DNA of 35,517 bases from Desulfurellales bacterium (GTDB lineage Bacteria; Campylobacterota_A; Desulfurellia; Desulfurellales; Hippeaceae). The first letter of the stretch is position 1, and each line of letters opens with the position of its first letter. Position numbers and translations under genes: made by a program. The stretch covers positions 1 through 35,517 of the forward strand of contig JALWEJ010000055.1 of assembly GCA_027014115.1 (NCBI GenBank), given 5' to 3'. Of this stretch, positions 1-35,517 are shown one piece after another. A model generated the notes under the pieces. That model saw nothing but the letters and a program-made list of their open reading frames with translations, was not told the origin of the DNA and did no database searches.

Positions 1-19
1 GTAAGGTTTCCAACCTTAC
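1..19. repeat. perfect 8-bp hairpin
   Basis: GTAAGGTT and AACCTTAC form a perfect 8-bp inverted repeat around a 3-base loop, right at the window edge. It lies downstream of trpA on the minus strand and is not seen to be followed by a T run. It may be part of a trp operon end structure or of an element continuing outside the window. Confidence 0.6.
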
Positions 20-31
20 TATTGGAAGATA

Positions 32-59
32 TCATAAGGGTAGCAGGCTACCCTTATGA
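32..59. repeat. perfect 12-bp hairpin downstream of trpA
   Basis: TCATAAGGGTAG and CTACCCTTATGA form a perfect 12-bp stem with a 4-base loop, about 70 bases past the trpA stop on the minus strand. Neither side carries a T tract, so it is not a standard intrinsic terminator. It could stabilise the 3' end of the trp mRNA or belong to a repeat element. Confidence 0.65.
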
Positions 60-129
60 ATGGTTGAGTAAGTTTGTGAGCCTGTATATATTTAGTAAGG
101 GTGGTAAGTATGTGTGGACCAGTTACCGA

Positions 130-834
130 TTACACTAAATCTCTTACAAAAGAGTAAAAATCACCGCTTTTTAAGTTTTTAACAGCCTGAGTCCCAATCA
201 CAACACCGTCTGCATACCTGCACGCCTCTTTTATATCATCTTTGTTTTGTATGCCAAAGCCCACTATCACATCGTTTTTGGAATTCTGTTTTGTGTAGAT
301 TACTTTTTTTCTTGTCTCATCATCCAAAGAAAAAGCCCCTCCGGTTATTCCTCTTGTTGATACAAAATATATAAAATCGTTTGATGATTTTTTTATCTTG
401 TCTATATCTGCACAGCTGCTTTCGGGTGTTACAAAATGTATCAAGTTAATACCGTATTTGTTCAACACATTTTTAAGCCTTCTGCTTTCTATATACGGCA
501 AATCGGCTATTATCAAACCGTCTACAAACCCAACTGCTGCAGCAAACTTCTCCATACCGCATCCAAACACAATGTTGGCATAGGTCATAATGTAAAGTTT
601 GTTTCTAAACAGCTTTTTTACCTCTTTTGTGCTTTCTATAAAATTGTTCACATTCTCTTTTTTCAAAACATCAAAAGCTGCAGACTCTATAATACTCCCA
701 TCTGCAACAGGGTCTGAAAAAGGAAAGCCTATTTCCAGAAAATCCATATTGAAATCATCACAAACCCTGACAGCCTCAAAAAAACTATCCTTTGTCGGGT
801 AATCACACACAAGGTATATACCTTTTTTACACAT
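130..834 (-). CDS. trpA: tryptophan synthase alpha chain
   Basis: TrpA cleaves indole-3-glycerol phosphate to indole and glyceraldehyde 3-phosphate and passes indole to TrpB. The family signature [13 protein letters not shown] is at residues 34-46; Glu34 and Asp45 match the catalytic Glu49 and Asp60 of the enterobacterial enzyme. GFGIQNKDD and the late VVIGTQAV segment fit the phosphate-binding end of the TIM barrel. At 234 residues it is shorter than the usual 250-270: the first helix before strand 1 is nearly absent, and the protein begins almost directly at the [11 protein letters not shown] segment. The ATG overlaps the trpB stop by 8 bases and follows a GGAGG ribosome site inside trpB, so this start is well supported. 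It is the last gene of the trp operon. Confidence 0.95.
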
Positions 835-1993
835 TTTTTTCCTCCAATGAAGCTATAATGCCCAAATCTTTGTCGCCTCTGCCTGAAAGATTTATCAAAA
901 CAAGTTTATCTTTAAACAACTCACTGTGTTTTATAACATACCCCACAGCATGAGAGCTTTCGAGCGCCGGTATTATGCCCTCAAGCCTGCTTAAAAGCCT
1001 AAAGGCTTCAAGCGCTTCATTATCAAAACATGCGTCGTATCTTACACGCCCGATATCCTTTAAGTAACTGTGCTCCGGTCCGACACCCGGATAATCCAAT
1101 CCTGCAGAGATCGAATGAACATCCGCAACTTGGCCGTACTCATCCTGAAGAAGATAACTCAATGCACCGTGCAGAATGCCCGGCCTCCCCATAGTTAGAG
1201 TGGCTGAGTGTTTTCCAAGTTCAAGTGATTCTCCGCCGGCTTCAACACCTATCATATCCACACTGTCTTTTACAAAACCGCTGAATATGCCTATGGCGTT
1301 GCTGCCGCCGCCTACGCATGCCACAACACTGTCAGGCAGCCTGCTTTCTGCTTTTAGAATCTGTTTTCTTGCCTCTTTTCCGATTACCTCCTGAAAATAC
1401 TTTACTATTACAGGAAAAGGGTGAGGACCAACGGCGCTGCCGAGAAGATAGTGGGTTGTTTGAACATTTTTAACCCAATCCCTCAATGTCTCATTTATGG
1501 CACTCTTGAGCGTCATACTGCCTTTTTCAACAGATACAACCTCAGCACCCAAAAGCTTCATCCTCTCAACATTTGGCGACTGTCTCTCCATATCCTTTTT
1601 GCCCATATATACAACACACTCCATACCAAGAAGCGCAGCTGCCGTAGCTGTTGCAACACCGTGCTGTCCAGCGCCCGTCTCTGCTATAATTCTTTTTTTG
1701 CCCATAAACTTTGCAAGCAGAATCTGACCCAATGTGTTGTTGAGTTTATGAGCTCCTGTATGCAGCAGATCTTCCCTTTTTAGGTAGACCCTGCAGCCAA
1801 TACGACTGCTTAGATTTTTGGCATAATAAAGGGGCGTTTGCCTGCCTGCATAGTTTTTTTGGTAGTATTCAAGCTCTTTTTTTGCATCCATATTTTTTTT
1901 AAAATTCAAAAAAGCCTCTTCAAGCTCAGATAAAGCCCTCATTAGCGTCTCGGGTACAAACTGCCCGCCGTATTCACCAAAATACCTTTTCAT
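827..1993 (-). CDS. trpB: tryptophan synthase beta chain
   Basis: TrpB condenses indole with L-serine to tryptophan using pyridoxal phosphate. The PLP lysine is Lys83 in HTGAHKLNN, the catalytic Glu is Glu105 in [13 protein letters not shown], and [10 protein letters not shown] is the phosphate-binding loop. The 388-residue length is normal for the TrpB1 type that pairs with TrpA, and the N-terminal [15 protein letters not shown] is typical. It sits 4 bases after trpF and overlaps trpA by 8 bases, so alpha and beta chains are probably translationally coupled. Confidence 0.97.
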
Positions 1994-1997
1994 ATTC

Positions 1998-2564
1998 CTA
2001 TCCCTTCACAACCTTTAAAAATTCTTTCATCTTTTTTTCATCTTTTTTGCCCGGATACGCCTCTATCGAACTGACCAGGTCAACGCCAAACACATCCAAG
2101 TCAATAACAGACTCAACATTATCCAAAGAAACACCGCCTGCAACAAACAGCCTGTTTTTGTGTTCAAAATTCGCAATTAAATCCAAATCAAACGATACGC
2201 CGCTTCCACCGATTGATTTTGTGTAGCTGTCAAACAAAATCAAACCATCAGCAGCACTCACAGGCAGACTTTCTTTTATCCTATATGCCCTGATTGTTTC
2301 GATATTTTCAACATCACGATAAACCTGGGCATAGTCAAGTTGGCAGAAATCCACGGCATATTCTATCTCTTTGTCGTTTTGTTCTACAAAAACACCCACT
2401 TTTTTCACATCTGCATCCACATTTTTAATTATGCTTTTTGCTTTTTCATATGTTACAAACCGTTTGCTTTTTTCATAGAAAACAAAACCTACAAAATCAA
2501 CACCAAAATCAACAGCACACAGAACATCATCAAGGTTTGTCATACCGCAAAATTTTACAAACAT
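1998..2564 (-). CDS. trpF: phosphoribosylanthranilate isomerase
   Basis: TrpF catalyses the Amadori rearrangement of N-(5-phosphoribosyl)anthranilate. The opening MFVKFCGMT matches the family VKICGIT motif, with the general-base cysteine at Cys6. The middle segment LILFDSY then GGSGVSFD corresponds to the catalytic-Asp and phosphate-loop region (usual form LLD...GGTGxxFDW). [13 protein letters not shown] and [16 protein letters not shown] are the C-terminal signatures. At 188 residues it is slightly shorter than the usual 200-210. It lies between trpC (12 bases upstream) and trpB (4 bases downstream). Confidence 0.93.
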
Positions 2565-2576
2565 ACAAAATCCTCT

Positions 2577-3317
2577 TTATAAAACAAATCCCAATTTTTG
2601 AAAATTCTCATCAATACTGCCTTTTAAAAAACCCTCCCCTATCAAAAATCCACTGCAGAACGGTTTTAGATAATCAATATCGTCTTTTGTTTTTATACCG
2701 CTTTCTGCAATCTTTAAATCCGCTTTCGCGCTTTTTAGTATTTTAAGCGCCCTATCCAGCGAAATTTCGAGAGTATCTAAATCACGCGAATTAACCCCTA
2801 TAATATCACATCCGGCATCTTCTGCAATTTTAAGCTCATCTTCTGAGTGCACCTCAACAAGTGCATCCATTCCCAAAGATTTTGCATATCCATAAAGCCT
2901 ATTTAAGCTGCTTTTTTCCAAAATCCTGACTATCAAAAGAACAATATCTGCGCCATTTGCATAAGCTAAATCAATTTGGGCTTCATCTATAATAAAATCC
3001 TTGCACAAAACAGGCATATCAACCATATCGGCAACTTTTTTAAGCCTGTCAAAGCTTCCGCAGAAAAACTTTTCATCGCTCAAAACGCTGATTGCTTTCG
3101 CATATTTTTGATATATGGGCACTATTTCATTCAAATCTATCTTCCTTATCAAACCGGCAGAGGGTGAACACTCCTTGATTTCTGCTATAACATTGAGGGC
3201 ATCTTTTTGAAAGTAATCTTTTATATGGTGCACTGCCCTTTCTCTTTTTGATTCAACCTTTATGTTTTTAATCTCTTTACGTTTTTGTTTTATTATATCC
3301 TCCAAAAACCTGTTCAT
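2577..3317 (-). CDS. trpC: indole-3-glycerol phosphate synthase
   Basis: TrpC closes the indole ring, converting CdRP to indole-3-glycerol phosphate. Family motifs appear in order: VIAEIKECSPSAG (around 43-55, with Lys48), SVLSDEKFFCGS, the KDFIIDEAQI lysine segment, LVEVHSEDEL, IIGVNSRDLDT and IAESGI near the end. The 246-residue length is typical of a monofunctional enzyme, and trpF is a separate gene here. Its ATG overlaps the trpD stop by 4 bases (ATGA). Confidence 0.96.
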   Translation of the reverse strand: MNRFLEDIIKQKRKEIKNIKVESKRERAVHHIKDYFQKDALNVIAEIKECSPSAGLIRKIDLNEIVPIYQKYAKAISVLSDEKFFCGSFDRLKKVADMVDMPVLCKDFIIDEAQIDLAYANGADIVLLIVRILEKSSLNRLYGYAKSLGMDALVEVHSEDELKIAEDAGCDIIGVNSRDLDTLEISLDRALKILKSAKADLKIAESGIKTKDDIDYLKPFCSGFLIGEGFLKGSIDENFQKLGFVL

Positions 3318-4303
3318 CCCTTTAATTCCTCTAATTTTTCCAAAGCTTTGCCGCTTTCTATTGATTCTTTTGTCAGCATAAATGCTTTTTTCAAATCACT
3401 TTCTATACCGCTTACAACAAGACCAAATGCTGCATTGACAGACACTGCATTTTTTAGATGCTCATGCTTATTTTCAAAAACCTCTACCATAAGCTTTGCA
3501 TTTTTTGCAGCATCATAGCCTTTAACGGCACTTATGTCAGCATAGATTCCAAAATCTCTCGGGTCAAACTCAAATCTCTTTTCATTTAAGCCTCTGCGCT
3601 GATAACACGTCGTAATATCCGAAATACTTACCTCATCAAGACCATCCTTTGATGAAACAAATACAACATCGTCCATTGACAGTATCTTGCTCGCCTCAAA
3701 CATAGGATTTAAAAACTCCTCGCTAAAGACACCTATAACATGAAACTTGGGGTTAAACGGATTGCAAAGAGGCCCCAAAAGATTAAAAATTGTTCTTATT
3801 CCAAGCTTCTTCCTGACGCCTGCAACATTTTTCATAGCAGGATGGAAAAAAGGAGCAAACAGAAATGTAAAGTTCTTCTTTTTTAAAACCTCAAATGCCG
3901 CCTCTTTTTTATTATCTATCTTTACACCAAGAGCCTCAAGTACATCTGCCGAACCCGATTTTGAGCTTACTGCCCTGTTTCCATGTTTTGCAACAGGCAG
4001 AAACAGACTGCAGACGATAGCACTTGCAGTGGATATATTAAAGGTCGATTTTTTGTCTCCGCCTGTTCCGACTATATCCAGGCAGTCCATTTCACATTTA
4101 AGAGAGTCTGCGTGCTTTTTCAGAGACTTTGCAGCATGAGATATCTCTTGTGCCGTTTCGCCCTTTTTGGCAAGCAGTGTTAAGAATTCTGCAATATCTT
4201 TATCGCTCAATTTACCCTCAAGCATTGAATCAAATATATTTTCAACAGCCGAACCGTCTAAACCCTCACCCTTTCTCAAAGTCTCAATTTCCTTTCTAAT
4301 CAT
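3314..4303 (-). CDS. trpD: anthranilate phosphoribosyltransferase
   Basis: TrpD transfers phosphoribose from PRPP to anthranilate. The PRPP-binding motif GTGGD is at about residues 79-83, followed by STFNISTASA, the KHGNRAVSSKSGSADVLEALG segment and the catalytic-loop region KDGLDEVSISD. The frame could begin at a TTG two codons earlier, but the ATG at 4303 has a GGGGG ribosome site 6 bases upstream, giving 329 residues. It overlaps the trpG stop by 8 bases and trpC by 4. It is separate from trpG, unlike the fused TrpGD of enterobacteria. Confidence 0.95.
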   Translation of the reverse strand: MIRKEIETLRKGEGLDGSAVENIFDSMLEGKLSDKDIAEFLTLLAKKGETAQEISHAAKSLKKHADSLKCEMDCLDIVGTGGDKKSTFNISTASAIVCSLFLPVAKHGNRAVSSKSGSADVLEALGVKIDNKKEAAFEVLKKKNFTFLFAPFFHPAMKNVAGVRKKLGIRTIFNLLGPLCNPFNPKFHVIGVFSEEFLNPMFEASKILSMDDVVFVSSKDGLDEVSISDITTCYQRRGLNEKRFEFDPRDFGIYADISAVKGYDAAKNAKLMVEVFENKHEHLKNAVSVNAAFGLVVSGIESDLKKAFMLTKESIESGKALEKLEELKG

Positions 4304-4862
4304 AAACAACCCCCAAAAAATTTTTAATTATATCCATACCGTTTTGAGTCAAATATGACTCTGGATGGAACTGAACGCCGTATATCTTTAAACCATCGTT
4401 TTCTACAGCCATAACCTCCTTATCAGACAAAGAGCTTGCACTTATATCAAAACCTTCTAATCTATCCACAACAAGCGAATGATACCTTACAACGCTCATA
4501 GGGTTTGACATATTCTTCAAAATAGTCGAGTCTTTATGCTCTATTTTGTCTGTTTTTCCGTGCATAACAACAGATGCTCTTCTGATTGTTCCTCCAAAAT
4601 AATACCCTATCGCCTGCATACCGAGACATACGCCGAAGATTGGTACTTTTGCTTTAAAATAGTCAATTGCATCAATCGTCAGATTGGAATTTTTCGGATG
4701 AGAAGGTCCCGGTGATAAAACAATACCCTCGATATTTTTTATAGACTTCAGATTGTTTATATTTTCTGTGTTTCTTACAACTACAACATCGTCTCTAAAA
4801 TGCAGAATATAGTGATATATGTTGTAGGTAAAGGAATCGTAGTTATCTATCAATACTATCAT
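4296..4862 (-). CDS. trpG: anthranilate synthase glutamine amidotransferase component
   Basis: TrpG hydrolyses glutamine and delivers ammonia to TrpE. It is a class I amidotransferase: opening MIVLIDNYDSFTYN, oxyanion segment LSPGPSHP, nucleophile Cys79 in GVCLGMQAIG, and His166/Glu168 in QFHPES. An in-frame TTG lies one codon earlier, but the ATG at 4862 is 5 bases after a GGAGG site, giving 188 residues. It overlaps the trpE end by 20 bases, which favours equal synthesis of the two subunits. The same subunit sometimes also serves p-aminobenzoate synthase; no pab gene is visible here. Confidence 0.94.
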   Translation of the reverse strand: MIVLIDNYDSFTYNIYHYILHFRDDVVVVRNTENINNLKSIKNIEGIVLSPGPSHPKNSNLTIDAIDYFKAKVPIFGVCLGMQAIGYYFGGTIRRASVVMHGKTDKIEHKDSTILKNMSNPMSVVRYHSLVVDRLEGFDISASSLSDKEVMAVENDGLKIYGVQFHPESYLTQNGMDIIKNFLGVVYD

Positions 4863-6246
4863 CAATGCCTCCGGCTCTCAAAAGAGCTTTTAATTTGTTT
4901 ATCGTTTCAAAATATTCACTCTCGGGATCGCTGTCATAAACAATGCCTGCCCCAGCTTGCAGCCTTGCTGAATTTTTCTTAAAAACAGCTGTTCTTATTG
5001 TTATCGCCATATCGACATTTGAATCAAAACCGACATACCCGAGACATCCACCGTAACTTGAACGAGGGTATTTTTCCACATCGTCTATAATCTCTATAGC
5101 CCTAACCTTTGGTGCTCCGCTCAGTGTGCCTGCTGGGAATGTGTTTGAAATCAAATCAAATACAGAAACATCATCCTTCAATATTCCGTCAACCTCAGAA
5201 ACAAGGTGTATAACATGAGAATACTCTTCGGCCACCATAAAATTCTTTACAACAACACTGTCTTTTTTGGATATGCGCGATAGGTCATTTCTTGCCAAAT
5301 CAACAAGCATCAGATGCTCGGCTCTCTCTTTTTCATCGCTAAGCAGAATCGTTTTCTGCCTGTTTGTTTCATCTTTTGTTTTTCCTTTGGGTTTTGTACC
5401 GGCTATGGGTTTTATTGTTGCAGTTTTATCCCTTTTTCTTATGTGTATCTCAGGCGATGAACCGACAATGGAAAAATCTCCGAACTTTACAAAATACATA
5501 TACGGAGAAGGATTTATTCTTCTCAAGTGCCTATAGAATTCAAACGGATCAATATCTTCAACATCAAAAAAGTTGCTTATAACAGTCTGAATCACCTCCC
5601 CCTCTTCTATAAGCTTTTTGACATACTTGACTTTATCCATGAATTCATCTTTTGAAAACATGAAAGATGTAATTTTAGGATTGTGATTTTTTGGCTTGTT
5701 TTGGCTGTTTAGAGTTTTGAGCTTTTTATGGAATTCATCCATTTTAGAATCTGCAATTTTGAAGTTTTCATCGGCGCTTAGATTTTTATCAAGTGCATGA
5801 ACATATCCGAGATACATTCTGTCTGTATAGTTATCATACACTAAAAACTTCTCCACTTTGAAAAACATGCCCAATTTTTCAGGCAATTTTTTAAGCGGCT
5901 TTCTTAAAATACCAAACAGCTCTACAGACTCAAAGGTAAAATAACCCACATATCCTCCGCAGAAATCGCCAAGCTGTTTTGTTTTAAACAGCCTTTTTTC
6001 TCTGAAAATATCGGGGTTTGATTTGTAATCTATTACAAATGGTTCATCTAAATCAAAAGACAAAAACGAAAACCTGCTGTATGTTTTATCCTCTTTTGCA
6101 CTCTCAAGCAAAAACGCATTTTTACTGTCCAAAATCTTGGAAAGCAGGGAAACAGGCGTATCCATATCACCGTCAATCTCTTTGTATATCACAACACCCT
6201 CATATCCGCTGTCAAATGCGTAACTAAAATCCTTTTTTTCAGCCAT
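4843..6246 (-). CDS. trpE: anthranilate synthase component I
   Basis: TrpE makes anthranilate from chorismate and ammonia, the committed step to tryptophan. The chorismate-binding domain fills the C-terminal half: PIAGTKPKGKTKDET, DLARNDLSRIS, EYSHVIHLVSEV, TFPAGTLSGAPKVRA and the terminal LQAGAGIVYDSDPESE. The N-terminal half is a divergent TrpE N domain. An ATG four codons earlier contains the GGAGG site itself; the ATG at 6246 is 7 bases after that site and is preferred, giving 467 residues. It is the first structural gene after the attenuator described at 6264-6411. Confidence 0.94.
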   Translation of the reverse strand: MAEKKDFSYAFDSGYEGVVIYKEIDGDMDTPVSLLSKILDSKNAFLLESAKEDKTYSRFSFLSFDLDEPFVIDYKSNPDIFREKRLFKTKQLGDFCGGYVGYFTFESVELFGILRKPLKKLPEKLGMFFKVEKFLVYDNYTDRMYLGYVHALDKNLSADENFKIADSKMDEFHKKLKTLNSQNKPKNHNPKITSFMFSKDEFMDKVKYVKKLIEEGEVIQTVISNFFDVEDIDPFEFYRHLRRINPSPYMYFVKFGDFSIVGSSPEIHIRKRDKTATIKPIAGTKPKGKTKDETNRQKTILLSDEKERAEHLMLVDLARNDLSRISKKDSVVVKNFMVAEEYSHVIHLVSEVDGILKDDVSVFDLISNTFPAGTLSGAPKVRAIEIIDDVEKYPRSSYGGCLGYVGFDSNVDMAITIRTAVFKKNSARLQAGAGIVYDSDPESEYFETINKLKALLRAGGIDDSIDR

Positions 6247-6263
6247 TAAAACCTCCATAAAAC

Positions 6264-6302
6264 AAAAAAGCCGTCCTTAGCTTAATAAGCTAAAAACGGC
6301 TT
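6264..6302 (-). terminator. second attenuator terminator of the trp leader
   Basis: On the minus strand AAGCCGU + UUUUAGCUU pairs with AAGCUAAGG + ACGGCUU around a very small loop (about 16 bp, two G-U pairs) and is followed by six U and then GUUUU. It ends just before the trpE ribosome site. Its 5' arm (6289-6301) can also pair with the 3' arm of the upstream terminator (6316-6328) over 13 bp, which would prevent this hairpin. Confidence 0.85.
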
Positions 6303-6310
6303 AAATAAAC

Positions 6311-6375
6311 AAAAAAGCCGTCTTCAGCAGACCCATCAAAGCTATCCCACTTCAGATGAGCCGCTAAAGACGGCT
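6311..6375 (-). terminator. first attenuator terminator of the trp leader
   Basis: On the minus strand AGCCGUCUUUAGC (6375-6363) pairs with GCUGAAGACGGCU (6328-6316) over 13 bp with one U-G pair, followed by six U. Its long loop holds a second copy of the leader segment GUGGGAUAGC at 6350-6341. The 5' arm can instead form a small local hairpin AGCCG/CGGCU (6375-6371 with 6363-6359). Confidence 0.85.
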
Positions 6376-6411
6376 GTAAAGTTTAAGCAGGATAACTACT
6401 CGCTATCCCAC
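6341..6411 (-). promoter_or_regulatory. alternative-pairing (anti-terminator) segment of the trp leader
   Basis: The 10-base word GUGGGAUAGC occurs twice on the minus strand, at 6411-6402 (overlapping the third Trp codon of the leader peptide) and at 6350-6341 (in the loop of the first terminator). GUUAUCCUGC at 6396-6387 can pair over all 10 positions (some G-U) with either copy. A ribosome stalled on the Trp codons would cover the first copy and leave GUUAUCCUGC free to pair with the second. That would trap the 5' terminator arm. This is the layout of segments 1, 2 and 3 in a classical attenuator; the mechanism is inferred. Confidence 0.75.
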
Positions 6412-6461
6412 CACCAGTTTCTTAATGATAATATCGTATGTTTGCCTAAATACATACTCAT
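6396..6461 (-). CDS. trpL: trp operon leader peptide
   Basis: This is a 21-residue reading frame ATG...TAG with three consecutive tryptophan codons, ending ...LRNWWWDSE. It lies between a good sigma70-type promoter and two intrinsic terminators directly upstream of trpE. Three tandem codons for the rarest amino acid in such a short frame is the hallmark of an attenuation leader that senses charged tRNA-Trp. A GAGG lies 4 bases before the first ATG (6461) and 10 bases before a second in-frame ATG (6455), so either could be used. Confidence 0.9.
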   Translation of the reverse strand: MSMYLGKHTILSLRNWWWDSE

Positions 6462-6470
6462 AACGCCTCA

Positions 6471-6499
6471 TTGATATCAAAATAGTTTAAGAAAGTCAA
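6471..6499 (-). promoter_or_regulatory. trp operon promoter
   Basis: On the minus strand TTGACT (6499-6494) and TATCAA (6476-6471) are separated by 17 bases. The predicted transcription start, near 6464, is only a few bases before the first leader-peptide ATG, so the leader may be almost leaderless or start at the second ATG. Confidence 0.55.
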
Positions 6500-6508
6500 A
6501 TTTTTTAC

Positions 6509-6536
6509 TTGAAATTTTTAATAATGAGCATATGTT
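6509..6536 (+). promoter_or_regulatory. promoter of the DUF134 operon
   Basis: TTGAAA (6509-6514) and TATGTT (6531-6536) are spaced by 16 bases, back to back with the trp promoter. The start of transcription would fall at about 6543-6546, practically on the ATG at 6546. No Shine-Dalgarno is visible there, which suggests a leaderless mRNA. Confidence 0.45.
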
Positions 6537-6539
6537 CAT
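6524..6539. promoter_or_regulatory. inverted repeat overlapping the -10, possible operator
   Basis: ATGAGCATATGTTCAT is a 16-base inverted repeat with one mismatched pair. Its core TGAGCA-TA-TGTTCA has the 6-2-6 layout of many ArsR/SmtB-family operators, and it covers the -10 of the promoter for the DUF134 operon. No ArsR gene is in the window; the DUF134 protein itself is another candidate ligand. Confidence 0.4.
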
Positions 6540-6545
6540 AATGGT

Positions 6546-6839
6546 ATGAATGGAAGAGGCCGTAAAAGGAGAAAAAGAAACATAGGTTTAAATCTAAAAC
6601 ACAGATGTTTTAAGCCGTGCAGAAACAGTTTTGAAGAAATTGGCTTTGTGGAGTTGGGCGTTGACGAGATGGAGGCTTTGAGACTTGTTGACTATCTGGG
6701 TTTATACCATGAGGAATCTTCTAATATTATGAATGTGTCGCGTGCAACATTCGGACGGATTGCCCAGAAGGCAAGACAGAAGGTTGCAGATGCGCTGATT
6801 AACGGAAAAGCAATAGTTGTTAAGGAGGATATGGAATGA
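6546..6839 (+). CDS. DUF134 family predicted DNA-binding protein
   Basis: This 97-residue protein matches the DUF134 pattern (Pfam PF02001): a basic N terminus (MNGRGRKRRKRN), a central DEMEALRLVDYLGLYHEESS segment, and a helix-turn-helix-like NVSRATFGRIAQKARQKVADAL at 63-84, resembling sigma-factor region 4. Cys21 and Cys25 may bind a metal. The start has no ribosome site but agrees with the usual short basic lead-in of the family. It overlaps the next gene by 4 bases (ATGA). DUF134 genes are commonly found beside NifX-like genes, as here, and the protein is likely a regulator of this operon. The exact function is not known. Confidence 0.85.
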   Translation: MNGRGRKRRKRNIGLNLKHRCFKPCRNSFEEIGFVELGVDEMEALRLVDYLGLYHEESSNIMNVSRATFGRIAQKARQKVADALINGKAIVVKEDME

Positions 6840-7177
6840 AAATAGCAATACCCACAAACAATGCAAAAAAGGTGTCGTCTCATACGGCAGTGAGCAAGTA
6901 CATAGCTGTCATAGAGATTGAAAACGGTGCAGTCAAGGATAGGGCTTTGAGAAAGAATCCCGTTCCGCAGATTGCAAAAGAGCAGGAACAAGCAGATATT
7001 GAGGGTTCTCGAGGATTAGGCGCAGGCAGAGTCATTTCTGAGCTTGTGAACGATGTTGATGTTTTTATTGCTTCGGAAATAGGAGAGGGTATGAAGCACA
7101 ATCTGTCGTCTGCGGGAATTAAGGTTCAAGAAACCGATAAACAATATATTGAAGAAATAATAAATGAGTTTTTGTAA
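6836..7177 (+). CDS. NifX/NifB-like (dinitrogenase Fe-Mo cofactor domain) protein
   Basis: This 113-residue protein has the fold signature of Pfam PF02579: MKIAIPT at the start, the SxH segment VSSHTAVSKYIAVIEIENG, the G-rich LGAGRVISELV, and a C-terminal VFIASEIGEGMKHNLSSAGIKV. In NifX and NafY this RNase H-like domain binds iron-molybdenum cofactor or its precursors. No nitrogenase genes are present, and small stand-alone members are widespread in anaerobes with uncertain roles, perhaps in metal-sulfur cluster carriage. An ATGA overlap joins it to the DUF134 gene. Confidence 0.85.
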   Translation: MKIAIPTNNAKKVSSHTAVSKYIAVIEIENGAVKDRALRKNPVPQIAKEQEQADIEGSRGLGAGRVISELVNDVDVFIASEIGEGMKHNLSSAGIKVQETDKQYIEEIINEFL

Positions 7178-7190
7178 GGAGGACTAAGCC

Positions 7191-7421
7191 ATGAGCGGTC
7201 TTAGAAAATTTAAATGCGCAGATTGCGGTGTGGACTTTGAGGAACCATATGGAACAGGCTTGCCTGTTTGTCCAAAATGCGGCTCAAGCAATGTTTTTAG
7301 GATTGATGAAAATGCAGGAGGAGGTATGGGACGCGGACTTGGTAGAGGTATGGGTCAAGGCAGAGGTGCAGGAAGAGGCATGGGCAGAGGCGGCGGACGC
7401 GGACTTGGACGCAGATTCTAA
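7191..7421 (+). CDS. zinc-ribbon protein with Gly/Arg/Met-rich tail
   Basis: This 76-residue protein has an N-terminal zinc ribbon (C9-x2-C12 and C27-x2-C30 in FKCADCGVDF ... LPVCPKCG), like FmdB-type or rubredoxin-like small metal sites. From about residue 42 to the end it is a low-complexity tail built of GMGRGLGRG-type units. An AGGAGG site 8 bases before the ATG is strong. It is the last gene of the DUF134 operon and is followed by a terminator. A metal-binding or nucleic acid-binding role is plausible, but nothing in the sequence decides. Confidence 0.8.
   Translation: MSGLRKFKCADCGVDFEEPYGTGLPVCPKCGSSNVFRIDENAGGGMGRGLGRGMGQGRGAGRGMGRGGGRGLGRRF
7329..7408 (+). repeat. internal direct repeat coding the Gly/Arg tail
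   Basis: GGACGCGGACTTGG occurs at 7329-7342 and again at 7395-7408, with many shorter GGxAGAGG-type units between them. The repeat encodes the GxGRG tail of the zinc-ribbon protein and could expand or contract by slippage. Confidence 0.7.
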
Positions 7422-7438
7422 ATTAATATTAAAGTTTC

Positions 7439-7460
7439 AGGGGCTGTGCGCCCCTTTTTT
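7439..7460 (+). terminator. intrinsic terminator after the zinc-ribbon gene
   Basis: AGGGGC and GCCCCT form a 6-bp GC-rich stem with a 5-base loop followed by six T, 18 bases after the stop codon. It closes the three-gene plus-strand operon. Confidence 0.9.
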
Positions 7461-7583
7461 ATTAAGCATCACTTTTCATTCGGTAAACAGCATAACCCCA
7501 CACCACAATAAATCTTACTATCTTGATTTCGATAAATCATCAATCCTGCTTTTATAGTCTTTAAAAACATTTTCATTTTCTAT

Positions 7584-8336
7584 CTACAATTTTCTGCATT
7601 TGCTGATTTTCAAATATTCTTCATCCGTATCAATGCCTATAAATTTCCTTTTTAGAAGATTCGCAGCTATGCCTGTTGTGCTACTTCCGGTAAAAGGATC
7701 TAAAATCCAAGCACCTTGTTTTGTTGAAGCAAGAATAATTCTTGTTAAAACAGAAAGTGGTTTTTGTGTCGGATGTTTTCCGCAAGACTTTTCCCATTTT
7801 GCTATTGCGGGCAAAGACCAAACATCTTTCATCTGTTTTCCATCGTTAATCTCTTTCATCAATTCATAATTGAAATAATGGGGGACTTTTGCATTTTTTC
7901 TTGCCCAAATAATTTGCTCTGTTGAATGCGTAAAATAACGACACGAGAAATTTGGTGGCGGATCTGTCTTTTGCCAAGTAACAATGTTTAAGATCTTAAA
8001 GTCAAGTTCTGTTAAAATTTGTCCGATACTAAATATATTGTGCATTGTTCCGCTAATCCAAATTGTGGCATCATCTTTCATTTTATTCCGGACAAGTTTA
8101 AGCCATCTCCGGTTAAAGTCATTCAGATATTCAAAACCTTTTGATTTATCCCATTTACCTTTGTTTACACTGGTAATTTTTCCGTTTTTAATGGTTAAAC
8201 CATCATTTGACAAAAAATAAGGCGGATCGGCAAAAACCATATCAAATTTAAAATCGAATTGTGGCAACAACTCGAACACATCACCTTGTAATAAAGTAAA
8301 TGCTTTGTCTTTTGATTTGAAATATGGTGTAATCAT
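7584..8336 (-). CDS. dpnA: DpnA-like DNA adenine methyltransferase (beta class)
   Basis: This is a 250-residue amino-methyltransferase with the catalytic motif DPPY at 37-40 near the N terminus and the AdoMet motif DPFTGSSTTG at 213-222 near the C terminus. That order defines the beta class. GKHPTQKPLSVL before the AdoMet motif is typical. In the DpnII system DpnA is the second methylase, acting on GATC and able to modify single-stranded DNA. It is the last gene of the restriction operon, overlapping the preceding gene by 4 bases. Classical dpnII order is M, A, R; here A comes last. Target specificity is inferred from the neighbours. Confidence 0.88.
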   Translation of the reverse strand: MITPYFKSKDKAFTLLQGDVFELLPQFDFKFDMVFADPPYFLSNDGLTIKNGKITSVNKGKWDKSKGFEYLNDFNRRWLKLVRNKMKDDATIWISGTMHNIFSIGQILTELDFKILNIVTWQKTDPPPNFSCRYFTHSTEQIIWARKNAKVPHYFNYELMKEINDGKQMKDVWSLPAIAKWEKSCGKHPTQKPLSVLTRIILASTKQGAWILDPFTGSSTTGIAANLLKRKFIGIDTDEEYLKISKCRKL

Positions 8337-8881
8337 CTTCTATTATGTGTCGCTATTGAAACAATTTTAAAAATATCTTTTCCTTCTTTTAATGCTTCTA
8401 ACAAATTTTTGAACATATAAGCTGTATCTAAATTAGTTTTTTCTTGAAACATTAACAGTTTTGCGATAAGCAGTAAGAACTTGACGCTATATTCCCCTTT
8501 CTCAACCAATTCAGGATATTGTGTCGCTTCATTATTTACTTGCTCTAATAAATCATCATTTAGTAAATTGTTTCTTTCTTCTTCACTCGTCAACGGTGAC
8601 ACATTATTACTCCAATAATTTATTAAGAAATCCAAAAACTCTTTTGTTTTATTTTCTTCTAAACTCATTTTTATTAAAACATCAACAGCCCAATGAATAT
8701 GTTTTGGGGTTCTTATTCTCGACCAGTTATTGTTTTCTTTTTGTCGATATTTTATTAATAAATCATATTCAGATAAACTACCTTGATATACGGCTAATAT
8801 GTATTGCCCATTAATCCTAAATATTTTTAATGGGTGATATTCTTGTCCATTTCTTTTATAAATCATATTTGGTAAACTCAT
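8333..8881 (-). CDS. unrecognised protein within the DpnII-type operon
   Basis: This 182-residue protein has no motif I can name. It starts MSLPNMIYKRNGQEYHPLK, has a short beta-rich N-terminal part with several Tyr and Ile residues, and is helical and acidic from about residue 85 on. It has no signal peptide, membrane segment or Cys cluster. It overlaps both neighbours by exactly 4 bases (ATGA), between the restriction enzyme and the DpnA-like methylase, so it is co-translated with them. No PD-(D/E)XK or helix-turn-helix is obvious. A control, nuclease-partner or anti-phage accessory role is possible but unproven. Confidence 0.75.
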   Translation of the reverse strand: MSLPNMIYKRNGQEYHPLKIFRINGQYILAVYQGSLSEYDLLIKYRQKENNNWSRIRTPKHIHWAVDVLIKMSLEENKTKEFLDFLINYWSNNVSPLTSEEERNNLLNDDLLEQVNNEATQYPELVEKGEYSVKFLLLIAKLLMFQEKTNLDTAYMFKNLLEALKEGKDIFKIVSIATHNRR

Positions 8882-9780
8882 ATCAATATCCTTTTTAAAA
8901 CACCATCTCTTAGCATTTCCAAATTCAGCAAATAGTCCGCTTTATCAAAATATTCTCTTAAAGGCTTTAAGGTAGATTTCCAACCAGCACCATCAGTTAT
9001 CCATATAAATTCTATGCCTTGATTATTCCAATACTCATTCATTTTGATGTATTCAGTAGCTGTAGATTTAAGTTTTGAACCCCCGCCACCGTAAAAATTA
9101 ACTTCTATAAAATAAAGTTTTCCCTCTTTATTTATGGCAAAATCAATTATTCGAGATGATTTATCTACCTTAACATCAATATTCCATTTCTCTTTTATCT
9201 TTTTAGCCGTTGCTTGCGGCATATATTCAATTTCCAACTCATTGCAAGTGTCTCTCACAAATTCTTCAACAAGGTTTTCCATCAAAGTGCCACCTCGGTT
9301 CTTTCTGCCGTTACTATCCAATCCAACCTCAACGCCGGTTGCATAACCCACCAAATTTTTAATTTTCTTATCCTGTAACAGCTCCCCTAATCCACTTTTT
9401 AAAATAAAATCAGCAAACGATTTTATCTCTTCTTTTTCAAAAGTTTTCTTTGAAAAATTAAATTCACGGTAAATAAAATTTCTTGTATCAATTAAAACTT
9501 CTAATGACTTATCTCTGATTGCAAGCAGTAATGGAATAGCTTTTATAGTTTCGGGATATTTCGATAATAACTCAACAGTCTCCTTGTATAAGTCTTTTTT
9601 GCCAATAAGATAATTTAATAGATTTAACTCTTTTTCAATAGGTTCAATATTTTGCAATACTTTATTCCAATTTACAAAATAACTCCATTGTGTAATTTTA
9701 TGTTTGAATGATGAGGATATTTCTTCAAAAAGTTCATTCTCTGTTTTATTCAGCAATTGACATAATTTTTTCATAAGCAT
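8878..9780 (-). CDS. dpnB: type II restriction endonuclease, DpnII/MboI family (GATC)
   Basis: This 300-residue protein matches the DpnII restriction enzyme family (Pfam PF04556). Diagnostic stretches are VEVGLDSNGRKNRGGTLMEN (151-170) and FIEVNFYGGGGSKLKSTATE (about 225-243). Asp213 (IIDFAI) and Glu226 (FIEVN) are the likely metal-binding residues of a variant PD-(D/E)XK centre. Family members cut before unmethylated GATC. The ATG start lies 35 bases inside the upstream dpnM-like gene and lacks a clear ribosome site, so expression may depend on coupling, which fits the need to methylate first. Confidence 0.9.
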   Translation of the reverse strand: MLMKKLCQLLNKTENELFEEISSSFKHKITQWSYFVNWNKVLQNIEPIEKELNLLNYLIGKKDLYKETVELLSKYPETIKAIPLLLAIRDKSLEVLIDTRNFIYREFNFSKKTFEKEEIKSFADFILKSGLGELLQDKKIKNLVGYATGVEVGLDSNGRKNRGGTLMENLVEEFVRDTCNELEIEYMPQATAKKIKEKWNIDVKVDKSSRIIDFAINKEGKLYFIEVNFYGGGGSKLKSTATEYIKMNEYWNNQGIEFIWITDGAGWKSTLKPLREYFDKADYLLNLEMLRDGVLKRILI

Positions 9781-10726
9781 TATTTGTAATTAACAACTCT
9801 GTTAATTCTCCTCGTTTATTTGGGTTAGAATTTATGTTTCTTCTTGCCATTACTCTTTTGATATTAAATCCACGGTATAATTCATCAAAAAAATTGTCAT
9901 TTGGATTTTTCCCTTTCACATCGGAGTTGCTCAAAATCCATTGATAACCCAATAAATCAATCTTTTCACAAAATTTTGCAAGTCTGATTTGTTCGCTGTC
10001 ATCAAACTCATCTTTTGCATAAGAATTGAAACTTGATGTATTACTTAAAGGTTTATATGGCGGATCAAAATAAAACAGTGTCTCTTGGTTAGCATATTTT
10101 AAAGTTTCTTCAAAATCACCATTTAATATGGTTACTTTTTGTAAAATCTGATTTACAGATCTTAAATTATTTTCATCGCAAATCATTGGGGTTTTATAAC
10201 TGCCTATTGGAACATTAAACTCGTTTTTGCGATTTACACGATACAATCCATTAAAGCAAGTCCGGTTAAGAAAAATAAATAGAGCGGTTTGAATTGTTTT
10301 ATCAGAAGTTCTGCTGTTAAATTGTTTTCTTTTGGAATAGTAATATTCCTTTTTAATATCCGCCTTATCTTTTAAAGAGTGATATTCTTCTTCCCAATCT
10401 TTTAATATGGAAATTAACTCATCTACATTTTCTTTTATTGTTAGATACGAATTGGTTAAGTCTGTATTAATATCATTTATTACTGCCCGTTCAATATTCG
10501 GATATTTTTGTAAGATCCAAAAAAGAACTGCCCCACCACCAACAAATGGTTCGATGTATGTAAATCTATCTTGTTTAATATGGTCTGGGATAGCATTGTC
10601 GATTTCATTTAATAATTGTGCTTTTCCACCAGCCCATTTTACAAAAGGTTTTGCTGTTTTATTAAATACTCTGACTTTTCTTTCATCTTCTAAAAATTTC
10701 ATGCTCTCCACACTAAATTTACACAT
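9746..10726 (-). CDS. dpnM: Dam/DpnM-like DNA adenine methyltransferase (alpha class)
   Basis: This D12-class N6-adenine methylase has AdoMet motif FVKWAGGK at about 28-35, FVGGGAV, and catalytic DPPY at 221-224, an order that is alpha class. It protects GATC in double-stranded DNA in DpnII-type systems. The frame stays open upstream to a TTG at 10789, but that stretch holds a good promoter (TTGACA/TATATT), so translation must start later. I chose the ATG at 10726 (326 residues, with GAG 7 bases upstream); the ATG at 10702 (318 residues) is the alternative and closer to the usual start just before KPFVKWAGGK. First gene of the operon. Confidence 0.92.
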   Translation of the reverse strand: MCKFSVESMKFLEDERKVRVFNKTAKPFVKWAGGKAQLLNEIDNAIPDHIKQDRFTYIEPFVGGGAVLFWILQKYPNIERAVINDINTDLTNSYLTIKENVDELISILKDWEEEYHSLKDKADIKKEYYYSKRKQFNSRTSDKTIQTALFIFLNRTCFNGLYRVNRKNEFNVPIGSYKTPMICDENNLRSVNQILQKVTILNGDFEETLKYANQETLFYFDPPYKPLSNTSSFNSYAKDEFDDSEQIRLAKFCEKIDLLGYQWILSNSDVKGKNPNDNFFDELYRGFNIKRVMARRNINSNPNKRGELTELLITNNAYEKIMSIAE

Positions 10727-10750
10727 AATATTACTCAGATATCCTTCATA

Positions 10751-10780
10751 AATATACCTATATTGATATTCGTTTGTCAA
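10751..10780 (-). promoter_or_regulatory. promoter of the restriction-modification operon
   Basis: On the minus strand a perfect TTGACA (10780-10775) is followed after 18 bases by TATATT (10756-10751). Transcription would start near 10744, about 20 bases before the methylase ATG at 10726. It is the only good promoter seen for the four genes. Confidence 0.6.
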
Positions 10781-10789
10781 AAACTTCAA

Positions 10790-11087
10790 ATTTCTTTCTT
10801 TACCTTATTTTTGCAATCATATATTTCAACCACCCAGTCAACCATTCTAACAATCTATTCAATATTTATTAATTCTATGTCTTTGAGTGAATGTTGTTTA
10901 TTCTTCTAATACATTTTTCTGAGATTCGCTTACGAATGAAACCGTAATAATTTTATCCTTTTTGCAAAAATGCACTCCAAGCTTATTTGTTTCGTTTGAC
11001 ATTTCTATACATGTTTTGATTGCGTCTTATCAATTATAGTATTTGCTCATAGTTCTTGGGGTATACTCATAGATTCAATAAATTGCT
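10790..11087. other. gene-poor stretch between dpnM and the SpoIIAA-like pseudogene
   Basis: About 300 AT-rich bases with no intact gene. The minus strand holds a short frame at 10898-11026 that may be a gene remnant (listed separately) and fragments such as MSIPQEL before a TGA near 11060. No terminator, tRNA or terminal inverted repeat of a mobile element was recognised. Confidence 0.5.
10898..11026 (-). pseudogene. possible remnant of a small unknown gene
   Basis: Forty-two sense codons lie between two TAA codons, including KLGVHFCKKDKIITVSF and ending SQKNVLEE. The composition looks protein-like and continues the decayed stretch beside the SpoIIAA-like pseudogene. An internal ATG at 11002 would give 34 residues. 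I cannot assign a family. Confidence 0.25.
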
Positions 11088-11468
11088 TTACTCATTAAGC
11101 CTCAACAATGCATCGTTTTTATTTTCAAAATATTTAACATCGCCTGAGGTAAACCAGCTTCCTATTTTTGCAGCATAATCAAGTCATTTCTTTTTTCCGT
11201 ATATTGCAATTTTTTCAAATTGATTTCCGTGCTTTAAACCCAACTTAAAATCATCCCATGCAGTGCGCGGCTCCTACCCTTCAAGTTCAACTGCATCAAT
11301 AATCGCTTTAATTTTTGGCTTTTCAACACCCTACAGGGCTGAATCAATCATCGGCGTAATTATCTCATAATCCTCATGGGTCAATTTTTCTTAAATTTTA
11401 AGCGAAAGAAAAAATTCATTTCCAACCCTTTCTATACCAATCGATAAACCGTGTACTTTATTCTCCAT
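11088..11468 (-). pseudogene. SpoIIAA-like (STAS-fold) protein, broken by four in-frame stops
   Basis: A frame of 126 codons beginning ATG GAG AAT, with a GAGG ribosome site 7 bases upstream, reads as a SpoIIAA-like protein (Pfam PF11964): MENKVHGLSIGIERVGNEFF, later AWDDFKLGLKHGNQFEKIAI and AAKIGSWFTSGDVKYF. Stops interrupt at codons 26 (TAA), 46 (TAG), 65 (TAG) and 95 (TGA). In the family a Trp is common at or near two of these sites (after EG, and after the GKKK stretch), so TGG to TAG/TGA changes explain them. No frameshift is present over the whole length. The members are small soluble proteins of uncertain function. The gene is dead unless sequencing errors are unusually dense. Confidence 0.75.
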
Positions 11469-11534
11469 AACACAACCTCAAATATTTTATTCTTTTTTCT
11501 TGTCTTTGCGGCATTTTACATAAAAAGTCAAGCA

Positions 11535-11562
11535 TTGTGCTTTTTTTAAAAAAAGTTATAAT
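11535..11562 (+). promoter_or_regulatory. promoter of thiM
   Basis: TTGTGC (11535-11540) and a perfect TATAAT (11557-11562) are separated by 16 bases. The spacer is a perfect T7A7 palindrome (CTTTTTTTAAAAAAAG at 11540-11555), which may bend the DNA. The ribosome site AGGAGG follows at 11576-11581. No thiamine riboswitch was recognised. Confidence 0.6.
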
Positions 11563-11588
11563 TTAAAAAAATGTCAGGAGGTTTAAAA

Positions 11589-12379
11589 ATGATAAATACA
11601 CTAAAGAAAAATCTTGAAGCACTAAGGGATAAAAACCCTCTTGTGCTCAATATAACCAATGCAGTTGTAACAAACATAACGGCAAACGCACTGCTTGCAG
11701 TAGACGCAAGTCCGGTTATGGCTTATGCCGAAGAAGAAATTGCCGATATGACCTCAATTTCTAAAGCATTGGTCATAAACATAGGCACACTGACAAAAGA
11801 ACAGGTCGAAACTATGTTTAAAGCCATAGAAACAGCAAACGCGCTGTTAATTCCTGTTATTTTTGACCCCGTTGGAGTAGGTGCAACAGAATAAGAAACA
11901 AAACAGCATATGACATCATCAGCAGCTTTAAAATCGATGCTGTACGAGGAAACGCATCAGAAATTGCCAATCTTGCAGGCAGAGCTATAAAAACCAAAGG
12001 TGTAGACTCAAGTTCTAAAATAGACAACATTGAGGAGTTGTCAAAAAAATTGGCTGACAAATATAACTGCATAGTATGCACAAGCGGTGCTACAGACATC
12101 ATAACAAATTCAAAAATCACATTTCGCATCAATAATGGCGATATAATGCTTACAAAAATAACAGGCTCAGGCTGTATCTCTACATCCATTATGGGTGCCT
12201 TTATGGCTGTGTCGGATAACTACTTGGAGGCTTGTTTGACAGGTGCATTGGTTGTTGGAATATCGGGTGAAAAGGCGGCTAAAAATTCTAAAGGTCTTGG
12301 GCAGTTTCAGATTGAATTTTTCGATAACCTATCTATGTTTAATGAAAACGACTTTGAGAATATCAAGGTTGAGCTTTAA
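11589..12379 (+). pseudogene. thiM: hydroxyethylthiazole kinase with a -1 frameshift
   Basis: ThiM phosphorylates 4-methyl-5-(2-hydroxyethyl)thiazole for thiamine salvage. The first part (11589 to about 11893) reads [27 protein letters not shown] ... [14 protein letters not shown] and then meets TAA. One base is missing there: the next frame continues at once with AYDIISSFKIDAVRGNASEIANLAG, then KITGSGCISTSIMGAF and GISGEKAA, to a TAA at 12377. Joined, the product would be about 263 residues, a normal ThiM. The ATG at 11589 is 7 bases after AGGAGG. The break is not in a homopolymer run, so a true mutation is likely, but a sequencing error cannot be excluded. No other thi gene is adjacent. Confidence 0.88.
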
Positions 12380-12386
12380 ATATATC

Positions 12387-13112
12387 TTAATGGTCAGGAA
12401 CTGACGGCGTTGTTGCTATTGTAAAAAAATAACTTTCAATATTGGCTTTTTTTAGTGTTTTTGCACATTCATTTATTGTAGAGCCTGTTGTAAAAACATC
12501 ATCAATCAACACGACACTATTTATACCGTTAGACCTTCCTATCTTAAAAGCACCAGATAAATTTTTCTCTCTTTCTTTATGGTTAAGCCCAAGCTGTTTC
12601 TTGGTCTGTTTTATTTTTTCCAACACATCATATCTAATCGGAATTCCTGTTATTTTTGAAACAGCTTTTGCTATATAAACAGTTTGGTTAAACCCTCTTT
12701 TTTGAATATCTTTTCTGTGCATAGGAACAGGCACAACGGCATCGCAATTTTTAAAAATATCCAATAAGGTAATTTGCTTTTTAAAATAAAACAAAAAATC
12801 TGCTACAGCAGGCTTTTTATAGAACTTTATAAATTCAATTATCTTTTTTATATTTTCTTTGTTGTAGTTAAAAAGTGAAAAGCCCTTTGCAAAATACCGC
12901 TTATTTGAAAGACACAAAGGGCATATTAGATTTTCAGCCGCTACAGGAATGGGTTTTGAGCATACAGAACACCTTGATTCGCCATAAATCTCCAAAGAAG
13001 CCATGCAGTTTTGACATAAAAAACCTCTGCTTTTAGTACTGCATAAAATACACCGCTGAGGAAAAATAAGATTAACAACAGCCCCAACAAGACTATCTGC
13101 CTGATTCAACAA
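12387..13112 (-). CDS. comF: ComF family phosphoribosyltransferase-like protein
   Basis: ComF/GntX-type protein of 241 residues. The N-terminal part is a zinc-binding domain with four Cys pairs (21/24, 33/36, 48/51, 64/67). The C-terminal part is a PRTase domain with the PRPP-binding motif VVLIDDVFTTGST at about 200-212 and RGFNQT, KTKKQ-like and LNHKEREKNL segments before it. ComF proteins support natural DNA uptake in transformable bacteria, though most members are uncharacterised. The frame starts with TTG codons (13112 or 13109) after GGGAG inside the dksA-like gene, overlapping it by 20 bases; the start is uncertain. It converges with thiM, 7 bases away. Confidence 0.9.
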   Translation of the reverse strand: MLNQADSLVGAVVNLIFPQRCILCSTKSRGFLCQNCMASLEIYGESRCSVCSKPIPVAAENLICPLCLSNKRYFAKGFSLFNYNKENIKKIIEFIKFYKKPAVADFLFYFKKQITLLDIFKNCDAVVPVPMHRKDIQKRGFNQTVYIAKAVSKITGIPIRYDVLEKIKQTKKQLGLNHKEREKNLSGAFKIGRSNGINSVVLIDDVFTTGSTINECAKTLKKANIESYFFTIATTPSVPDH

Positions 13113-13437
13113 TCTCCCTGCATCGTATGCAGTATTTTGCTGTTGGCTTGGCTTTCATTCTGTCTATTTCTATCTCTTTTCCGCATCTGTGGCATTTTCC
13201 GTATGTGCCTTTTTCTATATCATAGAGAGCTTCTTCAATATCCTTCAGGTGATTTCTGTCATTTTCTATCAAATCATATAGAATTTCTCTTGAATATACA
13301 GCGTTAGAAAAGTCACCCTCATCACCCTTTACCTGGATGTTGTTTACCTTTTCGTTATTTTTTTTAATTCTAAATGTTATTTCTTGCTTTAAGGATAACA
13401 GTCTTTCTTTCAATTCTTCCAATGTGGCATTATCCAT
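13093..13437 (-). CDS. DksA/TraR-type zinc-finger protein
   Basis: This 114-residue protein has a coiled-coil N-terminal half (ELKERLLSLKQEITFRIKKN), a DFSN...LYDLIENDRNHLKDIEEALYDIEKGTYG middle, and a C4 finger (Cys82, Cys85, Cys103, Cys106). DksA-like proteins enter the RNA polymerase secondary channel and modulate initiation, often with ppGpp. This one is shorter than E. coli DksA (151) and lacks a clear DxxDxA acidic tip, resembling the short YbiI/YocK/TraR group. GGAGG 5 bases before the ATG supports the start. Confidence 0.88.
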   Translation of the reverse strand: MDNATLEELKERLLSLKQEITFRIKKNNEKVNNIQVKGDEGDFSNAVYSREILYDLIENDRNHLKDIEEALYDIEKGTYGKCHRCGKEIEIDRMKAKPTAKYCIRCREIVESGR

Positions 13438-13467
13438 ACATTCCTCCGTTTAAAAAATAGCTACCCA

Positions 13468-13495
13468 ATAATTCCAATTTTTAAAAATTTGTCAA
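13468..13495 (-). promoter_or_regulatory. promoter of the dksA-like/comF pair
   Basis: On the minus strand a perfect TTGACA (13495-13490) is followed after 16 bases by AATTAT (13473-13468), about 30 bases before the start codon at 13437. The -10 is weak. Confidence 0.45.
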
Positions 13496-13520
13496 GTTTT
13501 TTGTGACATTACTAAATCAC

Positions 13521-14375
13521 TTATACATTTTTATCCAAAAGTTCTTTGACAAATTCGGGAAGAGCAAAACATGCTCTATGTATTTTTTCGTTGTAATATT
13601 TTAGCTTCAAGCCAAGTTTATTATATCTGCCGCTGTCAAAACTTTTTGAGGGTTTAACACCTTTATAGCCTATAGCAAAATTCCACATACCTGACGGATA
13701 GGTAGGAATGTAGGCAAGATAACACTCAACACTATTTTCAAAAGCCTTTCTCATGTTATTTACGGAACGCATCATCCACTTTGTATCGTAGTAAGGATTT
13801 TCAGCTTGAGCCACAACAAATCCGTTCTCCCTTAAAGCATTCTTAACATTTGAATAAAACTCTCCGCTAAATAAACCCTCTGCTGGTCCAAACGGGTCTG
13901 TAGAGTCTACAATAATTACATCGTATGCACTTTTTTTATCCTTCACAAACTCTATTCCGTCACCAATAATAAGATTGACTTTTTTATTATCGTATCCGCA
14001 GCCCACAAACATCATAAACTCTTTTGCACCCTTAACAACAATATCGTCTATCTCTACTTCTGTTATAGAATTTAGATATGTATGTTTTGAAAGTTCCCTG
14101 ACTGTTCCGCCATCACCTCCACCTATAACCAAAACATCTTTTGGATTAGGATGTGCAAAAAGCGGAACATTCGTTATCATTTCGTGATAAACAAACTCAT
14201 CCTTTTCTGTAAGCATAACCAGACCGTCAAGCAGCATAACTCTTCCAAAATCATATGTATCAAGTATATCAAGTCTTTGGAATTTGCTTGTTTTTGTTTG
14301 CAAAACCTCTTTTACCTTAAATGTAAAACCGCATGTTTCGCTGTATTTCTCTGTAAACCAAAACTCAGGATTCAT
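13521..14375 (-). CDS. speE: spermidine synthase (polyamine aminopropyltransferase)
   Basis: SpeE transfers the aminopropyl group of decarboxylated AdoMet to putrescine or a related amine. The 284-residue protein has the family start EFWFTEKYSE, LDGLVMLTEKDEFVYHEM, the nucleotide-binding VLVIGGGDGGTVREL, EVEIDDIVV, and catalytic-Asp region IIVDSTDPFGPAEGLF. A GGGGGAGG site precedes the ATG. It lies just after the kor terminator and no speD (AdoMet decarboxylase) is in the window. The exact amine acceptor (putrescine, agmatine or cadaverine) cannot be read from sequence. Confidence 0.94.
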   Translation of the reverse strand: MNPEFWFTEKYSETCGFTFKVKEVLQTKTSKFQRLDILDTYDFGRVMLLDGLVMLTEKDEFVYHEMITNVPLFAHPNPKDVLVIGGGDGGTVRELSKHTYLNSITEVEIDDIVVKGAKEFMMFVGCGYDNKKVNLIIGDGIEFVKDKKSAYDVIIVDSTDPFGPAEGLFSGEFYSNVKNALRENGFVVAQAENPYYDTKWMMRSVNNMRKAFENSVECYLAYIPTYPSGMWNFAIGYKGVKPSKSFDSGRYNKLGLKLKYYNEKIHRACFALPEFVKELLDKNV

Positions 14376-14397
14376 AACCTCCCCCTTTTTCTCTCAT

Positions 14398-14430
14398 AAA
14401 AAAAGGCACGCAAAACCAAATTTTGCGTGC
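14398..14430 (-). terminator. terminator of the icd-kor operon
   Basis: GGCACGCAAAA and TTTTGCGTGCC form a perfect 11-bp stem with a 5-base loop, followed on the minus strand by six T. It lies about 30 bases after the korC stop and before speE. Confidence 0.93.
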
Positions 14431-14461
14431 CACAAACAACAGATTGAGGTAAAAATTAATT

Positions 14462-15031
14462 TTAATTTTTGCCCTTTTCGGCTTTTAGTTTTTTTGCTAT
14501 TTCAACACCCATATTGAAAGCCTTTTCGTTAAGTTCCAAGAAAGCAGGCGGAACTCTCTTTTCCACAGCCTTGAAAATGTTATCAAGAGACATAATATGA
14601 GTAAGCTCGCCAGTCATTCCAACAGACAGAATATTAGCAGTAATAACATTACCTACATCATATTTTGCCGTCTTGACTATAGGGTACTCATAAACATCCC
14701 ATCTTTTTTTATCCTCTTCCGGAACGTTTACAAGACCATTGTCAACAAGCACAATAGCACCGTCAAGAGTATCACCCTTGTATAGCTCATAAGTTCTTTG
14801 ATCCAATGCCAAAAAGAAATTTATATGTGTAGATTCGGCAAAATAGATAGGCTCATCAGATATAATAATATCAGCCTTTGTTGGGCCTCCACGCACTTGA
14901 GATGTATATGTAGGCACCTGCGTTGCATATTTTCCTTCAAAAAATATAGCAGCCTCGGCTATGATGGCACCAGCCAACATATTACCTTGACCACCGATTC
15001 CCGCAAATCTTAATTCATAATGAAATGCCAT
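14462..15031 (-). CDS. korC: 2-oxoacid:ferredoxin oxidoreductase gamma subunit
   Basis: This 189-residue protein is the gamma domain (Pfam PF01558) of the 2-oxoacid:acceptor oxidoreductase family: ELRFAGIGGQGNMLAGAIIAEAA at the start, then TYTSQVRGGPTKADIIISDEPI, and ILVDNGLV-type segments. It completes the four-subunit enzyme with korD, korA and korB, in the order D-A-B-C typical of 2-oxoglutarate ferredoxin oxidoreductases. It starts 14 bases after korB and is last in the operon. Confidence 0.93.
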   Translation of the reverse strand: MAFHYELRFAGIGGQGNMLAGAIIAEAAIFFEGKYATQVPTYTSQVRGGPTKADIIISDEPIYFAESTHINFFLALDQRTYELYKGDTLDGAIVLVDNGLVNVPEEDKKRWDVYEYPIVKTAKYDVGNVITANILSVGMTGELTHIMSLDNIFKAVEKRVPPAFLELNEKAFNMGVEIAKKLKAEKGKN

Positions 15032-15045
15032 AACAGTTCTCCTTA

Positions 15046-15861
15046 TTAGTTTTGTGCTTTTTCAACTAATTCTTTATAAGCCTCGGTGTACTCTTTCTTA
15101 ATTGTATCTTCATGAAGAATACCTGTTACATACTTACCTGCAAGCTCCTCGGGTGTCATTTTTGCTGCTTTAGTTTTTGTTACGGTTTTCTCTTTAATTA
15201 AATCAACAAGCTTAACAGGGTCTCCGTATTTGTTTCTTCTTCCCCACTGTATATGGCAGTTACTCAAAGCATCGATAACGCTCATACCCTTGTGCTGCAG
15301 ACCCTTCTTTATAGCGTTTTTCAATTTTATAGGCTCAGCAACTGACTCTCTTGCAATAAATGTAGCACCAGCACCTTTTGCAAGGTCTGCTATATCAAAA
15401 TTGGGGTCAATATTTCCTCTTGGAGCCGTTGACGCTTTTGTTCCTGTTGGGGTCAAAGGAGAATACTGTCCTCCTGTCATTCCGTAAATCCAGTTGTCAA
15501 CAATTATAACAGTTAAGTCAATATTCCTTCTGCATGCATGTATGAAGTGATTCCCTCCGATAGCCGTCGAGTCACCGTCTCCTGAGAATGTAATAACATG
15601 CATTCCCGGGTGACACATTTTGATTGCTGTAGCAACAGGCAAAGCTCTTCCGTGAAGCGTATGAATTGTATGAAAATCAACATAACCCGTAGCTCTTGAA
15701 GAACATCCTATTCCGGAAACCATCATTATATCTTCAGGCTTCCAACCCAGCTCATCTATAGCTGTTATCATAGCCTTCAATACTGTTCCGTTACCGCAGC
15801 CCGGACACCAGTAAAGAGGCAATTTTTCCATTCTTAGATATTTGGAGTAATCAGTAGACAT
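15046..15861 (-). CDS. korB: 2-oxoacid:ferredoxin oxidoreductase beta subunit (TPP-binding)
   Basis: KorB (271 residues) binds thiamine diphosphate, which attacks the 2-oxoacid. It shows LPLYWCPGCGNGTVLKAM near the N terminus, and the TPP/Mg motif SGDGDSTAIGGNH with IIVDNWIYGMTGGQ. GIGCSSR matches the usual substrate-site segment. It overlaps the korA stop by one base. With korA it probably forms 2-oxoglutarate synthase/oxidoreductase. Confidence 0.94.
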   Translation of the reverse strand: MSTDYSKYLRMEKLPLYWCPGCGNGTVLKAMITAIDELGWKPEDIMMVSGIGCSSRATGYVDFHTIHTLHGRALPVATAIKMCHPGMHVITFSGDGDSTAIGGNHFIHACRRNIDLTVIIVDNWIYGMTGGQYSPLTPTGTKASTAPRGNIDPNFDIADLAKGAGATFIARESVAEPIKLKNAIKKGLQHKGMSVIDALSNCHIQWGRRNKYGDPVKLVDLIKEKTVTKTKAAKMTPEELAGKYVTGILHEDTIKKEYTEAYKELVEKAQN

Positions 15862-17000
15862 TATGATACCTCCTTGATTTTGTCTAATATCTGCTGAGGT
15901 CTAATTGGAACACCCGAAGCCTGCAATACCGTAGAAATCTCTGTGTTGCCTTGTGTAACCCTTTCAACCTCATATAGCATCTGACCCAAGTTGATTTCTG
16001 TAACTATTGTCTTGTTAAATGTTTTACCTAATTCGGCTACTTGTTTTTCAGGGAATGGCCACAATGTTATAGGTCTAAACATTCCAACCTTTATTCCTGA
16101 TTCTCTTGCCTCGTCTATAGCAACTCTTGCTGCTGCAGCGTTTGTCCCGTAAGCAAATACAACAAGATCAGCATCATCCATCTTATAATATTCGAAGCTC
16201 TCTATATCTTTTATATTGTCTGTTATTTTTGTAATCATTCTTTCTTCATCAGCTTCTACAGCCTCTTTGTTAACTGTAGGAAATCCTGTTTTATCCTTAT
16301 TTAATCCCGTCATATGGAATCTGTATTTAGGGAAATTCTCTTTGTTTGGTAAAGGTGGAACAACACCGAACTTCTCAACATCATAAGGATTAAATTCTTC
16401 AGGTGAAACACTTGGCTGAGTTCTGTCGATTATTTCAAGCTCTGAAGGATCAGGTAACTCTACTCTACCGTTTAGGTGAGCTAAAACTGCGTCTGTCAAG
16501 ATATATACAGGGGTTCTGTATTTCTCGGCCATATTAAATGCTCTTATTGTTTCTGTGTATGTCTCAAGTAGCGTTTCAGGAGCAACGGCAATAATCATAT
16601 GGTCACCGTGTGTTCCCCATCTTGCCTGCATAACATCAGCCTGAGATACCCTTGTAGGCAAACCTGTCGAAGGCCCTCCCCTCATAACATTTACAACAAC
16701 AAGTGGTAATTCCATCATGCATGCAAGACCAATTGCTTCCTGTTTTAGCGAAATACCTGGTCCGCTGGATGCTGTCATTGATTTATAACCTGCATAACTT
16801 GCTCCAACAGCAGCCATAGCTGATGCTATCTCATCTTCAAACTGAATAAATACTCCTCCAACCTCAGGCATCCTTTTTGACAAATGCTCAGGTATTTCAG
16901 AAGACGGCGTTATGGGATATCCCGAATAGAATCTACACCCGGCAACAAGAGCTGCTTCACTAATCAGCTCATTTCCGTTCATTATTTGAGCTTTAGACAT
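15861..17000 (-). CDS. korA: 2-oxoacid:ferredoxin oxidoreductase alpha subunit
   Basis: KorA (379 residues) carries the pyrimidine-binding TPP domain: MNGNELISEAALVAGCRFYSGYPITPSSEI, then EDEIASAMAAVGASYAG, TASSGPGISLKQEAIGLA and the VNVMRGGPSTGLPTR segment, all typical of 2-oxoglutarate:ferredoxin alpha chains. The C-terminal part holds RPITLWPFPEKQV. The GGPSTG segment and the neighbouring isocitrate dehydrogenase favour 2-oxoglutarate over pyruvate as substrate. It starts 9 bases after korD. Confidence 0.94.
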   Translation of the reverse strand: MSKAQIMNGNELISEAALVAGCRFYSGYPITPSSEIPEHLSKRMPEVGGVFIQFEDEIASAMAAVGASYAGYKSMTASSGPGISLKQEAIGLACMMELPLVVVNVMRGGPSTGLPTRVSQADVMQARWGTHGDHMIIAVAPETLLETYTETIRAFNMAEKYRTPVYILTDAVLAHLNGRVELPDPSELEIIDRTQPSVSPEEFNPYDVEKFGVVPPLPNKENFPKYRFHMTGLNKDKTGFPTVNKEAVEADEERMITKITDNIKDIESFEYYKMDDADLVVFAYGTNAAAARVAIDEARESGIKVGMFRPITLWPFPEKQVAELGKTFNKTIVTEINLGQMLYEVERVTQGNTEISTVLQASGVPIRPQQILDKIKEVS

Positions 17001-17009
17001 TAATCCCTC

Positions 17010-17282
17010 CTATTTAGACTTTGTAACTTGATTACCCTTACTATCTGTAAAGGTTAATTCTACGCCCATATCCACAACATCAATAGCAAAATGCGGACAT
17101 GCATTTTCACAGAATTTACATCTTATACAATCCTCAGGTCTTGCTACTTTACACATAGAACCTGTCCATACATGCAAATCTTCAACCAACTCTAAAACAT
17201 TTTTAGGACATACCGTTATACATATACCACAAGCTGTACACAAATCCTCATTAACCACAACCGGTGCTTGTTCAACTGCCAT
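17010..17282 (-). CDS. korD: 2-oxoacid:ferredoxin oxidoreductase delta subunit (2x4Fe-4S ferredoxin)
   Basis: A ferredoxin-like subunit of 90 residues with two 4Fe-4S motifs: Cys15, 18, 21, 25 (CTACGICITVC) and Cys52, 55, 58, 62 (CIRCKFCENAC). It carries electrons between the TPP centre and ferredoxin. The frame is open 11 codons further up, but AAGGAG 7 bases before the ATG at 17282 fixes the start. A perfect hairpin (17307-17329) sits in the gap to icd. Confidence 0.93.
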   Translation of the reverse strand: MAVEQAPVVVNEDLCTACGICITVCPKNVLELVEDLHVWTGSMCKVARPEDCIRCKFCENACPHFAIDVVDMGVELTFTDSKGNQVTKSK

Positions 17283-17306
17283 ACGCCAACTCCTTTTCTT
17301 AAATTT

Positions 17307-17329
17307 GGTGCACACGATTTGTGTGCACC
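17307..17329 (-). promoter_or_regulatory. intercistronic hairpin between icd and korD
   Basis: GGTGCACAC and GTGTGCACC form a perfect 9-bp stem with a 5-base loop in the only sizeable gap of the icd-kor unit. No T run follows on the minus strand, so it is unlikely to be a full terminator. A role as an mRNA processing or stability element that sets different levels of Icd and Kor is plausible. Confidence 0.6.
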
Positions 17330-17351
17330 ATAAAAGTGATAACTAATCTAA

Positions 17352-19589
17352 TTAAGCTTTTTCTATAATGGAATTCAAAGTTGCACTCGGACGCATTACC
17401 TTTGATGCTTTTTCTTTATCCGGATAGTAATAACCGCCAACATCAGTCTGAGAACCCTGAGCATCAAGTAGTTCTTTATTTATCTTTTCTTCATTATCAG
17501 CAAATTCTTTATATATACCATTAAATTTCTCTTGCAAAGCTTTGTCGACATCCTGATTTGCTAAAGCTTTTGCCCAATACATTGCAAGGTAGAAGTGTTC
17601 ACCTCTATTATCCAATTCATTAACCTTTCTTGATGGCCATTTCCTATTTTCAAGCAAATCCTCAACAGCCTTATCCAACGCATCTGCCAAAACCTTTATT
17701 TTTTCATTCTTTGTTTGGCTATAGATATGATCCAAGGATGCCCACAAGGCGGTGAACTCTCCAACGGAATCCCATCTTAGGTGTCCCTCATCGATAAGCT
17801 GCTGAGCATGTTTAGGAGCAGAACCGCCTGCACCTGTCTCAAATAGTCCGCCACCGGCAAGCAAAGGTACAATTGATAACATCTTAGCACTTGTTCCAAT
17901 CTCGAGAATCGGAAATAAGTCTGTCAGATAATCCCTGATTGCATTACCAGAAACAGAAATTGTATTCAATCCCTTTCTAATTCTCTCAAGAGAAAATTTC
18001 ATAGCCTCAGGCGGGGCCATTATGTGGAACTCCAAACCTTCAGTATCAAATTCTTTTAGATATTTTTCAACTTTTTTGATCATTGACGCATCATGGGCTC
18101 TGTTTTTATCAAGCCAGAATACTGCAGGTTCACCTGATGCTTTAGCTCTGTTTACAGCCAGCTTCACCCAGTCTCTAATAGCAACATCTTTAGCCTGAGT
18201 TCCTCTCCATATATCATCTTTTTCAATATTGTGCTCAATAAGAACATTGCCGTCTGCATCCACAACCCTTATTATTCCATCATCGGGAGCAAAAAATGTT
18301 TTGTCATGAGAACCGTACTCTTCGGCTTTCATTGCCATAAGACCAACATTTGATACACTTCCCATCGTTGAGCGGTCAAACGCACCATTTACCTTACAAT
18401 CATCTATAACAACCTGATACATAGTTGAATAGCATCTGTCTGGAATCATTGCATTTGTATCATGAAGTTCATCATCAGGTCCCCACATCTTCCCGCCGTC
18501 ACGAACAACAACAGGCATAGATGCATCAATAATAACATCATTAGGCACATGAAGATTTGTTATTCCTTTTGCCGAGTTTACCATAGCAAGTTTAGGATTC
18601 TTCTCATAAACTGCATTAATTGCATCTGTTATCTCTTTTTGTTTATCTTCGGGAAGTTTTTTGATTTTTACATAAACATCACTCAAACCGTTATTTGTAT
18701 TAACACCGATCTCATCAAAAAGCTCACCGTATTTTTCAAAAACATCCTTAAAATAAACCCTAACGGCATGACCAAAAATTGGGGGATCGGAAATCTTCAT
18801 CATCGTTGCTTTTAAGTGCAAAGAAAGTAGAACATCATCATCTTTTTTTGTTTCTTCAATCTGCTCTTCAAAAAATTTCCTCAAAGCCTTAACACTCATA
18901 AATGTTGCATCAAAAACTTCATCCTTCAAAAGATGAAGCTTGTCTTTCAATACCGTTACGTTTCCGTTTTTATCAACAAACTCAAATCTGACGTCTGTTT
19001 CTTTGTCCATTATTACGGACTTTTCGTTTCCATAGAAATCATTGTCTGTCATATGAGAAACACGACTCTTTGAATCAGAGCTCCACTCCTTTAGAGGTAA
19101 ACCCATTGATGTAGGATACTTCTGAGCAATCTTTTTAACAGCAGCAGGCGCTCTTCTATCTGAGTTTCCCTGTCTCAATACAGGGTTAACAGCACTACCC
19201 AGAACCTTTGCATATCTTTCTTTCAACTCCTCTTCTTCTTTTGTCTGAGGATATTCAGGGTAGTCAGGTATATCATAGCCCTTTTCCTGAAGCTCTTTTA
19301 TTGCTGCCTGTAACTGCGGAATTGAAGCACTTATGTTGGGAAGCTTAATAATATTTGCCTCAGGCTTGTTAACAAGCTCGCCCAAATAAGCCAAATCGTC
19401 ATTCACTCTCTGTTCTTCTTTTAGGCGTTCAGGAAACAGGGCAAGTATTCTACCCGCAAGAGAAATATCTCTTGTTTCAACCTCAACATCACTATACTTT
19501 AAGAATTTCTGTACAATAGGCAACAGCGAGTATGTTGCCAACATTGGAGCTTCATCTGTCTCCGTCCAGATAATTTTTGGTGTACTCAT
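17352..19589 (-). CDS. icd: isocitrate dehydrogenase [NADP], monomeric type
   Basis: This 745-residue protein is the large monomeric NADP-isocitrate dehydrogenase (IDH-II), not the 400-residue dimeric kind. Markers are [21 protein letters not shown] at the N terminus, [28 protein letters not shown], and late [31 protein letters not shown] and [12 protein letters not shown] segments. It interconverts isocitrate and 2-oxoglutarate, and the next genes encode a 2-oxoacid:ferredoxin oxidoreductase, so both enzymes serve one stretch of the oxidative or reductive TCA cycle. A GGAG/GAGG site precedes the ATG. Confidence 0.96.
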
Positions 19590-19871
19590 ACCTCATATCT
19601 CCTTTAAAAAAATTTTTGTTGATCTGTATTTGACCTCTTATTCATCAAACATACAGCTGCTTTGCAATTCTTAGATTTAGATTGGTGAATTATTCAAGCT
19701 GTTTTCTCTGTAAATTTTCGCATACAGATATACATAAAATAGCGCTTCATGTCAAGAAATATTGAACAACATGGTAAGAATAAATAACAAAAGGAACAAT
19801 ATTATGTATGTTAGTTTGTTGCAAATACACATAGATATTGTTAAATTAAAATTGACTTATAAATAATAAAT
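19590..19871. other. intergenic region between msbA and icd
   Basis: A stretch of 282 AT-rich bases containing the icd promoter (19727-19755) and an untranslated leader of about 130 bases. No riboswitch, small gene or clear terminator for the upstream msbA operon was recognised. Confidence 0.6.
19727..19755 (-). promoter_or_regulatory. promoter of the icd-kor operon
   Basis: On the minus strand a perfect TTGACA (19755-19750) is followed after 17 bases by TATATC (19732-19727). The leader to the icd ATG would be about 130 bases long. Confidence 0.6.
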
Positions 19872-21605
19872 TCATGTATCACCGGAAAACTGTATATCGC
19901 ATAGTTTTTTGTAGTATGCACATCTTTCAATTAACTCGCTATGTCTGCCAAAATCAACAATCTTTCCGTTTTTCATAACAACTATTTTATCTGCGGATAC
20001 AGCCGTTGCTATTCTGTGTGCAGCCATTAAAACGGTTCTGTTTTTCATAAGATTTTTGAGTGCTTTTTGAACAATCTGCTCAGATTCGGAATCAAGAGCG
20101 CTTGTCGCCTCATCAAGTATTAAAATATCGGGGTCTTTCACTATCGCCCTTGCTATGGCAATCCTCTGTTTTTCGCCCCCCGAGAGTATAACCCCTTGCT
20201 CTTGAAGATTGGTATTGTAGCCTTTCTTTAATTTCATAATAAAATCATGAGCATAGGCAGCTTTTGCAGCCTCAACAATATCCTCATCACTCAACCCGCT
20301 TTTTCCGTATACAATATTCTCTTTTACTGTCCTGTTAAACAGAAGTATTCTTTGAGAAACTATTGCTATCTTCTTCCTTAAACTGTTCAGTCTAAAATCC
20401 CTTATATCTGTGTTATCTATGGTTATAACACCTCTATCAGGGTCGTAGTATCTCGGAATAAGTTCAAGCAGAGTTGATTTTCCTCCACCGCTTTCACCCA
20501 CAAAAGCAACAACGCTCTTTGCATCAATTTTCAAATTAATATCCTCAAGTGCATACTCGTTTGTGTTTGGATATTTGAAATAAACATCTTTAAATTCTAT
20601 TTTATTTTTAACACCCTCAAATTCCAAACTGCCAGATGTTACGTCTTCCTTATCTCTGTCTATTACTTCAAAGATCCTCTCGATTGATGCTATGGACGTA
20701 TTAATCTCGTTACTTGCTTTTGCAAGCACCTTGAATGGTTTGTACATCATAAAAAGAGCAGTCAGAAAAGAAAAAAATCCACCCACGGTTATTTCGCCTT
20801 TAAATACCAAAAACCCGCCAATCCAAATCAAGAAAGCAATACCGAGTGAACCAATAAACTCCATCAAAGGGCTTGTAACCTCATCTATTTTTATTGTGTC
20901 AAGTTTAATGTTTAAAAACTCATCGCTTCTTTGCTCAAACTCTTCAGCCTCCTGTTTTTCTGTTGCAAATGCCTTTATGAGTCTCATATTGATTAGCGCT
21001 TCCTGTATTATTGTTGTAAGGTTGGCAATTGATATCTGTCTTTTTTTGCCAAGCTTTTTCATCTTTTTCCCAAATATAACAACAGGATAAACAGCTATAG
21101 GGAAAACCACAGTTGCAACAACTGCAAGCTTCCAATTATTGATATACAAAACAGACAAAAGACCAAGCAGTGTAAAAAACTCTCTTACAGTATTTGGTAT
21201 AACATTGGCAATACTGTTTTGAACCTGTTGGGTGTCGTTCAAAAGCCGTGACATAAGCTCACCGCTGTGAAACTTGTCAAAAAATTTCGTCGGCAGATAC
21301 AAAAGATGATTAAAAAGCTGAATCCTTATATTGAAAAGTATCTTTTCGGATATGTAGTGTGTCTGATAACCTTGAAGATATGTGAAAAGTCCTTTGAAAA
21401 AATAGGTTGCCATAACCGCAAGTGGCAGTACAGCCAGCATGTGTTTGTTTTTTGATATAAAAATGTCATCCAATGCGGGCTTTATAAGATAGGCGGCCAA
21501 AGCTGTTAGTCCGCCAACGGCAATCATACAGAAAAATGCAAAAACCAATCTTCCGATATATGGTTTTAAGTATTCCAAAAGCCTTTTCAATGTATCTTTA
21601 TTCAT
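19872..21605 (-). CDS. msbA: lipid A export ABC transporter (MsbA type)
   Basis: A half-size ABC exporter of 577 residues: an N-terminal six-helix membrane domain (about 1-320) and a C-terminal ATPase with Walker A GESGGGKST, signature LSGGEKQRIAIARAI, Walker B DILILDEATSALD and switch His in AAHR. Its place directly after lpxK in a lipid A operon supports a role as the flippase that moves lipid A-core across the inner membrane, rather than a drug exporter. It overlaps lpxK by 4 bases and is the last gene of the long operon. Confidence 0.92.
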   Translation of the reverse strand: MNKDTLKRLLEYLKPYIGRLVFAFFCMIAVGGLTALAAYLIKPALDDIFISKNKHMLAVLPLAVMATYFFKGLFTYLQGYQTHYISEKILFNIRIQLFNHLLYLPTKFFDKFHSGELMSRLLNDTQQVQNSIANVIPNTVREFFTLLGLLSVLYINNWKLAVVATVVFPIAVYPVVIFGKKMKKLGKKRQISIANLTTIIQEALINMRLIKAFATEKQEAEEFEQRSDEFLNIKLDTIKIDEVTSPLMEFIGSLGIAFLIWIGGFLVFKGEITVGGFFSFLTALFMMYKPFKVLAKASNEINTSIASIERIFEVIDRDKEDVTSGSLEFEGVKNKIEFKDVYFKYPNTNEYALEDINLKIDAKSVVAFVGESGGGKSTLLELIPRYYDPDRGVITIDNTDIRDFRLNSLRKKIAIVSQRILLFNRTVKENIVYGKSGLSDEDIVEAAKAAYAHDFIMKLKKGYNTNLQEQGVILSGGEKQRIAIARAIVKDPDILILDEATSALDSESEQIVQKALKNLMKNRTVLMAAHRIATAVSADKIVVMKNGKIVDFGRHSELIERCAYYKKLCDIQFSGDT

Positions 21606-22576
21606 AGAATTCTTCCTATTAACTCATCAAATTTTTCTATTTTTAACCCCATATCGAGATAGTATACATCCTCGTTTTCTATCTTTACAAAATCTTTATA
21701 TGTCGTAAGAAGAATATCGGCATCAGACTCATTTTTCATTTTTTTCAACTCAAATAAATCCTTCTGTGTATACATATAATGGTCTTTAAAAAACTTATAT
21801 CCTTTTATTTTAAGTCCGCACTCTTCAACGCTTTTCAAAAAATAGGTTGGTTTTCCTATTCCGCAAAAAACAAAAGCAGACGGTTTGTTTTTTATTTTTT
21901 GACCTTTATTATCAAATACACCCAAATTTTCTATCAAAGCTTCGTTACACTCCACTTTTTTTAGTTTGCATCTGCTTTTATTAACACAGATAACCACATC
22001 ACACCTTCTTAAAGAACTCTTTGCATCCCTAATTGTGCCTGCAGGCAGATAAAACCCGTCTTCAAATGGCTTTTCTTTATCTACAACACAAATTTCAAAG
22101 TCTTTCTTAATGCTTCTTTTATGCAGAGCATCATCCAGAATAATATATTTACTACCCAATCCAACAGCAAGCTCAATAGCTGCTTTTCTGCTTTTTGATG
22201 CTATTACGGTTATATCTGTTTTTTTTGCTATCATATATGCTTCGTCAGATACTGTATCTGTTTTTTTAAAAATACTACCCTTAACAGACACGATATGCAC
22301 CCTTTTATCCTTTTTGGGGTAGTTTCCGACAATGACGCAAATATCTCCATATTTAGACAATTTCTTTGCAAGCTCTATAACAACAGGTGTTTTACCGACA
22401 CCACCAACAGCTATATTTCCAACGCTTATTATTTTTGAGCTGTACGCTTCGCTTTTCAGTAATGACTTATCATATAGGAAATTTCTTATAGTGACAAAGC
22501 TACCGTATACTACAGAAGGCAGAATCAAAAAAGGTCTCAACTTTTTTTGAAGGTTTTTAATTTCATCAGCATTCAT
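21602..22576 (-). CDS. lpxK: tetraacyldisaccharide 4'-kinase
   Basis: LpxK phosphorylates the 4' position of the lipid A disaccharide. The 324-residue protein has an N-terminal membrane-associated helix (RPFLILPSVVYGSFVTIRNFLYD), then SVGNIAVGGVGKTPVV with the P-loop at about 58-66, the TVSDEAYMIAKK region and DDALHKRSIKKDFEI (a variant of the usual DDGxQH segment). It overlaps msbA by 4 bases and the DUF374 gene by 11. Confidence 0.92.
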   Translation of the reverse strand: MNADEIKNLQKKLRPFLILPSVVYGSFVTIRNFLYDKSLLKSEAYSSKIISVGNIAVGGVGKTPVVIELAKKLSKYGDICVIVGNYPKKDKRVHIVSVKGSIFKKTDTVSDEAYMIAKKTDITVIASKSRKAAIELAVGLGSKYIILDDALHKRSIKKDFEICVVDKEKPFEDGFYLPAGTIRDAKSSLRRCDVVICVNKSRCKLKKVECNEALIENLGVFDNKGQKIKNKPSAFVFCGIGKPTYFLKSVEECGLKIKGYKFFKDHYMYTQKDLFELKKMKNESDADILLTTYKDFVKIENEDVYYLDMGLKIEKFDELIGRIL

Positions 22577-23150
22577 TCAGCAAAGTCTCCAGTTCTTCGG
22601 CTTTTTGATCAAACTCATCTTTTGAATTTACACATAAAGGATTTAAAAATTTAAACACAACAGTTGAAAACGGTTTTGGTATAAGCATTCTATCCCAACT
22701 ATGCACTCTCCATGCATTGGTTGTGCAGCATACAATAGGTACAATCGGCATTTTGCTTAAATAGGCAAGTTCAATAATACCTCTTTTTAGTTTTCTTCTT
22801 GGACCTTTTGGGCCATCAGGCGTTATCCCTATATCCGTTTTATTGTTTTTTATTGATTTCAACATTGCAAAAAAAGCCTTTGTAGGTTCCCTGTTGCTTG
22901 AGCCGCCAACTGTTCCAAGATTAAAATATTTTACCACATCGCTTGCCAATTTTCCGTCTTTATGGGTGCTTATCAATATGTTTATTGTTCTTTTTTTGGG
23001 TTTGGCAAAAGATAAAAAAAGAATGGATTCATGCCAAAAAGCAAAAATCAAAGGCTGCGGATAATTTTCTATATCAAACGACACATCCGTTTTAACTTTT
23101 ATAACCAATCTGTATATTTTAAGAATAACGTAAAGAACAAAAGCCTTCAT
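22566..23150 (-). CDS. DUF374 lysophospholipid acyltransferase-like protein, LpxJ candidate
   Basis: This 194-residue DUF374 protein (Pfam PF04028) has FAFWHESILFLSF with His40/Glu41, ISTHKDGKLASDVVKYF, GGSSNREPTKAF and ITPDGPKGPRRKLKRGI. One hydrophobic N-terminal stretch suggests membrane association. In Helicobacter and Campylobacter a DUF374 protein, LpxJ, adds a secondary acyl chain to lipid A. The position here between lpxB and lpxK, with no LpxL/LpxM gene in view, supports the same job, but this is inference. It overlaps lpxB by 4 bases. Confidence 0.85.
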   Translation of the reverse strand: MKAFVLYVILKIYRLVIKVKTDVSFDIENYPQPLIFAFWHESILFLSFAKPKKRTINILISTHKDGKLASDVVKYFNLGTVGGSSNREPTKAFFAMLKSIKNNKTDIGITPDGPKGPRRKLKRGIIELAYLSKMPIVPIVCCTTNAWRVHSWDRMLIPKPFSTVVFKFLNPLCVNSKDEFDQKAEELETLLNEC

Positions 23151-24250
23151 ACAATGCCGTATATGCTTTGTGCTATTTTCCTTGTTACTGGATAATCACC
23201 CAAAGAAAAAGATATTTTCTTTAACTTTTTTATCATATCGTTATACAGGTAAGAATTATTATGAAGTAAACTAAACTGTTCAAAAATAGCCTCGGGCGTA
23301 GCCTTATCCTCTATAAGTTCCTTTACAACCTGGTCTCCATAGATAAGATTTGGCAGCGAAATGTAGTTTATTCCTCTAATTAAAGCCTTACCCACATAAT
23401 AGCTCATTTTTGATATTTTATATGAAACAACCATCGGCAGATTTAGCATAGCAGCCTCAAGCGTTGTTGTTCCGCTTTTTAAAATTCCAAAATACGCTTT
23501 TCTCATTAAAGAATGAGCATCATATGCCGTCTCTATAAATTCAAAATCTTCAAGCTGTTTGTTTATAAACTCATTATCCATATATTCAGGTACAACCCAG
23601 ACAAATCTAAAAGAGGAAATGCTGTTTTTTATCAATCTTCCAGCATCAAACATCGTTTTACAGTTATATTCCATTTCACTCTTTCGAGAACCCGGCATAA
23701 TAAGGATAATATTTTCCCTTTTTGGATTGTCTTTCATTTTATCATGCAGCAAATCAACCAAAGGGTGTCCGCAGTAAGCAATCTTTTTTTTATCTATATG
23801 CCTAACCTTAAAAAATGTTTTTTCAAAAGGCAAAATAGGAATAACCAAATCCGTATATTCAAACAATGCCTTAATTCTGTATGAACGCCAAGCCCACACC
23901 TGCGGTGATATGTAGTAAACAACTTTTTTATCCAATTTCTTAGCAAATTTCATAATTTTCATATTAAATTCAGGAAAGTCCATTAGGATAACAAGGTCTA
24001 TATTTTTATTTTTTATCTCTTCTTTGATTTTTTTTAATAACAGATATGCCTTGTTTGCAATTTTGAAGGCCTCTTTGGCTCCTATTACTGAAATATCCCT
24101 AAAATCAGCAACTTTTTTTGTTTTTTTATTCAGTATGTCCGAACATACACTGAAAAATTTTGCGCTTGAATCAATAATACCAATTTCATCAACAAGCAAA
24201 GAAGCGTAGTTTTCGGCAGAACGTTCTCCCGTTACAATCAAAATATTCAT
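23147..24250 (-). CDS. lpxB: lipid-A-disaccharide synthase
   Basis: LpxB joins UDP-2,3-diacylglucosamine and lipid X into the lipid A disaccharide. The 367-residue GT19-family protein shows VVYYISPQVWAWRSYRIK, LPFEKTFF, YCGHPLVD, IMPGSRKSEME and SGTTTLEAAMLNLPMVVSYK ... ISLPNLIYG. The N-terminal loop is GERSAEN rather than the common GExSGD, so that substrate-contact loop is divergent; the other motifs are intact. It overlaps lpxA and the DUF374 gene by 4 bases each. Confidence 0.93.
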   Translation of the reverse strand: MNILIVTGERSAENYASLLVDEIGIIDSSAKFFSVCSDILNKKTKKVADFRDISVIGAKEAFKIANKAYLLLKKIKEEIKNKNIDLVILMDFPEFNMKIMKFAKKLDKKVVYYISPQVWAWRSYRIKALFEYTDLVIPILPFEKTFFKVRHIDKKKIAYCGHPLVDLLHDKMKDNPKRENIILIMPGSRKSEMEYNCKTMFDAGRLIKNSISSFRFVWVVPEYMDNEFINKQLEDFEFIETAYDAHSLMRKAYFGILKSGTTTLEAAMLNLPMVVSYKISKMSYYVGKALIRGINYISLPNLIYGDQVVKELIEDKATPEAIFEQFSLLHNNSYLYNDMIKKLKKISFSLGDYPVTRKIAQSIYGIV

Positions 24251-25023
24251 TTATCTCTATAAAAGCCCCTCGATGAATCTTTCAAAAAGTCTATCATATG
24301 TATAACATTTTTGGATGGGCTGTTTTTTAGTTCTTCATATGCCTCTTTAAATGTTTTGTTGCTCCTGAAAAGCAGCTTATAAGCCTTTTTTAATTCGTTT
24401 ATCTCTTCATATGAGAAACCGGCTCTTTTAAGCCCCGTTAAATTTAATCCATTCAGATGGGATCTGTTTCCAACAGCAAGACAAAAGGGGGCAACATCCA
24501 AACTAATACCACTCATACCCCCAATCATAGCAAATCTTCCGATTCTTACAAACTGATGCACGGCACTCATACCGCCTATAACCACATCGTCTTCTATAAC
24601 AATGTGCCCAGCAAGTTGAACCGTGTTTGCAATAATGATATTGTTACCCAATTGACAATCGTGCGCTACATGAACATAAGCCATTAAAAAGCCGTTATCT
24701 CCTATTCTTGTTATTCCGCCTCCACCTTTTGTTCCCCTGTTAATCATGCAGAATTCTCTGATTGTAGTGTTATTACCAATTACAAGTTGAGTAATCTCGC
24801 CTCGAAATTTCAAATCTTGCGGTGTCGTTCCCAAAACAGCAGATGGGAAAATTCTACAATCACTACCTATTGTGGTATAAGAATCTATATAAACATTGGC
24901 ACTTATATATGTATTATCACCTATTTTAACATTGTTTCTTATACAGGCATGCGGTCCTACAACCACACCCTCACCTAACTCAACCTTGTCCTCAACAATA
25001 GCCGTAGGATGTATATCAACCAT
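24247..25023 (-). CDS. lpxA: UDP-N-acetylglucosamine acyltransferase
   Basis: LpxA adds the first 3-hydroxyacyl chain in lipid A synthesis. It is a left-handed beta-helix protein of hexapeptide repeats (IHPTAIVEDKVELGEGV ...), with the catalytic His121 in VHVAHDCQLGNN and the family segments HQFVRIGRFAMIGG and NRSHLNGLNLTGLKR. The frame is open to an ATG at 25035, but GGAG lies in those codons 5 bases before the ATG at 25023, giving 258 residues. It follows fabZ by 13 bases. Confidence 0.95.
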   Translation of the reverse strand: MVDIHPTAIVEDKVELGEGVVVGPHACIRNNVKIGDNTYISANVYIDSYTTIGSDCRIFPSAVLGTTPQDLKFRGEITQLVIGNNTTIREFCMINRGTKGGGGITRIGDNGFLMAYVHVAHDCQLGNNIIIANTVQLAGHIVIEDDVVIGGMSAVHQFVRIGRFAMIGGMSGISLDVAPFCLAVGNRSHLNGLNLTGLKRAGFSYEEINELKKAYKLLFRSNKTFKEAYEELKNSPSKNVIHMIDFLKDSSRGFYRDK

Positions 25024-25036
25024 AACCTCTCCCATT

Positions 25037-25483
25037 TCAATCGAGTTTTGCCATCATGACAGCCTCAGCAGCTAAAGAACCGTCTACAAAACATTTTCCC
25101 TGCATTTTCCAAACATTCAATTTGCGTTTCAATATCTCAATATGCATCTCAAGCCTGTCACCAGGAACAACCGGTCTTCTGAATTTTGCCTTATCTATCT
25201 GCATAAAATAGACATTTCTGTTGCCGTCAATGGATTTTTCAAATTCCTCTTTCTCTAAAGAAAGAAAAGAAAGAATACCTCCGCTTTGGGCCATTGCTTC
25301 AATAACCAGAACACCGGGCATTACGGCTTGGCGTGGAAAATGTCCCACAAAAAACGGTTCGTTAATGGTGACATTTTTTATTGTCTTAATCCATTTATCC
25401 TTTTCATACTCCAATACTCTATCAACAAGTAAGAAAGGGTAGCGATGAGGCAAAATTCTCTTTATCTCTTCTATGCCTATCAT
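25037..25483 (-). CDS. fabZ: 3-hydroxyacyl-ACP dehydratase FabZ
   Basis: FabZ dehydrates 3-hydroxyacyl-ACP in fatty acid synthesis and competes with LpxA and LpxD for the same substrate. The 148-residue hot-dog protein has LPHRYPFLLVDRV, catalytic His48 in GHFPRQAVMPGVL and Glu62 in IEAMAQ, and KFRRPVVPGDRL. It overlaps lpxD by 4 bases and sits between lpxD and lpxA, as in many Gram-negatives. Confidence 0.96.
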   Translation of the reverse strand: MIGIEEIKRILPHRYPFLLVDRVLEYEKDKWIKTIKNVTINEPFFVGHFPRQAVMPGVLVIEAMAQSGGILSFLSLEKEEFEKSIDGNRNVYFMQIDKAKFRRPVVPGDRLEMHIEILKRKLNVWKMQGKCFVDGSLAAEAVMMAKLD

Positions 25484-26508
25484 ATTTTTTTCAGCTCCTC
25501 TATCTCTTTTTCAAGCTCTTTGATTTTTTTATACATCTCACCGAGTTTTGTAACAACAACACTGTTTCTCAACCATTTGGAATGTTCATAAATGGGTATA
25601 CCGCTGTAGATACCGGCTTTTTTCACATTAGAGCCCACACCCGATTTTGCAGTTATTATAACACCATCTGCAATATTGATATGTCCTGCAATACCTGTTT
25701 GACCTGCCAAAATAACATTTTTACCTATCTTTGTTGAGCCGGATATGCCGGTTTGGGCAATGACAAGTGTATTTTCACCAATTTCAACATTATGGGCAAT
25801 CTGGACAAGATTATCTATCTTTGCACCCTTTTTTATAATAGTGCTGTCCAAAGCCGCTCTATCTATTGAAACATTAGAGCCTATTTCCACACCGTCTTCT
25901 ATAACCACATTGCCCACTTGAGGTATTTTAATGTGATTGTTTTCTTTTGTTTGTGCATAGCCAAATCCGTCGCTACCTATAACACTGCCTGAATGTATTA
26001 TAACATCATTACCAATAACGCTGTTTTCTCTTATGGTAACGGAAGGATAGATAATGCAGTTTTCACCTATTGTCGTATTTTCACCAATATACACAAAAGG
26101 CATTATTGTAGTGTTTTTTCCTATGGTAACATTATCATCAATAAACACAAAATCTTCAATCCTGCAGGTTGTATCTATTTTTGCACTTTCTTTTATTGAG
26201 GCATTTTTGCTAATCATAGGCTCTTTTTGCTTAAATGCAAACAGTGTTCTCAAAACCTGAGCAAAACAAAAGTAGGCATCCTTGCAGATTATAAATGTCT
26301 TATCTTTATATTTTTCAATATCTACGGCACTATCGACAATAATACATCCTGCATTGGTAGTTGGAAGAAATTTTTCATACTTCTTGTTTGCTACAAATGT
26401 CAATTCATCAGACTTTGCCTTTTCTATTGTTCCAACACCAGTGATTTGCGTATCTTTGTTTCCAACAACATCGGCAGAAAGCAAAGATGCTATATCTCTA
26501 ACTTTCAC
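25480..26508 (-). CDS. lpxD: UDP-3-O-acylglucosamine N-acyltransferase
   Basis: LpxD adds the N-linked hydroxyacyl chain. The 342-residue protein has an N-terminal uridine-binding domain (IASLLSADVVGNKDTQITGVGTIEKA) and a long left-handed beta helix of hexapeptide repeats. It has the catalytic region QIAHNVEIGEN near residue 235 and GSDGFGYA upstream of it. A short C-terminal coiled coil ends the protein (KIKELEKEIEELKK). Nine bases separate it from skp. Confidence 0.95.
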   Translation of the reverse strand: MKVRDIASLLSADVVGNKDTQITGVGTIEKAKSDELTFVANKKYEKFLPTTNAGCIIVDSAVDIEKYKDKTFIICKDAYFCFAQVLRTLFAFKQKEPMISKNASIKESAKIDTTCRIEDFVFIDDNVTIGKNTTIMPFVYIGENTTIGENCIIYPSVTIRENSVIGNDVIIHSGSVIGSDGFGYAQTKENNHIKIPQVGNVVIEDGVEIGSNVSIDRAALDSTIIKKGAKIDNLVQIAHNVEIGENTLVIAQTGISGSTKIGKNVILAGQTGIAGHINIADGVIITAKSGVGSNVKKAGIYSGIPIYEHSKWLRNSVVVTKLGEMYKKIKELEKEIEELKKI

Positions 26509-26517
26509 TTTAAACTC

Positions 26518-27036
26518 CTATTTTTTCGATTTGGAGTATTTTGCATCGTATTTTTTGATTATATCTTTTGTGATATCCAAAGCATCGTTCCAATATATCA
26601 AACCCTGGTGCGTCTCAAAAACAACATCTATTTTATGTGAAATTGCATACTGTTTTATAACGCCGATTAAATCATTAATGACCTTTGTTGATAGCACTTT
26701 TTCTTTTGTTCTAACCTCATCTGCCGCATCACTTTTGTATCTTTCAATCTCTTTTGCCCTATCCTGATATAAAGCAGCTTTTTTATCCTTTATAGCTTTA
26801 CTTAGTTTGCTGTTTTGAAGCTGATTTGCAAGTTTTTTTAACTGCTCAACCTTTCTATCTATGACAACTTTCTTTGCCTCAATAAGTTTTTCTATTTCAG
26901 CCTTCGCATGTTTACCCGCCTTACACTCATGCATAGCCTTTTCCAAATCAACAACAGCTATTGTTTTTGCAAAAGCAAACCCGCTAAATGAAGTTAAAAT
27001 AAACAGACTAATCAACACACTAAACAATTTTCTCAT
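26518..27036 (-). CDS. skp: OmpH/Skp-family periplasmic chaperone
   Basis: A 172-residue OmpH-family protein: signal peptide MRKLFSVLISLFILTSFSG with cleavage after AFA (residue 23), then KTIAVVDLEKAMHECKAGK and a long charged coiled coil (AEIEKLIEAKKVVIDRKVEQ...). This forms the tentacles that hold unfolded outer-membrane proteins on their way to BamA. GGAGG 8 bases before the ATG at 27036 decides the start over an ATG five codons earlier. It lies between bamA and lpxD. Confidence 0.9.
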   Translation of the reverse strand: MRKLFSVLISLFILTSFSGFAFAKTIAVVDLEKAMHECKAGKHAKAEIEKLIEAKKVVIDRKVEQLKKLANQLQNSKLSKAIKDKKAALYQDRAKEIERYKSDAADEVRTKEKVLSTKVINDLIGVIKQYAISHKIDVVFETHQGLIYWNDALDITKDIIKKYDAKYSKSKK

Positions 27037-27054
27037 CAAATCACCCTCCAAATT

Positions 27055-29310
27055 TTAAAATAAAGCTCCCAAAGAAAATTGAACCACAAATGAATTTTCA
27101 TCGTCTCTCGGGTCTAAGTTTTGACCTGCCTCAATCCTTATAGGTCCAAGTGGGGAAATCCATCTAATTCCAAGACCCACATCACTTCTCAAATCCGAAA
27201 AATCATAACTGTCAAGCCAACAATTTCCTATATCGTAAAAACCTACACCATATAATTTAAGCTCTGTTATCAAAGGAAAGATAAGCTCTGCTGCAGCCTG
27301 AAATTCTCTATCCCCACCTATATAGTTGCCCTCTTCATCTCTCGGTGATAGCTTTCCTGTCTTAAAGCCTCTTAAAGAATCAATACCACCCAAGAAAAAT
27401 CTTCTGTTGATAGGAACAACATGGTTGCCCAACCCTTTTGCATATCCTATCTCGGCTTTTACATGTCCTATCAAATCCAGCGGCAGCTTACGGAAATATT
27501 CGCCCGAAAGTACGCTTTTAATATACTTTCTATCACCGCCCAATCCTGCATATCTAAATGTTTGTGTTATCCTAACACCGCTTGTCGGAAATATTGAACT
27601 GTTAAGTGTATCGTATGTAACAAAAGGTTCAATCGAGCTTTCTGTATGTTCTCCCTCCTGCTGCTTCAAATAATACCCAGGATCATCTGTATCAAGCTCT
27701 ATATTGTCAAATGTAAGAGAGTATTTTACACCAACAGATAAATCGTCATCCCAAAATCTTCGTGCCAAGGTCAATATAAATCCGCTTGTCTTTTGCGTAT
27801 AGTCATAATTCTCATATTCTTGGTGGAAAATTTCAACACCAGCCGATATGGGTCTGTTATAAATCCAATCATCAACAAAATTAATATCAAACAACGAGGA
27901 CTTCGAACTCAAATCGGCAGAAATTTTTCCGTATATACCTGTCCCGAAAAGATTTCTTTCAGAAACAGAACCTTTAACTCCAACCTTATCATAAGAAGAG
28001 TATCCAACACCAAATGTCAACATGCCCGTCGGTTTTTCTTTTACTATCACCTTCATATCAACAGTATTATTCGAAACCCTTTTTGTGGTTATCTTTATAT
28101 TGTCAAAGAAATCAAGTTTATTAAGCTTAAATTTAGAACGATTAATCTTTGAAATAGAGTACAAATCGCCTTCTTTGAGTTTCAGTTCTCTCCTTATAAC
28201 ATCATCTCTCGTTTTTGAGTTTCCTACTATTTCAATCCTATTTATGTAAACCTTCGGTCCCTTGTTTATATTGATTGTTAAATATGCAAATTTATTATCC
28301 TTTTTGATGTCCGGATATACATCACAAAATGCATACCCTTTATCTGCATACATATCGGTTATTGCCTCTATATCTTTTCTTAGGGCAACAATATTAAACG
28401 GCTTGTTCTTCGCAAGCTTCATTTTTTCAAGCAGTTCTTTATTCGTAAACGGTTTTGTGTTTTCGAATTTTATTGATTTTAAAATATATTGGCTGCCCTC
28501 TTTTAGAGAAAAATCGATATGAATATCTCCGCTGTCGGGTTCAACCGTTACTATGGGGTCATGCAGAAACACATCAAGGTAGCCTTTTGACAGATATACA
28601 TCTCTAATCTTTTGAGAATCGCTTTCCAAACTGTTTATTTTCAACTTTCCAGTATAAAACCAAGGAAGCCATGTTAATATATATGGGCCCTTTTTTCTGT
28701 GGTTGGTTAATTTATCTTTTAAATCATCCGCATCCACATGCTTGTTGCCTATTATATTAACATCCCTAATAAATGTCTCCTTACTTTCTTTTATATCAAA
28801 TTCAATATCCACTCTGTTTTTTTCAACAGGCTTTATTTTATAGTCAATTCTCGTTAAATACATACCCTTTGATGCATACATTCCAAGCATCTGATTAACA
28901 GTCTGATTTATCAAATCCTTATTTAAAATACGATAGGGTTTTATCTTTAAAGCTTTTGTCAATTTTTTATCAGAAATCTCATCGTTACCTTTAAAGGTAA
29001 TAAATCTCACAGAGGGTTTTTCATTTACTCTATAGGTAAGGGTTCCATCCTCATCCAACAAAGCCTCAACATTTTTATAAAAGCCGAGATTGTAGATGTT
29101 TTTTATATCGTTATCAACCGTTTTTAAATTGAAAGGCTTCGAGGTTTTTGAGTGTATAACGCTTAATATTGTTGCTTTATCCGTCCTGATAGTACCCTGT
29201 ATATTTATGGATGTTATGGTCGTTGAAGCAAAACCTGCATATGATAAAACAGTTACAAACATTATTGCCAAAACAGAAATTAATAAAATAAGACTAATTA
29301 TTCTTTTCAC
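27055..29310 (-). CDS. bamA: outer membrane protein assembly factor BamA
   Basis: BamA (751 residues) inserts beta-barrel proteins into the outer membrane. It begins with a signal peptide (KRIISLILLISVLAIMFV ... SYAGFA), followed by five POTRA domains (about 30-420, with repeated KxFNLK/GFYKNV-like units) and a C-terminal barrel. SLRGFKTGKLSP is the L6-loop VRGF-type motif, and the chain ends in a Phe. The start is GTG with GGAGGG about 7 bases upstream and overlaps lolD by 17 bases. Confidence 0.96.
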   Translation of the reverse strand: MKRIISLILLISVLAIMFVTVLSYAGFASTTITSINIQGTIRTDKATILSVIHSKTSKPFNLKTVDNDIKNIYNLGFYKNVEALLDEDGTLTYRVNEKPSVRFITFKGNDEISDKKLTKALKIKPYRILNKDLINQTVNQMLGMYASKGMYLTRIDYKIKPVEKNRVDIEFDIKESKETFIRDVNIIGNKHVDADDLKDKLTNHRKKGPYILTWLPWFYTGKLKINSLESDSQKIRDVYLSKGYLDVFLHDPIVTVEPDSGDIHIDFSLKEGSQYILKSIKFENTKPFTNKELLEKMKLAKNKPFNIVALRKDIEAITDMYADKGYAFCDVYPDIKKDNKFAYLTININKGPKVYINRIEIVGNSKTRDDVIRRELKLKEGDLYSISKINRSKFKLNKLDFFDNIKITTKRVSNNTVDMKVIVKEKPTGMLTFGVGYSSYDKVGVKGSVSERNLFGTGIYGKISADLSSKSSLFDINFVDDWIYNRPISAGVEIFHQEYENYDYTQKTSGFILTLARRFWDDDLSVGVKYSLTFDNIELDTDDPGYYLKQQEGEHTESSIEPFVTYDTLNSSIFPTSGVRITQTFRYAGLGGDRKYIKSVLSGEYFRKLPLDLIGHVKAEIGYAKGLGNHVVPINRRFFLGGIDSLRGFKTGKLSPRDEEGNYIGGDREFQAAAELIFPLITELKLYGVGFYDIGNCWLDSYDFSDLRSDVGLGIRWISPLGPIRIEAGQNLDPRDDENSFVVQFSLGALF

Positions 29311-29968
29311 TAATAATCCCTCCGTTTAAAACCAATACTCTATCACACATACATGCTATTTCCTCGCTGTGGGTAGCTATAACAAAAGCCTTTTTTGAGG
29401 ATAAATTTATATCTCTCATGGTTTTAACTATATCTATTGAGCTTGCTTTGTCAAGATTAGCTGTCGGCTCATCGGCTATAACGATATCCGGGCTGTTCAT
29501 CAATGACCTTGCCAAAGCCACCCTCTGCATCTCACCCCCAGACAGCTTATATACAGCCTTATAAGCCATAGAGCTGTCCATGCCTACAGCCCCCAACAAT
29601 TCCAAAGCTTTTTCTTTATTTGAACCTGAATTTTTTATCAACGACGGCAGCATTACATTCTCAATCACATTTAGTTCACTAATCAAAGAGTAAAATTGAA
29701 ACACAAAACCTATATTTTCATTTCTCATTTTTGCAAGTTTTGCTTTATTGTTAAAATCCACACTCTTACCCAAAAACAACAGCTCACCGCTATCAGGCCT
29801 GTTTATAAGCCCCAATATATGCAAAAGTGTACTTTTTCCACTGCCTGAGACACCCATTAAAGCAACTATTTCCTCATCACCTATCGATAAGTTGACACCG
29901 TTTAGGATGTTAAGCGTTTTGCTTCCGCTTATAAATGTTTTTTTAATTTTTCTTGCTTCTATTATCAC
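29294..29968 (-). CDS. lolD: lipoprotein-releasing system ATPase LolD
   Basis: This 224-residue ABC ATPase has Walker A GVSGSGKST, QFYSLISELNVIENVMLPSLI (the Q-loop and MacB/LolD-type segment), signature KLSGGEMQRVALARSL, Walker B DIVIADEPTANLD and switch His (ATHSEE). It powers release of lipoproteins from the inner membrane with the LolC/E protein, whose stop it overlaps by 4 bases. Confidence 0.93.
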   Translation of the reverse strand: MIIEARKIKKTFISGSKTLNILNGVNLSIGDEEIVALMGVSGSGKSTLLHILGLINRPDSGELLFLGKSVDFNNKAKLAKMRNENIGFVFQFYSLISELNVIENVMLPSLIKNSGSNKEKALELLGAVGMDSSMAYKAVYKLSGGEMQRVALARSLMNSPDIVIADEPTANLDKASSIDIVKTMRDINLSSKKAFVIATHSEEIACMCDRVLVLNGGIISEKNN

Positions 29969-31146
29969 GACCTTAAAACCTCTACTATGTCAACATTGGA
30001 TGCCTTTTTTGCTGGATACAAACTTGCCAAAATAACCAATAGAAATGCTGTGATTGAAATTACCGTAATGTATGCAGCATTGATATCTACAGGTATGGTA
30101 TTTATGTAGTAAACATCCTTGGGCAGCTGTATAAATTGATATTTTTTCAAAAGAAAGCTCAACGCTATACCGACAAAGTCACCAATTAGTACACCGACAA
30201 ACCCAACAACAACCGCTTGTTTTACAAATATATTTCTTATGTTTTGTTTTGTAGCTCCAAATGCCATCAAAACGGCAACATCCTTCACCTTTTCCATAAC
30301 CAGCATAGTTAAAGAACTTGTAATATTAAATGCCGCAACAAGTATTACAAGCAGAAGAATTACAAACAGTGCGAATTTTTCAAGCTTCAGTGCACTGAAA
30401 AAATTACTGTTTAACTCAATCCAGTTTGAAACATAAAAGCCCATTCCCAATTGGTGCTCAAGTTTTTTTGAAAACTCTCTTGCCTTGTACGGGTCTTTCA
30501 AAACTATGGCAATAGTATTAATCTTGCCTTTCATTTGAGTCTTATTCCAAACATCCTCTATGGGGGCATATATAAATGTTGTATCATAATCATACATACC
30601 CGATTTAAATATTCCCGTAACCGTCTCTTTAAAAGCAAGGGGAGCAAAACCAAACGGAGTTGTTTTGCCGAAGGGAAGAATAATTCTCAATTTGCTCATT
30701 GTTGCAATACCCAATATTTTCATCAATTCACTGCCCACAACAACACCGTTTAAGTCTCCCTTTATGTATCTCTTAAGCTCTCCGCTTTTTTTTATATCTA
30801 TACCATTCAAAACAGCACCGCTTGAAAACCGTCCTGAGCTGACAATACACTGAGTAGTCAAAAGCGGATACACATATTTGACCTCTTTGTTTGATTCTAT
30901 GTTTTTTATCAAATCCTTATTATAATCAAACACTCCGGAAAAATTCTTTACAAACACATGAGGGTTTACACCCATTATCTTTTTCTCAAGTTCATTATCA
31001 AATCCATTCATAACACCCATAACAACAATCAACGCTGCAACACCGAGTATGATGCCTATGATGGACATCAATGAAGAAAAGGATATAAATTTATCCGAAC
31101 GATTGGATTTTATATATTTAAAAGCCAAAAAGGATTCAAAATTCAC
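29965..31146 (-). CDS. lipoprotein-releasing system permease LolC/LolE
   Basis: This 393-residue membrane protein has the LolC/E pattern: N-terminal FLAFKYIKSNRSDKFISFSSLMSIIG, first helix GIILGVAALIVVMGVMNGF, a large periplasmic domain (about 50-265), and three C-terminal helices (FVILLLVILVAAFNI, VGFVGVLIGDFVGIAL, VISITAFLLVILASLYPA). Only one such gene is in this cluster, so it may form a homodimer (LolF style) or a second subunit may be encoded elsewhere. It starts at GTG. Confidence 0.9.
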   Translation of the reverse strand: MNFESFLAFKYIKSNRSDKFISFSSLMSIIGIILGVAALIVVMGVMNGFDNELEKKIMGVNPHVFVKNFSGVFDYNKDLIKNIESNKEVKYVYPLLTTQCIVSSGRFSSGAVLNGIDIKKSGELKRYIKGDLNGVVVGSELMKILGIATMSKLRIILPFGKTTPFGFAPLAFKETVTGIFKSGMYDYDTTFIYAPIEDVWNKTQMKGKINTIAIVLKDPYKAREFSKKLEHQLGMGFYVSNWIELNSNFFSALKLEKFALFVILLLVILVAAFNITSSLTMLVMEKVKDVAVLMAFGATKQNIRNIFVKQAVVVGFVGVLIGDFVGIALSFLLKKYQFIQLPKDVYYINTIPVDINAAYITVISITAFLLVILASLYPAKKASNVDIVEVLRS

Positions 31147-31155
31147 TCATTCCTC

Positions 31156-33522
31156 TCAAATGGGCTTTTCAAGTGCCATATCGAGCACCTCTTGCACGGT
31201 TTTTACAAAGTGGTAATTGAGTTTTTTAGACTTTATTTGAGATTCTATCTCATATACATCCTTTTTATTTTCATACGGCACAATAATATCGTATATGCCC
31301 GCCCTCAAGGCTGCAAGGGTTTTTTCCTTCAAGCCGCCAATCGGCAAAACTCTTCCTGTAAGAGTTATCTCTCCCGTCATTGCAACGGTGTGTTTTACCG
31401 GTATATCTGTCAAACATGATATGATTGCCGTTGCCATAGTAATGCCTGCCGACGGTCCATCTTTTGGTGTTGCGCCTTCCGGTACATGTATATGCAAATC
31501 GTACTTTTGATAAAAATCCTCTTCAAGTCCCAATGAATCGGACATACTCCTTGCCAGCGTAACGGCAGCCTTAGCAGACTCTTTCATAACATCTCCCAAG
31601 GAACCTGTAAGTGTCAATTTACCGCTGCCCTTCACTTTTGAAACCTCTATAAACAAAACGGCTCCTCCAACAGATGTCCAGGCAAGACCTGTTGCTATTC
31701 CGACATAGCTTTTATCCAATTTTTCACTAACACTAAAATGGGGTATGCCGAGATATTTCTGGAGATTGTTTGATGTAATGGACAGCAAATCAAGCTTTTT
31801 ACCTTCCGCAATTTGTCTTGCTATCTTTCTTAAAACCTTGGAGATGGTCTTTTCTAAGTTTCTAACACCAGCCTCTTTTGTATAACTTTCTATTATTTTT
31901 CTTACGGCACCGTCTGTAAGTTTTATATCAAACTTGTCCAGTCCATGCTCTTTTATCTGTCTTGGAATAATATACTTTTTCGCAATCTTTATCTTCTCAT
32001 CGACAGTATAGCCCGAAAGCCTTATAATCTCCATTCTATCGAGCAACGGCGAAGGAATGGTTTCTGTTGTATTTGCGGTTGTAATAAAAAACACCTCAGA
32101 TAAATCAAAAGGAACGCCAAGATAATGATCCTCAAATTCGTTGTTTTGTTCGGGATCTAAAACCTCAAGCAGCGCACTGGATGGATCTCCACTGAAGTCC
32201 CTTCCGAGCTTGTCTATTTCATCGAGAACAAATACAGGATTCTTCATCCCGGCTTGCTTTAAGCCCTGAATTATTCTTCCAGGCAGTGCACCTACATAGG
32301 TTCTTCTGTGTCCTCTTATTTCAGCCTCATCCCTAACACCACCCAAAGATATTCTCACAAGTTTTCTGTTTATAGCTCTTGCTATGGACTTTGCCAAAGA
32401 GGTTTTTCCAACACCTGGCGGTCCTACAAAACAAAGTATAGGTCCTTTCATATCCTGTTTTATTTTTTTTACCGAAAGATATTCGAGTATTCTCGTTTTT
32501 GCCTCTTTTATGTCGTAATGGTCTTCATCCAATATCTTTGCCACCTCTTTGATATTTATCTTCTCTTTGGAACGCTTATTCCAAGGCATGGCTATCATCC
32601 AGTCAAGATAGGTTCTTATGACATTTGCCTCTGCAGAATCTGGATGCATCTTAGAAAGTCTTGACAACTGCTTCTCTGCTTCTTTATATGCAACCTGAGG
32701 CATTTTAGCTTTTTTTATTTTTTCCTTTAAATCCTCTATCTCATCTGAGGAATCCCCTTCGCCAAGCTCCTTTTTGATTGCCCTCATCTGCTCCCGTAAA
32801 AAATACTCTTTTTGTGTTTTTGAGATTTCTTCTCTTGCCTCATTTTGTATCTTTGTCTGAAGAGCAAGAAGCTGAAGTTCTTTATCCAATATTTCGTTTA
32901 GCCTTCTTAGCCTATCTTCTACATATCTCATATCAAGAAGCTCTTGAGCTACATCTGTTTTGAGTTGTATGTTGCTTGCAATAATATCTGTAAACTTGTC
33001 GGGTTCCTCAATATTGTTTGCTATAACAACTATGTCGTTTGGTATGTTTTTATTGTATGTGGTAAGCTGCTGAAGTTGGTCTTTTACGGCTCTCATGAGA
33101 GCCTCTATCTCCATTTCTTTTGTTTCGCTTTCTGGGAAAACATCTTTACTTTCTTCAATTTCTGCTTCTATGTAAGGCGAAAACTGAACAAATTCTTTTA
33201 CCCTAACCTTTTTAAGCCCCTGAACAAGTATCTTTACTCTGCCGTCAGGCATCTTCAGCATTCTTAGAATCAAACAGGCTGTTCCTGTTTTATATAAATC
33301 CTTTTCTCCCGGGTTGTTTTCATCGGAAGTCTTCTGTGTCAAAGCAACAACCATCCTGTCTTTTGATAGCGCTTCATCAATAGCTTTTATGGAAAAATCA
33401 CGCCCAACAAACAGAGGCATAATCATATAGGGAAATACCACAATATCTCTAAGAGGTAAAACCGGTAGGCTGTCGGGCATATTAATTTCTTCGTCAATCT
33501 TAATTGTTTCTATATCGTTCAT
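31156..33522 (-). CDS. lon: ATP-dependent protease Lon
   Basis: Lon (788 residues) degrades misfolded and regulatory proteins. Domains in order: LAN substrate-binding region starting LPVLPLRDIVVFP, coiled coil (EEISKTQKEYFLREQMRAIKKE), AAA+ ATPase with Walker A GPPGVGKTSLAK and Walker B PVFVLDEIDK, and the protease domain with Ser691 (DGPSAG) and Lys734 (GLKEKT) as the catalytic dyad. It lies 7 bases after hsp20. Seeing lon and hsp20 next to BAM genes suggests linked control of folding stress and envelope load. Confidence 0.97.
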   Translation of the reverse strand: MNDIETIKIDEEINMPDSLPVLPLRDIVVFPYMIMPLFVGRDFSIKAIDEALSKDRMVVALTQKTSDENNPGEKDLYKTGTACLILRMLKMPDGRVKILVQGLKKVRVKEFVQFSPYIEAEIEESKDVFPESETKEMEIEALMRAVKDQLQQLTTYNKNIPNDIVVIANNIEEPDKFTDIIASNIQLKTDVAQELLDMRYVEDRLRRLNEILDKELQLLALQTKIQNEAREEISKTQKEYFLREQMRAIKKELGEGDSSDEIEDLKEKIKKAKMPQVAYKEAEKQLSRLSKMHPDSAEANVIRTYLDWMIAMPWNKRSKEKINIKEVAKILDEDHYDIKEAKTRILEYLSVKKIKQDMKGPILCFVGPPGVGKTSLAKSIARAINRKLVRISLGGVRDEAEIRGHRRTYVGALPGRIIQGLKQAGMKNPVFVLDEIDKLGRDFSGDPSSALLEVLDPEQNNEFEDHYLGVPFDLSEVFFITTANTTETIPSPLLDRMEIIRLSGYTVDEKIKIAKKYIIPRQIKEHGLDKFDIKLTDGAVRKIIESYTKEAGVRNLEKTISKVLRKIARQIAEGKKLDLLSITSNNLQKYLGIPHFSVSEKLDKSYVGIATGLAWTSVGGAVLFIEVSKVKGSGKLTLTGSLGDVMKESAKAAVTLARSMSDSLGLEEDFYQKYDLHIHVPEGATPKDGPSAGITMATAIISCLTDIPVKHTVAMTGEITLTGRVLPIGGLKEKTLAALRAGIYDIIVPYENKKDVYEIESQIKSKKLNYHFVKTVQEVLDMALEKPI

Positions 33523-33529
33523 AAATTTT

Positions 33530-33880
33530 TCACCCCTTGCTCATAATTATTTTAAGAATTCCATGTTTGTATGCAATGTCATCTATATTTTGAACATTAA
33601 ACGGAATTTCTATGATTTTTTTAAATGTTCCAAATATTCTTTCTGCCTGCAAATACCTTACACCTTTTACGCTAACTCTTTTTTTCAAACCAAACACAAT
33701 CAACAATTCATTATCCAACTCAACCCTCAGGTTATCCGTATCCAAACCGGGTATTTCAAAATCAACAAACAATTTTCCGTCTTTTTCATATATGTCACAC
33801 AACGGTTCAAAAATATCGCTTCTTTTTAGTATTATGTCAATCAATTCTATAATTTGACGCCTTATTTTTATATTAGTCAT
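33530..33880 (-). CDS. small heat-shock protein, Hsp20 family
   Basis: This 116-residue protein has an alpha-crystallin domain: FEPLCDIYEKDGKLFVDFEIPGLD, LRVELDNELLIVFGLKK, and the C-terminal AYKHGILKIIMSK matching the family A-x-x-x-N-G-V-L signature with Gly-Ile-Leu. The C-terminal I-x-I/V tail used for oligomer contacts is absent, since the chain ends right after the domain. It lies 5 bases after bamD and directly before lon, so both probably respond to protein damage. Confidence 0.85.
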   Translation of the reverse strand: MTNIKIRRQIIELIDIILKRSDIFEPLCDIYEKDGKLFVDFEIPGLDTDNLRVELDNELLIVFGLKKRVSVKGVRYLQAERIFGTFKKIIEIPFNVQNIDDIAYKHGILKIIMSKG

Positions 33881-33885
33881 AATCT

Positions 33886-34617
33886 TTAGTGTATTTTTTT
33901 TGTATACTCACTATGAGGATATCTGTTTTTCAGCTCTTTAAAAAACTCTTCAGCCTCTTTCTTTTTGCCCAACTTAAGGTATACGCTGCCCATCATAAAA
34001 AGCATCTCATCATTGAAATTCACATCCCTAAAGTGTCTGTACATATAATCCAATCTGTTTTTTGCAGCCTTAAAATGGTCTAAGTTTTCATAAAACTTTG
34101 CAACAAACAGCTCATGTTTATATACCTCTTGCGCACTGATTGATAGATAGGTATAAATCTTTTGTGTGTAGGGACTGTTTGGGTATTCATGTAAGAAGTT
34201 TAAAAAATGTTTTATAGCCTGTTTTGCAGGTGTAGCATCAAGTTTGTAACCGTTTCTTGATTTGTAATAACTCATCGCAATCATATATTTTGCATACATA
34301 ACATCACTGTCTGTCGGATACAGCTTTATAAATTTTGAGTAGTAATCCCTTGCAAGTATGTATTCACCCTTCGCAAAATATACATCACCCAAAGCAAGAT
34401 AAGCTCTCTTTGAATATACACTGCCTGGGTGCTGCTCATTTACCATTTCAAGAGAATGTTTCGCCTCATCGTAGTCGTGATTGACATACTCCTGAATTCC
34501 TTCATTATACCACTCATAGGCAGTTTTTTCTTCTTCTGTAGGCACAATCTTTTTATGGCTCGAACATCCCGAAAGCAACAAACCACTAAATACAAAAATC
34601 ATAAGTACTTTTTTCAC
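33886..34617 (-). CDS. bamD: outer membrane assembly lipoprotein BamD
   Basis: BamD (243 residues) is an outer-membrane lipoprotein with TPR repeats that works with BamA. The signal VKKVLMIFVFSGLLLSGC ends in a lipobox LSGC with the lipidated Cys at 18. TPR motifs follow (AYEWYNEGIQEYVNHDYDEA, AYLALGDVYFAKGEYILA, MLFMMGSVYLKLGKK). The frame extends to a TTG at 34641, but that would place GAGGAG inside the coding region; the GTG at 34617 lies 9 bases after it and starts a canonical lipoprotein signal. Confidence 0.93.
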   Translation of the reverse strand: MKKVLMIFVFSGLLLSGCSSHKKIVPTEEEKTAYEWYNEGIQEYVNHDYDEAKHSLEMVNEQHPGSVYSKRAYLALGDVYFAKGEYILARDYYSKFIKLYPTDSDVMYAKYMIAMSYYKSRNGYKLDATPAKQAIKHFLNFLHEYPNSPYTQKIYTYLSISAQEVYKHELFVAKFYENLDHFKAAKNRLDYMYRHFRDVNFNDEMLFMMGSVYLKLGKKKEAEEFFKELKNRYPHSEYTKKIH

Positions 34618-34648
34618 TTGTTTAATCTCCTCAAACAACAAAGAAGTT

Positions 34649-34777
34649 TTAACAGCCCGGGTTTATTCCGCTTGGGTCATCCATCCAATCGTCGTCATCT
34701 TCCCAGGTCTTTTCAGACAAGTCCTTACCGGCTTCGAGTTCTTCTTCTTTTGTTGTTTTGTCTTTGTCATCAGACAT
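34649..34777 (-). CDS. 42-residue acidic protein of unknown function
   Basis: A 42-residue frame begins MSDDKDKTTKEEELEAGKD, carries TWEDDDDWMDDP, and ends SGINPGC. It fills the gap between the DUF721 gene and bamD. Its ATG overlaps the DUF721 stop (TAATG), the pattern of translational coupling, and a GAGGTG ribosome site lies 5 bases upstream. It is strongly acidic with two Trp in the acidic core and a terminal Cys. I know no family for it; the regular start context makes a real gene likely. Confidence 0.65.
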   Translation of the reverse strand: MSDDKDKTTKEEELEAGKDLSEKTWEDDDDWMDDPSGINPGC

Positions 34778-35070
34778 TAGAACACCTCTTTAAATCTTAT
34801 GCGCTTAACAAAACTACCACCGAGAATATTGTTGATTTTTATTATAATATCTTTTTCCATAAAAGACAACTCTTGAACCCATACAGAAGACGGAACAAGA
34901 AGCGTTAATGAGCCCTCTCTCAAACCGGCAACTTTAATATTTTCCGCAAACCCTTTGTCAAATATCTCAAACAAAGCAGATCTTATCTTCCATAAATCAA
35001 CAACTCTTTCAAGACCAACATCTGATAATGCAGCATCTAAAATATCGGCAACTTCTTTAACGTTATCCAT
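34777..35070 (-). CDS. DUF721 (DciA-like) protein
   Basis: This 97-residue protein matches the DUF721 pattern (Pfam PF05258): VADILDAALSDVGLERVVDLWKIRSALFEIFDKGFAENIKVAGLREGSLTLLVPSSVWVQELSFMEKDI in the usual order of a helix followed by a KH-like beta-alpha fold. DciA proteins load the replicative helicase DnaB in most bacteria lacking DnaC, so a replication role is likely. The ATG is only 3 bases after the tRNA-Arg 3' end, so the mRNA must be released by tRNA processing or translated from a very short leader. Confidence 0.8.
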   Translation of the reverse strand: MDNVKEVADILDAALSDVGLERVVDLWKIRSALFEIFDKGFAENIKVAGLREGSLTLLVPSSVWVQELSFMEKDIIIKINNILGGSFVKRIRFKEVF

Positions 35071-35073
35071 TTA

Positions 35074-35151
35074 TGGCGTACCCGGGGGGATTTGAACCCC
35101 CAACCTTAAGATCCGGAGTCTTATGCTCTATCCAGTTTGAGCTACGGGCAC
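35074..35151 (-). tRNA. tRNA-Arg (anticodon CCG)
   Basis: A complete 78-base cloverleaf on the minus strand: acceptor GTGCCCG/CGGGTAC (one G-U), D arm GCTC/GAGC, anticodon stem TAAGA/TCTTA with loop CTCCGGA and anticodon CCG, variable AGGTT, T arm GGGGG/CCCCC with loop TTCAAAT, discriminator G and encoded CCA. It decodes the arginine codon CGG. Its first 24 bases are also the end of the upstream protein gene. Confidence 0.97.
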
Positions 35152-35400
35152 ATCGTTCTTAATCATTACAGTCCATTCATTCCTACCCTTTTTAAGAACG
35201 CTATCCACCGCAGCCTTTTTGGTAACTACAGCTTTTGCTATTTCTGCAATATAAGAGTAGTCATTTATAGTAAGCAGTATATAGTTACCCTTATTTACAT
35301 TATCAAGCCCCAAAAGAGACCTATCCACAACATCTTTAACAGGCAAATCCCTTAAGTCAAGCTCTTCATCAACAACAAAGGAATCAGCCGTATCTGACAT
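35128..35400 (-). CDS. small TusA/DUF2249-like protein
   Basis: This 90-residue protein has the shape of TusA or DUF2249 domains: LDLRDLPVKDVVDRSLLGLDNVNKGNYILLTINDYSYIAEIAKAV ... NEWTVMIKN. The TusA Cys of the CPxP motif is replaced (LPVKD), so it cannot carry a persulfide in the usual way, and DUF2249 fits better. The fold would end near MIKND; the last 7 residues (VPVAQTG) and the stop are read from the 5' part of tRNA-Arg, a 24-base overlap. It is the first gene after rpmE. Confidence 0.6.
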   Translation of the reverse strand: MSDTADSFVVDEELDLRDLPVKDVVDRSLLGLDNVNKGNYILLTINDYSYIAEIAKAVVTKKAAVDSVLKKGRNEWTVMIKNDVPVAQTG

Positions 35401-35418
35401 ATATGTTATACCTAAAAT

Positions 35419-35517
35419 TTATTGGTCTTTTTTTAGATATTTTTTGTACTTCTTTGTAAACTTCTCAACCCTACCCGTTTCATCCATCATTTTCTGTTTT
35501 CCTGTAAAGAACGGATG
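35419..35517 (-). CDS. rpmE: 50S ribosomal protein L31 (3' part)
   Basis: The last 32 residues of L31 run to the window edge: HPFFTGKQKMMDETGRVEKF followed by a Lys-rich tail ending KDQ. HPFxTGKQK and GRVEKFxKKY are the conserved end of the family. The N-terminal part, including any zinc-binding Cys, is outside the window. Confidence 0.93.
   Translation of the reverse strand, partial: HPFFTGKQKMMDETGRVEKFTKKYKKYLKKDQ

What the first reader, a model, noticed from the sequence alone, without database searches (positions are those of the whole stretch)
6264..6461. Two-stage trp attenuator with four interchangeable arms
The trp leader encodes a peptide with three tandem Trp codons and then two intrinsic terminators in series. 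Seen in the sequence: segment 2 (6396-6387) pairs with either of two identical GUGGGAUAGC copies, one on the Trp codons and one in the first terminator loop. The 3' arm of terminator 1 (6328-6316) pairs with the 5' arm of terminator 2 (6301-6289) over 13 bp. Inference: when the ribosome stalls, segment 2 takes the second copy, terminator 1 is blocked, its freed 3' arm then disables terminator 2, and both locks open together. Classical attenuators have one terminator; a cascade like this is unusual.
Basis: partly seen in the sequence, partly recalled or inferred. Interest (0 to 1): 0.78.

Follow-up and report, generated by a model that had tools for sequence, protein, structure and literature searches.

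The report
Double-lock tryptophan operon switch
The start of this bacterium's tryptophan operon RNA carries two 'stop transcription' hairpins in a row that look wired together like dominoes, so that a ribosome starved of tryptophan opens both at once; the same wiring is conserved in dozens of relatives across at least four bacterial phyla.

Summary
Upstream of trpE (minus strand, 6461-6246) lie a leader peptide with three Trp codons, a 10-nt motif repeated on the Trp codons and inside terminator 1 (T1), a segment that pairs with either copy, two intrinsic terminators (-38 and -21 kcal/mol), and a 13-bp cross-pairing between the T1 3' arm and the T2 5' arm. The genome is a Desulfurellales-like MAG.

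I found the same layout in 47 trpE leaders from four phyla. T1-3'/T2-5' complementarity is species-specific: own arms pair better than swapped arms (p=5e-5 in the window's phylum; p=0.00025 in a second). The control pairing (T1 5' arm with T2 3' arm) is weaker (p=0.01 and p=0.16). That favours selection on the cross-pairing over simple hairpin duplication.

Best reading: a relay version of classical ribosome-mediated trp attenuation. It has not been tested experimentally, and coarse folding kinetics reproduce it for the window and its sister species but not for most relatives.

The leader AUG sits near the predicted transcription start in 41 of 43 leaders. Rfam's orphan 'trpB motif' (RF04312) in Streptococcus also has a Trp-codon leader ORF and the same relay logic.

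The parts
6494..6499 (-). -35 hexamer TTGACT (17-nt spacer to the -10)
   Evidence: the same TTGAC[AT] placement is found in most relatives
6471..6476 (-). -10 hexamer TATCAA; ATG of the leader 9 nt further on, so the leader ORF is near-leaderless
   Evidence: the strict consensus scan did not list it
6396..6461 (-). leader peptide ORF MSMYLGKHTILSLRNWWWDSE*
   Evidence: sequence; WWW followed by a short tail conserved in relatives
6402..6411 (-). segment A (copy 1, GTGGGATAGC) on the Trp codons
6387..6396 (-). segment B (segment 2, GTTATCCTGC), just after the stop codon; pairs with A or A'
6363..6375 (-). segment C, T1 5' arm; pairs with C', or forms its own 6-bp hairpin (6375-6359) when B:A' is present
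6341..6350 (-). segment A' (copy 2, GTGGGATAGC) in the apical part of T1
6316..6328 (-). segment C', T1 3' arm; pairs with C (T1) or with D (anti-terminator 2)
6311..6375 (-). terminator 1: hairpin 6375-6316 (-38.3 kcal/mol) and T tract 6316-6311
6289..6301 (-). segment D, T2 5' arm
6269..6281 (-). segment D', T2 3' arm
6264..6302 (-). terminator 2: hairpin 6302-6268 (-21.0 kcal/mol) and T tract 6269-6264
4843..6246 (-). trpE (ATG at 6246, GGAGG at 6256-6252), first gene of trpE-G-D-C-F-B-A (130-6246)

Best explanation
It is a ribosome-mediated tryptophan attenuator in which one sensor (three Trp codons) drives two intrinsic terminators through a relay of mutually exclusive hairpins. With enough Trp, the ribosome reaches the stop codon and covers B, so T1 (C:C') forms. 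If polymerase escapes, C' is already tied up and T2 (D:D') forms as a second lock. With no translation, A:B forms and the outcome is the same. When the ribosome stalls on the Trp codons, B is free and pairs with A'. C then folds on itself, and T1 is delayed because its core is enclosed. Free C' captures D as it emerges, so T2 is pre-empted and trpE is transcribed. Shown: the segments, their conservation, and the species-matched co-variation of B:A' and C':D. Inferred: termination at each site, Trp control, and the order and kinetics of events.
For: Anatomy. WWW leader plus two terminators before trpE in 19 leaders of the window's kind, all directly ahead of trpE, in 5 leaders of the G045 phylum, and in 1 + 22 leaders of two further phyla. 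B:A' and C':D co-vary between groups. In the second phylum C':D is specific (p=0.00025) while the duplication control C:D' is not (p=0.16). In one genus there T2 has a wholly different sequence yet still pairs with C' (-12 to -14 against -5 to -6 for the control). Within the Hippea group a C':D pair goes C:G, U:G, U:A. In several lineages C' also pairs with T2 loop bases that are outside the T2 stem (L008 p=0.011, L012 p=0.005, L010 p=0.012, L018 p=0.014). C':D is the local minimum before D' emerges in all 19 leaders. For the window the barrier from B:A' to T1 is 19.8 kcal/mol and from C':D to T2 8.7. Simulation of the window: stalled on the third Trp codon, T1 0.00, C':D 0.86, T2 0.00; at the stop codon T1 1.00; no ribosome T1 0.99. 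Footprint arithmetic: a ribosome at the stop codon covers exactly B.
Against: No expression or termination data. At equilibrium T1+T2 wins in every state. The coarse simulation reproduces the full switch only for the window and its sister L002; it is partial for L016 and fails for L003, L005, L008, L009 and L014. In the window itself stalling at the first or second Trp codon still let T1 form in about 75%. The findpath method ignores pseudoknots and tertiary structure. T1 and T2 share GC-rich arms, so part of the C':D complementarity is expected anyway; for the window itself the control pairing C:D' is as strong (-23.1 against -20.9).
Confidence: 0.72

Rival explanations
1. Two independent locks. 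T1 is an ordinary attenuator; T2 is a back-up terminator that arose as a duplicate of T1, and C':D complementarity is a by-product of that descent. T2 would be weak or overcome by other means.
For: T1 and T2 arms look alike in the window and several relatives; for the window, L003 and L004 the control C:D' is as strong as or stronger than C':D.
Against: C':D is more specific than C:D' (p=5e-5 against 0.01; p=0.00025 against 0.16). C':D is kept where the two terminators are unlike: the f3 family -16 to -22 against -2 to -4, and genus g122 -12 to -14 against -5 to -6. Pairing extends into T2 loops. An unregulated T2 of -21 to -30 kcal/mol with a 6-T tract would silence the operon.
Confidence: 0.17
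2. T2 acts mainly after transcription: its hairpin sits just upstream of the trpE Shine-Dalgarno sequence and sets translation or mRNA stability, while T1 alone does the attenuation.
For: T2 ends about 8-12 nt before the trpE Shine-Dalgarno sequence.
Against: T2 does not include the Shine-Dalgarno sequence; it is a near-perfect stem followed by a T tract in nearly all leaders, the hallmark of a terminator.
Confidence: 0.06
3. The cascade works but the input is not only Trp-codon stalling (for example another factor binding T1).
For: Some recurring shared primary sequence around T1.
Against: Three adjacent Trp codons at the same place relative to A, B and the stop codon in nearly all leaders; no Rfam riboswitch or T-box hit.
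Confidence: 0.05

Closest known systems
Classical ribosome-mediated trp attenuator (E. coli trpL; S. meliloti trpL, PMC7298713)
   Same: Short ORF with tandem Trp codons, alternative pairings controlled by ribosome position, intrinsic terminator ahead of trpE; in S. meliloti the transcript also begins at the leader ATG.
   Different: Two terminators instead of one. The anti-terminator partner A' lies in the apical part of T1 rather than in its basal 5' arm. An extra anti-terminator (C':D) couples T1 to T2.
Rfam RF04312 'trpB motif' (orphan riboswitch candidate, Narunsky et al. 2024, PMC11109978)
   Same: Hairpin followed by a terminator, the hairpin's 3' arm being the proposed anti-terminator. 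In Streptococcus I find a Trp-codon ORF just upstream and the same pairing relay.
   Different: The first hairpin is not itself a terminator. The window scores 25 bits and L014 41 bits against a cut-off of 59; unrelated tandem terminators also reach 32-45 bits, so this is analogy, not membership.
ermK leader of Bacillus licheniformis (from memory; paper not held)
   Same: Ribosome stalling in a leader ORF switches between a fold with two Rho-independent terminators and one without.
   Different: Senses a macrolide rather than an amino acid; I could not compare its arm-to-arm coupling.
Tandem attenuators of Salmonella mgtCBR (PMC3641672)
   Same: Two regulatory steps in one leader.
   Different: There each step has its own ORF and signal, they act independently, and no intrinsic terminators are recognised.
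rimP leader of some Gammaproteobacteria (Naville and Gautheret 2010, PMC2965389)
   Same: A second terminator in tandem, with a potential anti-terminator.
   Different: No leader peptide with regulatory codons is described in the passages read.

Membership tests
Ribosome-mediated trp attenuator (general kind) | Short translated ORF with adjacent Trp codons upstream of a trp gene | tested here: met
   WWW ORF at 6461-6396 ahead of trpE; conserved. Translation itself not shown.
Ribosome-mediated trp attenuator (general kind) | Mutually exclusive terminator and anti-terminator pairings placed so that ribosome position chooses | tested here: met
   A:B, B:A' and C:C' compete; B begins at the last base of the stop codon.
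Ribosome-mediated trp attenuator (general kind) | Termination responds to Trp supply | not testable with these tools
   Needs experiment.
Rfam Trp leader family | Match above the family's gathering score | tested here: not met
   No hit at gathering; not listed up to E=10.
RF04312 trpB motif | Score at or above 59 bits | tested here: not met
   25 bits; best relative 41.4.
T-box leader | T-box model match | tested here: not met
   No T-box hit in the window or leader region.
Tandem attenuators (mgtCBR type) | Two separate sensors acting independently | tested here: not met
   One Trp-codon ORF only; no second ORF between T1 and T2 (about 14 nt in the window).
Two-terminator ribosome-controlled leader (ermK type) | One stalling event removes both terminators | tested here: inconclusive
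   Predicted for the window but not for all relatives; no experiment.

The most novel reading that the evidence does not exclude
There is a widespread, undescribed class of 'relay' amino-acid attenuators, in which the 3' arm of one hairpin is the anti-terminator of the next, so one ribosome stall topples a chain of hairpins. It controls trpE with two coupled terminators in at least four phyla, usually from near-leaderless leader ORFs. The Rfam orphan RF04312 in Firmicutes is its one-terminator version and is a Trp-codon attenuator rather than a riboswitch.
Probability: 0.5. Interest if true: 0.7.

Novelty: new variant of a known kind. Interest (0 to 1): 0.6.

Why it matters
Attenuation is a textbook switch taught with one terminator. 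If this reading holds, evolution has repeatedly added a second terminator that is not a passive back-up but is wired to the first through shared arms. That should give tighter repression without losing induction, and a sharper (AND-like) response. It gives a clean experimental test of hairpin relays, and it points to a likely function for an orphan RNA family with more than 900 members.

Tried and rejected
A generic pattern (TGGTGG plus two T tracts) over 386 genomes was useless: matches were about as frequent as in reversed-pattern controls. I replaced it with retrieval of regions upstream of trpE. Membership in RF04312 was considered after an end-to-end alignment and rejected: below cut-off, and any tandem terminator can score 32-45 bits. 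My first automatic segment boundaries were wrong because the duplex finder extended A' into C'; redone with fixed A' motifs. In the loop test, loops of 3 bases carried no information (window, L003, L004). The coarse kinetic simulation was kept as support only for the window and L002, and its failures elsewhere are counted against the model. Equilibrium folding with copy 1 masked does not discriminate. Literature searches for tandem or two-terminator trp leaders found nothing in the held library, which is incomplete.

Full report
WHAT IS THERE. The window is contig C55 of a 1.72-Mb genome. Its closest named relatives are Desulfurellales/Desulfurellaceae/Hippea MAGs. A trpE-G-D-C-F-B-A operon runs on the minus strand from 6246 to 130. 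In order: promoter TTGACT-17-TATCAA (6499-6471); leader ORF 6461-6396 (MSMYLGKHTILSLRNWWWDSE*); segment A (6411-6402, on the Trp codons); segment B (6396-6387); T1 (6375-6316, -38.3 kcal/mol) with second copy A' (6350-6341) in its apical part; 6 T; T2 (6302-6268, -21.0 kcal/mol); 6 T; the trpE Shine-Dalgarno sequence.

CONSERVATION. All 18 trpE leaders retrieved with full-length context in the first three families of this phylum (window included) carry a WWW leader ORF followed by two terminator hairpins, as does L035, a related uncultured contig. In family f3 the T1 tract is interrupted (TATTTTTG) and T1 was not called automatically. The one leader of the fourth family (L057) has a single terminator. 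Looking upstream of trpE elsewhere: the phylum of G045 has 5 leaders with the same layout, the genome G265 has 1, and the phylum of G278 has 22. That is 47 leaders in four phyla (phylum names are not shown by the tool). In three of these (L223, L227, L230) my automatic caller found only one terminator; the second hairpin is visible by eye. Single-terminator Trp leaders also exist (for example L026, L114, L189), so the double form is not universal.

ARE THE PAIRINGS SELECTED? B:A' is species-matched (own -17.7, swapped -11.7 kcal/mol; none of 20,000 permutations as good) and so is C':D, the T1 3' arm with the T2 5' arm (own -21.5, swapped -15.2, p=5e-5). The obvious objection is that T2 is a copy of T1, which would make C':D complementary for free. 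Then C:D' (T1 5' arm with T2 3' arm) should be just as good. It is not: own -16.3, p=0.01 in the window's phylum. In the second phylum C':D is p=0.00025 and C:D' p=0.16. Telling cases: family f3 (C':D -16 to -22; C:D' -2 to -4); genus g122, whose T2 is unlike T1 (C':D -12 to -14; C:D' about -5); L008 with 19 contiguous cross-pairs; the Hippea group, where one cross-pair goes C:G, U:G, U:A. In L008, L010, L012 and f3 the T2 loop itself is complementary to C' (p 0.005-0.03). For the window alone the two pairings cannot be told apart (-20.9 against -23.1), so the argument rests on relatives.

HOW IT PROBABLY WORKS. A ribosome at the stop codon, with a downstream edge 15 nt from the first base of the P codon (an assumption), covers exactly B. 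Stalled on a Trp codon it leaves B free. With B free the fold before C' emerges is B:A' (13 bp) plus a self-hairpin of C (6 bp), -23.2 kcal/mol. That self-hairpin, also predicted in most relatives, explains how T1 can be blocked although its basal arms are not used by B:A'. Once C' is out, T1 is more stable, but the direct-path barrier is 19.8 kcal/mol. C':D forms before D' is made, and its conversion to T2 has a barrier of 8.7 kcal/mol, about 0.15 per second at 37 C. So the switch has to be kinetic, as in other attenuators. A coarse co-transcriptional simulation of the window gives T1 0.00/T2 0.00 when stalled on the third Trp codon, T1 1.00 at the stop codon, and T1 0.99/T2 1.00 (after escape from T1) without a ribosome. 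It also gives T1 about 0.75 when stalled on the first or second Trp codon, and it does not reproduce the switch in L003, L005, L008, L009 or L014. I take the simulation as weak support.

WHAT IS KNOWN. This is a ribosome-mediated trp attenuator by every feature that could be tested, but no Rfam trp-leader model matches. The nearest described structure is RF04312, the 'trpB motif', an orphan whose authors saw an anti-terminator in the right shoulder of its first hairpin and could not rule out a classic attenuator (PMC11109978). The window is not a member (25 against 59 bits). But eight Streptococcus RF04312 loci (L202-L209, 48-77 bits) all have, ending 15-19 nt upstream, a short ORF (14-17 aa) with SD-like purines and two Trp codons spaced W-Q-x-W shortly before the stop. 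The gene downstream is TrpX, a tryptophan transporter protein, in both loci tested. The segment after the stop pairs with the first hairpin's 5' arm (about 12-14 bp) and that hairpin's 3' arm pairs with the terminator's 5' arm. This is the same relay with one terminator. Two-terminator leaders under ribosome control have a precedent in ermK (from memory; not held). I found no description of arm-coupled double terminators in trp leaders in the held library, which lacks most subscription papers.

LEADERLESS ORF. In 41 of 43 leaders the leader ATG is 5-11 nt from the -10 hexamer, so the AUG is within a few nt of the predicted +1 and most have no Shine-Dalgarno sequence. The S. meliloti trpL transcript is known to begin at its ATG (PMC7298713). 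In the window the GAGG at 6469-6466 is probably upstream of, or at, the start of transcription.

VERDICT. Observation confirmed. The cascade idea is well supported by comparative evidence and untested by experiment. New variant of a known kind.

Noticed in passing
L202-L209 (Streptococcus RF04312 loci): All eight credible 'trpB motif' hits have an upstream leader ORF with two Trp codons and a relay of pairings, ahead of trpX where tested. The orphan riboswitch candidate is probably a Trp-codon ribosome-mediated attenuator.
   Followed up: partly
window 6499-6461 and the leaders of L002-L018, L035, L029, L077-L080, L211-L234, L241: The leader-peptide AUG lies 5-11 nt after the -10 box in 41 of 43 leaders: near-leaderless leader ORFs across four phyla.
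   Followed up: partly
L057 (family f4 of the same class), 1326 onwards: This more distant relative has a Trp leader with only one terminator, so the double form was gained or lost within the class.
   Followed up: no
window 7584-10789: A DpnII-type restriction-modification cluster (CcrM-like methyltransferase, DpnII endonuclease, D12-class methyltransferase) directly upstream of the trp operon, same strand.
   Followed up: no
L221, L227, L228 (genus g122): T2 has been replaced by an unrelated hairpin of about 30 kcal/mol that nevertheless keeps a pairing of about 10-14 bp with T1's 3' arm (L221, L228).
   Followed up: partly
L114/L242 (G128): A second Trp-codon leader (YWWSWWK) with its own terminator, besides the trpE-proximal one on the same contig and strand.
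   Followed up: no
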